Assembly: GCF_014490745.1 (NCBI RefSeq)
Contig: NZ_LZEU01000001.1
Span: 4,491,501-4,555,500, forward strand
Source: Pseudomonas alcaligenes
Lineage (GTDB): Bacteria > Pseudomonadota > Gammaproteobacteria > Pseudomonadales > Pseudomonadaceae
Length of the DNA: 64,000 bases
Direction of reading: 5' to 3'
Part shown: positions 1-64,000 of the stretch, in pieces
How the letters are laid out: each line of letters starts with the position of its first letter
How positions within the stretch are numbered: the stretch's first letter is position 1
Position numbers and translations under genes: made by a program
Notes under the pieces: generated by a model
What the model saw: only the letters and a program-made list of their open reading frames with translations
Told to the model about the DNA's origin: nothing
Databases searched by the model: none

Positions 1-347
1 CAGCGCCCATACCGACACGCAATCCATGCGCCACGGAGCGCGCTCACAGCGTATCGCGACAGAGCGGACGAAACTTGGCCCCCGCCTCGCCTGTGGTTTT
101 CCAATAATCAGTGCTGGAAATACCGGTCACTTTTCAATCAGCAAGCGATGAAAGCTATTCGCCATTACGAATAACAGTCGTACGACTGAAACTTGCAAGC
201 GATAAAAGCTCAACTAGCTTTTCCTGCACGCCTGATCAAAAACGGGCCAGGGCCGTCTAGCTGAAGCCCTGCCGCTATATCTGGGGTGCCCCTGCGCAAC
301 ACCTGGCAGTACAGGGACAGTAATACCGAGCGATGGATAGCGAGCTA
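1..347. other. Non-coding upstream region of the arc operon
   Basis: I see no convincing gene here. The stretch is more AT-rich than the surrounding genes. It holds a 16-base direct repeat, GCAAGCGATRAAAGCT, at 141-156 and 195-210 (15 of 16 bases identical), 54 bp apart. A small hairpin at 204-222 (AAAAGCT, 5-base loop, AGCTTTT) overlaps the second copy. The repeats could be regulator half-sites for the arc operon; in P. aeruginosa ArgR also acts upstream of arcD. I cannot assign a protein to them. Confidence 0.5.
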
Positions 348-361
348 TTGATAAAAATCAA
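348..361 (+). promoter_or_regulatory. Anr/FNR box of the arcDABC promoter
   Basis: The sequence TTGATAAAAATCAA is a perfect TTGAT-N4-ATCAA dyad, the binding site of the oxygen-sensing FNR-family activator Anr. Its centre is 72 bp before the arcD start codon. If it sits at the usual -41.5 position, transcription starts near 396, with a weak -10 around 385-391. In P. aeruginosa the arc operon is known to be switched on by Anr under oxygen limitation, so the placement fits. Confidence 0.88.
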
Positions 362-426
362 TATCGCCCTCTCCGATAAGGAGCCCAATAGCTCCTAACT
401 TCTCTCCGCCATTTTGGAGGTGTTTG

Positions 427-1854
427 ATGTCCGACTCAGCAAACAAACTTCGCCTGGGGGCGTTGATTGCCCTGGTGGTGGGTTCGATGGTCGGTGGCGG
501 GATCTTCTCCCTGCCACAGAACATAGCCAACAGCGCCAGCGCCGGTGCCACCCTGATCGGCTGGCTGATCACCGGGGTCGGCATGCTGACCCTGGCCTTC
601 GTCTTCCAGACCCTGGCCAACCGCAAACCCAACCTGGATGGCGGGGTGTATGCCTACGCCAAGGCCGGTTTCGGCGACTACATGGGCTTCTCCTCGGCCT
701 GGGGTTACTGGATCAGCGCCTGGATCGGCAACGTCAGCTACATGGTGCTGCTGTTCTCCACCCTCGGTTACTTCTTCCCGGTGTTCGGTGAAGGCAACAC
801 CCTGCCGGCCGTGATCTGTGCCTCGGTGCTGCTCTGGTTGCTGCACTTCCTGGTACTGCGCGGGATCAAGGAAGCCGCCTTCATCAACACCATCACCACC
901 ATCGCCAAGATGGTGCCGCTGGCACTGTTCATCGTCATCGCCGCCATCGCCTTCAAGATGGACGTGTTCACCACTGACTTCTGGGGCAGCGGTAACAGCG
1001 AGCTCGGCAGCGTGATGGATCAGGTGCGCAAGATGATGCTGGTCACCGTCTGGGTGTTCATCGGCATCGAGGGCGCCAGCATCTTCTCCGCCCGCGCCGA
1101 GAAACGCAGCGATGTGGGCAAGGCCACCGTGCTGGGTTTCGTCGGTGTTCTGCTGCTGCTGGTACTGGTCAACGTGCTGTCCCAGGGCATCATGGCCCAG
1201 GCCCAGCTGGCCGGCCTGAAGAACCCGTCGATGGCTGGCGTGCTGGAGCATGTGGTTGGCCCCTGGGGTGCCCAGCTGATCAGCATCGGCCTGCTGGTTT
1301 CCCTGGCCGGGGCCCTGCTGTCCTGGACCCTGCTGTGTGCCGAGATCCTCTTCGCCAGCGCCCGTGACCACACCATGCCGGAGTTCCTGCGCAAGGAGAA
1401 CGCCAACCAGGTGCCGGTCAACGCGCTGTGGCTGACCAATGCGCTGATCCAGCTGTTCCTCATCATCACCCTGTTCAACAGCTCGACCTATCTCAGCCTG
1501 CTGTACCTGGCCACGTCGATGATCCTGGTGCCGTACTTCTGGTCGAGTGCCTATGCGGTGCTGCTGGCGTTCCGCGGCGAGACCTACGAGAACGCCGGTG
1601 GGGAACGCAACAAGGATCTGGCCATCGCCCTGGTCTCCACCCTCTATGCCGTCTGGCTGGTGTATGCCGCCGGCATCCAGTACCTGCTGCTCTCCGCGCT
1701 GCTCTATGCGCCCGGCGCGATTCTGTTCGCCAAGGCCAAGCGCGAGCTGGGCCAACCCATCTTCACCGGCGTCGAGAAGATCATTTTCCTCGTCGTGCTG
1801 ATCGGTGCCGCCATCGCCGCCTACGGGCTGTATGACGGCTTCCTGAGTCTGTAA
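427..1854 (+). CDS. arcD: Arginine/ornithine antiporter ArcD
   Basis: Inner-membrane antiporter of the APA superfamily that imports arginine and exports ornithine for the arginine deiminase pathway. The protein (about 475 residues) has roughly twelve hydrophobic segments. Near the N-terminus is the glycine-rich first helix, GSMVGGGIFSLP, typical of basic amino acid antiporters. A TTG three bases upstream is in frame, but the ATG at 427 has GGAGG at 416-420, six bases away, and is the better start. First gene of arcDABC, 15 bp before arcA and downstream of a perfect Anr box. Confidence 0.95.
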   Translation: MSDSANKLRLGALIALVVGSMVGGGIFSLPQNIANSASAGATLIGWLITGVGMLTLAFVFQTLANRKPNLDGGVYAYAKAGFGDYMGFSSAWGYWISAWIGNVSYMVLLFSTLGYFFPVFGEGNTLPAVICASVLLWLLHFLVLRGIKEAAFINTITTIAKMVPLALFIVIAAIAFKMDVFTTDFWGSGNSELGSVMDQVRKMMLVTVWVFIGIEGASIFSARAEKRSDVGKATVLGFVGVLLLLVLVNVLSQGIMAQAQLAGLKNPSMAGVLEHVVGPWGAQLISIGLLVSLAGALLSWTLLCAEILFASARDHTMPEFLRKENANQVPVNALWLTNALIQLFLIITLFNSSTYLSLLYLATSMILVPYFWSSAYAVLLAFRGETYENAGGERNKDLAIALVSTLYAVWLVYAAGIQYLLLSALLYAPGAILFAKAKRELGQPIFTGVEKIIFLVVLIGAAIAAYGLYDGFLSL

Positions 1855-1869
1855 GAGAAGGAGTTCGAT

Positions 1870-3120
1870 ATGTCCAAGAAAGCCCTAGGCGTCCATTCCG
1901 AAGCCGGCAAACTGCACAAGGTGATGGTCTGCTCGCCAGGTCTCGCCCACCTGCGCCTGACCCCCAACAACTGCGACGAACTGCTGTTCGACGACGTGAT
2001 CTGGGTCAGCCAGGCCAAGCGCGACCACTTCGATTTCATGACCAAGATGCGCGAACGCGGCATCGAGGTGGTGGAGATGCACAACCTGCTCGAGGAGACG
2101 GTGAAGAATCCGGAAGCGCTGAAGTGGATCCTCGATCGCAAGATCACCCCCAACAGCGTCGGCCTCGGCCTGCAGGGCGAAGTGCGCTCCTTCATCGAGG
2201 GGCTAGAGTCGCGCCGGATCGCCGAGTTCCTGATCGGCGGCGTGTCCGGCTCCGACCTGGCCAAGCACAAGAACTCGGAAGTCGCGAAGATGTTCAACGC
2301 CTACCAGGGCGAGTCCAGCTTCGTCTTCCCGCCGCTGCCCAATACCCAGTTCACCCGCGACACCACCTGCTGGATCTACGGTGGCGTCACCCTCAACCCC
2401 ATGTACTGGCCGGCCCGCCGTCAGGAAACCCTGCTGACCAGTGCCATCTACAAATTCCACCCGGACTTCGTCAACGAAGAGTTCGAGATCTGGTACGGCG
2501 ATCCGGACAAGGATCACGGCGCCGCCACCCTGGAAGGTGGTGACGTGATGCCGATCGGCAACGGTACCGTGCTGATCGGCATGGGCGAGCGCTCCTCGCA
2601 CCAGGCCATCGGCCAGGTGGCCCAGGCCCTGTTCGCCAAGGGCGCGGCGGAGAAAGTGGTGGTCGCCGGCCTCGGCAAGTCGCGCGCGGCCATGCACCTG
2701 GACACCGTGTTCAGCTTCTGCGACCGCGACCTGGTCACCGTCTTCCCGGAAGTGGCCTACCAGATCGTGCCCTTCGTGCTGCGCCCGGACGAGAGCAAGC
2801 CGGGTGGCATCGACGTGCGCCGCGAAGACAAGTCGTTCATCGACGTGGTCGCCGAATCCCTCAACCTGAAGAAGTTGCGGGTGGTAGAGACCGGCGGCGA
2901 CAGCTTCGAAGCCGAACGCGAGCAATGGGACGACGGCAACAACGTGGTCTGCCTGGAGCCCGGCGTGGTGGTCGGCTACGACCGCAACACCTACACCAAC
3001 ACCCTGCTGCGCAAGGCCGGTGTCGAGGTGGTGACCATCAGTGCCAGCGAACTGGGCCGCGGCCGTGGCGGTGGCCACTGCATGACCTGCCCGATCATCC
3101 GCGACCCGATCGACTACTAA
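1870..3120 (+). CDS. arcA: Arginine deiminase
   Basis: Hydrolyses arginine to citrulline and ammonia, the first step of fermentative arginine use. The 416 residues match the family length (418 in P. aeruginosa). The C-terminal catalytic motif GGGHCMTCP is present with the nucleophile Cys404; the MHLDTVFSF histidine motif lies near residue 278. The early [11 protein letters not shown] segment is also typical. A clear GGAG ribosome site precedes the ATG. Followed by a strong hairpin before arcB. Confidence 0.97.
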
Positions 3121-3127
3121 AAAGCCA

Positions 3128-3156
3128 CCCCGGCGGCCAATCCATGGCCGCCGGGG
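3128..3156 (+). other. Intercistronic hairpin between arcA and arcB
   Basis: Perfect 11-bp inverted repeat, CCCCGGCGGCC and its complement, around a 7-base loop, just after the arcA stop. There is no T-run, so it is more likely an mRNA processing or stability element than a terminator. It could help set different levels of ArcA and ArcB from one transcript. Confidence 0.6.
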
Positions 3157-3189
3157 CGCCGTTCAAGCCGTCCACAAGGAGAAAGAACC

Positions 3190-4200
3190 ATGGCTTTCAA
3201 CATGCACAACCGCAACCTGCTCAGCCTGATGCACCACAGCACTCGCGAGCTGCGCTACCTCCTCGACCTGTCGCGCGACCTCAAGCGCGCCAAGTACACC
3301 GGCACCGAGCAACCGCACCTGCTGCGCAAGAACATCGCGCTGATCTTCGAGAAAACCTCCACCCGCACCCGCTGCGCCTTCGAGGTGGCCGCCTATGACC
3401 AGGGCGCCAACGTCACCTACATCGACCCAGGCTCCTCGCAGATCGGCCACAAGGAGAGCATGAAGGACACCGCCCGCGTGCTCGGCCGCATGTACGACGC
3501 CATCGAGTACCGCGGCTTCAAGCAGGAAATCGTCGAAGACCTGGCCAAATACGCCGGCGTGCCGGTGTTCAACGGTCTGACCGACGAATACCACCCGACC
3601 CAGATGCTCGCCGACGTGCTGACCATGCGCGAGCACAGCGACAAGCCGCTGCACGAGATCAGCTATGCCTACCTCGGCGACGCCCGTAACAACATGGGCA
3701 ACTCGCTGCTGCTGATCGGCGCCAAGCTCGGCATGGACGTGCGCATCGCCGCGCCCAAGTCCCTGTGGCCGACCGACGAGCACGTCGCCGCCTGCAGGAA
3801 ATTCGCCGAGGAAAGCGGAGCGCGCATCACCCTCACCGAAGATGCCAAGGAAGCGGTCAAGGGCGTCGACTTCGTCCACACCGATGTCTGGGTGTCCATG
3901 GGCGAGCCGGTGGAAGCCTGGGGCGAACGCATCAAGGAGTTGATGCCCTATCAGGTCAATGTCGAGCTGATGAAGGCTGCCGGTAACCCGCGGGTCAAGT
4001 TCATGCACTGTCTGCCGGCCTTCCACAACAGCGAGACCAAGGTCGGCAAGCAGATCGCCGAGCAGTACCCGCACCTGAAGAACGGCATCGAAGTGACCGA
4101 CGACGTGTTCGAGTCGCCCTGGTGTATCGCCTTCGAACAGGCGGAAAACCGTATGCACACCATCAAGGCGATCCTGGTCTCGACCCTGGCCGACGTCTGA
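3190..4200 (+). CDS. arcB: Catabolic ornithine carbamoyltransferase
   Basis: Converts citrulline and phosphate to ornithine and carbamoyl phosphate in the arginine deiminase pathway. 336 residues, the length of the catabolic enzyme. The carbamoyl-phosphate motif FEKTSTRTR (near residue 54), the HPTQ motif, and the ornithine-binding FMHCLPAFH motif (near 275) are all intact. AAGGAG precedes the ATG. It lies between arcA and arcC, which supports the catabolic role rather than the biosynthetic ArgF. Confidence 0.97.
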
Positions 4201-4205
4201 CGCGC

Positions 4206-4249
4206 GTGCCGTAGGGCGGGTGCAACCCGCGGGCTGCGCCCGCCCTACG
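4206..4249. repeat. Dispersed GTAGGGCGGG hairpin repeat in the arcB-arcC gap
   Basis: A 13-bp perfect inverted repeat (4206-4218 with 4237-4249) fills most of the 75-bp gap between arcB and arcC. Its core, 4209-4229, is a 21-base sequence that recurs exactly at 50741-50761. It is therefore a dispersed intergenic element and not specific to the arc operon. On the transcript it would form a strong hairpin between two cotranscribed genes. Confidence 0.75.
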
Positions 4250-4275
4250 GCCAACCTCTTTCAAGGAGAACAACC

Positions 4276-5202
4276 ATGCGACTAGTCATCGCCCTGGGCG
4301 GTAACGCCCTGCTGCGGCGTGGCGAGGCCATGACCGCGGAGAACCAGCGCGTCAATGTGCGCATCGCCTGCGAACAGATCGCCAAGGTGGCGCCCGGCAA
4401 CGAACTGGTGATCGCCCACGGCAACGGCCCGCAGGTCGGCCTGCTGGCCCTGCAGGGCAACGCCTACGATGCCGCCAACCCCTATCCGCTGGACGTCCTC
4501 GGCGCCGAAACCGAGGGCATGATCGGCTACATGATTGAACAGGAGCTGGGCAACCTGCTGCCGTTCGAAGTGCCCTTCGCCACCATCCTCACCCAGGTCG
4601 AAGTGGACAGCGGCGACCCGGCCTTCAGAACCCCGACCAAGCCGATCGGCCCGGTCTACAGCAAGGCCGACGCCGAGCGCCTGGCCGCCGAGAAGGGCTG
4701 GAGCATCGCCCCGGACGGCGACAAGTTCCGCCGCGTGGTGGCCAGCCCGCGGCCGCAGCGGATCTTCGAGATCCGCCCGGTGAAGTGGCTGCTGGAGAAA
4801 GGCTCGGTGGTGATCTGCGCCGGCGGCGGCGGCATCCCGACCATGTACGAAGGCGGCAAGCTCAAGGGCGTGGAGGCGGTGATCGACAAGGATCTGTGCT
4901 CGGCGCTGCTGGCCGAGCAGCTGAGCAGTGACCTGCTGGTGATCGCCACCGACGTCGATGCCACTTACATCGACTGGGGCAAGCCGACCCAGAAAGCCAT
5001 CGCCCAGGCCCACCCCGACGAACTGGAACGCCTTGGCTTCGCTGCCGGCTCCATGGGCCCGAAAGTCCAGGCCGCCTGCGAGTTCGCCCGCAACACCGGG
5101 CAGGTCGCGGTGATCGGTTCGCTGGCCAATATCGAGGCCATTGTCAAAGGCACCTCCGGCACCCGCATCAGCACCGCCAAACCTGGCCTCAGCTACTACT
5201 AG
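4276..5202 (+). CDS. arcC: Carbamate kinase
   Basis: Transfers phosphate from carbamoyl phosphate to ADP, giving ATP, CO2 and ammonia; this is the energy-yielding last step of the pathway. 308 residues, normal for the family. The amino acid kinase motifs are visible: [11 protein letters not shown] at the N-terminus, HGNGPQVG near residue 42, and CAGGGGIP near 180. AAGGAG lies before the ATG. Last gene of arcDABC; a perfect 8-bp stem (5221-5228 with 5234-5241) follows the stop but lacks a T-run. Confidence 0.97.
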
Positions 5203-5424
5203 CCTGGCCTCTGCACCCGCGCGGGGCCGCCCTGGCCCCGCCCACTCCTGCACACTCCACACGCCGAACGGCGTGACCTGCCAGTCACAACCTGCGTCAT
5301 CCGGATATCCCGATTCATATTGAGTCGCCACCCGGCATCTGCCGTCTGGCCGGTGAGCCTGTTGCCCTCACGCACTCGCCACCCGCCAAGCGCCGAGGCA
5401 GACCGTTTCAAGGAGTTCCGCGTG

Positions 5425-7305
5425 ATGTCTCGACTACCCGTCATCGTAGGGTTCGGCGGTTATAACGCCGCGGGCAGAAGTTCGTTCCACCATGGTTTCC
5501 GCCGTATCGTCCAGGAATCCCTGGACGCCGCCCGCCGCCAGGAAACCCTGGCCGGCCTGGCCGTGATGATGCAGCTGGTGCAGGTGGTCGACGGCCAGTT
5601 CCACAGCCTCGACGGCCAGGCGCTGAGCCTGGCCGAGATCGAGAGCCGCCATGGCGCCGAGATTCTCGCCGGCACCCTGGTACGGCGCATCGACAAGCGC
5701 CACCTGGACGTCGACGCCGCCCACTGGCAGAAGAACCTGGCCATCAGCAACGCGCAGTTCACCACCCTGCGCAAGCACCTGCCCGAACCGCTGCCGGCCA
5801 GCTGGCAGGTGGAGGACGTGGACGAACTGCAGGTGCGCGTCACCCTCACCGAGAGCAGCGAGTTCAAGGTCGACAGCTACCGCAGCCTGCCGGTGAAGTC
5901 GGCCGGCCAGCTGCCCAGCGGCTTCGAGCCGGGCGACCTGTACAACTCGCGCTTCCACCCGCGCGGCCTGCAGATGGCCGTGGTCGGCGCTACCGACGCG
6001 CTGCGCTCCACCGGCCTGGCCTGGCAGCACATTCTCGACCAGGTGCAGCCGGACGAAGTGGCAGTGTTCTCCGGCAGCATCATGAGCCAGCTCGACGAGA
6101 ACGGTTTCGGCGGCATGCTGCAGGCCCGCCTCAAGGGTGGCCGGGTTACCGCCAAGCAGTGCCCGCTGGGCCTCAACACCATGCCGGCCGACTTCATCAA
6201 TGCCTACGTACTGGGCAGCGTCGGCACCACCGGCAGCGTCACCGGCGCCTGTGCCACCTTCCTCTACAACCTGCAAAAGGCCATCGAACAGATCACCAGC
6301 GGCAAGTCGCGGGTGGTGCTGGTGGGCAACAGCGAGGCGCCGATCACCCAGGAATGCATCGACGGCTATGGCGCCATGGGCGCCCTGGCCACCGAGGAAG
6401 GTCTGCGCAAGATCGAGGGGCGCGACGACGTGGACTTCCGCCGCGCCAGCCGGCCATTCGGCGACAACTGCGGCTTCACCCTCTCCGAGTCGAGCCAGTT
6501 CGTGGTGCTGATGGATGACGAGCTGGCCTTGCAGCTGGGGGCTGACATCCACGGCGCGGTGCCGGACGTGTTCATCAATGCCGACGGCTTCAAGAAGTCC
6601 ATCTCCGCCCCCGGCCCCGGCAACTACCTGACCCTGGCCAAGGCCGTGGCCAGTGCCACCCAGCTGCTCGGCAGCGATGCCGTGCGCCAGCGCAGCTTCG
6701 TGCATGCCCACGGCTCCAGCACTCCGGCCAACCGGGTCACCGAATCCGAGCTGCTCGACCGCATCGCCGCTGCCTTTGGCATCAGCGACTGGCCGGTGAC
6801 CGCGGTGAAGGCCTTCCTCGGCCACTCCCTGGCCACCGCCAGCGGCGACCAGGTGATCGCCGCCCTCGGCACCTTCCGCCACGGCCTGCTGCCGGGTCTG
6901 AAGACCATCGACAAGGTGGCCGACGACGTCCACCGCCAGCACCTGAGCCTGGACACCCGCGACCGCCGCGTGGACATGGATCTGTGCTTCGTCAATTCCA
7001 AGGGTTTCGGCGGCAACAACGCCACCGGCGTGCTGCTGGCGCCGCAGATAGTCGAGCGCATGCTGCGCAAGCGCCACGGCGAGGCCGCCTTCGCTGCCTG
7101 GCAGGTCAAGCGCGAGGCCACTCGCGCGGCCGCCGCGCAATACGACCAGCAGGCCCTGCGCGGCCAGTTCGAGATTCTCTACAACTTCGGCCACGAGCTG
7201 ATCGACGAGCAGCAGCTGCAGATCGACACCCGGCAGATCCGCATCCCCGGCTTCACCCAGCCGCTGGTCTACCGCAAGGACGAGCGCTACGCCGATATGC
7301 TGTGA
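5425..7305 (+). CDS. fabY: Beta-ketoacyl-ACP synthase FabY
   Basis: Condenses acetyl-CoA with malonyl-ACP to start fatty acid synthesis in Pseudomonas, replacing FabH. The 626-residue protein has a thiolase fold. The nucleophile is in VTGACATFLYN (near residue 275), and the two further active-site regions are HAHGSSTPANR and KAFLGHSLATASG. The start at 5425 follows AAGGAG at 5410-5415; in-frame starts further upstream lack a ribosome site. FabY beside arcDABC is the P. aeruginosa arrangement as I recall it. Confidence 0.93.
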   Translation: MSRLPVIVGFGGYNAAGRSSFHHGFRRIVQESLDAARRQETLAGLAVMMQLVQVVDGQFHSLDGQALSLAEIESRHGAEILAGTLVRRIDKRHLDVDAAHWQKNLAISNAQFTTLRKHLPEPLPASWQVEDVDELQVRVTLTESSEFKVDSYRSLPVKSAGQLPSGFEPGDLYNSRFHPRGLQMAVVGATDALRSTGLAWQHILDQVQPDEVAVFSGSIMSQLDENGFGGMLQARLKGGRVTAKQCPLGLNTMPADFINAYVLGSVGTTGSVTGACATFLYNLQKAIEQITSGKSRVVLVGNSEAPITQECIDGYGAMGALATEEGLRKIEGRDDVDFRRASRPFGDNCGFTLSESSQFVVLMDDELALQLGADIHGAVPDVFINADGFKKSISAPGPGNYLTLAKAVASATQLLGSDAVRQRSFVHAHGSSTPANRVTESELLDRIAAAFGISDWPVTAVKAFLGHSLATASGDQVIAALGTFRHGLLPGLKTIDKVADDVHRQHLSLDTRDRRVDMDLCFVNSKGFGGNNATGVLLAPQIVERMLRKRHGEAAFAAWQVKREATRAAAAQYDQQALRGQFEILYNFGHELIDEQQLQIDTRQIRIPGFTQPLVYRKDERYADML

Positions 7306-7340
7306 AGGCCGCGGAGAGCCGGACGCTTATCGAAGCAACT

Positions 7341-7361
7341 CCCTCTCCCCCCCGGAGAGGG
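7341..7361. terminator. Hairpin between convergent fabY and thioesterase genes
   Basis: Eight-base stem (CCCTCTCC with GGAGAGGG) around a run of C, in the gap between the two convergent genes. It resembles the start of the CCCTCTCC...GAGAGGG dispersed repeat also seen at 50654-50690. It probably works as a bidirectional terminator, though no T-run is present. Confidence 0.5.
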
Positions 7362-7368
7362 ATGAAAG

Positions 7369-7818
7369 TCAGCGGTGCAGCACGTACTGGCCGCTGAAGC
7401 GCACCGCCTCGCATTCGCCGACAAGAATGCGGCTGTGCAGCCTGAGCCGAGCCAGGCCGCGGCGCCGGTAGAGGGCGAGGAACCTGTCCCACTCGGCTGC
7501 CGCCGGGGCAGTGCAGAGCGCCACCGCATCGCTCAGCACCGGCTCGGCATAATCGATCTGGCCCTGCTGGATGACAATATGGCCGTCGCTGACGCCCGCC
7601 TCGCGCAACGCCAGATGCAGCCAGCCCCAGCCGGCCAGCACCGCGCCGCAGTACAGGCTGCCGCCGAACATGCTGCTCTTGTGGTTGAGGTTGGCTGCCA
7701 GCGGCAGGCTCAGACGCAGCTCGCAAGCCTGCCAGCTCAGCACCCCCAGACCGAGGGCCTGGGTCAGCGGGATGTCCTGGTGCAGCAGTTGCTCCAGGTA
7801 GGCGCGATCATCATGCAT
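7369..7818 (-). CDS. Hotdog-fold thioesterase, YiiD C-terminal type
   Basis: A 149-residue single hotdog domain resembling the C-terminal thioesterase domain of YiiD and the PaaI group. Typical features are LNHKSSMFGGSLYCGAVLAGW near residue 45, where the glycine-rich turn leads into the hot-dog helix, and the substrate-pocket strand after it. The substrate is unknown; acyl-CoA or acyl-ACP is likely. ATG at 7818 was chosen because homology starts close to it; upstream in-frame residues look non-coding. It lies 31 bp downstream of cysQ and is probably cotranscribed with nudE and cysQ. Confidence 0.78.
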   Translation of the reverse strand: MHDDRAYLEQLLHQDIPLTQALGLGVLSWQACELRLSLPLAANLNHKSSMFGGSLYCGAVLAGWGWLHLALREAGVSDGHIVIQQGQIDYAEPVLSDAVALCTAPAAAEWDRFLALYRRRGLARLRLHSRILVGECEAVRFSGQYVLHR

Positions 7819-7849
7819 GGCTGAGCCCTGGCCGCTTGTGCTGCGAGGC

Positions 7850-8671
7850 TCAGTCGAGGGCACGGGCCAGCTGGATCAGCTCGGCACGCCACTGTGCCGC
7901 CACGGGCAGGCACAGGAAAGACGGGTTGAGGAACGACTCGCGGGCCTCGTAGGTCAGGGCCTCGCCCTTGAGATCGAGCACCTCGCCGCCGGCGCCTTCC
8001 AGCACGCCCTGGGCCGCCGCGGTATCCCACTGCGAGGTGGGTGCCAGGCGCGGGTAACAGTCGGCATTGCCTTCGGCCAGCAGGCAGAACTTCAGCGAGC
8101 TGCCGACGCTGGCCAGCTGCAGGTCGCCGAAACGCTCGCTCAGACCTTCCAGCAGGCGCTCCTGGGCCGGGCTGGAGTGGCGCTTGCTGGCCACCACGGT
8201 GAAGGCCTCGGCCGGGGCCAGGCGCACGGCCACCTCTGCAGCGGCGCCATCGCGCTCCACGCGCCAGGCGCCGAGACCACGACCGCCGTAGTAGCAGCGA
8301 CCGCTGGCCGGGATGCCGACCACCCCGAACACCACCTCGCCACGTTCGATCAGCGCCACGTTGACGGTGAACTCCTCGCTACCGGAGATGAACTCCTTGG
8401 TACCGTCCAGCGGATCGACCAGCCACCAGCGCTGCCAGGCAGCGCGCTCGGCGAAGGCGATGTCGGCGTCTTCCTCCGACAGCACCGGGATGTCTGCGGC
8501 CAGGGCGCGCAGGCCGTCGGCGAGGATATGGTGGGCGGCCAGGTCGGCGGCGGTCACCGGCGAGGCATCGGCCTTCTCGGTCACCGCCACGTCGTTGCGC
8601 CAGTGCGGCAGGGTGGCCTGACCGGCGCGTTGTACCAGGGCGATCACCGCCGGCAGAAAGGGATGGCTCAC
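7850..8671 (-). CDS. cysQ: 3'(2'),5'-bisphosphate nucleotidase CysQ
   Basis: Removes the 3'-phosphate from PAP, a by-product of sulfate assimilation, in the cytoplasm. 273 residues of the inositol monophosphatase superfamily. The metal-binding motifs are SEEDAD (near residue 65), WLVDPLDGTKEFI (near 85) and SQWDTAAAQGVL near 220. The gene overlaps nudE by four bases (ATGA), so the two are translationally coupled. Confidence 0.93.
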   Translation of the reverse strand: MSHPFLPAVIALVQRAGQATLPHWRNDVAVTEKADASPVTAADLAAHHILADGLRALAADIPVLSEEDADIAFAERAAWQRWWLVDPLDGTKEFISGSEEFTVNVALIERGEVVFGVVGIPASGRCYYGGRGLGAWRVERDGAAAEVAVRLAPAEAFTVVASKRHSSPAQERLLEGLSERFGDLQLASVGSSLKFCLLAEGNADCYPRLAPTSQWDTAAAQGVLEGAGGEVLDLKGEALTYEARESFLNPSFLCLPVAAQWRAELIQLARALD

Positions 8672-9234
8672 AGGCTGAATTCTCCACGTTGGCTTAACAG
8701 GTCGCGCACCAGATACAGCGCCGCCAGGGCGCGGCCCTCGGAAAACTGCGGGTGCTGCACCAGGCTGCTGAGTTCGCGCAGGTTGACCTTGTCCACCCGC
8801 AGCGGCTCGGGCTCGTCACCCGGCAGGCTTTCCTCGTACAGGTCGCGGGCCAGCACCACCTGGATCTTCTGGCTCATGTAACCGGGCGACAAACTCAGCT
8901 CGGCGATCAGCTCGAGGCGGTGGGCGCCGAAGCCGGCTTCTTCCTTGAGTTCGCGATTGGCCGCATCGAGCACGTCTTCGCCGGGCTCGACCAGGCCCTT
9001 GGGCAGCGACAACTGGTAGTCGTCGGTGCCGCCACAGTATTCCTCGAGCAGCACCGCGTGCTCGGCATCGAGCAGTGCCACGATCATCACCGCGCCATAG
9101 CCCGAGCCTTTGCCGACCAGGCGTTCGTAAGTGCGCTCGACCCCGTTGGAGAAGCGCAGCTGCAGTTCTTCGACGCGGAACAGGCGGCTGCTCGCGACTA
9201 TCTCGCGGGCCAGCACGACAGGTTTCTCACGCAT
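8668..9234 (-). CDS. nudE: ADP compounds hydrolase NudE
   Basis: Nudix hydrolase that cleaves ADP-ribose, NADH and Ap3A-like compounds to AMP plus a phosphorylated product. 188 residues. The Nudix box starts at GLVEPGEDVLDAANREL and continues KEEAGFG, matching GX5EX7REUXEEXGU. Transcribed toward cysQ with a four-base overlap and divergent from the nucleotidase gene at 9342. Confidence 0.92.
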   Translation of the reverse strand: MREKPVVLAREIVASSRLFRVEELQLRFSNGVERTYERLVGKGSGYGAVMIVALLDAEHAVLLEEYCGGTDDYQLSLPKGLVEPGEDVLDAANRELKEEAGFGAHRLELIAELSLSPGYMSQKIQVVLARDLYEESLPGDEPEPLRVDKVNLRELSSLVQHPQFSEGRALAALYLVRDLLSQRGEFSL

Positions 9235-9341
9235 GGGCTCACTCCTTGATACGAACGGGTATCATACCCCGCCCACCCGAATTGTCCGCGTGGGATATTG
9301 CAGCGCGACACACTCCGTCACCTTTCACGCCAGAATCCGCC

Positions 9342-10031
9342 ATGCCGTTACTGCCCTGGGCCGACATCGACAGCGTCCTCCTCGACATGGACGGCACCCT
9401 GCTCGACCTGCACTTCGATAACCATTTCTGGCTCGAGCACCTGCCGCAGCGCTACGCCGAGCTGCATGGCATCAGCCGCGCCGCCGCCGATGCCGAGCTG
9501 CTGCCGCTGTTCCGCCAGCATGCCGGCACCCTGCCCTGGTACTGCACCGACTTCTGGAGCCGCGAGCTGAACCTCTCGGTGCGCGATCTCAAGCGCGAAG
9601 TCGCCGAGCTGATCGCCCTGCGCCCGCATGCCGACACCTTCCTCGCCGCCCTGCGCGCCGCCGGCAAGCGCGTGGTGCTGATCACCAACGCGCACCGCGA
9701 CTCGCTGTCGCTGAAGCTGGAAAAGGTCGAGCTGGCGCCCTGGTTCGATCGCCTGATCAGCTCCCACGACTATGGTTTTCCCAAGGAAGACCAGCAGTTC
9801 TGGTTTGCCCTGCAGCAGGACTGCCCCTTCGACCCGGCACGCAGCCTGTTCATCGACGACAGCCTGCCGATCCTGCGCAGCGCCCAGCGCTTTGGCGTCG
9901 CCCACCTGCTTGGCATTCGCCAGCCGGATAGCCGCAAGGCGCTCAAGGATACCGAGGAGTTTGCCGCCGTGGATGACTACCGGCAGCTCTGTGAAGGGCT
10001 CGCCCAAGGCCTGCAGAAGACCTCGGGCTAA
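9342..10031 (+). CDS. yrfG: GMP/IMP nucleotidase, HAD family (YrfG type)
   Basis: Cytoplasmic HAD-superfamily phosphatase, 229 residues, expected to dephosphorylate GMP and IMP. Motif I is LLDMDGTLLDL near residue 16, motif II is LITNAH, and the acidic motif is FIDDSLPIL near residue 165. The start at 9342 was chosen because the upstream in-frame residues do not resemble protein. In P. aeruginosa I recall the same gene next to nudE and cysQ, which supports the call. Confidence 0.88.
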   Translation: MPLLPWADIDSVLLDMDGTLLDLHFDNHFWLEHLPQRYAELHGISRAAADAELLPLFRQHAGTLPWYCTDFWSRELNLSVRDLKREVAELIALRPHADTFLAALRAAGKRVVLITNAHRDSLSLKLEKVELAPWFDRLISSHDYGFPKEDQQFWFALQQDCPFDPARSLFIDDSLPILRSAQRFGVAHLLGIRQPDSRKALKDTEEFAAVDDYRQLCEGLAQGLQKTSG

Positions 10032-10049
10032 GTCTGGCTGACCCCACAC

Positions 10050-10083
10050 AAGCCGCACAGTTCGCTGCCTGCGGCTTTTTTTT
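10050..10083 (+). terminator. Rho-independent terminator after yrfG
   Basis: AAGCCGCA at 10050-10057 pairs with TGCGGCTT at 10070-10077. An inner CAG-TTCG-CTG stem adds to the hairpin, and eight consecutive T follow. This is a classical intrinsic terminator just downstream of the nucleotidase gene. Confidence 0.92.
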
Positions 10084-10182
10084 CGCCGGTTGTGAAGGCA
10101 TTCGCAGGGTCGGCAGCCAGAGCTTGTCGGCAGCGCTGACGCTGGCAGGATCTGCTGCGAGTTCCCTCGGAGGTCTGTAGTC

Positions 10183-10653
10183 ATGAAGTATTCCTCGCTG
10201 TTCCTGCTCACTCTCAGCCTGGCCAGTGCCAGCGCCTTCGCCGGCAACACCTCGGCGGGGGTCGGCGGCGCCCTCGGCGGCGTGCTGGGCTCGGTAGTAG
10301 GCCAGCAGATCGGTGGCAGCACCGGTGCCACCATCGGTGCTGGCGTCGGTGGCGCAGCCGGTGGCGCAGTTGGCGCCGACAAGCACAGCCGCACCGAAGC
10401 GGCGATCGGCGGCGGCCTGGGTGCAGCCGGCGGCAGCGCCATCGGCCAGCAGATGGGCGGCACCACCGGAGGCCTGATTGGTGCGGCGCTGGGTGGCGGC
10501 GCCGGTGGCGCACTGGGCAACAACTACGGTGATGGCAACCGCGACGATGACGACCATGATGGCTACCGTCGGCATTACCACGAGGACAACGGCCACCACT
10601 ATGGCGAACGCCGTCACCACCACGGGCGCAAGCACAAGCACTGGCACGACTGA
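10183..10653 (+). CDS. Glycine-zipper protein with His/Asp-rich tail
   Basis: A 156-residue exported protein. Residues 1-21 form a signal peptide ending ASAFA. Residues 25-115 are almost wholly small residues with GxxxG spacing, for example GGVLGSVVGQQIGG and GAAGGAVGA, the pattern of glycine-zipper membrane or outer-membrane-associated proteins. The tail from about 120 is rich in Asp, His, Arg and Lys (HHYGERRHHHGRKHKHWHD) and could bind metal. Function unknown. A paralogue follows 86 bp downstream, so this looks like a tandem duplication. Confidence 0.8.
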   Translation: MKYSSLFLLTLSLASASAFAGNTSAGVGGALGGVLGSVVGQQIGGSTGATIGAGVGGAAGGAVGADKHSRTEAAIGGGLGAAGGSAIGQQMGGTTGGLIGAALGGGAGGALGNNYGDGNRDDDDHDGYRRHYHEDNGHHYGERRHHHGRKHKHWHD

Positions 10654-10739
10654 CCCGGCCGTCGCGCGCGGGTACGCGCGGCTTGCCTTGGCGCGCCATC
10701 TGCGCCACGCTCCGCGCGCATTTTTCCTGAGGTTTTCCC

Positions 10740-11159
10740 ATGCGTAGTTCCCTTTCCCTGCTGGCCCTCGGCGGCCTGCTGCTGGCGCAACCGCTGTACG
10801 CCGGCGACACCACCAAAACCGCCATCGGCGGTGCCCTGGGCGGCGCCCTGGGTACCGTGGTCGGCCAACAGGTTGGCGGCAACACCGGCGCAGCCATCGG
10901 CGCCGGGGTCGGCGGTGCGGCCGGCAGTGCGGTCACCGCAAAGGACGGCCGCAAGGTCGAGGCAGCCGTCGGCGGCGGCCTCGGCGCGGCCGGTGGCGCC
11001 GTGCTCGGCAACAAGGTCGGCGGCTCCACCGGTGCAGTGATCGGCGGCGCCCTGGGTGGCGGCGCCGGCGGCGCCCTGGGCAGCAACTTCGCGGGTGATG
11101 ACGACGATGACGGCCATAGCCATGGCAAGAAACACAAGAAGCACAAACATCGCGACTAA
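10740..11159 (+). CDS. Glycine-zipper protein, paralogue of the preceding gene
   Basis: A 139-residue protein with a signal peptide (about residues 1-21, ending LYAGD). Two glycine-zipper blocks are separated by a short charged insert (AKDGRKVEA). The tail is acidic then basic (DDDDDGHSHGKKHKKHKHRD). Its layout matches the preceding gene: zipper, KxxR insert, zipper, His/Lys tail. It has its own start near a short gap and ends at a strong terminator. Function unknown; an envelope location is likely from the signal peptide. Confidence 0.8.
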   Translation: MRSSLSLLALGGLLLAQPLYAGDTTKTAIGGALGGALGTVVGQQVGGNTGAAIGAGVGGAAGSAVTAKDGRKVEAAVGGGLGAAGGAVLGNKVGGSTGAVIGGALGGGAGGALGSNFAGDDDDDGHSHGKKHKKHKHRD

Positions 11160-11171
11160 ACGCCAGATATG

Positions 11172-11198
11172 AAAAAGCCCGCAGATGCGGGCTTTTTC
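11172..11198. terminator. Bidirectional intrinsic terminator
   Basis: Perfect 11-bp stem, AAAAAGCCCGC with GCGGGCTTTTT, around the loop AGAT. A-runs and T-runs on both sides let it end the glycine-zipper transcript (plus strand) and the DUF1329 transcript (minus strand). Confidence 0.92.
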
Positions 11199-11229
11199 TT
11201 GGGCGCTGAACGGCTCGTGGGGAGTCGCC

Positions 11230-12573
11230 TCAGATACCTTCGCGACGTAGCGCAGCGGCGGTGAAGTCGCCCTTGTTCAGCTTGACGTTGAAGTCGTACA
11301 TCGGCTCGTTGTTGTCCAGGCCGTCGACGTAGTAGCGGCTGCCCTTGAAGTCGTAGATGGTCTCCAGGGTGCTGCCGAACATCGGTACGTCGTAGTAGCT
11401 GATCGGGTGGGCTTCCTGCAGGCCGACCAGTTCGCCGCTCTTGTCGTACAGGTCGACGGCGAGGATCTGCCAGCTGTCCTCGTCCAGGTAGAAGCGGCGC
11501 GCGCCGTAGGGGTGGCTGAAGCCGGTACGCAGGTGGGCCTCGACTACCCATACGCGGTGCAGCTCGTAGCGCAGCAGCTCGGGGTTGACGCTCTTCTTCT
11601 GCAGGATCTGCTCGTAGGGGATGCCTTTCTGGTGCACGGCATAGCTGTTGTACGGCATGAGCATTTCCTGCTTGCCGATCAGCTTCCACTCGTAGCGATC
11701 CGGGGCGCCGTTGTAGGCGTCGACCACGTCGGCGGTGGCCATGCCGTTGGTGTCCGGCTGCATGGCGTCATAGGCCAGCATCGGCAGGCGCCGCACGCGC
11801 CGCTCGCCACGGCTGAAGCGCCAGGCCTTGCGGATCGCCAGCACCTGGTCGAGGGTTTCCTGCACCACCAGCGAGGAGCCGGCCAGCTTGCTCGGCGCGG
11901 TGACCACGTACTTGTAGTAGAACAGGGTGTTGTCCAGGTCGGCCGGGGTCACGCCTTCGCGACCATAGACGAACATCACGTCACGCTCACGCTTGAGCAG
12001 GGTGTAGTCGCCGTTGGCCAGCACTGCCGCCTGGTTGGTGATCATGCGGATCTGGTCGCCGCGGTAGCGGGCGATGTGGTTCCAGATCGCCTCCTGGCCG
12101 CTCTGCGGAATCGGGAAGGGAATGCCGGCGGCAGTGCCTTCGATGCCGTTACCGCCGGAAATCAGTCCGGCATTGGTGGCGTTGTAGCGGGTGGCATCGT
12201 AGATGCGCTGCGGCGCTGCCGCACTGCGGTGAGTCGGGTAGACGCGCAGGAAGTAGCCCGGGTGCTTCTCCAGCAGCTTCTGGAAGCCCGGCGCCAGCAC
12301 GGCCTTGTACTGGCCGGCATTGCTCGCATCGACACGGTACAGCTCCTTGTCGGCGGCATAGGGATCGGGGTGGTGCATGCCCGGCTGGTAGCCGCTCGGG
12401 CCGGCAGTCAGGCCGCCATCCCAGGCCGGGATGGTGCCGGCAGCATTGCCTGCGCGTTCGCCACCCAGCGGCATCAGGTCTTGCCCCAGGCGAGCGGCCT
12501 GAGCGGCATCGACCCGCGCTTGGGCCGGCAGCGCAGCGGCCGCCAACATCAGGACTGCAATAATTCTCAACAC
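11230..12573 (-). CDS. DUF1329 outer-membrane-associated protein
   Basis: A 447-residue protein with a cleavable signal peptide (MLRIIAVLMLAAAALPAQA). The body fits the DUF1329 family: the opening LGQDLMPLGGERAGN and the GTIPAWDGGL motif near residue 50 are hallmarks, and the C-terminal part is predicted to fold like LolA/LolB lipoprotein carriers. Members are often encoded beside DUF1302 proteins and RND transporters in Pseudomonas, where they are thought to act in moving lipids or hydrophobic molecules to the outer membrane. No such partner is here. Function unproven. Confidence 0.85.
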   Translation of the reverse strand: MLRIIAVLMLAAAALPAQARVDAAQAARLGQDLMPLGGERAGNAAGTIPAWDGGLTAGPSGYQPGMHHPDPYAADKELYRVDASNAGQYKAVLAPGFQKLLEKHPGYFLRVYPTHRSAAAPQRIYDATRYNATNAGLISGGNGIEGTAAGIPFPIPQSGQEAIWNHIARYRGDQIRMITNQAAVLANGDYTLLKRERDVMFVYGREGVTPADLDNTLFYYKYVVTAPSKLAGSSLVVQETLDQVLAIRKAWRFSRGERRVRRLPMLAYDAMQPDTNGMATADVVDAYNGAPDRYEWKLIGKQEMLMPYNSYAVHQKGIPYEQILQKKSVNPELLRYELHRVWVVEAHLRTGFSHPYGARRFYLDEDSWQILAVDLYDKSGELVGLQEAHPISYYDVPMFGSTLETIYDFKGSRYYVDGLDNNEPMYDFNVKLNKGDFTAAALRREGI

Positions 12574-12721
12574 AGCGTTCTCCTCGCGGGTTTTTACGCG
12601 CCGCCATTCTTATTCGTACGACCAGTGTAGGCCGCATCTGCATATTGCCGTCGGGGTGAGGATGCCTTCCTGGCGCCGGGTGATCCCGGTCATGTTGTAA
12701 CCCTGCTCCGCAGGGCCTTGA

Positions 12722-13441
12722 TCAGTCGATGCGCTGGAACTTGAGATCCCACACACCGTGGCCGAGGCGTTCGCCGCGTCGCTCGAACTTGGTTACCGGG
12801 CGCTCGCTGGGACGCTCGACATAAGTGCTGTCGGCGGACAGGTTATGGTAACCGGGCGCGGCGCTGAGTACTTCCAACATATATTCCGCGTATGGCTGCC
12901 AATCGGTGGCCATGTGCAGCACGCCGCCGACCTTGAGCTTGCGGCGCACCAGCTCGGCGAAGCTCGCCTGGACGATGCGGCGCTTGTGGTGACGGGCCTT
13001 GTGCCAGGGATCGGGGAAGAACAGCAGGACGCGATCCAGGCTGGCATCGGCAACACAGTCGCGCAGCACTTCCAGGGCGTCGCAGCTGTACACGCGGATA
13101 TTGCTCAGGTTCTGCGTCAGCATGCCGTTGAGCAGGGCGCCGACGCCCGGCTTGTGCACTTCCACACCGATGAAGTCCTGCTCGGGGGCGGCAGCGGCCA
13201 TCTCCAGGGTGGCGTGGCCCATACCGAAGCCGATCTCGAAGGTGCGCGGCGCGCTGCGGCCGAACACCTGGTCGAAGTCGCGCAGGCCGTCCTCCAGCTG
13301 CAGGCCGTATTTCGGCCAGCCCTGATCCAGGCCACGCTGCTGGCCTTCGGTCATGCGCCCGGAGCGCATGACGAAACTCTTGATGCCGCGCAGCGGCCGC
13401 TCGGCAGCGCTTTCGTCTGCCGGCTCGATGATGTCGCTCAT
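12722..13441 (-). CDS. trmB: tRNA (guanine-N7)-methyltransferase
   Basis: SAM-dependent enzyme that makes m7G46 in tRNA variable loops. 239 residues. The SAM-binding motif [14 protein letters not shown] is near residue 70, and the catalytic region [17 protein letters not shown] near 140-157 is the signature of the family. The C-terminal [17 protein letters not shown] is also typical. Nine bp downstream of thiG, so probably cotranscribed with thiS-thiG. A weak hairpin (12701-12715) follows. Confidence 0.96.
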
Positions 13442-13450
13442 GAAATTCTC

Positions 13451-14242
13451 TTACTTGATCAGGCCGTCCAGCGGCGAGGAGGCGCTGGCATAGAGTTTCT
13501 TCGGCATGCGCCCGGCCAGGTAGGCCATGCGCCCGGCGATGATCGCGTGCTTCATCGCCTCCCCCATCAGGATCGGGTTCTGCGCGTGGGCAATAGCGCT
13601 GTTCATCAACACCGCCTCGCAGCCCAGTTCCATGGCGATGGTGGCATCCGACGCGGTGCCCACACCGGCATCGACCAGCACGGGAACGGTGGCCTCTTCG
13701 AGGATGATGCGCAGGTTGTACGGGTTGCAGATGCCCAGCCCGGTGCCGATCAGGCCGGCCAGCGGCATCACCGCGATGCAGCCCATGGCCGCCAGTTCGC
13801 GGGCGATGATCGGGTCATCGCTGGTGTAGACCATCACGTCGAAGCCTTCCTTGACCAGCACTTCGGCGGCCTTGAGGGTCTCGATCACGTTGGGGAACAG
13901 GGTCTTCTGGTCGGCCAGCACTTCCAGCTTGACCAGCTTGTGGCCGTCGAGCAGCTCGCGGGCCAGGCGACAGGTGCGCACCGCTTCCTCGGCGTTATAG
14001 CAGCCGGCGGTGTTGGGCAGGATGCAGTACTTGTCCGGCGAGATCACGTCGAGCAGGTTCGGCTCGCCCGGGTTCTGCCCGATGTTGGTACGGCGCACGG
14101 CCACGGTGACGATCTCGGCGCCCGAGGCCTCGATGGCCAGGCGGGTTTCCTCGAGATCCTTGTACTTGCCGGTGCCCACCAGCAGGCGCGACGCATAGGT
14201 GCGCCCGGCCAGGGTGAAGGGTTTGTCGATGATCGCGCTCAT
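13451..14242 (-). CDS. thiG: Thiazole synthase
   Basis: Builds the thiazole phosphate of thiamine from DXP, dehydroglycine and the ThiS thiocarboxylate. 263 residues, a TIM barrel. The active-site lysine is in LVKLEVLAD, and the phosphate-binding segments [13 protein letters not shown] and [13 protein letters not shown] are intact. The start at 14242 follows GAGGAG; in-frame residues upstream overlap thiS and are not protein-like. Directly follows thiS, its sulfur donor. Confidence 0.96.
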
Positions 14243-14261
14243 GGCTGCTCCTCTCGGGCGA

Positions 14262-14462
14262 CTAGCCGCCGCCGATGGCGTGGACGACTTCCAGCTGGTC
14301 GCCGTCGCGCAGGACGGTCGTGGCATGCTGGCTGCGCGGCACGATGTCCAGGTTGAGTTCGACCGCCACCCGCTTGCCCACGGCATCCAGGCGCACGAGC
14401 AGCTCGGCGACGGTAGCGCCGTCCGGCAGGTCGAAGGGTTCGCCGTTCAATTGGATGTGCAT
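14262..14462 (-). CDS. thiS: Sulfur carrier protein ThiS
   Basis: A 66-residue ubiquitin-fold carrier. The C-terminus ends HAIGGG, giving the Gly-Gly tail that is adenylated by ThiF and then thiocarboxylated. The core [19 protein letters not shown] is typical. ATG at 14462 gives the normal family length; an ATG 33 bases upstream would add residues with no match. Located 19 bp before thiG. Confidence 0.94.
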
Positions 14463-14553
14463 GGCTGGGCAGTCAGAACATGAAAGGGTCGGCATTCTAG
14501 CCCTTTAGCCAGCATCGACCAAGGTACGTGCGTGCCATTTGTCCCTTAGTCGC

Positions 14554-14925
14554 TCAGCGCGCCCGCCAGGCCGCCAAACCCAGGCACAGCCAGCCAGCGA
14601 GAAAGGCCAGGCCGCCGAACGGGGTGATCATGCCGAGCCGGCTGATACCGCTCAGGGCCAGCACGTAGAGGCTGCCGGAAAACAGCAGGATGCCTAGGGC
14701 GAACAGACTGCCAGCTGCGCCCAGCAGGCGCCCCGGCAGCTGGCGGGCCAGCAGGGCCACGCCGAACAGGGCCAGGGCATGCAGCATCTGGTAGTGTGCG
14801 CCGGTCTGGAACACCGCCAGGTATTCGGCACTCAGCCGCGCCTTGAGGCCATGGGCCGCGAAGGCCCCCAGGGCCACCCCGGTGAAACCGGCAAAAGCGG
14901 CCAGCAACAGAAAGATGCGCGACAT
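14554..14925 (-). CDS. DUF423 inner-membrane protein
   Basis: A 123-residue protein with four hydrophobic segments. The start of the family signature, GVALGAFAAHGL, lies near residue 17, and the family motifs FQTGAHYQMLHALAL (near 39) and LFSGSLYVLAL (near 81) identify it as DUF423 (YgdD-like). Function unknown. It is divergent from mtgA across about 70 bp, as I recall it in P. aeruginosa. Confidence 0.88.
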   Translation of the reverse strand: MSRIFLLLAAFAGFTGVALGAFAAHGLKARLSAEYLAVFQTGAHYQMLHALALFGVALLARQLPGRLLGAAGSLFALGILLFSGSLYVLALSGISRLGMITPFGGLAFLAGWLCLGLAAWRAR

Positions 14926-14933
14926 GAATCACC

Positions 14934-14962
14934 CCAGACAGACGGAAAGCGGCCGCTATAAT
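14934..14962 (+). promoter_or_regulatory. Likely sigma-70 promoter of mtgA
   Basis: A consensus TATAAT lies at 14957-14962, with CAGACA at 14934-14939 as a weak -35 and 17 bp between them. Transcription would start near 14969. This means that the in-frame ATG at 14961 falls inside the promoter and the ATG at 14994 is the real mtgA start. Confidence 0.6.
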
Positions 14963-14993
14963 GGCCCGCTCATCCCCCGGGGCCAAGCCATCC

Positions 14994-15722
14994 ATGCTGC
15001 GCAACCTGTTTCGCCGCCTGTCCAAACTGCTGCTGTGGTTCGCCATCGGCTCGGCATTGCTGGTGCTCGCCCTGCGCTGGATCGACCCGCCGGGCAGCGC
15101 GCTGATGGTCGAGCGCAAGATCGAGTCGTGGGTCGACGGCGAGCCGATCGACCTGCAGCGCAGCTGGCGGCCGTGGAAGGAGCTACCGGACAACCTGAAG
15201 ATCGCGGTGATCGCCGCCGAGGATCAGAAGTTCGCCGAGCACTGGGGCTTCGACGTCGCCGCCATCCGCCAGGCCCTGGCGCACAACGCCGATGGCGGCA
15301 GCCTGCGCGGCGCCAGCACCATCAGCCAGCAGGTGGCCAAGAACCTGTTCCTCTGGTCCGGCCGCAGCTGGCCGCGCAAGGCGCTGGAAGCCTGGTTCAC
15401 CAGCCTGCTCGAACTGTTCTGGTCGAAGCAGCGGATTCTCGAGGTCTACCTCAACAGCGTCGAATGGGGCGACGGGGTGTTCGGTGCGGAAGCCGCCGCG
15501 CGCCATCACTTCGGCATCGGCGCGCCCTACCTGTCGCGCCAGCAGGCCAGCCTGCTGGCCGCCGTGCTGCCCAACCCGCGGGCCTGGAACCCGCGCCGGC
15601 CGGGCCCGCATGTCAGCCGCCGGGCCGGCTGGATCAGCCGCCAGGCCTACCAGCTGGGCGGCAGCCACTACCTCAACCAGCTGGCGCCGTGGCGGCCCGA
15701 CTGGCTGCAGAGCCAGCGCTGA
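14994..15722 (+). CDS. mtgA: Monofunctional peptidoglycan glycosyltransferase
   Basis: Polymerises lipid II into glycan strands at the inner membrane. About 242 residues of the GT51 family. One N-terminal transmembrane helix (about residues 11-31) anchors the domain. The catalytic motif AAEDQKFAEHWGFD is near residue 78 and RGASTISQQVAKNLFLW near 106. KQRILEVYLNSVEWG is also present. There is no transpeptidase domain. The 3' end overlaps the convergent YhhN gene by 50 bp. Confidence 0.95.
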   Translation: MLRNLFRRLSKLLLWFAIGSALLVLALRWIDPPGSALMVERKIESWVDGEPIDLQRSWRPWKELPDNLKIAVIAAEDQKFAEHWGFDVAAIRQALAHNADGGSLRGASTISQQVAKNLFLWSGRSWPRKALEAWFTSLLELFWSKQRILEVYLNSVEWGDGVFGAEAAARHHFGIGAPYLSRQQASLLAAVLPNPRAWNPRRPGPHVSRRAGWISRQAYQLGGSHYLNQLAPWRPDWLQSQR

Positions 15723-16350
15723 GGCGCAGCAGGCCCCAGGCGATCAGGGTCTGGCCGCTGAAGTAGCAGAGCACGATCAGCGTCACCGCATGGGGGAAGG
15801 GCTGGATGAACTTGTTCAGCCCGATCAGCGAGTCGGCCAGCAGGAACAGGCTGGCGCCCAGCCACAGCGGCCCCGGCCGCGACTCCACCCGCGCCGCGCT
15901 GCACACCATCGCCAGCAGACAGCAGAAATACAGCGCCAGCGGCACCTGCAGCCCCGGCGCCGCCGGCAGCATCCACGCGGCCATGGCCGTGCCGTAGAAC
16001 AGTGCCGGCACACTCCACAGCAGGCGCCAGGAACGCCCGCGAGCCAGCAGGCCGAAGCCGCGAATAAAGGCCAACTGGGTCAGCAGAAAAGCCCCCAGCG
16101 CCTGGCGGAACAGGCCGTCGCGGTTGCCATAGTCGAGAAAGAAGTCACCCAGCCCGGCCGCCACGAACCCCAGAGCCAGCCAGCGCCCTGCGGCGCCCGG
16201 CAGGCTGCGCCAGGCCAGCACGGCGTACAGCAGCATCGGCAGGGGCTTGAGCAGCCAGCCCAGCGGGTAGGGCTTGAACGGCAGCAGGACGATGTACAGA
16301 TAGCCGAGCAGGACGGCCAGGATGAACGCAAAGCGCTGGGCGGCGGGCAT
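15673..16350 (-). CDS. YhhN family membrane protein, lysoplasmalogenase-like
   Basis: A 225-residue protein with about eight hydrophobic helices. It carries the family features LGDFFLDYG near residue 67 and LFLLADSLIGLNKF near 170. The family includes TMEM86B lysoplasmalogenase; in bacteria the substrate is not settled. The last 16 residues or so (SAGSAASRAATAPAG) overlap mtgA on the other strand and look low-complexity, so the functional protein probably ends before the overlap matters. Confidence 0.82.
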   Translation of the reverse strand: MPAAQRFAFILAVLLGYLYIVLLPFKPYPLGWLLKPLPMLLYAVLAWRSLPGAAGRWLALGFVAAGLGDFFLDYGNRDGLFRQALGAFLLTQLAFIRGFGLLARGRSWRLLWSVPALFYGTAMAAWMLPAAPGLQVPLALYFCCLLAMVCSAARVESRPGPLWLGASLFLLADSLIGLNKFIQPFPHAVTLIVLCYFSGQTLIAWGLLRLSAGSAASRAATAPAG

Positions 16351-16446
16351 GGATGCTCCTCGGGTGGATGACAGCTGAGCCGCATCCTGCCTCGCCGAAC
16401 CCGCCCGGCGCCACGCCGCACACGCCAGCGCCGGCGGCGCCGGGCG

Positions 16447-17064
16447 TCAGTGCTGCAGCAGGCTGCGCGGCACCGCGTGGAGCAGCTGCAACTGCTCGGC
16501 CGCCAGGTGAGCGGTGAGGCCCAACTGCGGATAGACCCAGGCCTCTCCCGCTGGCAACTGCAGGCGCAGACGCGGCTCACCCAGGCTGGCGGCCAGGCGC
16601 GCCGCGCCGATCTCACCCTGCGGGCGCAGCTCCAAGGCACCGATCGGGTAGCCGCCGAGGTGCTCCTGCAGCGCCGCCGCCAGTGGCTGCTCGGCATCGC
16701 GCGGGCCCAGCCCGGTGGCCTGGCCCAGACTAGTGCGCTGCGCCTCGCTCAGGGTCAGCTCGGCCTGCAGACGCCAGGATAGGTCGTCCGCCAGCAACTC
16801 GCCGCGGTACAGCAGGCGCAGGCCATCCAGCCGCGGCTGTACCCACAGTTCACCATCCGGCAAACGTTCGCGCAGCTGTCCCAGGTTCAGCTGGCCCTCG
16901 GCCAGCGGCTGCAGAACCTTGCCCTGCCACTCGCCCAGCCAACCCAGCGGCTCTGCCGGGCGCTGCCACAGGTAATTCAGCCCAAGGGCCAGCAGGCAGG
17001 CAAGCAGCGCGACGCCGGTGAACAGCAGCGCGGGTGGGCGACGACGCAAAGCCGGCAGGGCCAT
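16447..17064 (-). CDS. Conserved membrane-anchored hypothetical protein
   Basis: A 205-residue protein. A single hydrophobic segment near residues 13-32 (LLFTGVALLACLLALGLNYLW) is preceded by a basic N-terminus, so it is probably anchored in the inner membrane with a periplasmic C-terminal domain. The rest is Leu/Glu/Gln-rich with no catalytic motif I can name. The start at 17064 has GGAG nine bases before. It sits downstream of the rpoH terminator, where P. aeruginosa, as I recall it, also has an unknown gene. Confidence 0.72.
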   Translation of the reverse strand: MALPALRRRPPALLFTGVALLACLLALGLNYLWQRPAEPLGWLGEWQGKVLQPLAEGQLNLGQLRERLPDGELWVQPRLDGLRLLYRGELLADDLSWRLQAELTLSEAQRTSLGQATGLGPRDAEQPLAAALQEHLGGYPIGALELRPQGEIGAARLAASLGEPRLRLQLPAGEAWVYPQLGLTAHLAAEQLQLLHAVPRSLLQH

Positions 17065-17083
17065 GGAAATTCTCCGGACAGAA

Positions 17084-17109
17084 AAAAGCCGCACCTGGGT
17101 GCGGCTTTT
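17084..17109 (-). terminator. Intrinsic terminator of rpoH
   Basis: AAAAGCCGCAC pairs perfectly with GTGCGGCTTTT around the loop CTGG. Read on the minus strand, it follows the rpoH stop by 15 bp and ends in six T. It also separates rpoH from the next gene. Confidence 0.93.
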
Positions 17110-17123
17110 CGAGGTGGGGCAAT

Positions 17124-17978
17124 TTACGCTTGGATCGAGCCTTTCAGCTTGTTCATGGCGTTCTTCTCCAGCTGGCGAATGCGCTCGGCGGAGACGTTGT
17201 ACTTGGCGGCCAGGTCATGCAGGGTCGCCTTCTCCTCGGCCAGCCAGCGCTGGTAGAGAATGTCGCGGCTGCGCTCGTCGAGGCCTTCCAGGGCTTCGTG
17301 CAGGCTGGCGGTGGAGCTGTCGCTCCAGTCGGCATCCTCGAGCTGCATGGCCGGGTCGTAACGGTGGTCTTCGAGGTAGTTGGCCGGCGACTTGAAGGCG
17401 CTTTCGTCGTCATCTTCCGCTGCCGGGTCGAAGGCCATGTCCTGGCCGGACAGGCGGCTCTCCATCTCGCGGACTTCACGCGGCTCCACGCCCAGGCTCT
17501 CGGCCACGGCGTGTACTTCATCGTTGCTCAGCCAGGCCAGGCGCTTCTTCTGGCTGCGCAGATTGAAGAACAGCTTGCGCTGCGCCTTGGTGGTGGCGAC
17601 TTTGACGATGCGCCAGTTGCGCAGGATGAACTCGTGGATCTCGGCCTTGACCCAGTGCACGGCGAAGGACACCAGGCGCACGCCCATTTCCGGGTTGAAG
17701 CGCTTGACCGCCTTCATCAGGCCAACGTTGCCTTCCTGGATCAGGTCGGCCTGGGCCAGGCCGTAGCCGGCGTAGCTACGGGCGATATGCACAACGAAAC
17801 GCAGGTGAGCCAGCACCAGCTGGCGGGCGGCCTCGAGATCCTGTTGAAAGTAGAGACTTTCGGCCAGCTCGCGCTCCTGCTCGGGCGACAGCAGGGGAAT
17901 GCTGTTCACCGCATGCACATAAGCCTCCAGGTTCGCGCCTGGGACTAGAGCATGGACAGGTTGCAGAGAAGTGGTCAT
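17124..17978 (-). CDS. rpoH: RNA polymerase sigma-32 (heat shock)
   Basis: Directs RNA polymerase to heat-shock promoters. 284 residues, the usual length. The region 2 core ([20 protein letters not shown]) lies near residue 75. The RpoH box, [15 protein letters not shown], lies near 133. Region 4.2 ends [21 protein letters not shown] lies before the ATG. It follows ftsX by 115 bp and has its own promoter region with an AlgU-type promoter and an Anr box. RpoH is often also controlled by mRNA folding over the start; I did not resolve such a structure. Confidence 0.97.
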
Positions 17979-18025
17979 GAAAAACCTCCGGAATTACAAA
18001 GCTCGCGCAGTCTAGCACTGCCGAT

Positions 18026-18053
18026 TCTGAGCAGGGAACCCGTGGAAAAGTTC
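18026..18053 (-). promoter_or_regulatory. AlgU (sigma-E type) promoter of rpoH
   Basis: On the minus strand GAACTT (18053-18048) is followed after exactly 17 bases by TCAGA (18030-18026), matching the AlgU/RpoE consensus GAACTT-N16/17-TCtgA. Transcription would start near 18019, about 40 bases before the rpoH ATG. In P. aeruginosa rpoH is known to have an AlgU-dependent promoter, so envelope stress would feed into heat-shock control here too. Confidence 0.78.
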
Positions 18054-18072
18054 CCTTACAGTTGAGCAAAAT

Positions 18073-18086
18073 TTGATCTAAATCAA
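18073..18086 (-). promoter_or_regulatory. Perfect Anr/FNR box upstream of rpoH
   Basis: TTGATCTAAATCAA is a perfect TTGAT-N4-ATCAA dyad in the 115-bp gap between ftsX and rpoH. Its centre is about 60 bp upstream of the predicted AlgU transcription start, a distance used by FNR-type activators in class I promoters. The only downstream gene on this strand is rpoH. It suggests that Anr affects rpoH, which I do not recall being established. Confidence 0.65.
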
Positions 18087-18093
18087 TGCTCTT

Positions 18094-19104
18094 CTAGCGT
18101 GGCGCAAGCTCGCTCAGATGCCGCGCCACCGCCAGCCAGGCGCCAATATAGCCGAGCAGCACCGCCCCTGACAGCAGCGACAGACCATCGGCAACCGGTA
18201 CCCCGTGCAGGGTGAAATCGCTGCCGTATAGCCCAGCCAGGCGCACCACCGCGTCGTTCAGCCAGTCCAGGCCGAAGGCCAGCAGGCCCCAGGCCAGCAG
18301 CCCGGCGCCGACGCCATAGAGGGTGCCCATATAGAGGAAGGGCCGGCGTACATAGCCGTCGGTGCCGCCGACCAGCTTGATCACTTCGATCTCGTTGCGG
18401 CGATTCTCGATATGCAGGCGGATGGTGTTGCCGATCACCAGCAGCAGAGCCATGACCAGCAGCAGGGTCAGGCCGAAGACGAAGCGATCGCCCAGGTTGA
18501 GGATCGCCGACAGCCGCTCCACCCACTGCAGGTCGAGCTGTGCCTGCTCCACGCCGGGCATTTCCGAGAGGTTCTGGCGTAGCGCTTCCAGGGTGGCACG
18601 ATCGACCTCATGGGGGGTCACCACCACCACGCCGGGCAGCGGGTTGTCCGGCAGCTCGCGCAGCGCCTCGCCAATCCCGGACTGCTGCTGGAATTCGGCC
18701 AGGGCCTGCTCGCGGCTGATCCACTGCGCTTCCGCCACGTCGGCCATGCTGGCGACCTCGTCGCGCAGCTGCTGGCCAGCGGCTTCGCTGGTATCGAGCT
18801 TGAGGTACAGGGAAATCTGCGCCGCGCGCTGCCAGGAGCCGCCGAGGCGCTCGACGTTGTTCAGCAGCAGCGACAGGCCCATGGGCAGCGATAGGGCCAC
18901 CGCCATCACCAGGCAGGTGAAGAAGCTGCCAATTGGCTGGGTGGCCAGGCGGCGCAGGCTGTCGACCAGGCTGGCGCGGTGGCTTTCCAGCCAGGCGCGC
19001 AGCAGGGTGGAGAAATCCGGGCCTTCCTTGATCGGCTTGTCGGCCTTGCTCTGCACCGCGCCGACCCGCTCGGCGGCCTTGAGGTTGCGTTGCGTCTCGC
19101 TCAT
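18094..19104 (-). CDS. ftsX: Cell division protein FtsX
   Basis: Membrane subunit of the FtsEX complex, which passes ATP hydrolysis by FtsE to periplasmic control of amidase activators and septal wall hydrolysis. 336 residues. A cytoplasmic N-terminus of about 60 residues precedes TM1 (near 58-80). A periplasmic domain of about 100 residues follows, then three more helices. The ATG shares one base with the ftsE stop (TGATG), so translation is coupled. Confidence 0.95.
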   Translation of the reverse strand: MSETQRNLKAAERVGAVQSKADKPIKEGPDFSTLLRAWLESHRASLVDSLRRLATQPIGSFFTCLVMAVALSLPMGLSLLLNNVERLGGSWQRAAQISLYLKLDTSEAAGQQLRDEVASMADVAEAQWISREQALAEFQQQSGIGEALRELPDNPLPGVVVVTPHEVDRATLEALRQNLSEMPGVEQAQLDLQWVERLSAILNLGDRFVFGLTLLLVMALLLVIGNTIRLHIENRRNEIEVIKLVGGTDGYVRRPFLYMGTLYGVGAGLLAWGLLAFGLDWLNDAVVRLAGLYGSDFTLHGVPVADGLSLLSGAVLLGYIGAWLAVARHLSELAPR

Positions 19105-19772
19105 CAGCTGGCTTCCCCGTCGCCGATCAGGCGGCCACGTTGCAGGGTCAGCATGCGGTGGCGCATGCGCGCGATCAGCGCCAGGTCGTGGCTGGCGATC
19201 AGCACCGTGGTGCCCAGGCGGTTGATGTCTTCGAACACGCCCATGATCTCGGCGGCCAGGCGCGGGTCGAGGTTACCGGTGGGTTCGTCCGCCAGCAGCA
19301 GGGCCGGGCGGTGTACCACGGCGCGGGCGATGCCGACACGCTGCTGCTGGCCGGTGGACAGGTCGGCCGGGAACTGCTCGGCCTTGTCGCTCAGACTGAC
19401 CCGCTCCAGCGCCGCGCCGACCCGCTTGGCGATGTCCGGCTTGGACAGGCCGAGGATCTGCAGCGGCAGGGCGACGTTATCGAACACCGAGCGGTCGAAC
19501 AGTAGCTGGTGGTTCTGGAACACCACGCCGATCTGCCGGCGCAGGAAAGGGATCTGCGCGCTGGTGATGCTCGACAGATCCTGGCCGGCCAGCAGCAGCT
19601 TGCCGCTGCTCGGGCGCTCCATCGCCAGCAGCAGGCGCAGCAAGGTCGACTTGCCAGCGCCGGAGTGGCCGGTGACGAAGAGGAACTCGCCCCGGCGCAC
19701 ACGGAAACTCAGTTCGTGCAACCCGACATGGCCGTTGGCGTACCGCTTGCCGACCTGCTCGAATCGAATCAT
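19104..19772 (-). CDS. ftsE: Cell division ATP-binding protein FtsE
   Basis: ATPase of FtsEX. 222 residues with Walker A GHSGAGKST (near 36), the ABC signature LSTGQQQRVGIARA (near 137), and Walker B LLLADEPTGNLD (near 158). Opens with [14 protein letters not shown], as in other FtsE proteins. Overlaps ftsY by four bases and ftsX by one, forming one tight operon. Confidence 0.97.
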   Translation of the reverse strand: MIRFEQVGKRYANGHVGLHELSFRVRRGEFLFVTGHSGAGKSTLLRLLLAMERPSSGKLLLAGQDLSSITSAQIPFLRRQIGVVFQNHQLLFDRSVFDNVALPLQILGLSKPDIAKRVGAALERVSLSDKAEQFPADLSTGQQQRVGIARAVVHRPALLLADEPTGNLDPRLAAEIMGVFEDINRLGTTVLIASHDLALIARMRHRMLTLQRGRLIGDGEAS

Positions 19773-21199
19773 GCGTGCTCCCTTTCGGCGAACAGTGCCT
19801 GGACGAAATCCTGCGCCACGAAGGTGCGCAGGTCATCGATACCCTCGCCGACCCCGATATAGCGGATCGGCAGGCCGAACTGCTTGGCCAGGGCGAAGAT
19901 CACCCCGCCCTTGGCGGTGCCGTCCAGCTTGGTCAGCGCCAGGCCGGTGAGGGCCACGGCCTGGTTGAACTGCTTGGTCTGGTTGATGGCGTTCTGCCCG
20001 GTGCCGGCATCCAGCACCAGCAGCACTTCGTGCGGCGCCGTGTCGTCGAGCTTGCCGATCACCCGGCGCACCTTCTTCAGCTCTTCCATCAGGTTGTCTT
20101 TGGTGTGCAGGCGCCCGGCCGTGTCGGCGATCAGCACGTCGATGCCACGGGCCTTGGCCGCCTGCACCGCGTCGAAGATCACCGAGGCGGAGTCGGCGCC
20201 GGTGTGCTGGGCAATCACCGCGATGTTGTTGCGCTCGCCCCACACCTGCAGCTGCTCGACGGCGGCCGCGCGGAAGGTGTCGCCGGCGGCGAGCATGACC
20301 TTCTTGCCCTCGCCCTGCAGCTTCTTGGCCAGCTTGCCGATGGTGGTGGTCTTGCCGACGCCGTTCACCCCGACCACCAGGATCACGTAGGGCTGTTTCT
20401 CGGCGGGAATCGTCAGCGGCTGCTCGACCGGTTTGAGCAGGCCGGCCAGCTCTTCCTGCAGCGCCTTGTACAGCGCGCCGCTGTCGGCCAGTTCCTTGCG
20501 CGCCACGCGCTTGGTCAGGTTGCTGATGATCGCGCTGGTGGCCTCGACGCCGACATCGGCGGTGAGCAGATGGGTTTCCAGGTCGTCGAGCAGGTCGTCG
20601 TCGATCGCCTTCTTGCCGAGGAACAGGCTGGCCATGCCCTCGCCGATACTGGCACTGGTCTTCGACAGGCCCTGCTTGAGGCGGGCAAACCAGCCCCCCT
20701 GGTTATCGCCAGGCTTGTTCTGCTCGACTGGCGCGGCAACCGCCGGGGCAGCTTCAACAGCAGCGGCCGGGACTTCGGCAAGCGGAGCCTGCACGGCGTG
20801 GGTGACTTCGCTGCCGGCATTGATGGCAAAGCGCGAAACAGCCGGCTTGGGCGGCTCGACCGGTGCGGCCACGGGGGCTGGCTCGCTCGCCAGCGGCGCA
20901 ACAACCTCGGCCACCACAACGGGCGCCGGCTCGACCGGCGCAGGCGCGGCAACAGCAACGACAGGCTCTGCCGCAGCAGCCGGCGGCTCCACTGGCGTTA
21001 CCGCCGACGGCTCGGCAGCGGGCGGTGCGACCACTGCAGGCTCGCTCACCGCAACGGGTGCGGCCGACTCCTGGGGCGCAGCGCTAGGCTCCTGCGGTTT
21101 CTTGCGCAGCCAGCCGAACAGCGATTTCTTCTCGCCGGCCTCGGCCGGTGCCTGGCCAGCCGGGGCTGGCGACTTCTTATCGTCGTTGGAACCAAACAT
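19769..21199 (-). CDS. ftsY: Signal recognition particle receptor FtsY
   Basis: GTPase receptor for the signal recognition particle, which docks ribosomes making membrane proteins. 476 residues. The first 165 or so are Ala/Pro/Val/Glu-rich and low-complexity, the variable acidic A domain. The NG domain follows: P-loop [15 protein letters not shown], then DTAGRLHT, then [10 protein letters not shown]. First gene of ftsY-ftsE-ftsX. Confidence 0.97.
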
Positions 21200-21338
21200 G
21201 GGTCGCGTGCATCTCAGATGAGCTGCGCGGCAGGGCCAGTCAGGCCGCCGCGCCGCCCCGGAAAAGGATGGGGTATCCTAGCACCTCTTCGCCCGCCGGC
21301 GGTACGACCGCCCGGGCTGTCCGACAGGTCCCGAATCG

Positions 21339-22706
21339 ATGAATCGACTAGCCCGCCGCTGCGCCGGCCTGCTGCTCCTGAGCTTGTGCGTGTCCGCGAC
21401 AGCGATCGCTGCCGAAACCCAGCCCACCCACGAGTTCACCCTCGACAATGGCCTCAAGGTCATCGTCCGCGAGGATCACCGCGCCCCGGTGGTGGTGTCC
21501 CAGCTCTGGTACAAGGTCGGCTCCAGCTACGAGACGCCCGGCCAGACCGGCCTGTCCCACGCCCTCGAACACATGATGTTCAAGGGCAGCCGCAAGCTCG
21601 GCCCCGGCGAGGCCTCGCGCATCCTCCGTGACCTCGGCGCCGAGGAAAACGCCTTCACCAGCGACGACTACACCGCCTTCTACCAGGTGCTGTCGCGCGA
21701 CCGCCTGGAAGTCGCCTTCGAGCTGGAAGCCGACCGCCTGGCCAGCCTCAAGCTGCCGGCCGACGAGTTCGCCCGCGAGATCGAGGTGATCAAGGAAGAA
21801 CGCCGCCTGCGCACCGACGACAAGCCCAGCGCCCTGGCCTTCGAGCGCTTCAAGGCGATGGCCTACCCGGCCAGCGGCTACCACACCCCGACCATCGGCT
21901 GGATGGCCGACCTCGACCATATGCAGGTCGAGGAGCTGCGCCACTGGTACCAATCCTGGTATGTGCCGAACAACGCCACCCTGGTGGTGGTCGGCGACGT
22001 GACCCGGGACGAGGTGCAGACCCTGGCCCAGCGCTACTTCGCCGCCATCCCACGGCGCGACGTGCCGCCGGCGAAGATCCCCTCCGAGCTGGCCGAACCC
22101 GGCGAGCGGCGTACCGTCCAGCATGTGCAGACCCAGTTGCCGAGCCTGCTGATGGGCTTCAACGTGCCGGGCCTGGCCACCGCCAAGAACCCGCGCGACG
22201 TGCACGCCCTGCGCCTGATCAGCGCCCTGCTCGACGGCGGTTACAGCGCCCGCCTGCCAGCCCGCCTGGAGCGCGGCGAAGAGCTGGTGTCCGGCGCTTC
22301 CGCCTGGTACGACGGCTTCGCCCGCGGCGATAGCCTGTTCATGCTCTCCGCCACCCCCAACGTGCAGCTGCACAAGACCCTGAAACAGGTGGAAAGCGGC
22401 CTCTGGCAGCAGCTCGACGAGCTGAAGAAGACCCCACCAAGCGCCGAGGAGCTGCAGCGCGTACGCGCCCAGGTGATCGCCGGCCTGGTCTACGAGCGCG
22501 ACTCGATCACCAGCCAGGCCACCACCATCGGCCAGCTGGAAACCGTCGGCCTGTCGTGGAAGCTGATGGATCAGGATCTCGCCGAACTGGAAGCGGTGAC
22601 CCCCGCCGATATCCAGCGCGCCGCCCAGACCTACTTCATTCCCACGCGCCTGTCGGTCGCCCACATCCTGCCCGAGAAAGCCGCCATTGAAGGAGCCCAG
22701 CCATGA
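21339..22706 (+). CDS. M16 zinc protease, catalytic partner
   Basis: A 455-residue periplasmic peptidase of the pitrilysin/M16B family with a signal peptide (about residues 1-24, ending AIAAE). The inverted zinc motif HALEH (HxxEH) is near residue 71, with the downstream glutamate in LELEADR or LKLPADEF about 75 residues later. It overlaps the second M16 gene by four bases. In the family the two halves form a heterodimer; this one supplies the zinc site. Divergent from ftsY. Confidence 0.9.
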   Translation: MNRLARRCAGLLLLSLCVSATAIAAETQPTHEFTLDNGLKVIVREDHRAPVVVSQLWYKVGSSYETPGQTGLSHALEHMMFKGSRKLGPGEASRILRDLGAEENAFTSDDYTAFYQVLSRDRLEVAFELEADRLASLKLPADEFAREIEVIKEERRLRTDDKPSALAFERFKAMAYPASGYHTPTIGWMADLDHMQVEELRHWYQSWYVPNNATLVVVGDVTRDEVQTLAQRYFAAIPRRDVPPAKIPSELAEPGERRTVQHVQTQLPSLLMGFNVPGLATAKNPRDVHALRLISALLDGGYSARLPARLERGEELVSGASAWYDGFARGDSLFMLSATPNVQLHKTLKQVESGLWQQLDELKKTPPSAEELQRVRAQVIAGLVYERDSITSQATTIGQLETVGLSWKLMDQDLAELEAVTPADIQRAAQTYFIPTRLSVAHILPEKAAIEGAQP

Positions 22707-24181
22707 GTGAGCGCAACAGCCTGCGTTACACCCTGCTCGGCCTCGGCCTGATCGTTCTGATCGGCCTGCTGACCTATATCGCCAGCCGCACCGCCCAGGC
22801 GCCCGTAACCACCAGCGACTCTGCCGATCACCTGCAGTCCCTGGCCGCCCTCGAAGGCAAGGCGCCGAGCCGGCGCAGCCTGGATATCCAGACCTGGCAG
22901 ACCGCCGAAGGCGCCAAGGTGCTGTTCGTCGCCGCCCCCGAGCTACCGATGTTCGACCTGCGCCTGACCTTCGCCGCCGGCAGCAGCCAGGACGACGGCG
23001 TGCCCGGCCTCGCCGCCCTGACCAACGCCATGCTCAACGAAGGCGTGCCCGGCAAGGACGTCAGCGCCATCGCCGAAGGCTTCGAAGGCCTCGGCGCCGA
23101 GTTCGGCAACGGTGCCTACCGCGACATGGCCATCGCCAGCCTGCGCAGCCTGAGCGCGCCGGAGCAGCGCGTACCGGCCCTGCAGCTGTTCGAGCAGGTG
23201 ATCGGCCAGCCGACCTTCCCGGCCGACTCCCTGGCGCGGATCAAGAACCAGCTGCTGGCCGGCTTCGAATACCAGAAGCAGAACCCCGGCAAGCTGGCCG
23301 GCCTGCAACTGTTCGAGCGCCTGTACGGCAACCACCCCTACGCCCACCCCAGCGAAGGCAGCGAACAGTCGATCCCCGGCATCAGCGCCGCCCAACTGCG
23401 CGCCTTCCACGCCAAGGCCTATGCCGCCGGCAACGTGGTCATCGCCCTGGTCGGCGACCTCTCACGTGCCGAGGCCGAGGCCATGGCCGCCGAGGTCTCC
23501 GCCGCCCTGCCCAAGGGCCCGGCGCTGGCCAAGATCGACCAGCCGCTGGAGCCCAAGGCTGGCCCCAGCCATATCGAATACCCGTCCAAGCAGACCCACC
23601 TGATGCTCGCCCAGCTCGGCGTCGACCGCCGCGACCCGGACTACGCCGCACTGACCCTGGGCAACCAGATCCTCGGCGGCGGCGGTTTCGGCACCCGCCT
23701 GATGGAAGAAGTGCGCGAGAAGCGCGGGCTGACCTACGGCGTCTACTCGACCTTCAGCGCCATGCAGGCGCGCGGGCCGTTCATGATCAACCTGCAGACC
23801 CGTGCCGAACTGAGCGAAGGCACCCTCAAGCTGGTGCAGGACATCCTGCGCGACTACCTGGCCAACGGCCCGACCCAGACCGAACTGGACAACGCCAAGC
23901 GCGAGATGGCCGGCAGCTTCCCGCTGTCCACCGCGAGCAACGCCGAGATCGTCGGCCAGCTTGGCGCCATGGGCTTCTACGACCTGCCGCTGACCTACCT
24001 GGAAGATTTCGTCGGACAGATCCAGGCGCTCGACGTGGCCCAGGTCAAGGCGGCCATGGCCAAACACCTGAACCCCGATGCGCTGGTCATCGTCACCGCC
24101 GGCCCGAGCGTGGCCCAGCAGCCGCTGCCGCCGCCCACCGCCAAACCCGCCGAGCAACCCACCGGCGTTCCGGAGCACTGA
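22703..24181 (+). CDS. M16 peptidase-like protein lacking the zinc site
   Basis: A 492-residue protein with an N-terminal signal-anchor (about residues 9-28). It has the M16 fold, but the HxxEH motif is absent; the matching segment reads GLAALTNAMLNEG. The R/Y substrate-binding pair is kept in FGTRLMEEVREKRGLTYGVYS. That is the layout of the non-catalytic subunit of M16B heterodimers. Coupled to the catalytic partner upstream and to rsmD downstream, each by a short overlap. Confidence 0.88.
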   Translation: MSERNSLRYTLLGLGLIVLIGLLTYIASRTAQAPVTTSDSADHLQSLAALEGKAPSRRSLDIQTWQTAEGAKVLFVAAPELPMFDLRLTFAAGSSQDDGVPGLAALTNAMLNEGVPGKDVSAIAEGFEGLGAEFGNGAYRDMAIASLRSLSAPEQRVPALQLFEQVIGQPTFPADSLARIKNQLLAGFEYQKQNPGKLAGLQLFERLYGNHPYAHPSEGSEQSIPGISAAQLRAFHAKAYAAGNVVIALVGDLSRAEAEAMAAEVSAALPKGPALAKIDQPLEPKAGPSHIEYPSKQTHLMLAQLGVDRRDPDYAALTLGNQILGGGGFGTRLMEEVREKRGLTYGVYSTFSAMQARGPFMINLQTRAELSEGTLKLVQDILRDYLANGPTQTELDNAKREMAGSFPLSTASNAEIVGQLGAMGFYDLPLTYLEDFVGQIQALDVAQVKAAMAKHLNPDALVIVTAGPSVAQQPLPPPTAKPAEQPTGVPEH

Positions 24182-24777
24182 TGCGCAAGTCCCCAGGCAA
24201 GAAACCCGCAGAGCACAACGGCAGCGGCCAGCTGCGCATCATCGGCGGCGAGTGGCGCAGCCGCCAGTTCAGCTTCCCCATGGCCCACGGCCTGCGCCCG
24301 ACGCCCAATCGCGTGCGCGAAACGCTGTTCAACTGGCTGGCGCCCTATGTCGAGGGCGCCCATGTACTGGACTGCTTCACCGGCAGCGGCGCACTGTTTC
24401 TCGAAGCCCTGTCGCGCGGCGCCAGCAGCGCCCTGGCCCTGGACAGCAACAGCAACGCCATCGCCAGCCTGCGGCAGATCCTCACCACGCTGAAATGCAG
24501 CAACGGCCAGCTGCTGCAGACCAACGCCCTGCAGCATCTGGAAAACCAGCCGCCGCGCCCCTACGACCTGGTCTTCCTCGACCCGCCGTTCGGCCAGGAG
24601 CTGCTGGCCCCGGCCTGCGCCCTGCTGGAAGAAAAAGGCTGGCTGGCCCAGGACGCCTGGATCTACACCGAAAGCGAAGCGGCGCCCTCGAGCCTGGCCA
24701 TGCCCGGCAACTGGCGCCTGCACCGCGAGCAGAAGGCCGGCCAGGTGTACTACGCCCTGTGGGCGCGCCTGGCCTGA
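24181..24777 (+). CDS. rsmD: 16S rRNA (guanine966-N2)-methyltransferase
   Basis: Methylates G966 of 16S rRNA in the 30S subunit. 198 residues. It carries the family motifs RPTPNRVRETLFNWL near residue 39, the SAM-binding DCFTGSGALFLEALSRGA near 63, and the catalytic LVFLDPPFGQE near 130. The ATG overlaps the stop of the preceding M16 gene by one base. Confidence 0.95.
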   Translation: MRKSPGKKPAEHNGSGQLRIIGGEWRSRQFSFPMAHGLRPTPNRVRETLFNWLAPYVEGAHVLDCFTGSGALFLEALSRGASSALALDSNSNAIASLRQILTTLKCSNGQLLQTNALQHLENQPPRPYDLVFLDPPFGQELLAPACALLEEKGWLAQDAWIYTESEAAPSSLAMPGNWRLHREQKAGQVYYALWARLA

Positions 24778-24796
24778 CGCCCACCACCTAGAGAGT

Positions 24797-24880
24797 CCAT
24801 AGGGTGGATGGCGCCTTGCTCATCCGCCACTACCCGCTCAGTGGATCGATGGGGCCTGGTTAACCCTGCGCTACCCCCAA
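24797..24880. repeat. Dispersed GGTGGATnnCGC intergenic repeat
   Basis: The sequence from TAGGGTGGATGGCGCC to TAACCCTGCGCTACCC resembles a family of intergenic repeats common in Pseudomonas, in which TAGGGTGGAT and GGGTAGCGCAGGGTTA form the two ends. It fills most of the 184-bp gap between rsmD and the hydrolase gene. Related but not identical to the GTAGGGCGGG repeats at 4209 and 50741. Confidence 0.5.
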
Positions 24881-24961
24881 GCATTCGTCGGGCCAATGGT
24901 GCTTCTTTTTTGCCCGACAAGGCTCTAGCCTGAGTCTTCTATCGCTCCAGTACGACCCCCC

Positions 24962-25945
24962 ATGACCGCCGACTTCCAACCCGCCTGGTGGCTGCCCAGC
25001 CCGCACCTGCAGACCCTGTGGGGCTCGCTGTGCCGCCGCGCGCCGCAACTCGAGCGCCAGCGCGAACGCCTGTGGCTGGAGGATGGCGACTTTCTCGACC
25101 TGGACTGGCACGGCCCGCACGAGGCGGCGGCGCCGCTGGTGCTGGTGCTGCACGGGCTGACCGGCTCCTCCAGCTCGCACTACGTGCTCGGCCTGCAGCA
25201 GCAGTTGGCCGCGCGCGGCTGGGCCAGCGTGGCGCTGAACTGGCGCGGCTGCTCCGGCGAGCCCAACCTGCTGCCGCGCGGCTACCACTCCGGGGTCAGC
25301 GAGGATGTACTCAGCGTGGTACGCCACCTGCAGGCCCAGCGCCCACTGGCGCCGCTGTATGCGGTGGGCTATTCGCTGGGCGGCAATGTGCTGCTCAAGT
25401 ACCTCGGCGAGAGCGGCGCCGACTCCGGGCTGCAGGGCGCGGTGGCGGTGTCGGTGCCGTTCCGCCTGGATCATTGCGCCGAACGCATCGATCGCGGCTT
25501 CTCCAAGGTCTACCAGGCGCACTTCATGCGTGAACTGGTGGCCTATGTGCGCGACAAGCAGCAACGCTTCACCGACGAGGGGCACCATGAGCGCCGGGCG
25601 GCCCTGGAGGCTCTCGGCCCACTACAGGGCATGCGCACCTTCTGGGACTTCGACGGCCGCTTCACCGCGCCGCTGCACGGTTACGCCGATGCCGACGACT
25701 ACTACCGGCGCGCCTCCAGCCGCTACTTCCTTGGACAGATCCGCACGCGCACGCTGATCATCCAGTCCAGCGACGACCCCTTCGTCTTCCCCCACAGCGT
25801 GCCGCAGGCCCACGAGCTGTCCTCCAGCACCCAGCTGGAACTGCATGGGCGCGGCGGGCATGTCGGCTTTATCGGCGGCTCGCTGCGCCAGCCGGAGTTC
25901 TACCTGGAGCGGCGCATCCCCGCCTGGCTCAGCAGCGGCCGCTAA
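24962..25945 (+). CDS. YheT-family alpha/beta hydrolase
   Basis: A 327-residue cytoplasmic alpha/beta hydrolase of the YheT (ABHD1/3) group, likely a lipid or short-chain esterase. The family opening PAWWLPSPHLQTLWGSL is clear. The oxyanion motif LVLHGLTGSSSSHY lies near residue 62, and the nucleophile serine in AVGYSLGGNVLLKYLG near 140. The C-terminal histidine is in HGRGGHVGFIGG. Physiological substrate unknown. Confidence 0.87.
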   Translation: MTADFQPAWWLPSPHLQTLWGSLCRRAPQLERQRERLWLEDGDFLDLDWHGPHEAAAPLVLVLHGLTGSSSSHYVLGLQQQLAARGWASVALNWRGCSGEPNLLPRGYHSGVSEDVLSVVRHLQAQRPLAPLYAVGYSLGGNVLLKYLGESGADSGLQGAVAVSVPFRLDHCAERIDRGFSKVYQAHFMRELVAYVRDKQQRFTDEGHHERRAALEALGPLQGMRTFWDFDGRFTAPLHGYADADDYYRRASSRYFLGQIRTRTLIIQSSDDPFVFPHSVPQAHELSSSTQLELHGRGGHVGFIGGSLRQPEFYLERRIPAWLSSGR

Positions 25946-25965
25946 AGGTAGTTTGCAACGACCTG

Positions 25966-27000
25966 CTAATCGGCCCAGGCGTTCAGCCAGGCCCAGCGGT
26001 GCGGGAAGCGTGCGACCAGGCCGAGGCGATCGATGCGCCACTGCTCCGGCAGCTCGCCCTGCAGGCGCGCCAGCACCCGCAGGTGGCGGCTCGGCGCACT
26101 GAAGGCTGGCTGCAGCTCGGCCGGCACCGCGATGCTGTCCTCGACCCGGCGTACCACCTCGGCCGGCAGAAGGCTGCCATCGGGCATCAGCAGGCGGAAA
26201 CGCTGGCCGGGCACGGCATACTCGGCGTTGCGCGGGTCGAGATAGACCCACAGCTGCGCCTCGTCCAGGCGATGCTGGCGCAGCAGCAGGGTGCCGGGGC
26301 CGACATTCTCGCCCTCGGCCACCAGCACCTCGCTGACCACCCCCGGCGCCGCGGCTTCCAGGGTCAGGCCCTCGAGACGCGCCTGCAGCCAGGCGCGCTC
26401 GAGCTGGCGCTGCTGCTCGCCGGCATCCGGCACCGCCACTACCTGTTGCTGGCGCTCGAACTGCAGCAGGTCGCGCTGGCGACGATCACGCTCGTCGCGC
26501 GCCGCCTGCACCTCGCCGCGGGTGGCGGCGCCGGCCGCCTGCAGGCCGGCCAGCTGGCTCAGGCGCTGTTCGGCGCTGGCCAGCAGGCGCTGCAAGGCCG
26601 CGCGTTCACGGGCGCTCAGGACGTCGTTGGCCGGCACCACCGGCGGTGCCGCCGGCTCGGCCAGCAAGGCCAGGCGCGCGCGCCACTCCGGGTTGTCCAG
26701 GCGCACCAGCACCTGGCCTGCCGTCACCCGCTCGCCCGGGCGTACCAACACCTGCTGCACCTGCCCCGGCTCGCGGGCACGCAGCTCGCTGCTGGCCAGT
26801 TGCAGCTGGGCCGGTGCCTCGATCAGCCAGACGCTGAGCAGCGCACGCCCGACCAGCCACAGCAGCGGACTGGTGACGGCGAGCAGGATCAGGTACCAGC
26901 GCAGCTTGAATGCCAGGCGCTTGCCCGGTGCATAAAGCACCTGCAGGCCGTGATCCTGGGTGGGTTGTTGTTCCTTCGAACTGCTGAAACGGATCTTCAT
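25966..27000 (-). CDS. HlyD-type periplasmic adaptor of an exopolysaccharide-like locus
   Basis: A 344-residue membrane fusion protein. A short cytoplasmic N-terminus is followed by one transmembrane helix (about 34-57). A lipoyl-like half (REPGQVQQVLVRPGERVTAG) comes next, then a coiled coil rich in Glu, Arg and Leu (about 125-210). The second lipoyl half (APGVVSEVLVAEGENVGPGT) and a beta-barrel domain follow. It resembles HlyD/EmrA adaptors and the periplasmic part of Alg44, but I see no PilZ domain. Last gene of a four-gene unit, eight bp after the TolC-like gene. It probably links the inner-membrane synthase to the channel. Confidence 0.82.
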   Translation of the reverse strand: MKIRFSSSKEQQPTQDHGLQVLYAPGKRLAFKLRWYLILLAVTSPLLWLVGRALLSVWLIEAPAQLQLASSELRAREPGQVQQVLVRPGERVTAGQVLVRLDNPEWRARLALLAEPAAPPVVPANDVLSARERAALQRLLASAEQRLSQLAGLQAAGAATRGEVQAARDERDRRQRDLLQFERQQQVVAVPDAGEQQRQLERAWLQARLEGLTLEAAAPGVVSEVLVAEGENVGPGTLLLRQHRLDEAQLWVYLDPRNAEYAVPGQRFRLLMPDGSLLPAEVVRRVEDSIAVPAELQPAFSAPSRHLRVLARLQGELPEQWRIDRLGLVARFPHRWAWLNAWAD

Positions 27001-27007
27001 GGAAGGC

Positions 27008-29068
27008 TCAATGGGGGTAATGAATCCAGTCCTGCCAGTCGATGCCGGTGACACCCACCGGCTGCAGGCGCACACGCCAGCGTTCGACCTGCTGTTGCAA
27101 CTGGCGCGGCGGTACACCGGCCCAGCTTTCCTCGGCGGGCAGCTGCGGCTCGACGCTCTGCGCCAGGCGGAAGTGCAGGGCCGGCCAGCGCTGGGCGATC
27201 TGCTCGGCCAGCTCGGCGCTACGCTCGGCATTGCGCGTGTAGATCATCAGGCTGACCTGCTGCACGCCGCGCTGCGGCAGGGCGCAGGGCACGCAGGTCT
27301 GCCCGGCGGCCGGCTCGGCGAACCAGCGATGGTGGCTGGACAGCTCCAGCGGCCAGGGATTGAGGCTGGCCACTGCGGCCAGGGTGTCGAGCCAGTCCTG
27401 CAGGCGGCTGTCCGGTACTGGCCAGCCCAGCTGCTCGACTTCCAGATCCAGGTGCAGGGCATCGAACGGCAGGCCTTGCAGCTGACCGAGCAGATCGAGC
27501 AGGCCCTGGCGTCCGGCCGGCTCGATCCAGGCCGGGTCACCGAGCAACAGGCCGACCTGCAGACCCTGACCGTGGGCCTCGTCGAGGCTGCTCTGCAGGC
27601 GCTGGCGCAGGGCCGGGATATCCGCCACCTGGGCGGCGGACAGGCCGATATAGATGCGCTGCATGCCGGCCCGGCGCAGGTCACGCAGCTCGGTGCGGCG
27701 ACTGGAGGCCTGCAGCAGGCGACGGCTGTCCCACACATAGGTGCCCTGGCTCCACTCGCCGGTGCTGGCGGCCGCCAGGCTCCAGCGCTCGCGGCTATCA
27801 CCGAGCAGGCCAGCCAACGCACCGTCGTCCTCGACGAACAGGCGCAGCGCCGCCTCGCGCAACCAGGCCGCGTGCCAGGCAGCAATCAGGCGCAGGCCGG
27901 CGCCGTACTGCTCCAGCTCGGCGGCCAACTCGCCCTGCACGCCACGCTCCAGCTCGGCGTCGCGGCGCAGGCCCTGTTCGTGGCGCGCCTGTTCGGCCGT
28001 ACTCAGCTCTTCGCGGGCACTCGCCAACTCGTCCATGGCCGTGCGCTGGGCACGCAAAGCCTGGCCGAGGCCGAGCAGCAGTTGCTCGCGCTCGGCCTCC
28101 AGGCGCGCCAGGGCGGCCTGATGGCGGGCCTCACCCTCGCGACCGCGGGCGCGGCCGTAGTTGAGCAGGTCGAAGGGCGCGCTCAGGTTGATGCTGGCCA
28201 CCAGGCCGTCACCGGGCTTGTCCGCACCGCTGCGATCTTCATAGCTCTGCGCCAGGCTGAAGCTGGAGTCCACCGCGGAATACCAGGGCGACTGGCGATT
28301 GCGCTCGGCCTGGCGCAGCTCGTCCTGGCGCTCGCGCAAGCGCGGGTGGCCGTCCAGTGCCTGCTGCCAGGCCGTGAGCGGGCGCACCTGCGGCGCCAGC
28401 GGCTCGGCCTCGGCCTGCTGCCGGGCGTCGATGGCCTGGCCAGCAATGCCGGCAAGCGCGCCACGGGTCTCTTCCACCAGTTCCGGGGCACGCTGGCAAC
28501 GGCGCTCCAGCACCTGCCACTGCCCCTGCTGCAGGCGCGCCTCGGAGGCCAGCAGCCAGCCTGCGCGCTGGCGCCGCTGCAGCTGCGCGCGGGCCTCGCG
28601 GGCGGCCGGCAGCAGGTCGCCGCACCAGCGCTGTTCCTGCTCGGCGCGCCACCAGTCGGCATAGGCGCTGCGCAGGGCCAGGCGCTGCTCGGCGCGGCGC
28701 AGCAGGTCGCGGGCCTGCTGGCGCTGCTGTTCCAGCTCGACCGCCTCGACCGCCTGCACCTGGCGGCGCAGGCTGCCGAGCAGCGGGTGGCGCACACCAA
28801 GGGCCAGGTCACGGCCGTAGTAGTCGTCGCGCACGTCCTCGGTGACCAGTTCGCGGTAGTGGCCGGTGCTGGCCGAGGAGTACCACTGCCAGCCGGACTC
28901 GGCCTCGCGCTGCTCGCGCTGGGCCTCCAGGGCGTCCTGCTCGGCACGCCCGGCGCGGGCCACGGCACCGTCGTCGAGACCGGCCAGCAGGCTCTGCAGC
29001 GGCAGCGGTTCGGCCCGTGCCAGGCCGGCGGCCAGCAGCAGGCCGATCAGGGAAAGGGTACGCAGCAT
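27008..29068 (-). CDS. TolC-like outer-membrane channel fused to a glycosidase-like domain
   Basis: A 686-residue exported protein with a signal peptide (residues 1-19, cut after LARA). Residues about 25-420 have the repeated long Ala/Glu/Arg/Leu helices of outer-membrane efflux proteins, with strand-like segments WQWYSSASTGHYRE (60-73) and WYSAVDSSFSLAQSYEDRS (262-280) that fit the two halves of a TolC barrel. Residues about 440-686 look like a TIM-barrel glycosidase: RIYIGLS, VGLLLGD, FDALHLDLEVEQLGWP (535-550, with acidic D541, E543, E545), and a C-terminal GIDWQDWIHYP. One protein would thus give both a channel and a sugar-active domain. The catalytic assignment is inference. Confidence 0.75.
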   Translation of the reverse strand: MLRTLSLIGLLLAAGLARAEPLPLQSLLAGLDDGAVARAGRAEQDALEAQREQREAESGWQWYSSASTGHYRELVTEDVRDDYYGRDLALGVRHPLLGSLRRQVQAVEAVELEQQRQQARDLLRRAEQRLALRSAYADWWRAEQEQRWCGDLLPAAREARAQLQRRQRAGWLLASEARLQQGQWQVLERRCQRAPELVEETRGALAGIAGQAIDARQQAEAEPLAPQVRPLTAWQQALDGHPRLRERQDELRQAERNRQSPWYSAVDSSFSLAQSYEDRSGADKPGDGLVASINLSAPFDLLNYGRARGREGEARHQAALARLEAEREQLLLGLGQALRAQRTAMDELASAREELSTAEQARHEQGLRRDAELERGVQGELAAELEQYGAGLRLIAAWHAAWLREAALRLFVEDDGALAGLLGDSRERWSLAAASTGEWSQGTYVWDSRRLLQASSRRTELRDLRRAGMQRIYIGLSAAQVADIPALRQRLQSSLDEAHGQGLQVGLLLGDPAWIEPAGRQGLLDLLGQLQGLPFDALHLDLEVEQLGWPVPDSRLQDWLDTLAAVASLNPWPLELSSHHRWFAEPAAGQTCVPCALPQRGVQQVSLMIYTRNAERSAELAEQIAQRWPALHFRLAQSVEPQLPAEESWAGVPPRQLQQQVERWRVRLQPVGVTGIDWQDWIHYPH

Positions 29069-30397
29069 CTAGAACCTCTTGGCCTTCTTCAGCACCCACC
29101 AGGGCGCCATGCTGCTCTCCTCGTGGCCGCGGCGCAGCGCCTCGTTGAGCATCGCCACGGCACTCCAGCAGCGCATCACCAGCATGAACAGGGGGAATAG
29201 GAACACGATAGGCAATAAGCGCAGATCCTGGCGCGGCCGCTCGGAAACCATGGCCAGCATGGCCAGGTACATCAGCAGGGTCGTGCCCAGGTACACCAGG
29301 TAGATCAGCCCGCTCAGCGCCAGGTAGTTGGCCAGCGGCAGGACGAACACGCCGGCCACCAGGTAGCCGAAGATGATGAAGGGCAGCACCAGCTGGAAGA
29401 AGAAGCCGCTGACCAGGGTCATCAGGAAATTCGGCCAGCCGAGCAGGCGCGGATTGAAGCTGTGGCGGTGCTTGCGGATGTACAGGAAGTACAGGTCGCC
29501 GTCCCAGCGCAGGCGCTGCATGAGGAACTGCTTGAAGGTGGTTGGCGCGTCGGTGTGGCCGATGGCACGCGGCTCGAAGGGGATGCGCAGGGGCTGGCGG
29601 CCGAAGTAGTTCTTGATCCGCAGGGTGATGTCGAGATCCTCGGCGGTGTGGGTGTCCCAGCCGCCGATCTTGTCGAGGAAACTGCGGCGGAAGGCGCCGA
29701 AGGCCCCGGATACGTTATTGACCAGGTTCCACTCGCTGAGGCCGATCTTAGCCATGTGGATCGACAGCAGGTACTCCAGGCCCTGCATGGCCGCGGTCAG
29801 CGAGGCTTTCCAGTTGCGCACCCGCAGGCTGCCGGCCACGGCCGGTACACTGGGATCGGCGAAGTGGCGAACGATGTTGACCACCATGTCGTTGTCGAAC
29901 GAGGTGTCGCCGTCCAGGGCCATGACGATCTCGCCGGTGCAGTGGGCCAGGCCGGAGTTCAGCGACGACACCCGGCCGCCGCGCTGCCACTTGGCAATCG
30001 GCCGTAGCAGGCGCCGCGGGTAGAGCACGCGGTCGACGCGGAAATCGCGCACCGCCTGCATGGTCGGCTTGTTCACCGCGGCACCGTCGACCACCGGGAT
30101 CATCTCGATGTCGCCCTCATAGGTCTGCTCGCACAGACTGCGCAGGGTGCTCTGCACATCCAGCCCTTCGCTGTAGCAGGTGATGATGCAGGACACCCGC
30201 GGCCGGTAGCCGTTGCCCGGCGGCAGCTCGAAAGGCTTGCGCACGAACCAGCGCAGCACGCCGAGCAGCACCAGCAGGTTGAGCGGCACTTCCAGCAGCA
30301 GGAAGGCCGGCAGCAGGGTGACCAGCAGGCGCACCAGGCCGTCGCTCTTGCCGAGCTCGGCGAACAGCTGCAGCCACTGCTGGACGACGGCTTCCAT
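29069..30397 (-). CDS. Processive family 2 glycosyltransferase, cellulose synthase/Alg8 type
   Basis: A 442-residue membrane glycosyltransferase. Two N-terminal helices (about 20-50) precede a cytoplasmic GT2 domain. It has D104 in PVVDGAAV, DGD at 162-164, AED at 252-254, and QRLRW at 294-298, the full D, DxD, TED-like and QxxRW set of processive synthases. Several C-terminal helices (about 320-415) would form the translocation pore. The start at 30397 lies four bases after the upstream stop. It is the only synthase in the locus; the sugar it uses cannot be read from sequence. Confidence 0.88.
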   Translation of the reverse strand: MEAVVQQWLQLFAELGKSDGLVRLLVTLLPAFLLLEVPLNLLVLLGVLRWFVRKPFELPPGNGYRPRVSCIITCYSEGLDVQSTLRSLCEQTYEGDIEMIPVVDGAAVNKPTMQAVRDFRVDRVLYPRRLLRPIAKWQRGGRVSSLNSGLAHCTGEIVMALDGDTSFDNDMVVNIVRHFADPSVPAVAGSLRVRNWKASLTAAMQGLEYLLSIHMAKIGLSEWNLVNNVSGAFGAFRRSFLDKIGGWDTHTAEDLDITLRIKNYFGRQPLRIPFEPRAIGHTDAPTTFKQFLMQRLRWDGDLYFLYIRKHRHSFNPRLLGWPNFLMTLVSGFFFQLVLPFIIFGYLVAGVFVLPLANYLALSGLIYLVYLGTTLLMYLAMLAMVSERPRQDLRLLPIVFLFPLFMLVMRCWSAVAMLNEALRRGHEESSMAPWWVLKKAKRF

Positions 30398-30401
30398 CGG
30401 C

Positions 30402-31796
30402 TCAGGCCAGCAGGCCGCCCAGGCGGGCGAGGAGCAGCGCGGCGTCTTCCTGCTCGACCAGTTCCTCGGGGGCGACGAAGCCGACCTGGCGCATCTCGAC
30501 ATGCGTGTCGGTATCGGCAGCCAGGCGTTCACTACCCTTGGCCAGACGCTTCTTCACCACCTCGAGGCCGGCCGCATCGGTGTGCGGCATCAGCAGCCAC
30601 AACACTTCCTCGCTCAATCGGCAGCAGCGGTCGGTCTCGCGCACCGCTTCCTGCAGGCGCTCGACCAGGCCGTCGATCAGTGCATGGCCACGCATCTCGC
30701 CGAGGTGTTCGAGAGTTTCCAGCAGGTTGACGAAACGTACCCCGAGCAGGGCGAAAGGCGGTGTCTTGTGTCGCCGCACCAGCTGCAGCTGCCACTCCAG
30801 CAGCTCGTGGAAGCTACGCTGCGACAGCAGGTTGAGGCGGCCGAACTGGTCGCTTTCGGCCGGGCTGGTGTTGAAGCCCTGGCGGCAGCGCAGGCGCCCG
30901 GCCTCGGCCAGGCGGAAGTGGCGTACCTCGCGCACGCGCAGCTTGTCCGGCGCATGGTGCTCGCCACAGTCGAGGCAGCGCGCCTCCACCGCGGCATCGA
31001 CGAAGAACGCCTGGCAGCTGCGGCAGCGATAGTTCTCCAGCGGCCGGTCGTAGTCGCTGCCGATGTGGCGCAGGCGGCTCAGGCAGTTGGGGCAGAGCAG
31101 CAGGCCGTCCTTGAGGAAGTGCTCCTGGGCGCCGACGTGCCCGCAAGTGAAGCAGTGCAGCGACGGCTGGCGGGAGATGTCCAGGGCCTGGCACTCGGGG
31201 CACACGTCGACATAGTTGAGCCGACCGGAACCGCAGTCGGTGCACAGGCGCAGGCGGTCGAGCAGCGCGCCCTCCTCCAGCCAGCCATGCTGCAGCATCA
31301 GCTGCAGCCAGGAGAAATCATTGATCGTCTCGCCGTCGCTGAGCACTTCCAGCAACGGGTAGCGGTAGTGCTGAGCCACGCTGGCATCGCGCACCGCGTG
31401 CACGTCGCCGCGCGAGCGCAGCCACAGCCAGGCCAGCACCCGTGCCTCGAAACGCTCCGGAGCCACGCCGCGGTTGAACAGGGTGAAACGCTCCTGCCAC
31501 AGGCGCCACAGCGGTGTGATGGCGCCGAGGTCGGCCGGCGGGCGGCCGTCGCCGAGGGCCTCGCACCAGCTGTCCTGATCCTGGCAGCAGTAGATCAGGG
31601 CGAAGCGATAGTGCCGTTCCAGACGCAGGCTGCGCAGCAGCTGGCCGGCAGAAATGCCAGGCAGGTCGATCAGCAGCACGTCGTAGGCGGGAGCTGCCAG
31701 CAGGCTGGCCAGGTCGGCAAAACGATCCGGCTCGAGGCCATGAAAACGCGAAAAGGCAGCGCCCAGGACGGCGACTCGGGGCGTGGTGGTCGGCAT
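30402..31796 (-). CDS. TackOD1-type zinc-ribbon protein with degenerate GGDEF domain, putative c-di-GMP receptor
   Basis: A 464-residue protein without signal or membrane segments. Residues 1-110 look receiver-like (VLLIDLPGIS, D44). Residues 185-277 hold six CxxC pairs (185/188, 199/202, 215/218, 235/238, 258/261, 274/277), enough for three zinc ribbons, as in the TackOD1 domain. Residues about 318-425 align with GGDEF, but the signature is SEEVL (395-399) and the metal Asp is lost. RETD (386-389) sits exactly five residues before it, the place of the RxxD inhibitory site. A PelD-like c-di-GMP sensor is therefore likely. A TTG at 31844 is an alternative start. First gene of the locus. Confidence 0.78.
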   Translation of the reverse strand: MPTTTPRVAVLGAAFSRFHGLEPDRFADLASLLAAPAYDVLLIDLPGISAGQLLRSLRLERHYRFALIYCCQDQDSWCEALGDGRPPADLGAITPLWRLWQERFTLFNRGVAPERFEARVLAWLWLRSRGDVHAVRDASVAQHYRYPLLEVLSDGETINDFSWLQLMLQHGWLEEGALLDRLRLCTDCGSGRLNYVDVCPECQALDISRQPSLHCFTCGHVGAQEHFLKDGLLLCPNCLSRLRHIGSDYDRPLENYRCRSCQAFFVDAAVEARCLDCGEHHAPDKLRVREVRHFRLAEAGRLRCRQGFNTSPAESDQFGRLNLLSQRSFHELLEWQLQLVRRHKTPPFALLGVRFVNLLETLEHLGEMRGHALIDGLVERLQEAVRETDRCCRLSEEVLWLLMPHTDAAGLEVVKKRLAKGSERLAADTDTHVEMRQVGFVAPEELVEQEDAALLLARLGGLLA

Positions 31797-31850
31797 GCGT
31801 GCAACTCGGAGATCGGCAGAGGCGGCTAAACCGCCGCCAGACAATGTCCA

Positions 31851-31879
31851 AATTTAGCATGGCGCCGGTTTAATGACGA
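31851..31879 (-). promoter_or_regulatory. Possible promoter of the four-gene locus with a FleQ-like box
   Basis: On the minus strand TCGTCA (31879-31874) and TAAATT (31856-31851) are 17 bp apart, a fair sigma-70 promoter about 55 bases before the ATG at 31796. Overlapping the -35, GTCATTAAACCGGC (31877-31864) matches the left half of the FleQ consensus GTCaNTAAAtTGAC. FleQ is the c-di-GMP-responsive regulator of exopolysaccharide genes in P. aeruginosa. The right half is poor, so this is only suggestive. A small hairpin GGCGG-CTAAA-CCGCC (31821-31835) lies between promoter and gene. Confidence 0.35.
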
Positions 31880-31934
31880 TTTTTCTGACGCCTTGTTCAG
31901 TTAGTGACGCAGTCGACACGAAACCGACACAGAT

Positions 31935-32600
31935 TCACTCCAGCACCACTGCCGCCATCGGTACGTGCAAACGCTGCAGCAGGGCCTGCACCGCGTCGCG
32001 CGCGCCCTCGGTGACATAGCCGCTCTCCAGCGCGAGGATCTGGTACACGCCGCGGCGCATCAGCTCCTCGCTGAGGTCGCCGGGGTTGCTGCGGATGGTG
32101 CAGAGAAAGCGCACCCAGGAGGTGAGGATGATCCAGCTGTTGAGCACCAGCGCCTCGATCTGCTGATCGTTCATGGCCAGGATGTCGGCAGCGGCGAAAC
32201 CGCGGTAGATATCGCCGGCGGCCTGCAGGCAGCGATGGGCGAAGGCCTGGTAGCGGGCGGCCAGTTCGGCGTCGCTTTCCAGCAGGTGTTCGAGGTCGCG
32301 GTGGAGGAAGCGGTAGTGCCACATGGCCGCCAGCAATGCCTCCAGGTAGAAGGTCTTGTCGTCCACCGTCAGCGCGCGGCCGGCGGGCGGGCGCAGGAAC
32401 ACGGCGACGCGGTCTTCGTACTGGGCGAACAACTCGGCGATGATCGCCTGCTTGTTGCGGAAGTGGTAATACAGGTTGCCCGGCGAAATGCCCAGGTGCG
32501 CGGCGATGTGGTTGGTGGTGACGCTGCGCTCGCCCTGGGCGTTGAACAGCTCCAGGCTGGCTTCAACGATACGGGCGCGGGTGTTGATCTTCGGGGCCAT
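31935..32600 (-). CDS. laoR: TetR-family repressor LaoR
   Basis: A 221-residue TetR-family regulator with an N-terminal helix-turn-helix (SVTTNHIAAHLGISPGNLYYHF, residues about 26-47). The C-terminal domain would bind ligand. It is divergent from laoC, and a near-perfect 20-bp palindrome covers the promoter between them. The gene order is that of the LaoABCR long-chain alcohol system of P. aeruginosa, where LaoR represses the operon. ATG at 32600 puts the domain in its usual position. Confidence 0.88.
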   Translation of the reverse strand: MAPKINTRARIVEASLELFNAQGERSVTTNHIAAHLGISPGNLYYHFRNKQAIIAELFAQYEDRVAVFLRPPAGRALTVDDKTFYLEALLAAMWHYRFLHRDLEHLLESDAELAARYQAFAHRCLQAAGDIYRGFAAADILAMNDQQIEALVLNSWIILTSWVRFLCTIRSNPGDLSEELMRRGVYQILALESGYVTEGARDAVQALLQRLHVPMAAVVLE

Positions 32601-32672
32601 GGTTCGGCTCGGCAAGGCAAAGTGGCAAAAGTACGGCAAAGCGCCGCGCCTGACGACCGTCGGCGCGCCGAT

Positions 32673-32702
32673 TTGACAGTTTAGAGCAATTACTCTAAAA
32701 AT
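32673..32702 (+). promoter_or_regulatory. laoC promoter overlapped by a palindromic operator
   Basis: TTGACA at 32673-32678 is a consensus -35. With 17-18 bp spacing, TAAAAA/AAAAAT at 32696-32702 is the -10. The palindrome TTTAGAG-CAATTA-CTCTAAA (32680-32699, one mismatched pair) fills the spacer and overlaps the -10. A repressor bound there would block RNA polymerase, so this is the natural LaoR operator. Confidence 0.75.
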
Positions 32703-32743
32703 CGCAGCTACCCAACCTCCATTGTCTCCAGGGAGACTCCGCC

Positions 32744-34174
32744 ATGGTCGCCGACATCGCCTACCTGCAGCAGGCTCAGCAGCAGATCAACCAACTGCAG
32801 CCCCTGCTGGCCAGCCAGCGCAACGCCTTTCGCAGCAACCCGATGCCCAGCGCCGAGCAGCGCCGCGCCTGGCTCAAGGCCCTGCGCGAGCTGATCCTGA
32901 GCGAGAAGCAGGCGCTGGTCGCCGCCGTCTCCAGCGACTTCAGCAACCGTGCCGAGAGCGAGACCCTGCTGGCCGAGATCATGCCCAGCCTGCACGGCAT
33001 CGACTACGCCAGCAAAAACCTGAAGAAGTGGATGAAGCCCTCGCGCCGCGCGGTCGGCGTGGCCTTCCAGCCGGCCTCGGCCAAGGTGATCTACCAGCCG
33101 CTGGGCGTGGTCGGCATCATCGTGCCGTGGAACTACCCGCTGTTCCTCGCCTTCGGCCCACTGCTCGGCGCCCTGGCCGCCGGCAACCGGGTGATGATCA
33201 AGATGAGCGAGTCGACCCCGGCCACTTCGCTGCTGGTCAAGCAGCTGCTGGCCAAGGTCTTCCCCGAGGATCTGGTGGCCGTGGTGCTGGGCGAGGCCGA
33301 CGTCGGCCAGGCCTTCTCCCAGTTGCCGTTCGACCACCTGCTGTTCACCGGTGCCACCAGCATCGGTCGCCATGTGATGCGCGCCGCCGCCGACAACCTG
33401 GTGCCGGTGACCCTGGAGCTGGGCGGCAAGTCGCCGGCCATCGTCAGCCACGACGTGCCGCTGGCCGACGCCGCCGAGCGCATCGCCTTCGGCAAGACCA
33501 TGAACGCCGGGCAGACCTGCGTGGCGCCGGACTATGTGCTGGTGCCGCAGGAGCGGGTGGAGGACTTCGTGGCCGCCTACCGCGCCGCGGTGCAGCGCTT
33601 CTTCCCGCAGCTGACCGACAACCCGGACTACACGGCGATCGTCAACGAGCGCCAGCTCAGCCGCCTCAAGGGCTATATCAGCGACGCCGAAAGCAAGGGC
33701 GCGCGCATCGTCCCGCTGTTCCCCCAGGATCAGGGCCGGCGCATGGCCCACAGCCTGGTGCTGGAGGTGAACGACGAGATGAAGCTGATGCAGGACGAGA
33801 TCTTCGGCCCGCTGCTGCCGATCGTGCCCTACCAGCGCATCGAAGAAGCCTTCAGCTACATCAATGACCGCCCGCGGCCGCTGGCCCTGTACTACTTCGG
33901 CTACGACAAGGGCGAGCAGCAGCGCGTACTGCACGAGACCCATTCCGGTGGTGTGTGCCTCAACGACACCCTGCTGCATGTGGCCCAGGACGATATGCCG
34001 TTCGGCGGCATCGGCCCTTCCGGCATGGGTCACTATCATGGTCATGAGGGCTTCCTGACCTTCAGCAAGGCCAAGGGCGTGTTCATCAAGCAGCGCTTCA
34101 ACGCTGCCAAGGTCATCTACCCGCCGTATGGCACCGGCCTGCAGAAGCTGATCCAGAAGCTGTTCATTCGCTAA
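32744..34174 (+). CDS. laoC: Aldehyde dehydrogenase LaoC (coniferyl aldehyde dehydrogenase type)
   Basis: NAD(P)-dependent enzyme that oxidises long-chain aldehydes to fatty acids. 476 residues. The catalytic pair is visible: the glutamate in TLELGGKSPA (near residue 225) and the cysteine in NAGQTCVAPDYVL (near 260). The nucleotide-site motif IIVPWNYPLF is near residue 128. AGGGAG lies before the ATG. First of laoCBA, 21 bp before laoB. Often annotated as calB from its similarity to coniferyl aldehyde dehydrogenase. Confidence 0.92.
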   Translation: MVADIAYLQQAQQQINQLQPLLASQRNAFRSNPMPSAEQRRAWLKALRELILSEKQALVAAVSSDFSNRAESETLLAEIMPSLHGIDYASKNLKKWMKPSRRAVGVAFQPASAKVIYQPLGVVGIIVPWNYPLFLAFGPLLGALAAGNRVMIKMSESTPATSLLVKQLLAKVFPEDLVAVVLGEADVGQAFSQLPFDHLLFTGATSIGRHVMRAAADNLVPVTLELGGKSPAIVSHDVPLADAAERIAFGKTMNAGQTCVAPDYVLVPQERVEDFVAAYRAAVQRFFPQLTDNPDYTAIVNERQLSRLKGYISDAESKGARIVPLFPQDQGRRMAHSLVLEVNDEMKLMQDEIFGPLLPIVPYQRIEEAFSYINDRPRPLALYYFGYDKGEQQRVLHETHSGGVCLNDTLLHVAQDDMPFGGIGPSGMGHYHGHEGFLTFSKAKGVFIKQRFNAAKVIYPPYGTGLQKLIQKLFIR

Positions 34175-34194
34175 GGCGCGAGGCCATAACCACA

Positions 34195-34746
34195 ATGAGC
34201 GATACCTCACTCACCGCGCCGCCGCTGTCGCGGCGCAACCTGCTCAAGGTCGGCCTGGTCGGCTCGGCCCTGCTCGCCACTGCTGGCGTCACCGCCAGCC
34301 TCAGCGGCTGCTCCAGCGCCACCACGGCCGCCGGCTTCCAGGTGCTGCGCGACAGCGACCTGCCCTTTCTGCGCGCATTGATCCCGGTAATGCTGGCCGG
34401 CGCGGTAGGCAGCGACGCCATGGCGACGGCCACCCACAGCACGCTCAAGGGCATCGACCACAATCTGCATCACCTGTCGCCGGAGCTGCTCAAGCTCACC
34501 CAGCAGCTGTTCGACGTGCTCGCCATGGCCGTCAGCCGCGGCCCGCTGACCGGCATCTGGGGCAGCTGGGACAACGCCGATGCTGCTGCCATCGGCAACT
34601 TCCTCAGCCGCTGGCAGAACAGCTCGCTGAGCCTGCTGCGCATGGGCCATGCCTCGCTGCTGCAGCTGGTGATGATGGGCTGGTATGCGCAACCCGAGTC
34701 CTGGGCCCACTGCGGCTACCCGGGGCCGCCCCAGTACGTCCTGTAA
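34195..34746 (+). CDS. laoB: Tat-exported accessory subunit LaoB
   Basis: A 183-residue protein with a twin-arginine signal (SRRNLLKVG at residues 12-20, then a hydrophobic stretch and a possible lipobox-like LSGCS). The rest is helical and resembles the small accessory subunits of membrane-bound GMC oxidoreductases, such as gluconate 2-dehydrogenase subunit 3. Encoded between laoC and laoA. The Tat signal implies that the complex works in or on the periplasmic side, carrying its partner LaoA, which has no signal of its own. Confidence 0.85.
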   Translation: MSDTSLTAPPLSRRNLLKVGLVGSALLATAGVTASLSGCSSATTAAGFQVLRDSDLPFLRALIPVMLAGAVGSDAMATATHSTLKGIDHNLHHLSPELLKLTQQLFDVLAMAVSRGPLTGIWGSWDNADAAAIGNFLSRWQNSSLSLLRMGHASLLQLVMMGWYAQPESWAHCGYPGPPQYVL

Positions 34747-34779
34747 GCCCGCGCACGCTCCCATAACAAGAGAATCGAC

Positions 34780-36372
34780 ATGCCCGTACCTGATGTATTC
34801 CGTGACGGCCTGGCCCGCGGCTGGACAACCTACGACGGCTCGCGCCTGGACAAAGACCTGCTGCTGGAAGCCGACGTGGCCATCGTCGGCAGCGGCGCCG
34901 GCGGTGGCACCACGGCGGAGATCCTCAGCGCCGCCGGCCTGCGCGTGCTGCTGATCGAGGAAGGCCCGCTGAAGACCAGCAGCGACTTCAAGATGCAGGA
35001 GGCCGACGCCTACCCGCAGCTGTACCAGGAAGGCATCGGCCGCATGAGCAAGGACGGCGCCATCACCATCATGCAGGGCCGTGCCGTGGGTGGCACCACC
35101 CTGGTCAACTGGACGTCCAGCTTCCGCACCCCGGAGCCGACCCTGCAGCACTGGGCCGAGGCACACGACGTCAAGGGCCACAGCGTCGCCGAGATGGCCC
35201 CCTGGTTCGAACAGATGGAACAGCGTCTGGGCGTCGCGCCCTGGGCCATGCCGCCCAACGCCAACAATCAGGTGATCCAGGACGGCTGTACGCAGCTCGG
35301 CTACAGCTGGCACGTGATCCCGCGCAACGTGCGCGGCTGCTGGAACCTCGGCTACTGCGGCATGGGCTGCCCGGTCAACGCCAAGCAGTCGATGCTGGTC
35401 ACCACCATTCCGGCCACCCTCGACAAGGGCGGCGCCCTGCTCTACCTGGCCCGCGCCGAACGTCTGCTGCTGGATGGCGAGCGGGTGGTCGGCCTGGAGT
35501 GCCTGGGCATGGACGAGCGCAGCGTGGCGCCCAATGGCCGGCGCATCATGGTCAAGGCACGCCACTACGTGCTGGCTGGCGGCGGCATCAACACCCCGGC
35601 CCTACTGCTGCGCTCCCAGGCCCCCGACCCGCACGAGCGGGTCGGCAAGCGCACCTTCCTGCACCTGGTGAACTTCTCCGCGGCGCAGTTCGACAAGGTC
35701 ATCAACCCCTTCTATGGTGCGCCGCAGTCGGTGTACTCCGACCACTTCCAGTGGCAGGACGGCGCCACCGGACAGATGTCCTACAAGCTCGAAGTGCCGC
35801 CGCTGCAACCGGCCCTGGCCGCCACCATGCTCGGCCGCTACGGGGTCGACAATGCTCTGCGCATGGAGCAGCTGCCGCACACCAACGTGATGCTGGCGCT
35901 GATGCGCGACGGCTTCCACCCGGACAGCGCCGAGGGCACGGTGGAGCTGCGCGGCGACGGCACGCCGGTGCTCGACTACCGGATGACCGACTACACCTGG
36001 GCCGGCATCCGCCGGGCCTTCCACAGCATGGCCGAGATCCAGTTCGCCGCTGGCGCCAAGGCCGTGCTGCCGCTGCACGCCGATGCCGACTACGTGAAGA
36101 CCCCGGCCGAAGCCAAGGCACTGATCGACCGCCTGAACCTGGAGCTGTACCGCACCCGCCTGGGCAGCGCCCACGTGATGGGCGGCTGCGCCATGGGCGA
36201 AGACCCGACCCGCGCGGTAACCGACAGCCTGGGCCGCCACCACCAGCTGGAGAACCTGTCGATCCACGACGGCTCGCTGTTCCCCACCAGCATCGGCGCC
36301 AACCCACAGCTGTCGATCTACGGCCTCACCGCCAAGCTCGCCAGCCTGCTGGCACAGCGCCTCAAGGCCTGA
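34780..36372 (+). CDS. laoA: GMC-type alcohol dehydrogenase LaoA
   Basis: FAD-dependent oxidoreductase of the GMC family, 530 residues, expected to oxidise long-chain alcohols to aldehydes for LaoC. The FAD-binding VAIVGSGAGGGTTAEIL motif is near residue 30, and GRAVGGTTLVNW near 103 is the GMC signature. The C-terminal HVMGGCAMGEDP and the histidine in NLSIHDGSLFPTSIGANPQ near 490 complete the active site. The cysteines in NLGYCGMGCPVNAKQS resemble the extra cluster region seen in Pseudomonas members. Eleven bp before a small membrane protein gene. Confidence 0.92.
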   Translation: MPVPDVFRDGLARGWTTYDGSRLDKDLLLEADVAIVGSGAGGGTTAEILSAAGLRVLLIEEGPLKTSSDFKMQEADAYPQLYQEGIGRMSKDGAITIMQGRAVGGTTLVNWTSSFRTPEPTLQHWAEAHDVKGHSVAEMAPWFEQMEQRLGVAPWAMPPNANNQVIQDGCTQLGYSWHVIPRNVRGCWNLGYCGMGCPVNAKQSMLVTTIPATLDKGGALLYLARAERLLLDGERVVGLECLGMDERSVAPNGRRIMVKARHYVLAGGGINTPALLLRSQAPDPHERVGKRTFLHLVNFSAAQFDKVINPFYGAPQSVYSDHFQWQDGATGQMSYKLEVPPLQPALAATMLGRYGVDNALRMEQLPHTNVMLALMRDGFHPDSAEGTVELRGDGTPVLDYRMTDYTWAGIRRAFHSMAEIQFAAGAKAVLPLHADADYVKTPAEAKALIDRLNLELYRTRLGSAHVMGGCAMGEDPTRAVTDSLGRHHQLENLSIHDGSLFPTSIGANPQLSIYGLTAKLASLLAQRLKA

Positions 36373-36382
36373 GGTCGCAGCC

Positions 36383-37301
<919 letters not shown>

Positions 37302-37370
37302 GCCCCGAAGGGGGCTCCGCGCATGGCGCCCACGGCGCCAATCCGGCACAATTCCCCCATCGATTGCTGA

Positions 37371-37661
<291 letters not shown>

Positions 37662-37747
37662 GTACACCTCGCCCCATCCCCGGCTACCCCCTCCTGAGCG
37701 AACTCCGCTAGGCTGTTGCTCCATCGCGCAGCCTGACGATCACCCGC

Positions 37748-39430
37748 ATGCTCAGAAAAGCCCTTGCCGCCTGCCTGCTGCTGGCCTGCGCCCTGCAGCT
37801 CCAAGCTGCCGCGCTCAAGCCCGACCAGGCAGCCGTCGCCACCGCCCACCCGGCCGCCACCGTGGCCGGCCTGGAAACCCTGGCCCTGGGCGGTAACGCC
37901 TTCGATGCCGCCGTCGCCATCAGCGCCGCCCTGGCCGTGGCCGAGCCCTATGGCTCGGGCCTCGGCGGTGGCGGTTTCTTTCTCCTGCGCCAGGCCGGCG
38001 AACAACCCACCTACCGCTTTCTCGACGCCCGCGAGCGCGCGCCGCTAGCGGCCAGCGCCGACCTCTACCGGCGCGACGGCCAGGTGCAGCCTGAGCTGTC
38101 GCTGAACGGCCCGCTGGCCGCCGCCATTCCCGGCCTGCCGGCGGCCCTGGTGGTGCTGGCCGAACGTTACGGCAAGCTGCCGCTGATCGACTCGCTGACC
38201 CCCGCCATCCGCCTGGCCCGCGACGGCGTCGGCATCGACAAGGTCTACCGCGAACGCGCGCAATGGCGCCTGGAGGCCCTGCGCGCCGATCCGGCCAGCG
38301 CCGCCATCTTCCTCGAACAGGGCAACGTGCCTGGCGAATTCGGCCTGCTGCGCCAGCCACAGCTGGCGCGCACTCTGGAGCGCCTGGGGCGCGACGGCCA
38401 TGCCGGTTTCTATGCTGGCGAGACGGCGCAGCTGCTGCTGGATGGCGTGCGCCGTGCCGGCGGCATCTGGAGCGCCCGCGACCTGCGCGAATACCAAGTG
38501 GTAGAGCGCCAGCCGCTGCGTTTTGCCCTGGCCGACGGCCGTGAGCTGATCAGTGCACCGCCACCCTCGGCCGGTGGCGTGGCCCTGGCGCAGAGCCTGG
38601 GCATGCTGCAGCAACTGCCCTGGCAGCAGGCCGGCGAGCTGCAGCGCAGCCACTATGTGATCGAGGTGCTGCGCCGCGCCTACCGCGACCGCGGCCTGCT
38701 CGGCGACCCGGACAGCCTGCGCAATCCGCTGCCGCAGCTGCTCGCCCCGACCTACCTGCAGGGCCTGGCCAAGGGCATCGAGCTGCAGAACGCCACCCCC
38801 AGCGCCAGCCTGCCGCCGGCACCGGCCTGGCGCGAGGGCGACCACACCACCCACTTCACCGTGCTCGACCGCGACGGCAATGCGGTGGCCGCCACCCTGT
38901 CGATCAACCTGCCGTTCGGCGCCGCCTTCACCGTGCCCGGCACCGGCGTGGTGCTCAACAACGAGATGGACGACTTCGCTGCCGACCCGCAGGGCAGCAA
39001 CGTCTACGGCCTGGCCGGCAGCCAGGCCAACGCCATCGCGCCGGGCAAGCGCCCGCTGTCCTCGATGAGCCCGACCTTTATCGAAAGCCCGGCGGAGCTG
39101 GCCTCCTTCGGCACGCCCGGTGGCAGCCGCATTCCCAGCATGGTGCTGCTGGCGATCCTCGACTACCTGGACGGCAAGCCGGTGGCGCAGTGGCCGGCCA
39201 CTGCGCGCTACCACCAACAGTACCTGCCGGATGTGGTGGAGTACGAACCGGGCGCCTTCACCGCGAGCCAGATCGGCGCCCTGGAAATGCGCGGCTACCG
39301 GCTGCAGCCAGTCGACCGCCGCTACGGCAACCAGCAGGTGCTGCGGTGGCGCAAGCAGGACGGCACGGTGGAAGCCGCCAGCGACCCGCGTGGCGTGGGC
39401 CGCGCCGAGCTGCTGGGGCCGCTGCCGTAA
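37748..39430 (+). CDS. ggt: Gamma-glutamyltransferase
   Basis: Periplasmic enzyme that cleaves the gamma-glutamyl bond of glutathione. A 560-residue precursor with a signal peptide (about 1-20, ending LQAAA). The self-cleavage and catalytic threonine is in GDHTTHFTVLD, near residue 365, dividing large and small subunits. RFLDARERAP (gamma-glutamate binding) and FGTPGGSRIPSMVL (oxyanion hole) are intact. It starts about 90 bp after the ferredoxin gene. Confidence 0.95.
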   Translation: MLRKALAACLLLACALQLQAAALKPDQAAVATAHPAATVAGLETLALGGNAFDAAVAISAALAVAEPYGSGLGGGGFFLLRQAGEQPTYRFLDARERAPLAASADLYRRDGQVQPELSLNGPLAAAIPGLPAALVVLAERYGKLPLIDSLTPAIRLARDGVGIDKVYRERAQWRLEALRADPASAAIFLEQGNVPGEFGLLRQPQLARTLERLGRDGHAGFYAGETAQLLLDGVRRAGGIWSARDLREYQVVERQPLRFALADGRELISAPPPSAGGVALAQSLGMLQQLPWQQAGELQRSHYVIEVLRRAYRDRGLLGDPDSLRNPLPQLLAPTYLQGLAKGIELQNATPSASLPPAPAWREGDHTTHFTVLDRDGNAVAATLSINLPFGAAFTVPGTGVVLNNEMDDFAADPQGSNVYGLAGSQANAIAPGKRPLSSMSPTFIESPAELASFGTPGGSRIPSMVLLAILDYLDGKPVAQWPATARYHQQYLPDVVEYEPGAFTASQIGALEMRGYRLQPVDRRYGNQQVLRWRKQDGTVEAASDPRGVGRAELLGPLP

Positions 39431-39437
39431 GCGGCGG

Positions 39438-41282
39438 TCACTCGACGACGATCAGCGGCGTATTCTCCATCGCCACCTGGCGCAGGCCATACAACGGCCC
39501 CTGCTCCTCGGCCAGCAACAGGACATTGCGCAGGCTCTGGAAAATGCGCCCGACGTAGCCCAGATCGTTCATCAGCGAGCTGGTCTGCAGGCCGTCCAGC
39601 TGGCCCTGGCGCACCATGGCGAACAGGCGCTCGCGATAGGTTCGGTCGAACTCCGCCGCCTCGTCGTCGAGCAGATGCAGGCGTGCGCTCCAGGCCTCGT
39701 CACTCAGCTCGGTACGCGCCAGCTCATGCAGGTCGTGCAGCAACGCCAGCAGGTGTCCGCGCAGCTCGACATAGGCACCGCGCACGGTGGAAGGCGGCTG
39801 GCGCAGCTGCTGGCCGAGGTTCTTCTGCAGGTGCTTGGCGTCCTTGACCGCATCCACTAGTTGCAGGGCGGCCAACTGGGCGGCCAGCCAGAACTGCCGG
39901 TGCGCCTCGTCCAGCGGCAACTCCAGGCGGCCCATGAAGCTCAGCAGGTCGCCGTACACGCCCTTGATATGGCGCTGGTACAGCGCCTCGGCGTCGAGGG
40001 CGCGGGCATCCGGCGCGGCGCGCAGCAGGGCTTCGTCGACACGGGCCTGAGCCAGCTGCGCTACCGGCAGGTACAGGGCGTGGCAGATCACCTCCAAGCT
40101 CAGGCGGCCGAGGTGTCGCAGCTCCTGCATCACCGCACTGGCAGCCGCATCCACCGAGTCCAGTGCCTGTTCGCTGAGGTAGCGCGCGCGGGTGAGCGGT
40201 GGCTCCTGCGGGCCCGGTGTGGCCAGTTCGGTGATCAGCACCTGCGGCTCCACCGACTCCGGCAGCCAGCGCACCAGCAACTGCGCCAGACGCCCCTGCC
40301 AGGGCCAGAACAGCAGCACGCCGAAGGCATTGAACAGGCTGTGGAACAGTGCCAGCTGGATCAGGCTGTTGTCGCCAAAACCCGCCAGCCCGGCCAGCCA
40401 CAGCACCAGCCCGGTGAAGGGCGCCAGCAGGACGAAGGCCAGCAGCGCAGTAACCACATTGAACAGCACGTGGGCCAGGGCCAGGCGCTGGCCACTGCGG
40501 TTGCCGCCAAGCGAGCCGACCACCGCCGTACTGACGCTGCTGCCGACGTTGGAACCGATGGCTATGGCCAGGCTCTGGCCCAGCTCCAGCTGGCCGCCAG
40601 CCAGGGCGGCAAGGGTCAGCATCAGGGTGGCATGACTGGACTGCAGCACCACGGTGCCCACCAGGCCGATGGCGCTGAACAGCAGCTGCCCGCTGAGGCC
40701 TTCGACCTGGTAAGCGCCCATGTCCAGCTCGCCACCGAAGCTGGCGAAGCCTTCCTTGATCTGGTCGATGCCGAGGAAGATGAAGGCGATGCCCAGCACG
40801 ATGCGCCCGGCCGCCTTGCTCTTCGCCCCGTTGAAGCCGGCCAGCACGCCGAGTACCAGCAGCGGCAGGGCCAGCGGACTGAGACTGAGGTTCTGCCCGG
40901 CCATGGCCAGCAGCCAGATGCCACTGGTGGCGCCAAGGTTGGCGCCGAACAGGATGGCGATGCCGCCGGCCAGCTGGATCAGCCCGGTGCTGATGAAGGC
41001 GATGGTCAACAACGACACCAGGGTGCTCGACTGCAGCAGCATGGTGCCGCCAATGCCGAACAGCATGGCCTTGCCCGGGGTCGCCGTGCTGCGCCCGAGC
41101 AGCTGTTCCAGTTTGCTCCCCGCCAGCTGGCGCAGGCCTTCTTCCAGGCACTGCATGCCGAACAGGAACAGCGCCAGGCCGGCACACAGCTGCAGCCAGC
41201 CGGCGCTGGCCCAGAACGACCAGGCCAGCGCGGCGACCAGCAGTACCAGCAGGATCGCACGTCCGTAGAGTTTCACCCGCAC
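39438..41282 (-). CDS. Na/Pi-cotransporter family protein with PhoU-like domain
   Basis: A 614-residue inner-membrane protein. About nine hydrophobic helices (residues 10-330) include the duplicated QSS motifs (QSSTLVSLLTI near 84 and QSSHATLMLT near 213) of the NptA/SLC34 family. A soluble C-terminal part (about 350-614) is helical and PhoU-like. Phosphate export or uptake is likely but not proven. Convergent with ggt, with only seven bases between the stops. Confidence 0.87.
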   Translation of the reverse strand: MRVKLYGRAILLVLLVAALAWSFWASAGWLQLCAGLALFLFGMQCLEEGLRQLAGSKLEQLLGRSTATPGKAMLFGIGGTMLLQSSTLVSLLTIAFISTGLIQLAGGIAILFGANLGATSGIWLLAMAGQNLSLSPLALPLLVLGVLAGFNGAKSKAAGRIVLGIAFIFLGIDQIKEGFASFGGELDMGAYQVEGLSGQLLFSAIGLVGTVVLQSSHATLMLTLAALAGGQLELGQSLAIAIGSNVGSSVSTAVVGSLGGNRSGQRLALAHVLFNVVTALLAFVLLAPFTGLVLWLAGLAGFGDNSLIQLALFHSLFNAFGVLLFWPWQGRLAQLLVRWLPESVEPQVLITELATPGPQEPPLTRARYLSEQALDSVDAAASAVMQELRHLGRLSLEVICHALYLPVAQLAQARVDEALLRAAPDARALDAEALYQRHIKGVYGDLLSFMGRLELPLDEAHRQFWLAAQLAALQLVDAVKDAKHLQKNLGQQLRQPPSTVRGAYVELRGHLLALLHDLHELARTELSDEAWSARLHLLDDEAAEFDRTYRERLFAMVRQGQLDGLQTSSLMNDLGYVGRIFQSLRNVLLLAEEQGPLYGLRQVAMENTPLIVVE

Positions 41283-41328
41283 ACCTCCCGCTCCACCCTG
41301 CCGCCAATACTAGTCGCGGAAACGAAAA

Positions 41329-41356
41329 AGCCCCCGGCACTCGCATGCCGGGGGCT
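41329..41356 (-). terminator. Intrinsic terminator of the small envelope protein gene
   Basis: An 11-bp perfect stem, AGCCCCCGGCA with TGCCGGGGGCT, around a six-base loop. Read on the minus strand it is followed by five T. It ends the gene at 41377-41715 before the transporter gene. Confidence 0.92.
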
Positions 41357-41376
41357 TGTTCCTGCAGGGCTGAAAA

Positions 41377-41715
41377 TCAGTCCTTCTTGTAGCCGCTCTC
41401 GGTGCAACCCAGGCAGCGCACGAAGGCGGACATGCCCGGCTCGATCACCAGCGCCTGACCGGCTTCCTTGACGTTGCCGCCAGCGGCGCTGAACGGCAGG
41501 CTGATCAGGAACAGGCCGGCGCCGATAATGGTGCCGGCGATCAGCAGCGGGCGGGCGATGATCAGGTCACCAGCCATGGCATAGCCGGCAGGAGCCTCGA
41601 CGGTGTAGACGGGGTCGCCGCTGGTGTTCTGCTGCACCACTTCCGCCTGCGCAGGCAGTGCCAGCAGGCCAGTGGTCAGAGCCAAGACAGCGGCGGTGGT
41701 ACGAAACAGATTCAT
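41377..41715 (-). CDS. Small exported or membrane protein of unknown function
   Basis: A 112-residue protein with a signal peptide (about 1-24, ending ALPAQAE) and one later hydrophobic segment (about 58-78, [19 protein letters not shown]). The C-terminal tail has a CLGC motif followed by a charged end. ATG at 41715 has GAAGGA eight bases before; a start 15 bases upstream has no ribosome site. I do not recognise the family. Monocistronic, with its own terminator. Confidence 0.72.
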
Positions 41716-41798
41716 GGCGCGATCCTTCATTGTGTAGTTATGGCAGAACGATACGGCTAACTATAACAGCGCTCGCGTAAATGTCAGCGTGAACGCCG

Positions 41799-42377
41799 TC
41801 AATCGCCGTGGTATGCGAATTGTGGCTTTTTCGGTACGTAAGGCCGGAAGAATGCCAGCAGCGTGCGCAGATCCGCTTCGGCATCGCCGCTCGGCTGCAA
41901 CGGCTGGCCGATCACCACGCGGCGGTTCCCGTAGTCCAGGGCCGCCGGCACGATCGGCACGCCGGCGCCCAGGGCGATATGGTAGAAGCCCATCTTCCAG
42001 CGCTCCACCTTCTTGCGCGTGCCTTCCGGCGACAGCACCAGGATGAACTCGCGGTTGCCCCGAAAGCCCTGGATCGCCTGTTCCACCATGTTCAGGCGCA
42101 AGTGGCGCTGGATCGGGATGCCGCCCCAACTGCGCAGCAGCGCGCCGAACGGCCAGATGAAGATGCTGTGCTTGCCGAACCAGCGGGCATTCAGGCGCAG
42201 CACGAACTTCAGCGCGATGAACAGCACGAAGTCCCAGTTGGAGGTGTGGTGGGCGCCGATGGCGACGAACTTGTCGAGGGCCGGGAGCTGGCCCTCGATG
42301 CGCCAGCCCATGAGTTTCAGAGCGGTACGCCCGACCCATTCGGCGAACGGGTTGGGCGGCAGGTAATTGCCGTACAT
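41799..42377 (-). CDS. 1-acyl-glycerol-3-phosphate acyltransferase-like protein
   Basis: A 192-residue PlsC-type acyltransferase. The catalytic HX4D is in GAHHTSNWDFVLF near residue 42. Block II (GGIPIQRH) is near 84 and block III (LSPEGTRKK) near 113, followed by PIVPAALDYG. No signal peptide and no clear membrane span, so it is probably a peripheral inner-membrane enzyme acting on a lysophospholipid or related lipid. Located 58 bp after mutM. Confidence 0.85.
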   Translation of the reverse strand: MYGNYLPPNPFAEWVGRTALKLMGWRIEGQLPALDKFVAIGAHHTSNWDFVLFIALKFVLRLNARWFGKHSIFIWPFGALLRSWGGIPIQRHLRLNMVEQAIQGFRGNREFILVLSPEGTRKKVERWKMGFYHIALGAGVPIVPAALDYGNRRVVIGQPLQPSGDAEADLRTLLAFFRPYVPKKPQFAYHGD

Positions 42378-42435
42378 CGTGGTTCCTAGTGCTTGTTCTT
42401 ATTCTGGGGGACTTGCGATCAGGCGCGCAGCGGCC

Positions 42436-43248
42436 TCAGCGCTGGCATTTCGGGCAGTACACGCTGGCGCGCTGGCCCAGCTTCACTTCGCGCAGGGTGC
42501 TGCCGCAGCTCTTGCAGAACTCGCCACCGCGCCCGTAGGCGAACAGCTCCTGCTGGAAGTAGCCCGGCTGGCCATCGCCGCCGACGAAGTCGCGCAGGGT
42601 GGTGCCGCCACGCTCGATGGCATGGGCGAGGATGCGCTTGATCTCCAGCGCCAGCGCCACATAGCGCGCCCGCGAGATGGAGCCGGCTTCGCGGCGCGGA
42701 TCGATGCCGGCGGCGAACAGCGCCTCGGTCGCGTAGATGTTGCCCACCCCGACCACCACCGCGTTGTCCATGATGAACGGCTTGACCGCCATCGAGCGGC
42801 TCCGCGACTGCTGGTACAGGCGCTCGCCGTCGAAGGCCTCGGTCAGCGGCTCCGGGCCGAGCTTGCTGAGCAGCTCGTGGTTGAGCGGGTCGCTGCTCCA
42901 CAGCAGCGCGCCGAAGCGCCGCGGATCGGTGTAGCGCAGCGCCATGCCCGACTCCAGCTCGATGTCGACATGCTCGTGCTTGGCCGCCGGGGTGCCCACC
43001 GGCACCAGGCGCAGGTTGCCGGACATGCCCAGGTGGCCGATCAGGGTGCCGCTCTCGGCCTTGATCAGCAGGTACTTGGCGCGTCGTTCGACGGCCTCGA
43101 TGCGCTGCCCGGACAGGCGCACATCGAGGTCTTCGGGAATCGGCCAGCGCAGCCGGCGTTCGCGCACCAGCACGCGGCTGACACGCTGACCGACGAGGTA
43201 GGGGGCGATCCCCCGGCAGGTGGTTTCGACTTCAGGTAATTCGGGCAT
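42436..43248 (-). CDS. mutM: Formamidopyrimidine-DNA glycosylase
   Basis: Base-excision repair enzyme that removes 8-oxoguanine and has AP lyase activity. 270 residues. The N-terminus [10 protein letters not shown] carries the catalytic Pro after Met removal and Glu. The helix-two-turn-helix includes [19 protein letters not shown] near 155-175. The C-terminal zinc finger has its four cysteines in FCKSCGSTL and YCPKCQR. Confidence 0.97.
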
Positions 43249-43321
43249 TCACGCACTCGCGGGGTACAACTGAGCGGAGTGCCACCCTAGCAGGAAAGCT
43301 ACAGGGCCGGGAGATCCGCTC

Positions 43322-43462
43322 AGAGCCTGTTTACGATCTTCTGAATTAGAGCCAGACAAGGCAAAAACAGGCGAGGGAGCGGAGTTTACAGTTGTAAATG
43401 AGCATCCCAAGCCTGTTTTTAACATCGTATGGCCGCGAGTCAGGAGATCGTAAACAGGCTCT
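43322..43462. mobile_element. MITE-like palindromic element
   Basis: A 141-bp element with 23-bp terminal inverted repeats (43322-43344 and 43440-43462; 22 of 23 match, starting AGAGCCTGTTTACGATCT). Two further inverted repeats share the same centre: AAAAACAGGC/GCCTGTTTTT (43363-43372, 43411-43420) and TTTACA-GT-TGTAAA (43385-43398). TCA occurs on both flanks (43320-43322 and 43462-43464), which would be a 3-bp target duplication if the element is 43323-43461. It carries no gene. The right end abuts the stop codon of the HDOD gene. Confidence 0.7.
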
Positions 43463-44328
43463 CAGCCGGCACCCAGGTCGTGGATGCTCTCCTTGAGCGT
43501 CTGGAAGTCGTACTCGGTGAGGCCGACGTACTCCAGCACGTGCTGCTGGATGCTGTCCCACTCGTGGTCTTCGTCCTGATTGCCCAGCACCCGATAGCTG
43601 CCACAGATGTGCTCGGCCATCTTGAGGATCGCCATCAGGGTTTTCAGCTGGGCATCGCGGCCGGTGTCGTCCTCGAAGAACGACAGCGCGTTGTGGTGGT
43701 TGGCAATCGCCTCGCACAGGTGCAGCGGCAGGTTCCACGACTTGGCGGTGAAATAGCCGACCACCGCATGGTTGGTGTTGAGCAGGCGGTTCTCGGTGTC
43801 CACCACGCGGCGCTCGCTGCTGGCGTTGTAGTACGCCTCCTCCAGCACCGTCATGTAGTCGGGGAAGCGCTTGAGCATCAGCGGGATGCCGCAGTTGTGG
43901 AACAGGCCGAGGGTGTAGGCCTCGTCCGGTGCCTGGTAGCCGATGCGCTTGGCCAGGGTCAGGCAGGTCATGGCCACGTCCTGGGCGGTGTCCCAGAAGC
44001 GGTTGAGGATGACGATGGTCTCGTCGCTCATCTCGCCCTTGATCGACTGCGCGTTGATCAGGTTGATCACCGAGTTGCAGCCCAGCAGGTTGACCGCCTG
44101 CTGGATCGAGGCGATGCGGTTGGACAGGCCGAAGAACGGCGAGTTGACGATCTTCAGCAGCGCGCCGGACAGGCCCGGATCCTGGCTGATCAGCTTGGCG
44201 ATGGTCTTCAGATCCGGATTCGGCAGGAACTGCTCCATCTGCAGATCGACCATGATCTGTGGCTGCGGCGGTACGCTGATGCCCTGCAGCACCTGCTGGA
44301 TCTGTTCGGCGGAAAGGTCGTGGGCCAT
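43462..44328 (-). CDS. HDOD-domain protein
   Basis: A 288-residue cytoplasmic protein of the HDOD family, a metal-dependent-phosphohydrolase-like fold that has usually lost activity and serves in signalling. The core motifs are ISQDPGLSGALLKIVNSPFFG (48-68) and then the HD-like helices around LGLFHNCGIPLML near 142 and LCEAIANHHNAL near 205. It has no attached GGDEF or EAL domain. A GTG at 44361 is an alternative start. The stop codon coincides with the edge of the palindromic element at 43322-43462. Confidence 0.88.
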   Translation of the reverse strand: MAHDLSAEQIQQVLQGISVPPQPQIMVDLQMEQFLPNPDLKTIAKLISQDPGLSGALLKIVNSPFFGLSNRIASIQQAVNLLGCNSVINLINAQSIKGEMSDETIVILNRFWDTAQDVAMTCLTLAKRIGYQAPDEAYTLGLFHNCGIPLMLKRFPDYMTVLEEAYYNASSERRVVDTENRLLNTNHAVVGYFTAKSWNLPLHLCEAIANHHNALSFFEDDTGRDAQLKTLMAILKMAEHICGSYRVLGNQDEDHEWDSIQQHVLEYVGLTEYDFQTLKESIHDLGAG

Positions 44329-44510
44329 GGGAGCGGCTACTGGAATTGAGAGACTGGGCACAGTTTAGCCAAAGCATTCCCGACTCCGCAGCCAACTTTT
44401 GTAACCACTGTGTTGCAGCCACTCACCCTTTCCCGCGCGAGCCCGAACGCTTCGACGCGGACGACCGCCCGCGCAACAATCCGGCGCCACTACCGGTGGC
44501 CTTCCAAGGC

Positions 44511-44516
44511 TATAAT
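44511..44516 (+). promoter_or_regulatory. Likely -10 box of rlmI
   Basis: A consensus TATAAT lies 29 bp before the rlmI ATG in the gap from the divergent HDOD gene. The -35 is not obvious. The leader carries a short hairpin, TCCGC-TCTTTTTC-GCGGA, just before the start. Confidence 0.5.
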
Positions 44517-44544
44517 TCCGCTCTTTTTCGCGGAGTAGCCCCTG

Positions 44545-45741
44545 ATGTCCCTGCCCAGCCTGCGCCTCAAAGCCAACGCCGATCGTCGCCTGCGCGCCGG
44601 CCACCTGTGGGTCTACAGCAACGAGATCGACGTGGCCGCCAGCCCGCTGCACGGCTTCCAGGCCGGCGACCAGGCCATCCTCGAAGCCGCCGGCGGCAAG
44701 CCGCTGGGCATAGTCGCGATGAGCCCGAACAACCTGATCTGCGCCCGCCTGCTGTCGCGTGACGTCAAGCACGTGCTGGACAAGTCGCTGCTGGTGCACC
44801 GCCTCAACGTCTGCCTGTCGCTGCGCGAGCGCCTGTTCGACAAGCCCTTCTACCGCCTGGTCTACGGCGATTCCGACCTGCTTCCCGGCCTGGTGGTCGA
44901 CCGCTTCGGCGATCACCTGGTGGTGCAGCTGGCCTCGGCAGCCATGGAGCAGGCCAAGGACGCGGTGGTCGAGGCCCTGGTGCAGGTGCTCAAGCCGCGC
45001 GGCATCCTGTTCAAGAACGACTCCGCCGCGCGCGATGCCGAAGGCCTGGAGCGCTACGTCGACACCGCCTTCGGCCAGGTGCCGGACTGGGTCGATCTGG
45101 AAGAGAACGGCGTGAAGTTCCAAGCCCCGGTGCTGGACGGCCAGAAGACCGGCTGGTTCTACGACCACCGCATGAACCGCGCGCGCCTGGCGCCCTACGT
45201 CAAGGGCAAGCGCGTGCTCGACCTGTTCAGCTACATCGGTGGCTGGGGCGTGCAGGCCGCGGCCTTCGGCGCCGGTGAAGTGTTCTGCGTCGATGCCTCC
45301 GGCTTCGCCCTCGACGGCGTGGAGCGCAACGCCACCCTCAACGGCTTCGCCGAGAAGGTCACCTGCGTGGAAGGCGACGTATTCGCCGCCCTGCGGGAGC
45401 TGAAGTCCGCCGAAGAACGCTTCGACGTGATCGTGGCCGACCCGCCCGCCTTCATCAAGCGCAAGAAGGACATCAAGAACGGTGAGGCCGCCTACCGCCG
45501 CCTCAACGAAACGGCCATGCGCATGCTCAACAAGGACGGCATCCTGGTCAGCGCCAGCTGCTCCATGCACCTGGAGGAAGACCACCTGCAGAACATCCTG
45601 CTGACCAGCGCCCGCCACCTGGATCGCAACATCCAGCTGCTCGAGCGTGGCGCCCAGGGCCCGGATCACCCGGTGCACCCGGCCATCGCCGAGACCCGCT
45701 ACATCAAGAGCCTGACGGTACGCCTGCTGCCCAACACCTGA
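44545..45741 (+). CDS. rlmI: 23S rRNA (cytosine1962-C5)-methyltransferase
   Basis: A 398-residue rRNA methyltransferase. An N-terminal PUA domain (about 1-85, with RLRAGHLWVYSNEID) is followed by the catalytic domain: VLDLFSYIGGWGVQAAAFGA near 220, then VADPPAFIKRKK near 300. The catalytic cysteine is in SASCSMHL near 335. This layout fits RlmI, which makes m5C1962. Confidence 0.9.
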   Translation: MSLPSLRLKANADRRLRAGHLWVYSNEIDVAASPLHGFQAGDQAILEAAGGKPLGIVAMSPNNLICARLLSRDVKHVLDKSLLVHRLNVCLSLRERLFDKPFYRLVYGDSDLLPGLVVDRFGDHLVVQLASAAMEQAKDAVVEALVQVLKPRGILFKNDSAARDAEGLERYVDTAFGQVPDWVDLEENGVKFQAPVLDGQKTGWFYDHRMNRARLAPYVKGKRVLDLFSYIGGWGVQAAAFGAGEVFCVDASGFALDGVERNATLNGFAEKVTCVEGDVFAALRELKSAEERFDVIVADPPAFIKRKKDIKNGEAAYRRLNETAMRMLNKDGILVSASCSMHLEEDHLQNILLTSARHLDRNIQLLERGAQGPDHPVHPAIAETRYIKSLTVRLLPNT

Positions 45742-45922
45742 GCCGGCCCCAGCACCGCCCGTGCAACGCGGGCGGCGCAATGGCAATACGCCACACCACC
45801 CGCAATTGTCCTTATACTGCGCGCCCGCCAAGCAGGCGGGAGACGGCGCACGCCCGGATTCGGGCCACAGCAGCCGCCCTACAAGAACAGAAACAGCAGC
45901 CAGACCATTGCGGAGATTCATC

Positions 45923-46696
45923 ATGGGGAGCATCAACAAGATCATTGGCGCCAGCCTGGCGCTGGCCAGCCTCGGCCTCGCCGGCGCGCCCGTGCAGGCC
46001 GCCGACAATACCCAATGGGAAGGTTTCTACCTGGGTGCTGCCGCCGGTAACCGCGAGCAGAAGATCGACTGGGAACAGCGCGACATCAGCTTGCCGTTCT
46101 CGGGTTATCCCTCGATTGAACTGCAGGGCGTGGACGACTCGTCGAAAAGCGACAACGGCTACTTCGCCCTGTATGGCGGCTACAACTGGCTGCTGAGCGA
46201 GCGCGTACTGCTGGGCCTGGAGCTCAGCGCCGGCTATGCCGACAGCCAGTCGCAGAAATACGCCGTCGACTTCAGCGAAGGCCAGGGCTACCCAAGCGCG
46301 ACCACCACCCGCATCCAGGCCGACTGGGATGCCAGCCTGCGAGGCCGCGCCGGCTACCTGATCACCCCGAGCCTGCTGGTCTATGGCGCCGCCGGTATCG
46401 CTGCCACCCGCCTGGAGTCGAGCACCACCTGCCCGAGCGACGGCTATGTCTGCAGCCCCTACTCCCCGGCCCGCCATGAAAGCCACGACGAAACCGTGTG
46501 GGGCTGGACGGCCGGCCTGGGTCTGGAAGCCAGCCTGAGCGAGCACCTGCTGGCCCGCGCCGAGTACCAGTACAGCGACTACGAAAGCACCTCGTTCGAC
46601 ACCATGAGCCAGGAAGACTACGAGGCCTTCGGGGTCAAGAGCGAAGTGGACAGCCGCAGCCAGACCCTGACCCTGGGCCTGGGCTACAAGTTCTGA
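45923..46696 (+). CDS. Outer-membrane beta-barrel protein
   Basis: A 257-residue exported protein with a signal peptide (about 1-27, ending APVQAA). The mature part is Tyr/Gly/Ser-rich with alternating hydrophobic strands and a C-terminal phenylalanine (LTLGLGYKF), the signal for barrel insertion. It resembles the OmpA-like opacity family of eight-stranded porin-like proteins. One Cys pair, STTCPSDGYVC, may form a loop disulfide. GGAG lies seven bases before ATG 45923. Function unknown. Confidence 0.82.
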   Translation: MGSINKIIGASLALASLGLAGAPVQAADNTQWEGFYLGAAAGNREQKIDWEQRDISLPFSGYPSIELQGVDDSSKSDNGYFALYGGYNWLLSERVLLGLELSAGYADSQSQKYAVDFSEGQGYPSATTTRIQADWDASLRGRAGYLITPSLLVYGAAGIAATRLESSTTCPSDGYVCSPYSPARHESHDETVWGWTAGLGLEASLSEHLLARAEYQYSDYESTSFDTMSQEDYEAFGVKSEVDSRSQTLTLGLGYKF

Positions 46697-46748
46697 CCGG
46701 CGCCGGCGGGAGGCCCAGGCCGCCCGCAGCACCCCGGCGCCAGCGCGC

Positions 46749-48482
46749 TCACTCCTCGGGCGGCAGCGGCACCAGCAACTGCTGACCGACCCGCAGGCTC
46801 TGGTAGCGCGGCGCCACCTTCTGCACCGTGCCCGCGCGCGCCGCCTCGATCAGCTCCTCGGTCGAGTAGACCTGCTCGAAACGCCCTGCCACTTGCCACT
46901 TGCCCTGTTCTGCGCGAGCGAAGAACAACAGCGCGCTGCCATAGTGCTGGGTCGGCAACAGCAGCACCTCGTTGCGGCCGTCGCCATCCATGTCCACGGC
47001 CCACAGCAGGCAGCCGGCGAAGTCGCATTCATCCTTCAGGCTCTGCTCGTCCACCACCCGCTGTGTCTCATCCTCGGCCGGGCCGATCCAGGCCAGGGTC
47101 TGCGCCGGCATGGCCGGTGACGCATCCGCCAGCTGTCCCGCACGCCCCTGCTCGACCACCTGCTGCATACGCGCCAGCAACTGGCTGCGCTGTTTGCCAT
47201 CGAACAGCTCGCCAGCCTCCAGCCGCGCCTGCAGGGCATCGAAATGCTGGCGCCCCGGCCGCCCCAGTTCATAGCGCAGATGATCGAGATCGAATGCCTC
47301 GGTACTGACCTGCCCAGCCAGCAGGCGCTGCACCTGGCTGCGCGCGCTGAGCTCCAGCGGATTCAGCCAGGGGCTGTGCAGCACCACCAGCAGGGCACAC
47401 AGCAACAGGGCAATGGGTGGATTGCTGCGGCGCAGGCTGCCCAGCCACACCGCCTGCCGGGGGCGCAGGGCCCAGAGCAGCGCCAGGGCATGCACGCCGC
47501 TCACCAGCACCAGCAGGGCGGCATAGACCCGCTGCGGGGTCAGGCCGTACTGGCCGATGCGCAGATACAGCGAATAACCGGCGATGGCAGCCAGCGGCAC
47601 CAGGCAGAGGATCGCCAGCTCCACCAGCCGGCGCAGCGGACGCGGGTAGGCCTGCGCCTCGCCACCGTCCTGGAACACGCCATTGATGAACAGCAGGTTG
47701 AGCAAGACCAGGCACAGCAGGATCGCCGTCGAATGGCCGGTGCTCCAGATCGCCTGCAACCCGGTGAGCGGCAACGCCAGGCTGAACAGCACGGCGATCA
47801 ACGCACTGAGCGGCAGGAGGAAACGGCACAGCGCCAGCAGCACGCCGCGCAGCAGGCCGATCACCCGCTCATTGGCGTGGCCCATGCGCACGCCCACGGC
47901 GAATACCAGCAACGGGCTGATCGCCATGAAGCCGCGGGAGGAGAACAGGTCGCTGAACAGCTCGATGCCGAGCATGACGAACAGCCCGCCCCAGAGCCCC
48001 AGCAACAGGCAGAAGATGCCCACCAGCAACAACGCCAGAAGCAGGATGAAGACGTTGTTCCAGGCATGGCGGAACAGATCCTCGTAGCGCAGGCGCCCCT
48101 GGGCACGGGTCGGCCAGCTGAGGATAAAGGCGATGCCGATATAGCCCAGCACCTGGGCGCACAGACTCCAGCTGACCAGCAGCTGGGCGTCGTCGCTGCC
48201 CGAGTCGTCGAACGGCCGGGCCTGCCAGAACAGCCAGCCGCTGATCAGCGCCATCAGCCCGGCGAGAGCGGCCAGCAGGGTCAGCGCGCCACGCTCGCGA
48301 CTGTGCCCGCCGAGCAGCTGCAGGCCCAGGCCGCCGACCAGGCTCAGGGTGATCAGCGCGCAGGCCAGGCTGGCCAGCCAGCGCGACGCATCGCCCAAGC
48401 TCAGGCCCCACCAGAGCAGCAGGCCCTGGGCCAGGCCGATGGCCAGATAGAAAAACAGGGATCGGGAGGGTGAAACGCTCAT
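46749..48482 (-). CDS. DUF4153 membrane protein with soluble C-terminal domain
   Basis: A 577-residue protein with about twelve hydrophobic segments in residues 10-400, fitting DUF4153. The last 160 residues are soluble and include AVDMDGDGRNEVLLLP, a calcium-binding-like DxDGDG motif seen in FG-GAP or VCBS repeats. The start at 48482 has AAGGA eight bases before; an ATG nine bases upstream lies on top of that site. Function unknown. Convergent with the barrel protein gene. Confidence 0.75.
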   Translation of the reverse strand: MSVSPSRSLFFYLAIGLAQGLLLWWGLSLGDASRWLASLACALITLSLVGGLGLQLLGGHSRERGALTLLAALAGLMALISGWLFWQARPFDDSGSDDAQLLVSWSLCAQVLGYIGIAFILSWPTRAQGRLRYEDLFRHAWNNVFILLLALLLVGIFCLLLGLWGGLFVMLGIELFSDLFSSRGFMAISPLLVFAVGVRMGHANERVIGLLRGVLLALCRFLLPLSALIAVLFSLALPLTGLQAIWSTGHSTAILLCLVLLNLLFINGVFQDGGEAQAYPRPLRRLVELAILCLVPLAAIAGYSLYLRIGQYGLTPQRVYAALLVLVSGVHALALLWALRPRQAVWLGSLRRSNPPIALLLCALLVVLHSPWLNPLELSARSQVQRLLAGQVSTEAFDLDHLRYELGRPGRQHFDALQARLEAGELFDGKQRSQLLARMQQVVEQGRAGQLADASPAMPAQTLAWIGPAEDETQRVVDEQSLKDECDFAGCLLWAVDMDGDGRNEVLLLPTQHYGSALLFFARAEQGKWQVAGRFEQVYSTEELIEAARAGTVQKVAPRYQSLRVGQQLLVPLPPEE

Positions 48483-48797
48483 GCCGGTCATCCTTGCAGG
48501 CGGGATTGTGCAGAGGCGCAGTCTAATCCAGCTGCCGCCGCAGCACTGCGCACTGCCCCGGCAAAGCGGCTGGCGACGACCATTCGGCCTGCGGCCTTTC
48601 GTGTTTTCCGCGCCAGGGATTAGAATCGCCACTCCCCTGCCACACCCTCAGGCGGGCCAGTGAGCCCCGGCCGGGCGCGCGGTGATCCCGCGGCGCCATC
48701 ACGCCATCGCCCACGCAGCGACCATTTATCGCTTGCCGCCGGCACCCACCGCGCTCACCCTAAGACCATCACCTGATTAGCCTGCAGGAACGCCGCA
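48483..48797. other. Gap between the DUF4153 gene and ilvD
   Basis: This 315-bp gap between divergent genes holds no credible reading frame. A TAGAAT at 48621-48626 could be a -10 for ilvD, but the -35 region is poor. I see no attenuator-type leader peptide with branched-chain codons, and no terminator hairpin, so control of ilvD is not evident here. Confidence 0.4.
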
Positions 48798-50636
48798 ATG
48801 CCCGATTACCGCTCGAAGACCTCCACCCACGGCCGCAACATGGCCGGCGCCCGCGCCCTGTGGCGCGCCACCGGGATGAAGGACGAAGACTTCAAGAAAC
48901 CGATCATCGCCATCGCCAACTCCTTCACCCAGTTCGTGCCCGGCCACGTGCACCTGAAGGATCTCGGCCAGCTGGTCGCCCGCGAGATCGAAAAACACGG
49001 CGGCGTGGCCAAGGAATTCAACACCATCGCGGTCGACGACGGCATCGCCATGGGCCACGACGGCATGCTCTATTCGCTGCCGAGCCGCGAGATCATCGCC
49101 GACTCCGTGGAGTACATGGTCAACGCCCACTGCGCCGACGCCATCGTGTGCATCTCCAACTGCGACAAGATCACCCCCGGCATGCTGATGGCCGCCCTGC
49201 GCCTGAACATTCCGGTGGTGTTCGTCTCCGGCGGGCCGATGGAAGCCGGCAAGACCAAGCTGGCCAGCCACGGCCTCGACCTGGTCGACGCCATGGTGGT
49301 CGCCGCCGACGACTCCTGCTCCGACGAGAAGGTCGCCGAGTACGAGCGCAGCGCCTGCCCGACCTGCGGCAGCTGCTCCGGCATGTTCACCGCCAACTCG
49401 ATGAACTGCCTGACCGAAGCCCTGGGCCTGTCCCTGCCGGGTAACGGTTCGACCCTGGCCACCCACAGCGACCGCGAGCAGCTGTTCCTGCGCGCCGGCC
49501 GCCTGGCCGTCGAGCTGTGCCAGCGCTACTACGGCGAAGGCGACGAGTCGGTGCTGCCGCGCAATGTCGCCAGCTTCAAGGCGTTCGAGAACGCCATGGC
49601 CCTGGACATCGCCATGGGCGGCTCGACCAACACCATCCTGCACCTGCTGGCCGCCGCCCAGGAGGCGGAAATCGATTTCGACCTGCGCGACATCGATCGC
49701 CTGTCGCGCAAAGTGCCGCAGCTGTGCAAGGTGGCGCCGAACATCCAGAAGTACCACATGGAAGACGTGCACCGCGCCGGCGGTGTCTTCTCCATCCTCG
49801 GCGAACTGGCCCGTGGCGGCCTGCTGCACACCGACGTGCCGACCGTGCACAGCCCGAGCATGGCCGACGCCATCGCTCAGTGGGACATCACCCAGACCCA
49901 GGACGAGAAGGTGCACACCTTCTTCAAGGCAGGCCCTGCCGGCATCCCGACCCAGACCGCGTTCAGCCAGAGCACCCGCTGGGACAGCCTGGACGATGAC
50001 CGCGAGAACGGCTGCATCCGCTCCGTCGCCCACGCCTACTCGCAGGAAGGCGGCCTGGCCGTGCTGTACGGCAACATCGCCCTCGACGGCTGCGTGGTGA
50101 AGACCGCCGGCGTGGACGAGTCGATCCACGTGTTCGAAGGCACGGCGAAGATCTTCGAGAGCCAGGACAGCGCCGTTAAGGGCATCCTCGCCGACGAAGT
50201 GAAGGCTGGCGACATCGTGATCATCCGCTACGAAGGCCCGAAAGGCGGCCCGGGCATGCAGGAAATGCTCTACCCGACCTCGTACCTGAAGTCCAAGGGC
50301 CTGGGCAAGGCCTGCGCCCTGCTCACCGACGGCCGCTTCTCCGGCGGCACCTCGGGTCTGTCGATCGGCCACGCCTCGCCGGAAGCGGCAGCCGGCGGCG
50401 CCATCGGCCTGGTACGCGAAGGCGACAAGATCCTGATCAATATCCACGAGCGCACCATCAACCTGCTGGTCAGCGACGAGGAAATCTCCCATCGCCGCCA
50501 CGAGCAGGACAAGAAGGGCTGGAAACCGGTAGCACCGCGCGCGCGCAAGGTGACCACCGCACTCAAGGCCTACGCCCTGCTGGCCACCAGCGCCGACAAG
50601 GGCGCTGTGCGCAACAAGGCGCTGCTTGACGGCTGA
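48798..50636 (+). CDS. ilvD: Dihydroxy-acid dehydratase
   Basis: Iron-sulfur dehydratase in isoleucine, valine and pantothenate synthesis. 612 residues, as in E. coli. The cluster cysteines are visible: [12 protein letters not shown] near residue 122, and [18 protein letters not shown] near 192-209. The C-terminal [20 protein letters not shown] is the active-site region. It ends at a strong terminator. Confidence 0.97.
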
Positions 50637-50653
50637 AGCTGCGCCGCCCCACG

Positions 50654-50690
50654 CCCCCTCTCCCTCCGAGAGAGGGCCGGGGTGAGGGAC
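50654..50690. repeat. CCCTCTCC...GAGAGGG dispersed repeat after ilvD
   Basis: CCCCCTCTCCCTCCGAGAGAGGGCCGGGGTGAGGG belongs to an intergenic repeat family frequent in Pseudomonas and Xanthomonas. It can fold into a hairpin. A shorter relative lies at 7341-7361. It precedes the ilvD terminator hairpin at 50709. Confidence 0.55.
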
Positions 50691-50708
50691 TAACCAGCCT
50701 GCACTCAC

Positions 50709-50735
50709 ATAAGCCCGGCCCAGCGCCGGGCTTAT
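50709..50735 (+). terminator. Intrinsic terminator of ilvD
   Basis: An 11-bp perfect stem, ATAAGCCCGGC with GCCGGGCTTAT, around CCAGC, followed by GCTTTGT. The T-run is short, but the stem is strong and well placed after ilvD. Confidence 0.8.
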
Positions 50736-50740
50736 GCTTT

Positions 50741-50761
50741 GTAGGGCGGGTGCAACCCGCG
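50741..50761 (+). repeat. Second copy of the GTAGGGCGGGTGCAACCCGCG repeat
   Basis: A 21-base identical copy of the sequence at 4209-4229, 46.5 kb away. It lies between the ilvD terminator and the phosphodiesterase gene and lacks the long inverted arm seen at the arcB-arcC copy. Confidence 0.8.
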
Positions 50762-50797
50762 AACAGCAACGTAGGTTGCCCCCTACGCGGAGTCAGC

Positions 50798-51265
50798 ATG
50801 AAGATCGGCCTGATCAGCGATACCCACGGCCTGCTGCGCCCCGAGGCGCTGGCGGCGCTGAGCGGCTGCGCGCATATCCTGCATGCCGGCGATATCGGCA
50901 AACCCGAAATATTGGACGCACTGCGCCAGCTCGCTCCGCTAAGCGTGGTGCGCGGCAACAACGATGAAGGGCTGGACTGGGCCGCCGGACTGCCCGAGCG
51001 GGTCGAGCTGGAGCTGGGCGGCATCGGCATCCACCTGGTACACCAGGCGGATCAGGTGCCGGCACAGCTGGCCGACTCCATCCGCGTGGTGGTCACCGGT
51101 CACTCGCACAAGCCGCTGCTCGAGGAACGCGACGGGCGCCTGTGGATCAATCCCGGCAGCGCCGGGCCGCGGCGCTTCAAGCTGCCGATCGGTGTCGGCC
51201 TGCTGCATATCGAAGCTGGCGCAGTGCGCGCCGAATTGCTCGAGCTTCAGCTGACCCCGACATAG
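50798..51265 (+). CDS. YfcE/MJ0936-type metallophosphoesterase
   Basis: A 155-residue calcineurin-like phosphodiesterase of the small YfcE/MJ0936 type. The metal ligands are in ISDTHGLLRP (near 6), HAGDIG (near 29), VRGNNDEG (near 52), and VTGHSHKPL near 96. Substrate unknown. Its 3' end overlaps the convergent YitT gene by 19 bp. Confidence 0.88.
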   Translation: MKIGLISDTHGLLRPEALAALSGCAHILHAGDIGKPEILDALRQLAPLSVVRGNNDEGLDWAAGLPERVELELGGIGIHLVHQADQVPAQLADSIRVVVTGHSHKPLLEERDGRLWINPGSAGPRRFKLPIGVGLLHIEAGAVRAELLELQLTPT

Positions 51266-51891
51266 CGGTCGGAGCGGTGATTGAGCGCCAGCACCAGGTT
51301 GAGCATCACCGCGCCCAGCACCGACAGGGCCACCTTGTCCGGCGTCACCACCAGCACCGCACCGAGCACGATAAGCGCATCGAGGCCCATCTGCACCGCG
51401 CCGGCGCGCAGGCCGAAGCGCTCCTGAAGAAACAGCGCGAGGATATTCACCCCACCCAGGCTGGCCCGGTGGCGGAACAGCATCAGCAGCCCCAGGCCCA
51501 TGGCCGCGCCACCGAACAGCGCGGCGTACAGTGCATTGAGGTGGGCGAAGGCGACCCAGCGCGGGGTCAGCTCGGCCAGCAGCGACACCAGCAGCACCGC
51601 GCAGCCGGTACGCAGGGTGAAGCCCCAGCCCAGGCGCCAGATGCCGAGCAGGTAGAACGGCAGGTTGACCAGGCAGAACACCAGGCCGAACGGCCAGCCG
51701 GCCAGGTACTTGGCCAGAAAGGCGATGCCCACGGTACCGCCGGTGAGCAGCCCGGCATGGCCGTAGAAGGCAATGCCGAGGGCCACCAGGGCGGTGCCGA
51801 ACAGCAGGGCCAGGGCATCCTCCCACAGCGGGTGGCGGACGAAGATGGCGGCGACGGTGTCCGCCGCAGGCGTTTCGATAGGGTCGGTCAT
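51247..51891 (-). CDS. YitT-family membrane protein
   Basis: A 214-residue protein with five or six hydrophobic helices. It has the family motifs HAGLLTGGTVGIAFLAKY near residue 45 and LNALYAALFGGAAMGLGLLMLFRHRASLGGVNILAL (residues about 120-155). Function unknown. The start at 51891 was chosen because residues further upstream are low-complexity and overlap folA. Confidence 0.83.
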   Translation of the reverse strand: MTDPIETPAADTVAAIFVRHPLWEDALALLFGTALVALGIAFYGHAGLLTGGTVGIAFLAKYLAGWPFGLVFCLVNLPFYLLGIWRLGWGFTLRTGCAVLLVSLLAELTPRWVAFAHLNALYAALFGGAAMGLGLLMLFRHRASLGGVNILALFLQERFGLRAGAVQMGLDALIVLGAVLVVTPDKVALSVLGAVMLNLVLALNHRSDRYVGVS

Positions 51892-51977
51892 GGGCTGATC
51901 TTGGCGGGTAAAGGCAAAAGCATAGAGCGCCGCCTGCGGTGGCAGGCGACCTCGGTCAATGCGCGAGCAGAAAAGCC

Positions 51978-52490
51978 CTAGCGGCGCTGCCAGGTCTCGA
52001 AGCAATAGGCCGGGCTGCTCTCGGCGGCGGCGTGCGCTTCGCTGTCGCTGCGCTGCCAGTCGCCCTCGGCGAAGGCCGGGAACCAGGCATCGCCCTCGGG
52101 CTGCAGCGCCACGCGGGTCAGGTACAGGCGCTCGGCCTGGGCCAGGCCCTGTTCGTAGAGCTGCGCACCGCCGATCAGCATCAGCTCGTCGACGCCTTGG
52201 GCGCGGGCCCACTCATCGGCACGGACGATGGCGGCAGCCAGCGACGGGAACACTTCGGCGCCCGCAAGCTCAAGCCCGGCCTGGCGGCTGACCACCAGGT
52301 TGAGGCGGCCCGGCAGTGGCCGGCCGAGGGAATCCCAGGTCTTGCGGCCCATGATGATCGGCTTGCCGAGGGTCTTGGCCTTGAAGTGCTTGAGATCCGC
52401 CGGCAGGTGCCAGGGCAGTTGGTTGTCGCGGCCGATCACGCGGTTTTCCGCGAGGGCAGCGATCAGGCAGAGGGGCAGGGTCTTGTTCAT
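51978..52490 (-). CDS. folA: Dihydrofolate reductase
   Basis: Reduces dihydrofolate to tetrahydrofolate with NADPH. 170 residues. The motif AENRVIGRDNQLPWHLPADLKHF begins near residue 14, MGRKTWDSLGRPLPGR lies near 47, and the NADPH loop IGGAQLYEQ near 104. The trimethoprim/methotrexate-binding residues look normal. Monocistronic, between the YitT and cyclase genes. Confidence 0.96.
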   Translation of the reverse strand: MNKTLPLCLIAALAENRVIGRDNQLPWHLPADLKHFKAKTLGKPIIMGRKTWDSLGRPLPGRLNLVVSRQAGLELAGAEVFPSLAAAIVRADEWARAQGVDELMLIGGAQLYEQGLAQAERLYLTRVALQPEGDAWFPAFAEGDWQRSDSEAHAAAESSPAYCFETWQRR

Positions 52491-52539
52491 GCCGGCGAGG
52501 ATACCGGCTCGCCGGCCACGATTGAAGCCTGTCGCCCGA

Positions 52540-53724
52540 TCAGGGCAGGCGTTGCCCCGGGCGCTTGCTCACCACCCGGTTGCGCCCCTGCTCCTTGGCC
52601 AGGTACAGCGCCACGTCGGCCAGCCGCAGGCCGTCCTCCAGGCTCTGGTGGGCCTGCGGCACCAGCCAGGCCAGGCCGATGCTCAGGGTCACCACGCTGG
52701 CTGCCTCGGACTGCCCATGCACCAGGCCGAGGGCCTCGATCGCGGCGCGGATGTCATCCAGGATCGCCTGGATATCGGCCTCGTCCAGGCCGTACCAGAG
52801 GCCGACGAACTCCTCGCCACCGTAGCGCGCGGTGCTGTCCAGCGGCCGCCGCGCATACCCCCCGATCACCTGGCCGACGGCGCGCAGGGCCTCGTCGCCG
52901 GCGGCATGGCCGTAGAGGTCGTTGTAGCGCTTGAAGAAGTCGACATCCATCATCGCCAGGGCGATCGCCTGCTCCTCGCGCACCGCCTGGCGCCAGCTGC
53001 GCTCGGCGCGCTCGCTGAAGGCACGGCGGTTGAGCAGGCCGGTGAGCGAGTCCTTTTCCGCCAGTTCCTGCAGCAGGCCCTGGGCGATGAAGTTCTGTCG
53101 GGTGGCGTATTCGAGGAAATAGCTGCCGAAGCAGCCGATCAGGTTGGCGCTGCCGAGAAATACCGCGTTGTACAGCAGCTCATGCCCAGGCAGGCCGCTG
53201 AGCAGCTCTACCAGCAGATAGGCGAAGAAGGTCAGCCAGCCGCACAGCGCAGCGGTGACGAAACGCAGGCCGGTAAGAAAGTAGAAGAACACCGTGACCA
53301 GGATGATGCCCTCGTAGGGCAACGGGAAGGCATGTATGCGGGCGATCCAGATGATGCCGTCCACCCCCAGGCCGCAGGCCAGCGCGGCGACCCCGCCAAT
53401 CAGCTGCAGGTGCGGGCGCAGTGCCCGCCGGTAGGTGGCCAGCCAGGCCAGCAACAGCACCGGCACCATCAGGCCGACCCGCACCAGCAGGGTCTGGCTG
53501 CGCACCGGTTGCGGCAGGCTGGCGGCGTCCAGGGCGACGAACAGCGCCATCAGCAGCATCGCCACCAGCAGCGCCCAGCGCATGCGGATCAGGAAAGTGG
53601 TGACGTGGTAGCGGTTGAACGCCTCCTCCAGCTCACCGTCGAAACGCAGCAGGCGGAAACCGTCGTGGTGCTGACGCAGGTAGGGGGAGTCCTGGTTGAC
53701 CCAGGCCAGATGGGGCAGCTTCAT
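52540..53724 (-). CDS. Membrane-bound diguanylate cyclase
   Basis: A 394-residue protein. About six hydrophobic helices (residues 48-205) precede a C-terminal GGDEF domain. KDSLTGLLNRRAF (224-236) and the metal-binding DVDFFKRYNDLYGH (260-273) are intact. The signature GGEEF is at 302-306, and RPLD (293-296), exactly five residues before it, is an intact RxxD product-inhibition site. It should therefore make c-di-GMP and be feedback inhibited. The membrane part fits no sensor domain I know. Confidence 0.93.
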   Translation of the reverse strand: MKLPHLAWVNQDSPYLRQHHDGFRLLRFDGELEEAFNRYHVTTFLIRMRWALLVAMLLMALFVALDAASLPQPVRSQTLLVRVGLMVPVLLLAWLATYRRALRPHLQLIGGVAALACGLGVDGIIWIARIHAFPLPYEGIILVTVFFYFLTGLRFVTAALCGWLTFFAYLLVELLSGLPGHELLYNAVFLGSANLIGCFGSYFLEYATRQNFIAQGLLQELAEKDSLTGLLNRRAFSERAERSWRQAVREEQAIALAMMDVDFFKRYNDLYGHAAGDEALRAVGQVIGGYARRPLDSTARYGGEEFVGLWYGLDEADIQAILDDIRAAIEALGLVHGQSEAASVVTLSIGLAWLVPQAHQSLEDGLRLADVALYLAKEQGRNRVVSKRPGQRLP

Positions 53725-53850
53725 GGCAGCGCTCTTCTCGTTCTTTCATGGGCAGACTAGTCCGCCAGCATGGTGCCCTACAACCCGGGTTTTTCCCGAT
53801 GCCGCTTGCAGGAGTTATGCTTGCCCCTCGACTCGCCAATGGAATCGCGC

Positions 53851-55229
53851 GTGACCGACAGCTCGCCCGCTCCACTTCCGCGCCTGCAGCGTCTCTGGCT
53901 GTGCGAGAGCCTGCGCCTGCGCGAGGAGCACGCCGGCCCCCTGGAAGACACCGAAGCCAACCGCCTGGCGCGCCAGGCCAGTACCGAACTGAGCGGACGC
54001 ATCGAGGCCCGCGCGCTGTTCCTCGCCCGTCGCGACGGCCAGCTGCAGGCCCTGCAGCACTGGCTACAGGGTGCGCGCCTGGCTCTCGGCCTGCTGCTGG
54101 TGCCGGCCTGGCCCTGGCCGCCCTGGGCGACGGCCACCAGCCGGTCAATGTGTTCTGGGCCCTGGGCAGCCTGCTCGGCCTGCACCTGCTTCTGCTGCTC
54201 GGCTGGGCCCTCGGCCTGCTGCTGGCCGGCGACTCCGGCGCCAGCCTCGGCCGCCTGTGGCTGTGGCTCAGCGAGAAACTGGCGCGTGACGCCCGCGCCG
54301 CCCAGCTTGCCCCGGCCCTGCTGCTGTTGCTGCAACGCCGGCGACTCAATCGCTGGCTGCTCGGCCTGCTGGTGCACGGTCTGTGGCTGCTGGCCCTGCT
54401 CAGCGCCGGGCTGATGCTGCTGCTCCTGCTCAGCACCCGTCGCTATGGCTTCGTCTGGGAAACCACCCTGCTCGGCAGCGACAGCTTCGTCACCCTGACC
54501 CAGGCCCTCGGCAGCCTGCCGGCCCTGCTCGGCTTCCCGCTGCCCGACGTGGCGACCATCCGCGCCAGCGGCAATGCCGCCCTGGCCAGCGAGGCGGCCC
54601 GGCATGCCTGGGCCGGCTGGCTGCTCGGCGTGCTGCTGGTGTTCGGCCTGCTGCCGCGCGCCCTGCTCCTGCTGCTGTGCCTGTGGCGCTGGCAGCATGG
54701 CAGCACGCGCCTGCAGCTCGACCTCAGGCTGCCGGGTTACCGCCTGCTGGCCGAGCGCCTGCAGCCAACCAGCGAGCGCCTCGGTGTGATCGATGCAGCG
54801 CCGCCGAGCCTGGTGCAGGCCAGCGCTGGCAGCCAGGCCCAGGGCACCAGCAGCGGCGCGCTGCTGGTGGCGATCGAACTGGAACCGCAGCGGCCCTGGC
54901 CACCAGCCCTGCCCGGCGGCGTCGCCAATGCCGGCGTGCTGGACAGCCGCGAGCAGCGCCAGCACCTGCTGGAACAACTGACCCGTTTCCCGCCGGCCCG
55001 CCTGGCCGTGGCCCTCGACCCGCGCCGCTCGCCGGATCGCGGCACCCTGGCGCTGCTCGGCGAGCTGGCCCGCTGCGCCGCCGCCACACGCATCTGGCTG
55101 CTGCCGCCACCGCCCGGCGAGGCCCTCGACAGCCAGCGCCTGGGCGACTGGCACAGCGCCCTGGCGCAGCTGCAACTGGCCTGGGCCGACAGCGCGCCGC
55201 TGGCCTGGCTGGAGCACGGCCATGATTAA
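53851..55229 (+). pseudogene. DUF2868 membrane protein, frameshifted
   Basis: Two overlapping frames together encode one DUF2868 protein. The N-terminal part (TDSSPAPLPRLQRLWLCESL... to ...ARLALGLLLV) is read from 53851 (GTG) or 53839 (ATG). Near 54097-54108 the coding sense moves to the other frame, which continues GLALAALGDGHQPVNVFWAL to the stop at 55229. One base is missing (or two extra) in a CTG/GCC-rich stretch. No slippery heptamer is seen, so programmed shifting is unlikely. It is either a mutation or a sequencing error. The protein has about four transmembrane helices and is paired with the DUF3482 GTPase gene, which it overlaps by eight bases. Confidence 0.8.
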
Positions 55230-56619
55230 ACCGCTGAAACTGGCCGTGGTCGGCCACACCAACGTCGGCAAGACCTCGCTGCTGCGTACCCTGACCCGCG
55301 ACCGCGACTTCGGCGAGGTTTCGCACCGCCCCAGCACCACCCGCCATGTCGAGGGCGCACGCCTGTCGGTGGCCGGCAGCGCCCTGCTGGAGCTGTACGA
55401 CACCCCCGGTCTGGAAGACGCCATCGCCCTGCTCGCCCACCTGGAACAGCTGGAACGTCCCGGCGAACGGCTGGACGGCCCGGCACGGCTGGCCCGCTTC
55501 CTCGATGGCAGCGAGGCGCGCCAGCGCTTCGAGCAGGAAGCCAAGGTTCTGCGCCAGCTGCTGGCCAGCGACGCCGGCCTGTATGTGATCGATGCCCGCG
55601 AGCCGGTGCTGGCCAAGTACAAGGACGAACTGGCGGTGCTGGCCGACTGCGGCAAGCCGCTGCTGCCGATCCTCAACTTCAGTGCCAGCCCCAGCCAGCG
55701 CGAGGCCGAGTGGCGCGACGCCCTGGCCCGCCTGGGCCTGCATGCGCTGGTGTGCTTCGACACGGTGGCGCCGCCGCAGGACGGCGAGCGGCGCCTGTAC
55801 GAAAGCCTGGCCCTGCTACTGGAGCGCGCCCGCCCGCAGCTGCAGCAGTTGATCGCCGATCACGAGGAACAGGCCGCGGCGCGGCATCAGGCCGGCGCCC
55901 GGCTGATCGCCGAGCTGCTGCTCGACTGCGCTGCCTGCCGCCGTAGCGTCGCCACCCAGGCGGCGCAGGAACAGGCCGAGATCGCCGCCCTGCACCAGGC
56001 CGTACGCCAGCGCGAACAGCAATGCGTGGAGGCGCTGCTGCGCCTGTATGCCTTCCACCCGGACGACGCCAGCGCCGGCGAGCTGCCATTGCTGGACGGG
56101 CGCTGGGGCGACGACCTGTTCAACCCGGAAACCCTGCGCCAGCTGGGCATCCGCGTCGGCAGCGGCATGGCCGCCGGGGCGGCAGCCGGCGCCGGCGTCG
56201 ACCTGCTGGTCGGCGGCCTCAGCCTGGGCGCCGCAACGGTGCTCGGCGCGCTGGCCGGCGGCGGCCTGCAGACCGTGCGCAGCTATGGCGGGCGCCTGCT
56301 CGGCAAGCTCCAGGGGCGGCGCGAACTGAGCGTGGACGACCCGGTGCTGCGCCTGCTCGCCCTGCGCCAGCGCCAGCTGCTGGCCGCCCTCGGCGCCCGC
56401 GGCCATGCGGCGACCTCGGCAATCCGCCTGGATAACCCGCAGGACAAGAGCTGGCGCGAGGACAAGTTGCCCGAGCCCCTGCGCAAGGCCCGCGCCCACC
56501 CCGAATGGTCATCGCTGAATCCCGGCGCACGCCTGGAGCAGGCCGAGCGCCAGACCCAGGTCGAGCGCCTGAGCGGCGAACTGGCCGCCGCGCCCGCGCG
56601 CGACAGCGAGCAACGCTGA
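55222..56619 (+). CDS. DUF3482 GTPase (Era-like)
   Basis: A 465-residue protein. The G domain opens with VVGHTNVGKTSLLRTL (near residue 10), then the switch region around STTRHVEGARL and DTPGLED (near 60). NF/SA replaces the usual NKxD. The C-terminal half is DUF3482, with a Gly/Ala-rich amphipathic region (about 310-355, GSGMAAGAAAGAGVDLLVGG) that may enter a membrane. It is coupled to the DUF2868 gene; the two are often neighbours and may act together. Role unknown. Confidence 0.85.
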   Translation: MIKPLKLAVVGHTNVGKTSLLRTLTRDRDFGEVSHRPSTTRHVEGARLSVAGSALLELYDTPGLEDAIALLAHLEQLERPGERLDGPARLARFLDGSEARQRFEQEAKVLRQLLASDAGLYVIDAREPVLAKYKDELAVLADCGKPLLPILNFSASPSQREAEWRDALARLGLHALVCFDTVAPPQDGERRLYESLALLLERARPQLQQLIADHEEQAAARHQAGARLIAELLLDCAACRRSVATQAAQEQAEIAALHQAVRQREQQCVEALLRLYAFHPDDASAGELPLLDGRWGDDLFNPETLRQLGIRVGSGMAAGAAAGAGVDLLVGGLSLGAATVLGALAGGGLQTVRSYGGRLLGKLQGRRELSVDDPVLRLLALRQRQLLAALGARGHAATSAIRLDNPQDKSWREDKLPEPLRKARAHPEWSSLNPGARLEQAERQTQVERLSGELAAAPARDSEQR

Positions 56620-56628
56620 ACAGAAAAA

Positions 56629-56658
56629 CGCCCGGGGTGGAATGACCCGCCCCGGGCG
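56629..56658 (-). terminator. Intrinsic terminator of thyA
   Basis: CGCCCGGGG (56629-56637) pairs with CCCCGGGCG (56650-56658). On the minus strand it follows thyA and ends in five T, so it closes the lgt-thyA transcript. It also lies just after the GTPase gene on the other strand. Confidence 0.88.
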
Positions 56659-56687
56659 CTTCAGTCGTGACCTAGGCTGCGCCAGCC

Positions 56688-57482
56688 TTAGACGGCTACC
56701 GGCGCAGCGATATGCGGATGAGCCTGGTAGTTCTGCAGCTCGAAGTCCTCGAACTTGAAGGCGAACAGATCCTTCACCTCGGGGTTGAGCTGCATGGTCG
56801 GCAGCGGCAGCGGCTGGCGGGTCAGCTGCAGGTCGGTCTGCTCGATGTGGTTGGCGTACAGGTGGCAGTCGCCGCCAGTCCAGACGAAGTCGCCAGGCTG
56901 CAGGCCGCAGACCTGGGCGATCATCAGGGTGAGCAGGGCGTAGCTGGCGATGTTGAACGGCACGCCGAGGAAGATGTCGGCCGAGCGCTGGTACAGCTGG
57001 CAGCTCAGGCGCCCCTCGGCGACATAGAACTGGAACATGGTGTGGCACGGCGGCAGGGCCATCTCATCCACCAGCGCCGGGTTCCAGGCGGAGACGATCA
57101 GGCGCCGCGAGTCCGGGTTGCTCTTGATCATCTCGAGCAGCTTGCTGATCTGGTCGATCGACTCGCCGTTGGGTGCCGGCCAGCTGCGCCACTGGTAGCC
57201 GTACACCGGGCCGAGGTCGCCGTTCTCGTCGGCCCACTCGTCCCAGATGCGCACGCCGTTGTCCTTCAGGTACTTGATGTTGGTGTCGCCCTGGAGAAAC
57301 CACAGTAGCTCGTGAATGATCGACTTCAGGTGGCACTTCTTGGTGGTCACCAGCGGGAAGCCGTCGGCCAGGTTGAAGCGCATCTGGTGGCCGAACACCG
57401 AGTAGGTGCCGGTGCCGGTGCGGTCGCTCTTGAAGGTGCCGGTCTCGCGCACCAGGCGCATCAGGTCGAGGTACTGTTGCAT
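56688..57482 (-). CDS. thyA: Thymidylate synthase
   Basis: Makes dTMP from dUMP using methylene-tetrahydrofolate. 264 residues, equal to E. coli ThyA. The catalytic cysteine (Cys146) is in [14 protein letters not shown], with the [10 protein letters not shown] motif before it and [18 protein letters not shown] after. The start at 57482 shares one base with the lgt stop (TGATG), showing coupled translation. Confidence 0.97.
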
Positions 57483-58282
57483 CACGCGGCTCCCTGGACG
57501 GATTGGCGACGGTAGGCCCAGACCATCAGGCCCAGGCCGCCGAGGATCATCGGCAGGCACAGCAGCTGGCCCATGGTCAGCCAGCCGAAGGCCAGATAAC
57601 CGAGCTGGGCATCCGGCACCCGGACGAACTCGACGATAAAGCGGAAGATGCCGTAGCACAGGGCAAACAGGCCGGACACCGCCATGGTCGGGCGCGGCTT
57701 GCGCGAGAAGGCCCAGAGGATCAGGAACAGGGCCACGCCCTCGAGGGCGAACTGGTACAGCTGCGACGGGTGGCGCGGCAGCGGCCCGCCGTTGGGGAAG
57801 ACCATGGCCCAGGGTACATCGGTGACCTTGCCCCACAGCTCGGCGTTGATGAAGTTGCCGATGCGCCCGGCACCCAGGCCGATCGGCACCAGCGGGGCGA
57901 TGAAGTCCATCAGCTCGAAGAAGCCCTTGTTGTTGCGCTTGCCGAACCACAGGGTGGCGAGGATCACCCCGATCAGCCCGCCGTGGAACGACATGCCGCC
58001 CTTCCACACCTGCAGCACGCGCAGCGGCTCGGCGATGTAGCTATGCAGGTCGTAAAACAGCACGTAGCCCAGGCGCCCGCCGAGGATCACCCCCATGGCC
58101 ACCCAGAACACCAGGTCGGAGAGCTTGTCCTTGCTCCAGCTCGGGTCGAACTCGGCCAGTCGGCGACTGGCGAGGAACCAGGCACCACCGATGCCGACCA
58201 GGTACATCAGGCCGTACCAGTGGATCTGCAGGAAGCCCAGGTCGAGGGCCACCGGATTGATCTGGGGATAAGCCAGCATCAC
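57482..58282 (-). CDS. lgt: Prolipoprotein diacylglyceryl transferase
   Basis: Adds diacylglycerol to the lipobox cysteine of prolipoproteins in the inner membrane. 266 residues with about seven helices. The Lgt signature [16 protein letters not shown] is near residue 142, and [10 protein letters not shown] near 95. Followed at one-base overlap by thyA, the usual pairing in gamma-proteobacteria. Confidence 0.97.
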
Positions 58283-58288
58283 AACTCC

Positions 58289-59071
58289 TTAAATCAGGAA
58301 GCTGACGCCCACGCAGAGCAGCAGCAGGGCGAACAGACGTTTCAGTACATGGGCCGGCAGGCGGTGCGCCAGGCGCGCGCCAAAACGGGCGAAAATCATG
58401 CTGGTCAGCGCAATGCCGAGCATCGCCGGCAGGTACACGAAGCCCAGGCTCCACGGCGGCAGATGCGCTTCGTTCCAGCCCAGCAGCATGAAGCTGAGGG
58501 CACTGGCCACCGCGATCGGCAGGCCACAGGCCGAGGAAGTCGCCACCGCCTGCTGCATGGGCACGCTGCGCCAGGTCAGGAACGGCACGGTCAGCGAGCC
58601 GCCACCGATACCGAAGATCGCCGAGGCCCAGCCGATCACCACGCCCGCGCCGGTCAGCCCGGGCTTGCCTGGGACAGCGCGACTGGCCTTGGGTTTCAGG
58701 CCCAGGCCCATCTGGATGGCGATGACGATGGCGAACACGCCGATGATCTTCTGCAGCATCGGCCCCTGGATGGCCGCCGCGGTCAGCGCACCGAGCCCGG
58801 CGCCGAGCAGGATGCCCAGCGCCATCCAGATGAACACCGGCCACAGCACGGCGCCCTTGCGCTGGTGCTCGAGCACCGAGTTGATCGAGGTGAAGATGAT
58901 GGTGGCCAGCGAGGTGCCTACCGCCAGGTGGGTCAGCACGGCCGGGTCGAAGCCCTGGGCGGTGAAGCTGAATACCAGCACCGGCACTATGATGATTCCG
59001 CCACCGACGCCGAACAGACCGGCCAGCACGCCAGCCGCCGCCCCCAGCAGCAGATAGAGCAGAAATTCCAT
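58289..59071 (-). CDS. TSUP-family sulfite exporter TauE/SafE-like transporter
   Basis: A 260-residue membrane protein with about eight helices in two halves. Each half carries the TSUP motif: GLFGVGGGIIIVPVL near 19 and SAIFGIGGGSLTVPFL near 150. The substrate may be sulfite, sulfonate or another organic anion. Six bp before lgt, so probably cotranscribed with lgt-thyA. An ATG 27 bases upstream is possible, but GGGGGTG precedes the chosen start. Confidence 0.88.
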   Translation of the reverse strand: MEFLLYLLLGAAAGVLAGLFGVGGGIIIVPVLVFSFTAQGFDPAVLTHLAVGTSLATIIFTSINSVLEHQRKGAVLWPVFIWMALGILLGAGLGALTAAAIQGPMLQKIIGVFAIVIAIQMGLGLKPKASRAVPGKPGLTGAGVVIGWASAIFGIGGGSLTVPFLTWRSVPMQQAVATSSACGLPIAVASALSFMLLGWNEAHLPPWSLGFVYLPAMLGIALTSMIFARFGARLAHRLPAHVLKRLFALLLLCVGVSFLI

Positions 59072-59178
59072 CGACACCCCCACAAACGAAGCCGGCATGG
59101 TAACGGATGGCGTGGCCGGCCTCCACTTGCGGCGACGGATGCAGTAGGCTCGCCCCACCCTGCCAAGGAACCCGCTCC

Positions 59179-59931
59179 ATGTGCCTGATCGTCTTCGCCT
59201 GGCGCCCCGGCCACCCACAGCCGCTGGTGCTGGCGGCCAACCGCGACGAGTTCTACAACCGCCCCAGCCAGGCCCTGGCCGAGTGGCCGGATGCACCGGG
59301 CGTGTATGCCGGGCGCGACCTGCAGGCCGGCGGCACCTGGCTCGGGGTAAGCGCCGACGGGCGCTTCGCCGCCCTCACCAATATCCGCGACCCGCGCCAG
59401 ACCCAGGGCCCGCGTTCGCGCGGCGAGCTGCCGGTGGACTTCCTGCGCGGCCAGCTGACGCCGCTGGACTACCTCAGCCAGGTCTGCGGGCGGCTCGACC
59501 AGTACAGCGGCTTCAACCTGCTGCTGGGCGATCGCCACGCGCTGTACTTCTTCAACTCCGACGAGGGCCAGCCGCGGCAGCTGGAGGCCGGCCTCTACGG
59601 CCTGTCCAACGCCGACCTGGACACGCCCTGGCCCAAGGTGCTGCGCGCCACCGCCTACCTTGCCGAAGCCCTCGACGATGCCCAGCCGCATGCCCTGCTG
59701 GAACTGCTGCGCGACCGCAGCCAGCCGCCCCGGGTGCTGCTGCCGGATACCGGTATCGGCGTGGACTGGGAACTGCTGCTGTCGAGCATCTTCATCGTCG
59801 GCCCGGGCTACGGCACCTGCGCCAGCAGCGCCCTGCTGCTCGGCGCCGATGGCCGGGTGGAACTGGTCGAGCGCAGCTACGACAGCAGCGGCCAGACCTG
59901 CGGCGAAACGCAGGTACGCCTGCCCGCCTAG
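59179..59931 (+). CDS. NRDE (TANGO2-like) family protein
   Basis: A 250-residue protein of the NRDE/TANGO2 family. The N-terminus MCLIVFAW with Cys2 and the [10 protein letters not shown] motif (near residue 20) identify it. The family has an Ntn-hydrolase-like fold, and animal TANGO2 has been linked to heme or lipid handling; the bacterial function is not settled. Its stop overlaps that of the convergent chemotaxis gene by four bases. Confidence 0.87.
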
Positions 59932-61427
59932 TCGCTCACCGCGAAGCGCGCGCTGAGGCCGCCCAGGCGCCGGGCCAGGTCGCGCAGACGGGCGCTCTCG
60001 CTATCCAGCATGCCGGCGTCGCCGGCATTGCGCTCGGCCACCTGTTGCACACTGCCAAGGTGCTCGCTGACCTCGCCGCTGACAGCCGACTGCTCATGGG
60101 TAGCGGCGGCGATCAGCTCGTTCATCTGGCTGATCGCGGCAATCTCCTCGGCCACCACTTCCAGCAGCTCGGCCGTGCGCCGGCTGTCCTCGACGCAGCG
60201 GGCCACGCTCTGCCGGCTGTCCTGCATGGCGCTGGCGGCCTGGCGGCTGCCGTGCTGCAGGCGGCCGATGATGTCCTGGATCTCGGCAGTGGAGGCGGCG
60301 GTCTTCTGCGCCAGGTTGCGCACCTCGTCGGCCACTACGGCGAAGCCGCGGCCCTGGTCGCCGGCGCGCGCCGCCTCGATGGCGGCATTCAGGGCGAGCA
60401 GGTTGGTCTGCTCGGCGATCGTGCGGATCACCTCCAGCACCCGGCCGATCTGTTCCGACTGGCGGGCCAGATCCTGCACTTCCTGATCGGTGCCATCGAT
60501 GCGCTCGGCCAGGCGCACGATCTCGTTGCGCGTACCGCTGACCGCCGTGCTGCCATCGGCGGCCCGGCCATTGGCCGCGCGCGCCGTCTGCGCGGCGCGC
60601 TCGGCATGCCCGGCCACTTCGTTGATGGCGCCGCTCATCTGCTGCATGGCGCTGGCCATGTAGGCGGTCTCGTCCAGCTGGCGCGCCGCGCCGTCACGCA
60701 ACTGGCGGGTGGCCTGGCCCAGGCTGTCGGCCGTCCCGCTGAGGCCGCGGGTATCGCCGACCACCTCGCTGACCAGTTCGTCGAGCAGGCCGAGGAAATG
60801 GTTGAGGCGCTTGGCCAGCGGGCCACTGGCCTGGCTGCGATGGCGCAGGTCGACGCGATCCTCGTGCTCGGTGAGGTAGGCGACCACCTGCATCAGCGCC
60901 TCGCCCTCGCGGGCCTCGGCGTAGGCCTGGAGCGCCAGGTAGATGAGGATGGCGCTCTCCAGCACCACGTAGAAGGCATGCAGGAACACCACCGGCCAGG
61001 TGCCGTCGCGGATCACGAAGACTCCGGCGCCCTGTTGCTGGAGGGCGAAGAACACCAGGTGATGCACCGCAATCAGCCCGGCCGCGACCACGATCGGCAG
61101 CCAGTCGCGGTAGTACACCAGAAAAGCGAGGAAGACGAAGATGCCGAAGTGGATCTCGGCGGTGCCGCTGGCCAGGTTGATGTGCAGCGCCGACATGACC
61201 ATGAACGCCGCCGCCATGCAGCAGCGCATCAAGCGCCGGCCGGCGATCAGTTGGTTGAGCAGGGTCAGGGTCAGCACCGTGCCACCGCCCACCAGCAGCG
61301 CCTGCAGCCAGCGGTCATGCCAGGCAGCCAGGCCGAGGGCATAGAGGAACATCAGCCAGAGCACGCCGAGCATGATGCGGTCGGCTTTGCGGTAATGACC
61401 ATCGAGGGTAAAGGCGGAGTGGCTCAT
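59928..61427 (-). CDS. Methyl-accepting chemotaxis protein with membrane-embedded N-terminus
   Basis: A 499-residue transducer. Residues about 20-175 form five or six hydrophobic helices with only short loops, so there is no large periplasmic ligand domain. A linker follows, then the signalling domain with the highly conserved hairpin tip [20 protein letters not shown] and [18 protein letters not shown]. No C-terminal NWETF-type CheR tether. The sensor may read a membrane state or a small hydrophobic signal. Confidence 0.9.
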
Positions 61428-61535
61428 GGCGGCGTCCCGGGCAAGGGCTCATCCTGAGCAGGCGTTGCAGATAGTTGTACAGAATATACTAATTGTACAA
61501 CTTAAGAAGACCCTGGCTAGCGCCGCAAGCCCAGC

Positions 61536-62117
61536 TCAATCCCGCTCGCCATCCGCCCAGGGACAGAAGCAGCCGACCGCCAGGTTGCTCTCGGCGCGCA
61601 CCGGCCGGCCGGCGCTCAGGGCCTCGAGGATCGGCTCGATGAAGCTGTTGCTGGAGGTGCACAGCGCCCCCTCGCTGTAGGGGCCGAAGTAGGCCAGGCG
61701 GCCGTCGCGATCCCAGATCGCCACCGCCGGGCTGGCCGGCAGGCCGGTGCTGCCGGGTAGCTCGGCCAGCGGCTTGAGCGCCTGCAGGTTGTCCGGCAGG
61801 CGCCCGTGGCTGCCGGGCTTCTGCACGGCATAGAACGCGACGCCGCGCGGCACGTAGGTCTGCAGCAGCTCGCCGAGGTGCTGCTGGTTGCCGACATTGC
61901 ACGGGCAGGCCGGATCCCAGAAGTGCACCACGCGAATCGGCCCCGGCCCGGCCAGTTCGTCCGGCAGGCGCAGCTCGGCCCCGGAGAACAGGGTGGCCTG
62001 GTCGGCGAACGGGCGGATGTAGCGCACCTCGAACCACCAGTAGGCGGCCAGCATGGCCGCCAGCCAGAGAACGGCAAGCAGGCTGGCGAGAAGGGTCTTG
62101 CGGCGCGAGGCAGGCAT
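61536..62117 (-). CDS. DUF6436-type thioredoxin-like protein
   Basis: A 193-residue protein with an N-terminal membrane anchor (about 9-28). The thioredoxin-like core shows VVHFWDPACPCNVGNQQHL near 65 and SPAVAIWDRDGRLAYFGPY near 130. The expected CxxC is replaced by CPC, and a second CxC (CFC) lies near the C-terminus. It is probably a periplasm-facing redox or metal-binding protein. Function unknown. Confidence 0.75.
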   Translation of the reverse strand: MPASRRKTLLASLLAVLWLAAMLAAYWWFEVRYIRPFADQATLFSGAELRLPDELAGPGPIRVVHFWDPACPCNVGNQQHLGELLQTYVPRGVAFYAVQKPGSHGRLPDNLQALKPLAELPGSTGLPASPAVAIWDRDGRLAYFGPYSEGALCTSSNSFIEPILEALSAGRPVRAESNLAVGCFCPWADGERD

Positions 62118-62206
62118 GGCGGACAGTCGAATGGCGGGCGCATAGCTTGCCACGACGGCCGCCGCAGCTGAATATCCACAGCCTGAACGCCTTGCCGAGC
62201 CCTGCC

Positions 62207-63172
62207 ATGACCGCCATGCCCAGCCTGATGCCGGAGCCTTTCCAGGCCGAACGCCTGTGTGCCGAACTGCTGCCCCTGGCCGCCTCCAGCCTGCCGCCCA
62301 GTGCCGAACAGCTGGCCTACCAGCGCCATTACGGCCTGGATCTGGGCACGCGCCACCCGGGGCTGCGCAGCCGCCTGGGCTGCTTCACGGTGGACGGCCT
62401 GCGCATCGTCAGCCAGCTGTGGCAGCCGGCCGCGCCCAAGGCCACGCTGATCCTGCTGCACGGCTACTACGACCATATGGGCCTGTACCGCCACGTGATC
62501 GACTGGGCGCTGGGCGAGAACCTCGCCGTGCTGGCCTGCGACCTGCCCGGCCATGGCCTGTCCGAGGGAGCCCGGGCCAGCATCGACGACTTCGCCGCCT
62601 ACCAGCGCACCCTGCAGGGGCTGTTCGCCGAGGCTGCCAGCCTCGACCTGCCGCAACCCTGGCACCTGTGCGGGCAGAGCACCGGCGGGGCGATCCTGCT
62701 GGACTTCCTGCTGCTCGGCCAACCGCGCCCCGAGCCCGGCGCCTGCATTCTCCTGGCGCCGCTGGTGCGCCCGCGCGCCTGGGCCATGAGCAAGCTCAGC
62801 TACCACCTGCTGAGCCCGTTCAAGGCGGAAATTCCCCGGCGCTTCTCGGCCAACTCCGGCGACACGGAGTTCCTCGACTTCGTCCAGCACCGCGACCCGC
62901 TGCAGCCGCGTACCCTGCCGACCGCCTGGGTCGGCGCCCTGGCCAGGTGGATTCCACGCCTCGAGGCGGCGCCGCGCAGCCCGCTGCAACCGCTGGTGGT
63001 GCAGGGCGATGCGGACATGACGGTGGACTGGCGGCACAACCTGAAGGTGCTGCAGGACAAGTTCGACCAGCCGCAGATTCTGCATCTGCCCGGCGCCAAG
63101 CATCATCTGGCCAACGAAAGCGCGGCGATCCGCCAGCGCTACTTCGCCTTTCTCAGCGAGCGACTCAGGTAG
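62207..63172 (+). CDS. Alpha/beta hydrolase (lysophospholipase-like)
   Basis: A 321-residue serine hydrolase. The HGYYDHMGLYRHVIDWAL motif lies near 85, the nucleophile elbow GQSTGGAIL near 157, and the C-terminal histidine in PGAKHHLANES near 300. It resembles monoacylglycerol lipases and lysophospholipases (PldB group). No signal peptide; substrate unknown. ATG 62207 or 62216 may be the start. Divergent from the DUF6436 gene. Confidence 0.82.
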   Translation: MTAMPSLMPEPFQAERLCAELLPLAASSLPPSAEQLAYQRHYGLDLGTRHPGLRSRLGCFTVDGLRIVSQLWQPAAPKATLILLHGYYDHMGLYRHVIDWALGENLAVLACDLPGHGLSEGARASIDDFAAYQRTLQGLFAEAASLDLPQPWHLCGQSTGGAILLDFLLLGQPRPEPGACILLAPLVRPRAWAMSKLSYHLLSPFKAEIPRRFSANSGDTEFLDFVQHRDPLQPRTLPTAWVGALARWIPRLEAAPRSPLQPLVVQGDADMTVDWRHNLKVLQDKFDQPQILHLPGAKHHLANESAAIRQRYFAFLSERLR

Positions 63173-63188
63173 GCCCACTACCCCCACT

Positions 63189-63294
63189 CCGTCGTCCTCG
63201 CGCAGGCGGGGCCCCAGAGAAGCTTCAGCCAAAACCGAGATAAGCAGTGCGTGGAATTACGCCCGCTGGATCCCCGCCTACGCGGGGATGACGG
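63189..63294. repeat. Inverted pair of REP-like elements
   Basis: Two 29-base copies face each other: the complement of 63189-63217 and 63266-63294 match at 24 of 29 bases. The core CCCCGCCTACGCGGGGATGACGG is a GC-rich hairpin of the type widespread between Pseudomonas genes. They lie between the hydrolase and the DUF2059 gene and may end both transcripts. Confidence 0.7.
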
Positions 63295-63351
63295 GCTTAA
63301 AAATCCTGCAGTGGCCCGACACAACGCAGCTGCTCAGCGCAGTGAAAGACT

Positions 63352-64000
63352 CTACTGCGCGGCCAGACCGGCGCGCAGCGAGGCCAGGGCGGCCTGGTAG
63401 TAGGCCTTGCCGTCGGCGGATTCGGCGAAGGTGGTGAACTCTTCCAGCTCCGGATCGGACAGCTCGCGGTAGACATGCAGCAGGGTGTTGTCGATATCAC
63501 CCTCGATCTGCGCCATCAGGCGCTCGCGCTGGCCCTGCACCAGGGCCTGGGCCTGCTCGCCGCCGAACAGGCCGGGCACCATCGAACTCAGGCTGTCGGC
63601 CGCTACCCCGGCCAGGGCCAGACTGACCTCGGCGCCGGCTTCCTTGGCCGGCAGGGCCTGGGCCAGATGGCGGATCAGCAGGCGCCGGGTGGCATCGGCG
63701 TCGGTGCGCGGCAGGCCGTTGGCATGCTGGGCCAGTTGATCGCGGCGGGTGGCCCGGGTCTCGGCGGCAACAATCTTGCGCCCCAGTGGCGAGTCGAAGA
63801 AGCGCAGCGCCGCCTGCGGATTGGCCAGCTTCCCGCGCAGCGCCGCCTGGCTGCGCTGCTCCATGGCCTGCGGGGCGAAGCGGCGATTGCTGTTGTCCAC
63901 CAGCGCCTGATACACCGCTGGCGGCAGGCTCTTGCTGTAGCGCTGCTGGGCACCGGCCAGGGCATCGGCGAAATGCGCGTTCTGCTCCGGCCAGCCGGCG
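63352..64000 (-). CDS. DUF2059 family protein (5' end beyond the window)
   Basis: The reading frame continues without a stop to the window end, so the start lies outside. The visible 215 codons give a helical, Ala/Gln/Arg-rich protein ending FTTFAESADGKAYYQAALASL, which fits the DUF2059 C-terminal part. A GTG at 63915 is internal, not the start, because coding sense continues upstream (...RYSKSLPPAVYQALVD). Members are usually exported, but the signal region is not visible. Function unknown. Confidence 0.78.
   Translation of the reverse strand, partial: AGWPEQNAHFADALAGAQQRYSKSLPPAVYQALVDNSNRRFAPQAMEQRSQAALRGKLANPQAALRFFDSPLGRKIVAAETRATRRDQLAQHANGLPRTDADATRRLLIRHLAQALPAKEAGAEVSLALAGVAADSLSSMVPGLFGGEQAQALVQGQRERLMAQIEGDIDNTLLHVYRELSDPELEEFTTFAESADGKAYYQAALASLRAGLAAQ

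Follow-up and report, generated by a model that had tools for sequence, protein, structure and literature searches.

A systematic survey published in 2020 put the number of synthase-dependent exopolysaccharides known by then at five, and the available portion of its main text mentions neither TolC nor HlyD (PMC7112194). In the cellulose (Bcs) system, the GT2 synthase is served by BcsE, a cytosolic receptor of degenerate REC-GGDEF type whose RxxD I-site binds c-di-GMP (PMC7439463). In the Pel system, PelD is a membrane protein with a GAF domain and PelF is a GT4 (PMC8461298), while PelA is a periplasmic enzyme that hydrolyses the polymer (PMC12022489). The BgsBA pair of Sinorhizobium and Rhizobium, related to mixed-linkage beta-glucan, consists of a HlyD-domain protein and, next to it, a GT2 that is activated by c-di-GMP (PMC9495663). 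For cyanobacterial XcsA-XcsB-TolC cellulose, a GT2-HlyD-TolC exit with an endoglucanase has been proposed without experimental validation (PMC12430437). The TackOD1 domain is named in the open-licence literature solely by a census of archaeal signalling, where its function is termed obscure (PMC5847659).

Here, we analyse four genes, A to D, in a stretch of 64,000 nucleotides from Pseudomonas alcaligenes (contig NZ_LZEU01000001.1), referred to as the window. We estimate a probability of roughly 80% that A-D form a compact synthase-dependent exopolysaccharide system consisting of a receptor, a synthase, a GT2-HlyD-TolC conduit and a trimming barrel. This reading draws directly on domains, motif conservation, predicted folds and operon linkage.

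Organisation of the locus

The frames read from the window agreed with the preliminary description, which had placed four minus-strand genes at 25966..31796 with gaps of 0-7 bases; the gaps A/B, B/C and C/D are 4, 0 and 7 nt, respectively (Table 1). All four of its domain assignments also held: Pfam supported those of A, B, D and the TolC part of C, and the glycosidase-like domain at the C-terminal end of C, where Pfam gave no match, was supported by structure prediction and conservation. As the order of A-D recurs in other genomes, with protein identity of 34-97% within the family, the locus is no chance run of frames. A simple scan revealed no sigma-70-type promoter or terminator. Of the two flanking genes, one encodes a YheT-type hydrolase and the other a TetR-type regulator, and we take them to be yheT and laoR.

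Table 1. Positions of the A-D genes, their parts and the flanking genes in the window.
Feature	Position	Strand	Remarks
Gene A	31796-30402	minus	464 aa; putative c-di-GMP receptor
Parts of A			receiver-like, residues ~1-83; TackOD1 zinc ribbons, 114-296; degenerate GGDEF, 323-435
TackOD1 domain of A	30909..31457	minus	residues 114-296
I-site R386-E-T-D389 of A	30630..30641	minus	five residues ahead of SEEVL
Gene B	30397-29069	minus	442 aa; GT2 synthase
QRLRW (QxxRW) motif of B	29504..29518	minus	residues 294-298
Gene C	29068-27008	minus	686 aa; TolC-type channel and glycosidase-like barrel
TolC part of C	27785..29008	minus	residues 21-428
(beta/alpha)8 glycosidase-like barrel of C	27011..27772	minus	residues 433-686; predicted fold
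Gene D	27000-25966	minus	344 aa; HlyD-type periplasmic adaptor
YheT-type hydrolase gene	24962-25945	opposite to D	adjoins the D end across 20 bp; above NCBIfam PRK10985 cut-off
TetR-type regulator gene	31935-32639		138 bp upstream of A; TetR-family matches sub-threshold
Stretch replaced at empty site	25946..31943		5998 bp; 2 bp instead in same-genus genome G014 (locus L136)

The putative receptor

Pfam identified TackOD1 (1.8e-63) and GGDEF (8e-9) domains in A. The score of 214 bits for TackOD1 (PF18551), against a gathering score of 32, assigns the protein to this family. Structure prediction gave receiver-like and GGDEF folds, hydropathy indicated no membrane span and Pfam found no GAF match. 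The motif counts for A are based on 64 homologues; loci L114, L121 and L127, whose A frames are split or fragments, do not enter these counts, and here as for the other proteins identical sequences were entered once. SEEVL stands at the place of GGDEF in A, and a GGDEF-type motif was present in none of the 64 homologues. R386 and D389 are kept in 63 of them; the I-site is absent from L132. With the I-site motif present and cyclase catalysis lost, A is a putative c-di-GMP-binding regulatory subunit.

All 13 metal-ligand-type Cys/His positions of TackOD1 are kept in 62 of the 64 homologues, which, together with the obscurity of the domain's function (PMC5847659), speaks for a different role, in which A senses metal or redox state by its zinc ribbons and the GGDEF remnant is a mere dimerisation scaffold. 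However, the loss of GGDEF alongside the retention of R..D in 63 of 64 sequences is hard to explain without an I-site ligand. Moreover, genes with GGDEF/EAL and HD domains adjoin some of the relatives, namely an HD-domain response regulator in L123 and PAS-GGDEF-EAL proteins in L126 and L128 (Pfam). A purely metal- or redox-sensing A is unlikely.

The GT2 synthase

Protein B matched GT2 families in Pfam (best E 5.5e-18), and hydropathy indicated a single membrane span at the N-terminal end and several at the C-terminal end. DxD is present in all 62 distinct homologues and QxxRW in 61, the sole exception being the fragment in L127; the TED motif is absent from the five GT2s of a group with permuted gene order (L120, L122, L124, L125 and L129). 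GT2 synthases with QxxRW usually polymerise and pass the chain via their own membrane channel. Judged by these sequence features, B is an inner-membrane processive GT2 synthase with putative polymerising activity.

The best NCBIfam model for B was PgaC (130 bits, cut-off 422.3), followed by NodC (70) and HpnI (48), all of them below their cut-offs; the CelA/BcsA equivalog (TIGR03030) scored 24.7 bits against a cut-off of 699.1. The NodC and HpnI scores, and the fact that TolC/HlyD conduits commonly carry small molecules, would suit a protein B that makes a short oligosaccharide or glycolipid, with C and D exporting a small molecule or signal and the barrel processing oligosaccharides. Against this, the top-scoring model, although itself under its cut-off, is that of a polymer synthase, the lack of a pump gene beside C and D implies that export is coupled to the synthase, and the four-gene set has none of the acyl- or sulfo-transferase genes that usually go with Nod factors. 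We regard such a short product as improbable and a polymer synthase as the preferred reading of B.

The channel, the barrel and the adaptor

A signal peptide was recognised by eye at the start of C, Pfam identified an outer membrane efflux protein (OEP, 1.3e-9), and structure prediction gave a TolC fold followed by a TIM barrel; the protein thus belongs to the TolC/OEP channels. The predicted barrel aligns with glycosidases, and conserved residues lie in or shortly after its strands (W446, W514, H539, D541, E543, H579, Y610, Q637, E640 and W681). The VIA-align matches Cwp19, GH18, PgaB, GH5 and GH164 lie no more than about 2 Z units apart, and Foldseek also matched, with similar E-values, non-hydrolase barrels such as isocitrate lyase and a sugar epimerase; as both lists are mixed, a single family cannot be picked. 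A thin profile comparison with GH18 gave P 0.015 and a probability of 2.9%, and GHL13, the hydrolase family of PgaB, could not be usefully aligned. The barrel is a separate, exported-looking protein of ~285 aa in L107 and L113, where it replaces the TolC fusion.

Protein D contains HlyD domains (Pfam HlyD_D23 1.5e-8, HlyD_3 2.2e-8) and one N-terminal membrane anchor according to hydropathy. The motif G..[ST]R.E at its predicted hairpin tip was found in 43 of the 47 loci with a TolC part, in one of the two barrel-only loci and in none of the nine A-B-D loci. This contrast, which is confounded by the kinship of the locus groups, fits a hairpin tip matched to its cognate channel.

The possibility that C and D are parts of a drug or protein exporter merely adjoining a GT2, an outcome which the preliminary description had named as speaking against its view and for which the genuine TolC fold predicted for C and the resemblance of D to RND and EmrA adaptors (NCBIfam) could be cited, can be dismissed as highly improbable: Pfam found no ABC, MFS or RND gene among A-D, neither flanking gene encodes such a pump, the only transporters among those neighbouring genes of relatives that were run through Pfam are an iron-type ABC (L116) and a BCCT (L130), both at loci without B, C and D, D accompanies A and B at loci lacking C, whichever of the two gene orders they have and in more than one class, and the channel in C is fused to a barrel of glycosidase-like type.

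Co-occurrence and distribution

TackOD1 was present in 39 of 248 Pseudomonadaceae genomes, including that of the window, and above the cut-off in 19 of 369 genomes of the class and 15 of 398 of the phylum. We examined 38 loci from the family, 16 from the class (15 genomes) and 12 from the phylum (11 genomes). From the class search, ten genomes in which TackOD1 matched weakly or in part were not carried forward, eight of which scored below the cut-off; the phylum search left out three below the cut-off and four that were already in the family set or were the window's own. The check on co-occurrence that had been proposed for the four proteins revealed very strong linkage. B stands directly after A in 65 of 67 loci: 39 of 39 in the family (the window and 38 others), 14 of 16 in the class and 12 of 12 independent loci in the phylum. 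The gap between the two genes is <=50 bp wherever the pair occurs, except in L114, L121 and L127 with their split A frames. As the search profiles were built from L001-L134 plus further proteins, L161-L172 constitute the sole independent test.

The complete order A-B-C-D was found in 35 of the 38 family loci, two others having the barrel without TolC and one being cut by a contig end. The class loci comprise six A-B-D, two full sets, three D-A-B, three barrel-D-A-B and two with A alone, and the phylum loci seven A-B-D, three D-A-B, one barrel-D-A-B and L171, an A-B-D set with a weak extra D upstream. Seventeen named loci found separately, some from the same genomes, all contain the full set. 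Since many relatives are A-B-D without a TolC gene, C is not universal. Seven of the ten loci of the D-A-B type (L120, L122, L124, L125, L129, L163 and L168) have a frame of 670-726 aa before D, and four of these seven frames score for the barrel at their end, so that the four parts probably occur together in two gene orders; Pfam revealed no channel in the five of these frames that were run.

The two class loci with A alone encode TackOD1 proteins without a GT2 neighbour (L116 4724-6112 and L130 8617-9882). One of them adjoins a pair of response regulator and PhoR-type kinase genes and the other a PAS-GGDEF gene. Proteins of the A type can therefore have other roles, as two of the 16 class-level loci indicate.

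A complete A-B-C-D set is carried by the Aeromonas caviae plasmid pKAM329_3 (L131), a mobilizable plasmid of 29 kb that also bears toxin-antitoxin and recombinase genes, and this carriage suggests that the operon is able to move between hosts as a unit, like a cassette. A-B-D sets were found on replicons of Rhodobacteraceae, Photobacterium and Plesiomonas. In L171, a PilZ-bearing cellulose-synthase-like GT2 (10258-12234) lies near the TackOD1/GT2/HlyD set, and the two perhaps form a hybrid system.

Insertion site and age

The preliminary description had regarded the locus as an insertion in the core genome. The contrast between the occupied site and the empty site of L136 agrees with this, but a recent insertion was rejected, because the identity of the operon follows that of its flanks (Spearman 0.92 over the n=16 loci, out of 45 distinct ones, that have both flanking genes). 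Their correlated divergence indicates an old resident that is absent from some lineages. Sixteen of the 45 distinct loci lie between yheT and laoR and five next to one of them, while in 24 neither gene is present within 1.5 kb. The locus resembles an old cassette that some lineages have lost or never acquired and that others carry at a different place.

The yheT-laoR junction is a variable spot among genomes of the same genus. According to match coordinates, the gap in 20 same-genus genomes without A is <=~210 bp in six, ~0.9-1.4 kb in eight, 1.7-2.0 kb in three and 5-9 kb in three. The junction holds histidine-kinase genes in L140 (Pfam, two genes run), frames of like size in L141, and in L142 genes for a C39-peptidase ABC exporter and an outer membrane channel.

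Proposed mechanism and polymer

In the proposed system, A would be a one-time diguanylate cyclase of the cytosol that binds c-di-GMP at its RETD I-site and, with its zinc-ribbon platform, would activate or assemble the membrane synthase B, as BcsE and PelD suggest for the activation. B would polymerise an activated sugar and thread the chain via its own membrane channel. D, anchored in the inner membrane, would link B to the TolC part of C, which is presumably trimeric, as TolC is, and the chain would exit by a continuous GT2-HlyD-TolC conduit. The C-terminal barrel of C may lie in the periplasm next to the channel and, by hydrolysis, trim the polymer or free blocked polymer, as PgaB and BcsZ do.

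The product would be an exopolysaccharide, probably beta-linked. A chain of N-acetylhexosamine is slightly favoured, as the GT2 is nearest to PgaC/NodC and the barrel resembles GH18/PgaB. A galactose- or glucose-containing polymer is nearly as likely on the basis of epimerase and GH16 neighbours: the gene after D encodes GalE in L132, an NDP-sugar epimerase in L107 and L113 and a GH16 in L119. These hints from neighbouring genes on the sugar are mixed. The GH16-family hydrolase gene of L119 (8471-9379) directly follows D in an A-B-D locus, and its product perhaps substitutes for the barrel of C.

Comparison with known systems

The defining features that were tested for the named systems were not found in A-D, and the locus was therefore placed outside them. 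A TPR scaffold and a beta-barrel outer membrane porin are absent from A-D according to Pfam and predicted folds, and HlyD and TolC occur instead. Unlike in the PNAG system (PgaABCD), B remains below the PgaC equivalog TIGR03937 (130 vs 422.3 bits), and Pfam revealed no deacetylase or TPR match among A-D, that is, neither the PgaB deacetylase nor the PgaA porin. PgaA and PgaD, both parts of the PNAG system, were not seen among A-D. Alginate (Alg8/Alg44) is set apart on D alone, which has HlyD domains without the PilZ of Alg44.

An unannotated HlyD-GT2 pair on pSymB, which from its gene content and position we take to be bgsBA, gave a tblastn match to B with E 0.25 and 24% identity over 208 aa, which does not make B a BgsA-type protein. 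The locus shares with BgsBA the HlyD-domain protein adjoining a GT2. However, BgsA is cellulose-synthase-like and has its own C-terminal binding domain, and the available part of the description mentions no TolC or separate receptor (PMC9495663). As in Bcs with BcsE, a putative cytosolic receptor with receiver-like and degenerate GGDEF parts accompanies a GT2 synthase, but A bears TackOD1 zinc ribbons where BcsE has its NTD, B scores far under the CelA cut-off (24.7 vs 699 bits) and PilZ, BcsB and BcsC were not found among the A-D proteins. With Pel, the locus has in common a degenerate GGDEF with an I-site, found in the receptor PelD (PMC8461298) and in the putative receptor A, and a counterpart of the periplasmic polymer-cutting enzyme PelA in the putative barrel of C. 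Unlike Pel, A-D have a GT2, a putative receptor without a membrane span or GAF match and TolC/HlyD parts for export.

The preliminary description had found no match to a named Pseudomonas system, and likewise the open-licence literature yielded no matching described operon and no biochemical study of a member. The 'sea' cluster of Stutzerimonas stutzeri MJL19 was taken as different by its description rather than by a gene list, the 16-gene Pap locus was rejected as it is likened to Wzy-type systems (PMC7716237), and the GGDEF-EAL proteins of PF08 are unrelated (PMC12175535). In strain A1501, the EPS specific to the species goes by the name pel according to the paper on sea (PMC12125118), and the strain's own paper reports a Psl-like cluster (PMC8249394). 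Within this literature, the polymer and machine of A-D appear undescribed, though related sets occur in many bacteria.

On balance, we lean towards regarding A-D as a further class of synthase-dependent machinery, in which a triad of TackOD1-degenerate GGDEF receptor, GT2 and HlyD is joined by a TolC-type conduit, the channel and a polymer-cutting enzyme form one protein and the product is an undescribed polysaccharide; it would occur across Proteobacteria and be partly plasmid-borne. If so, this would be the first function for TackOD1 in bacteria, and many species of Pseudomonas, Stutzerimonas and other Proteobacteria, whose biofilms have so far been interpreted by Psl, Pel, alginate or cellulose, would have an extra matrix polymer. 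The locus would also make it possible to study synthesis, gating, export and trimming together in a small system of four genes.

The proposed exit route resembles that of the XcsA-XcsB-TolC model with its tripartite GT2-HlyD-TolC passage for polysaccharide. XcsA has PilZ, and TolC is encoded outside the operon (PMC12430437), whereas in A-D a single operon encodes all the parts, TolC and the hydrolase-like barrel are joined in one polypeptide and the putative receptor is a protein of its own. A-D thereby make directly testable the unproven GT2-HlyD-TolC model that has so far been argued for cyanobacterial cellulose. In parts list and exit route A-D differ from the five surveyed systems, and we class them as a variant of the synthase-dependent exopolysaccharide systems, one that adds to the GT2-HlyD(-TolC) ideas a new putative receptor and the fusion of a channel to a hydrolase-like barrel.
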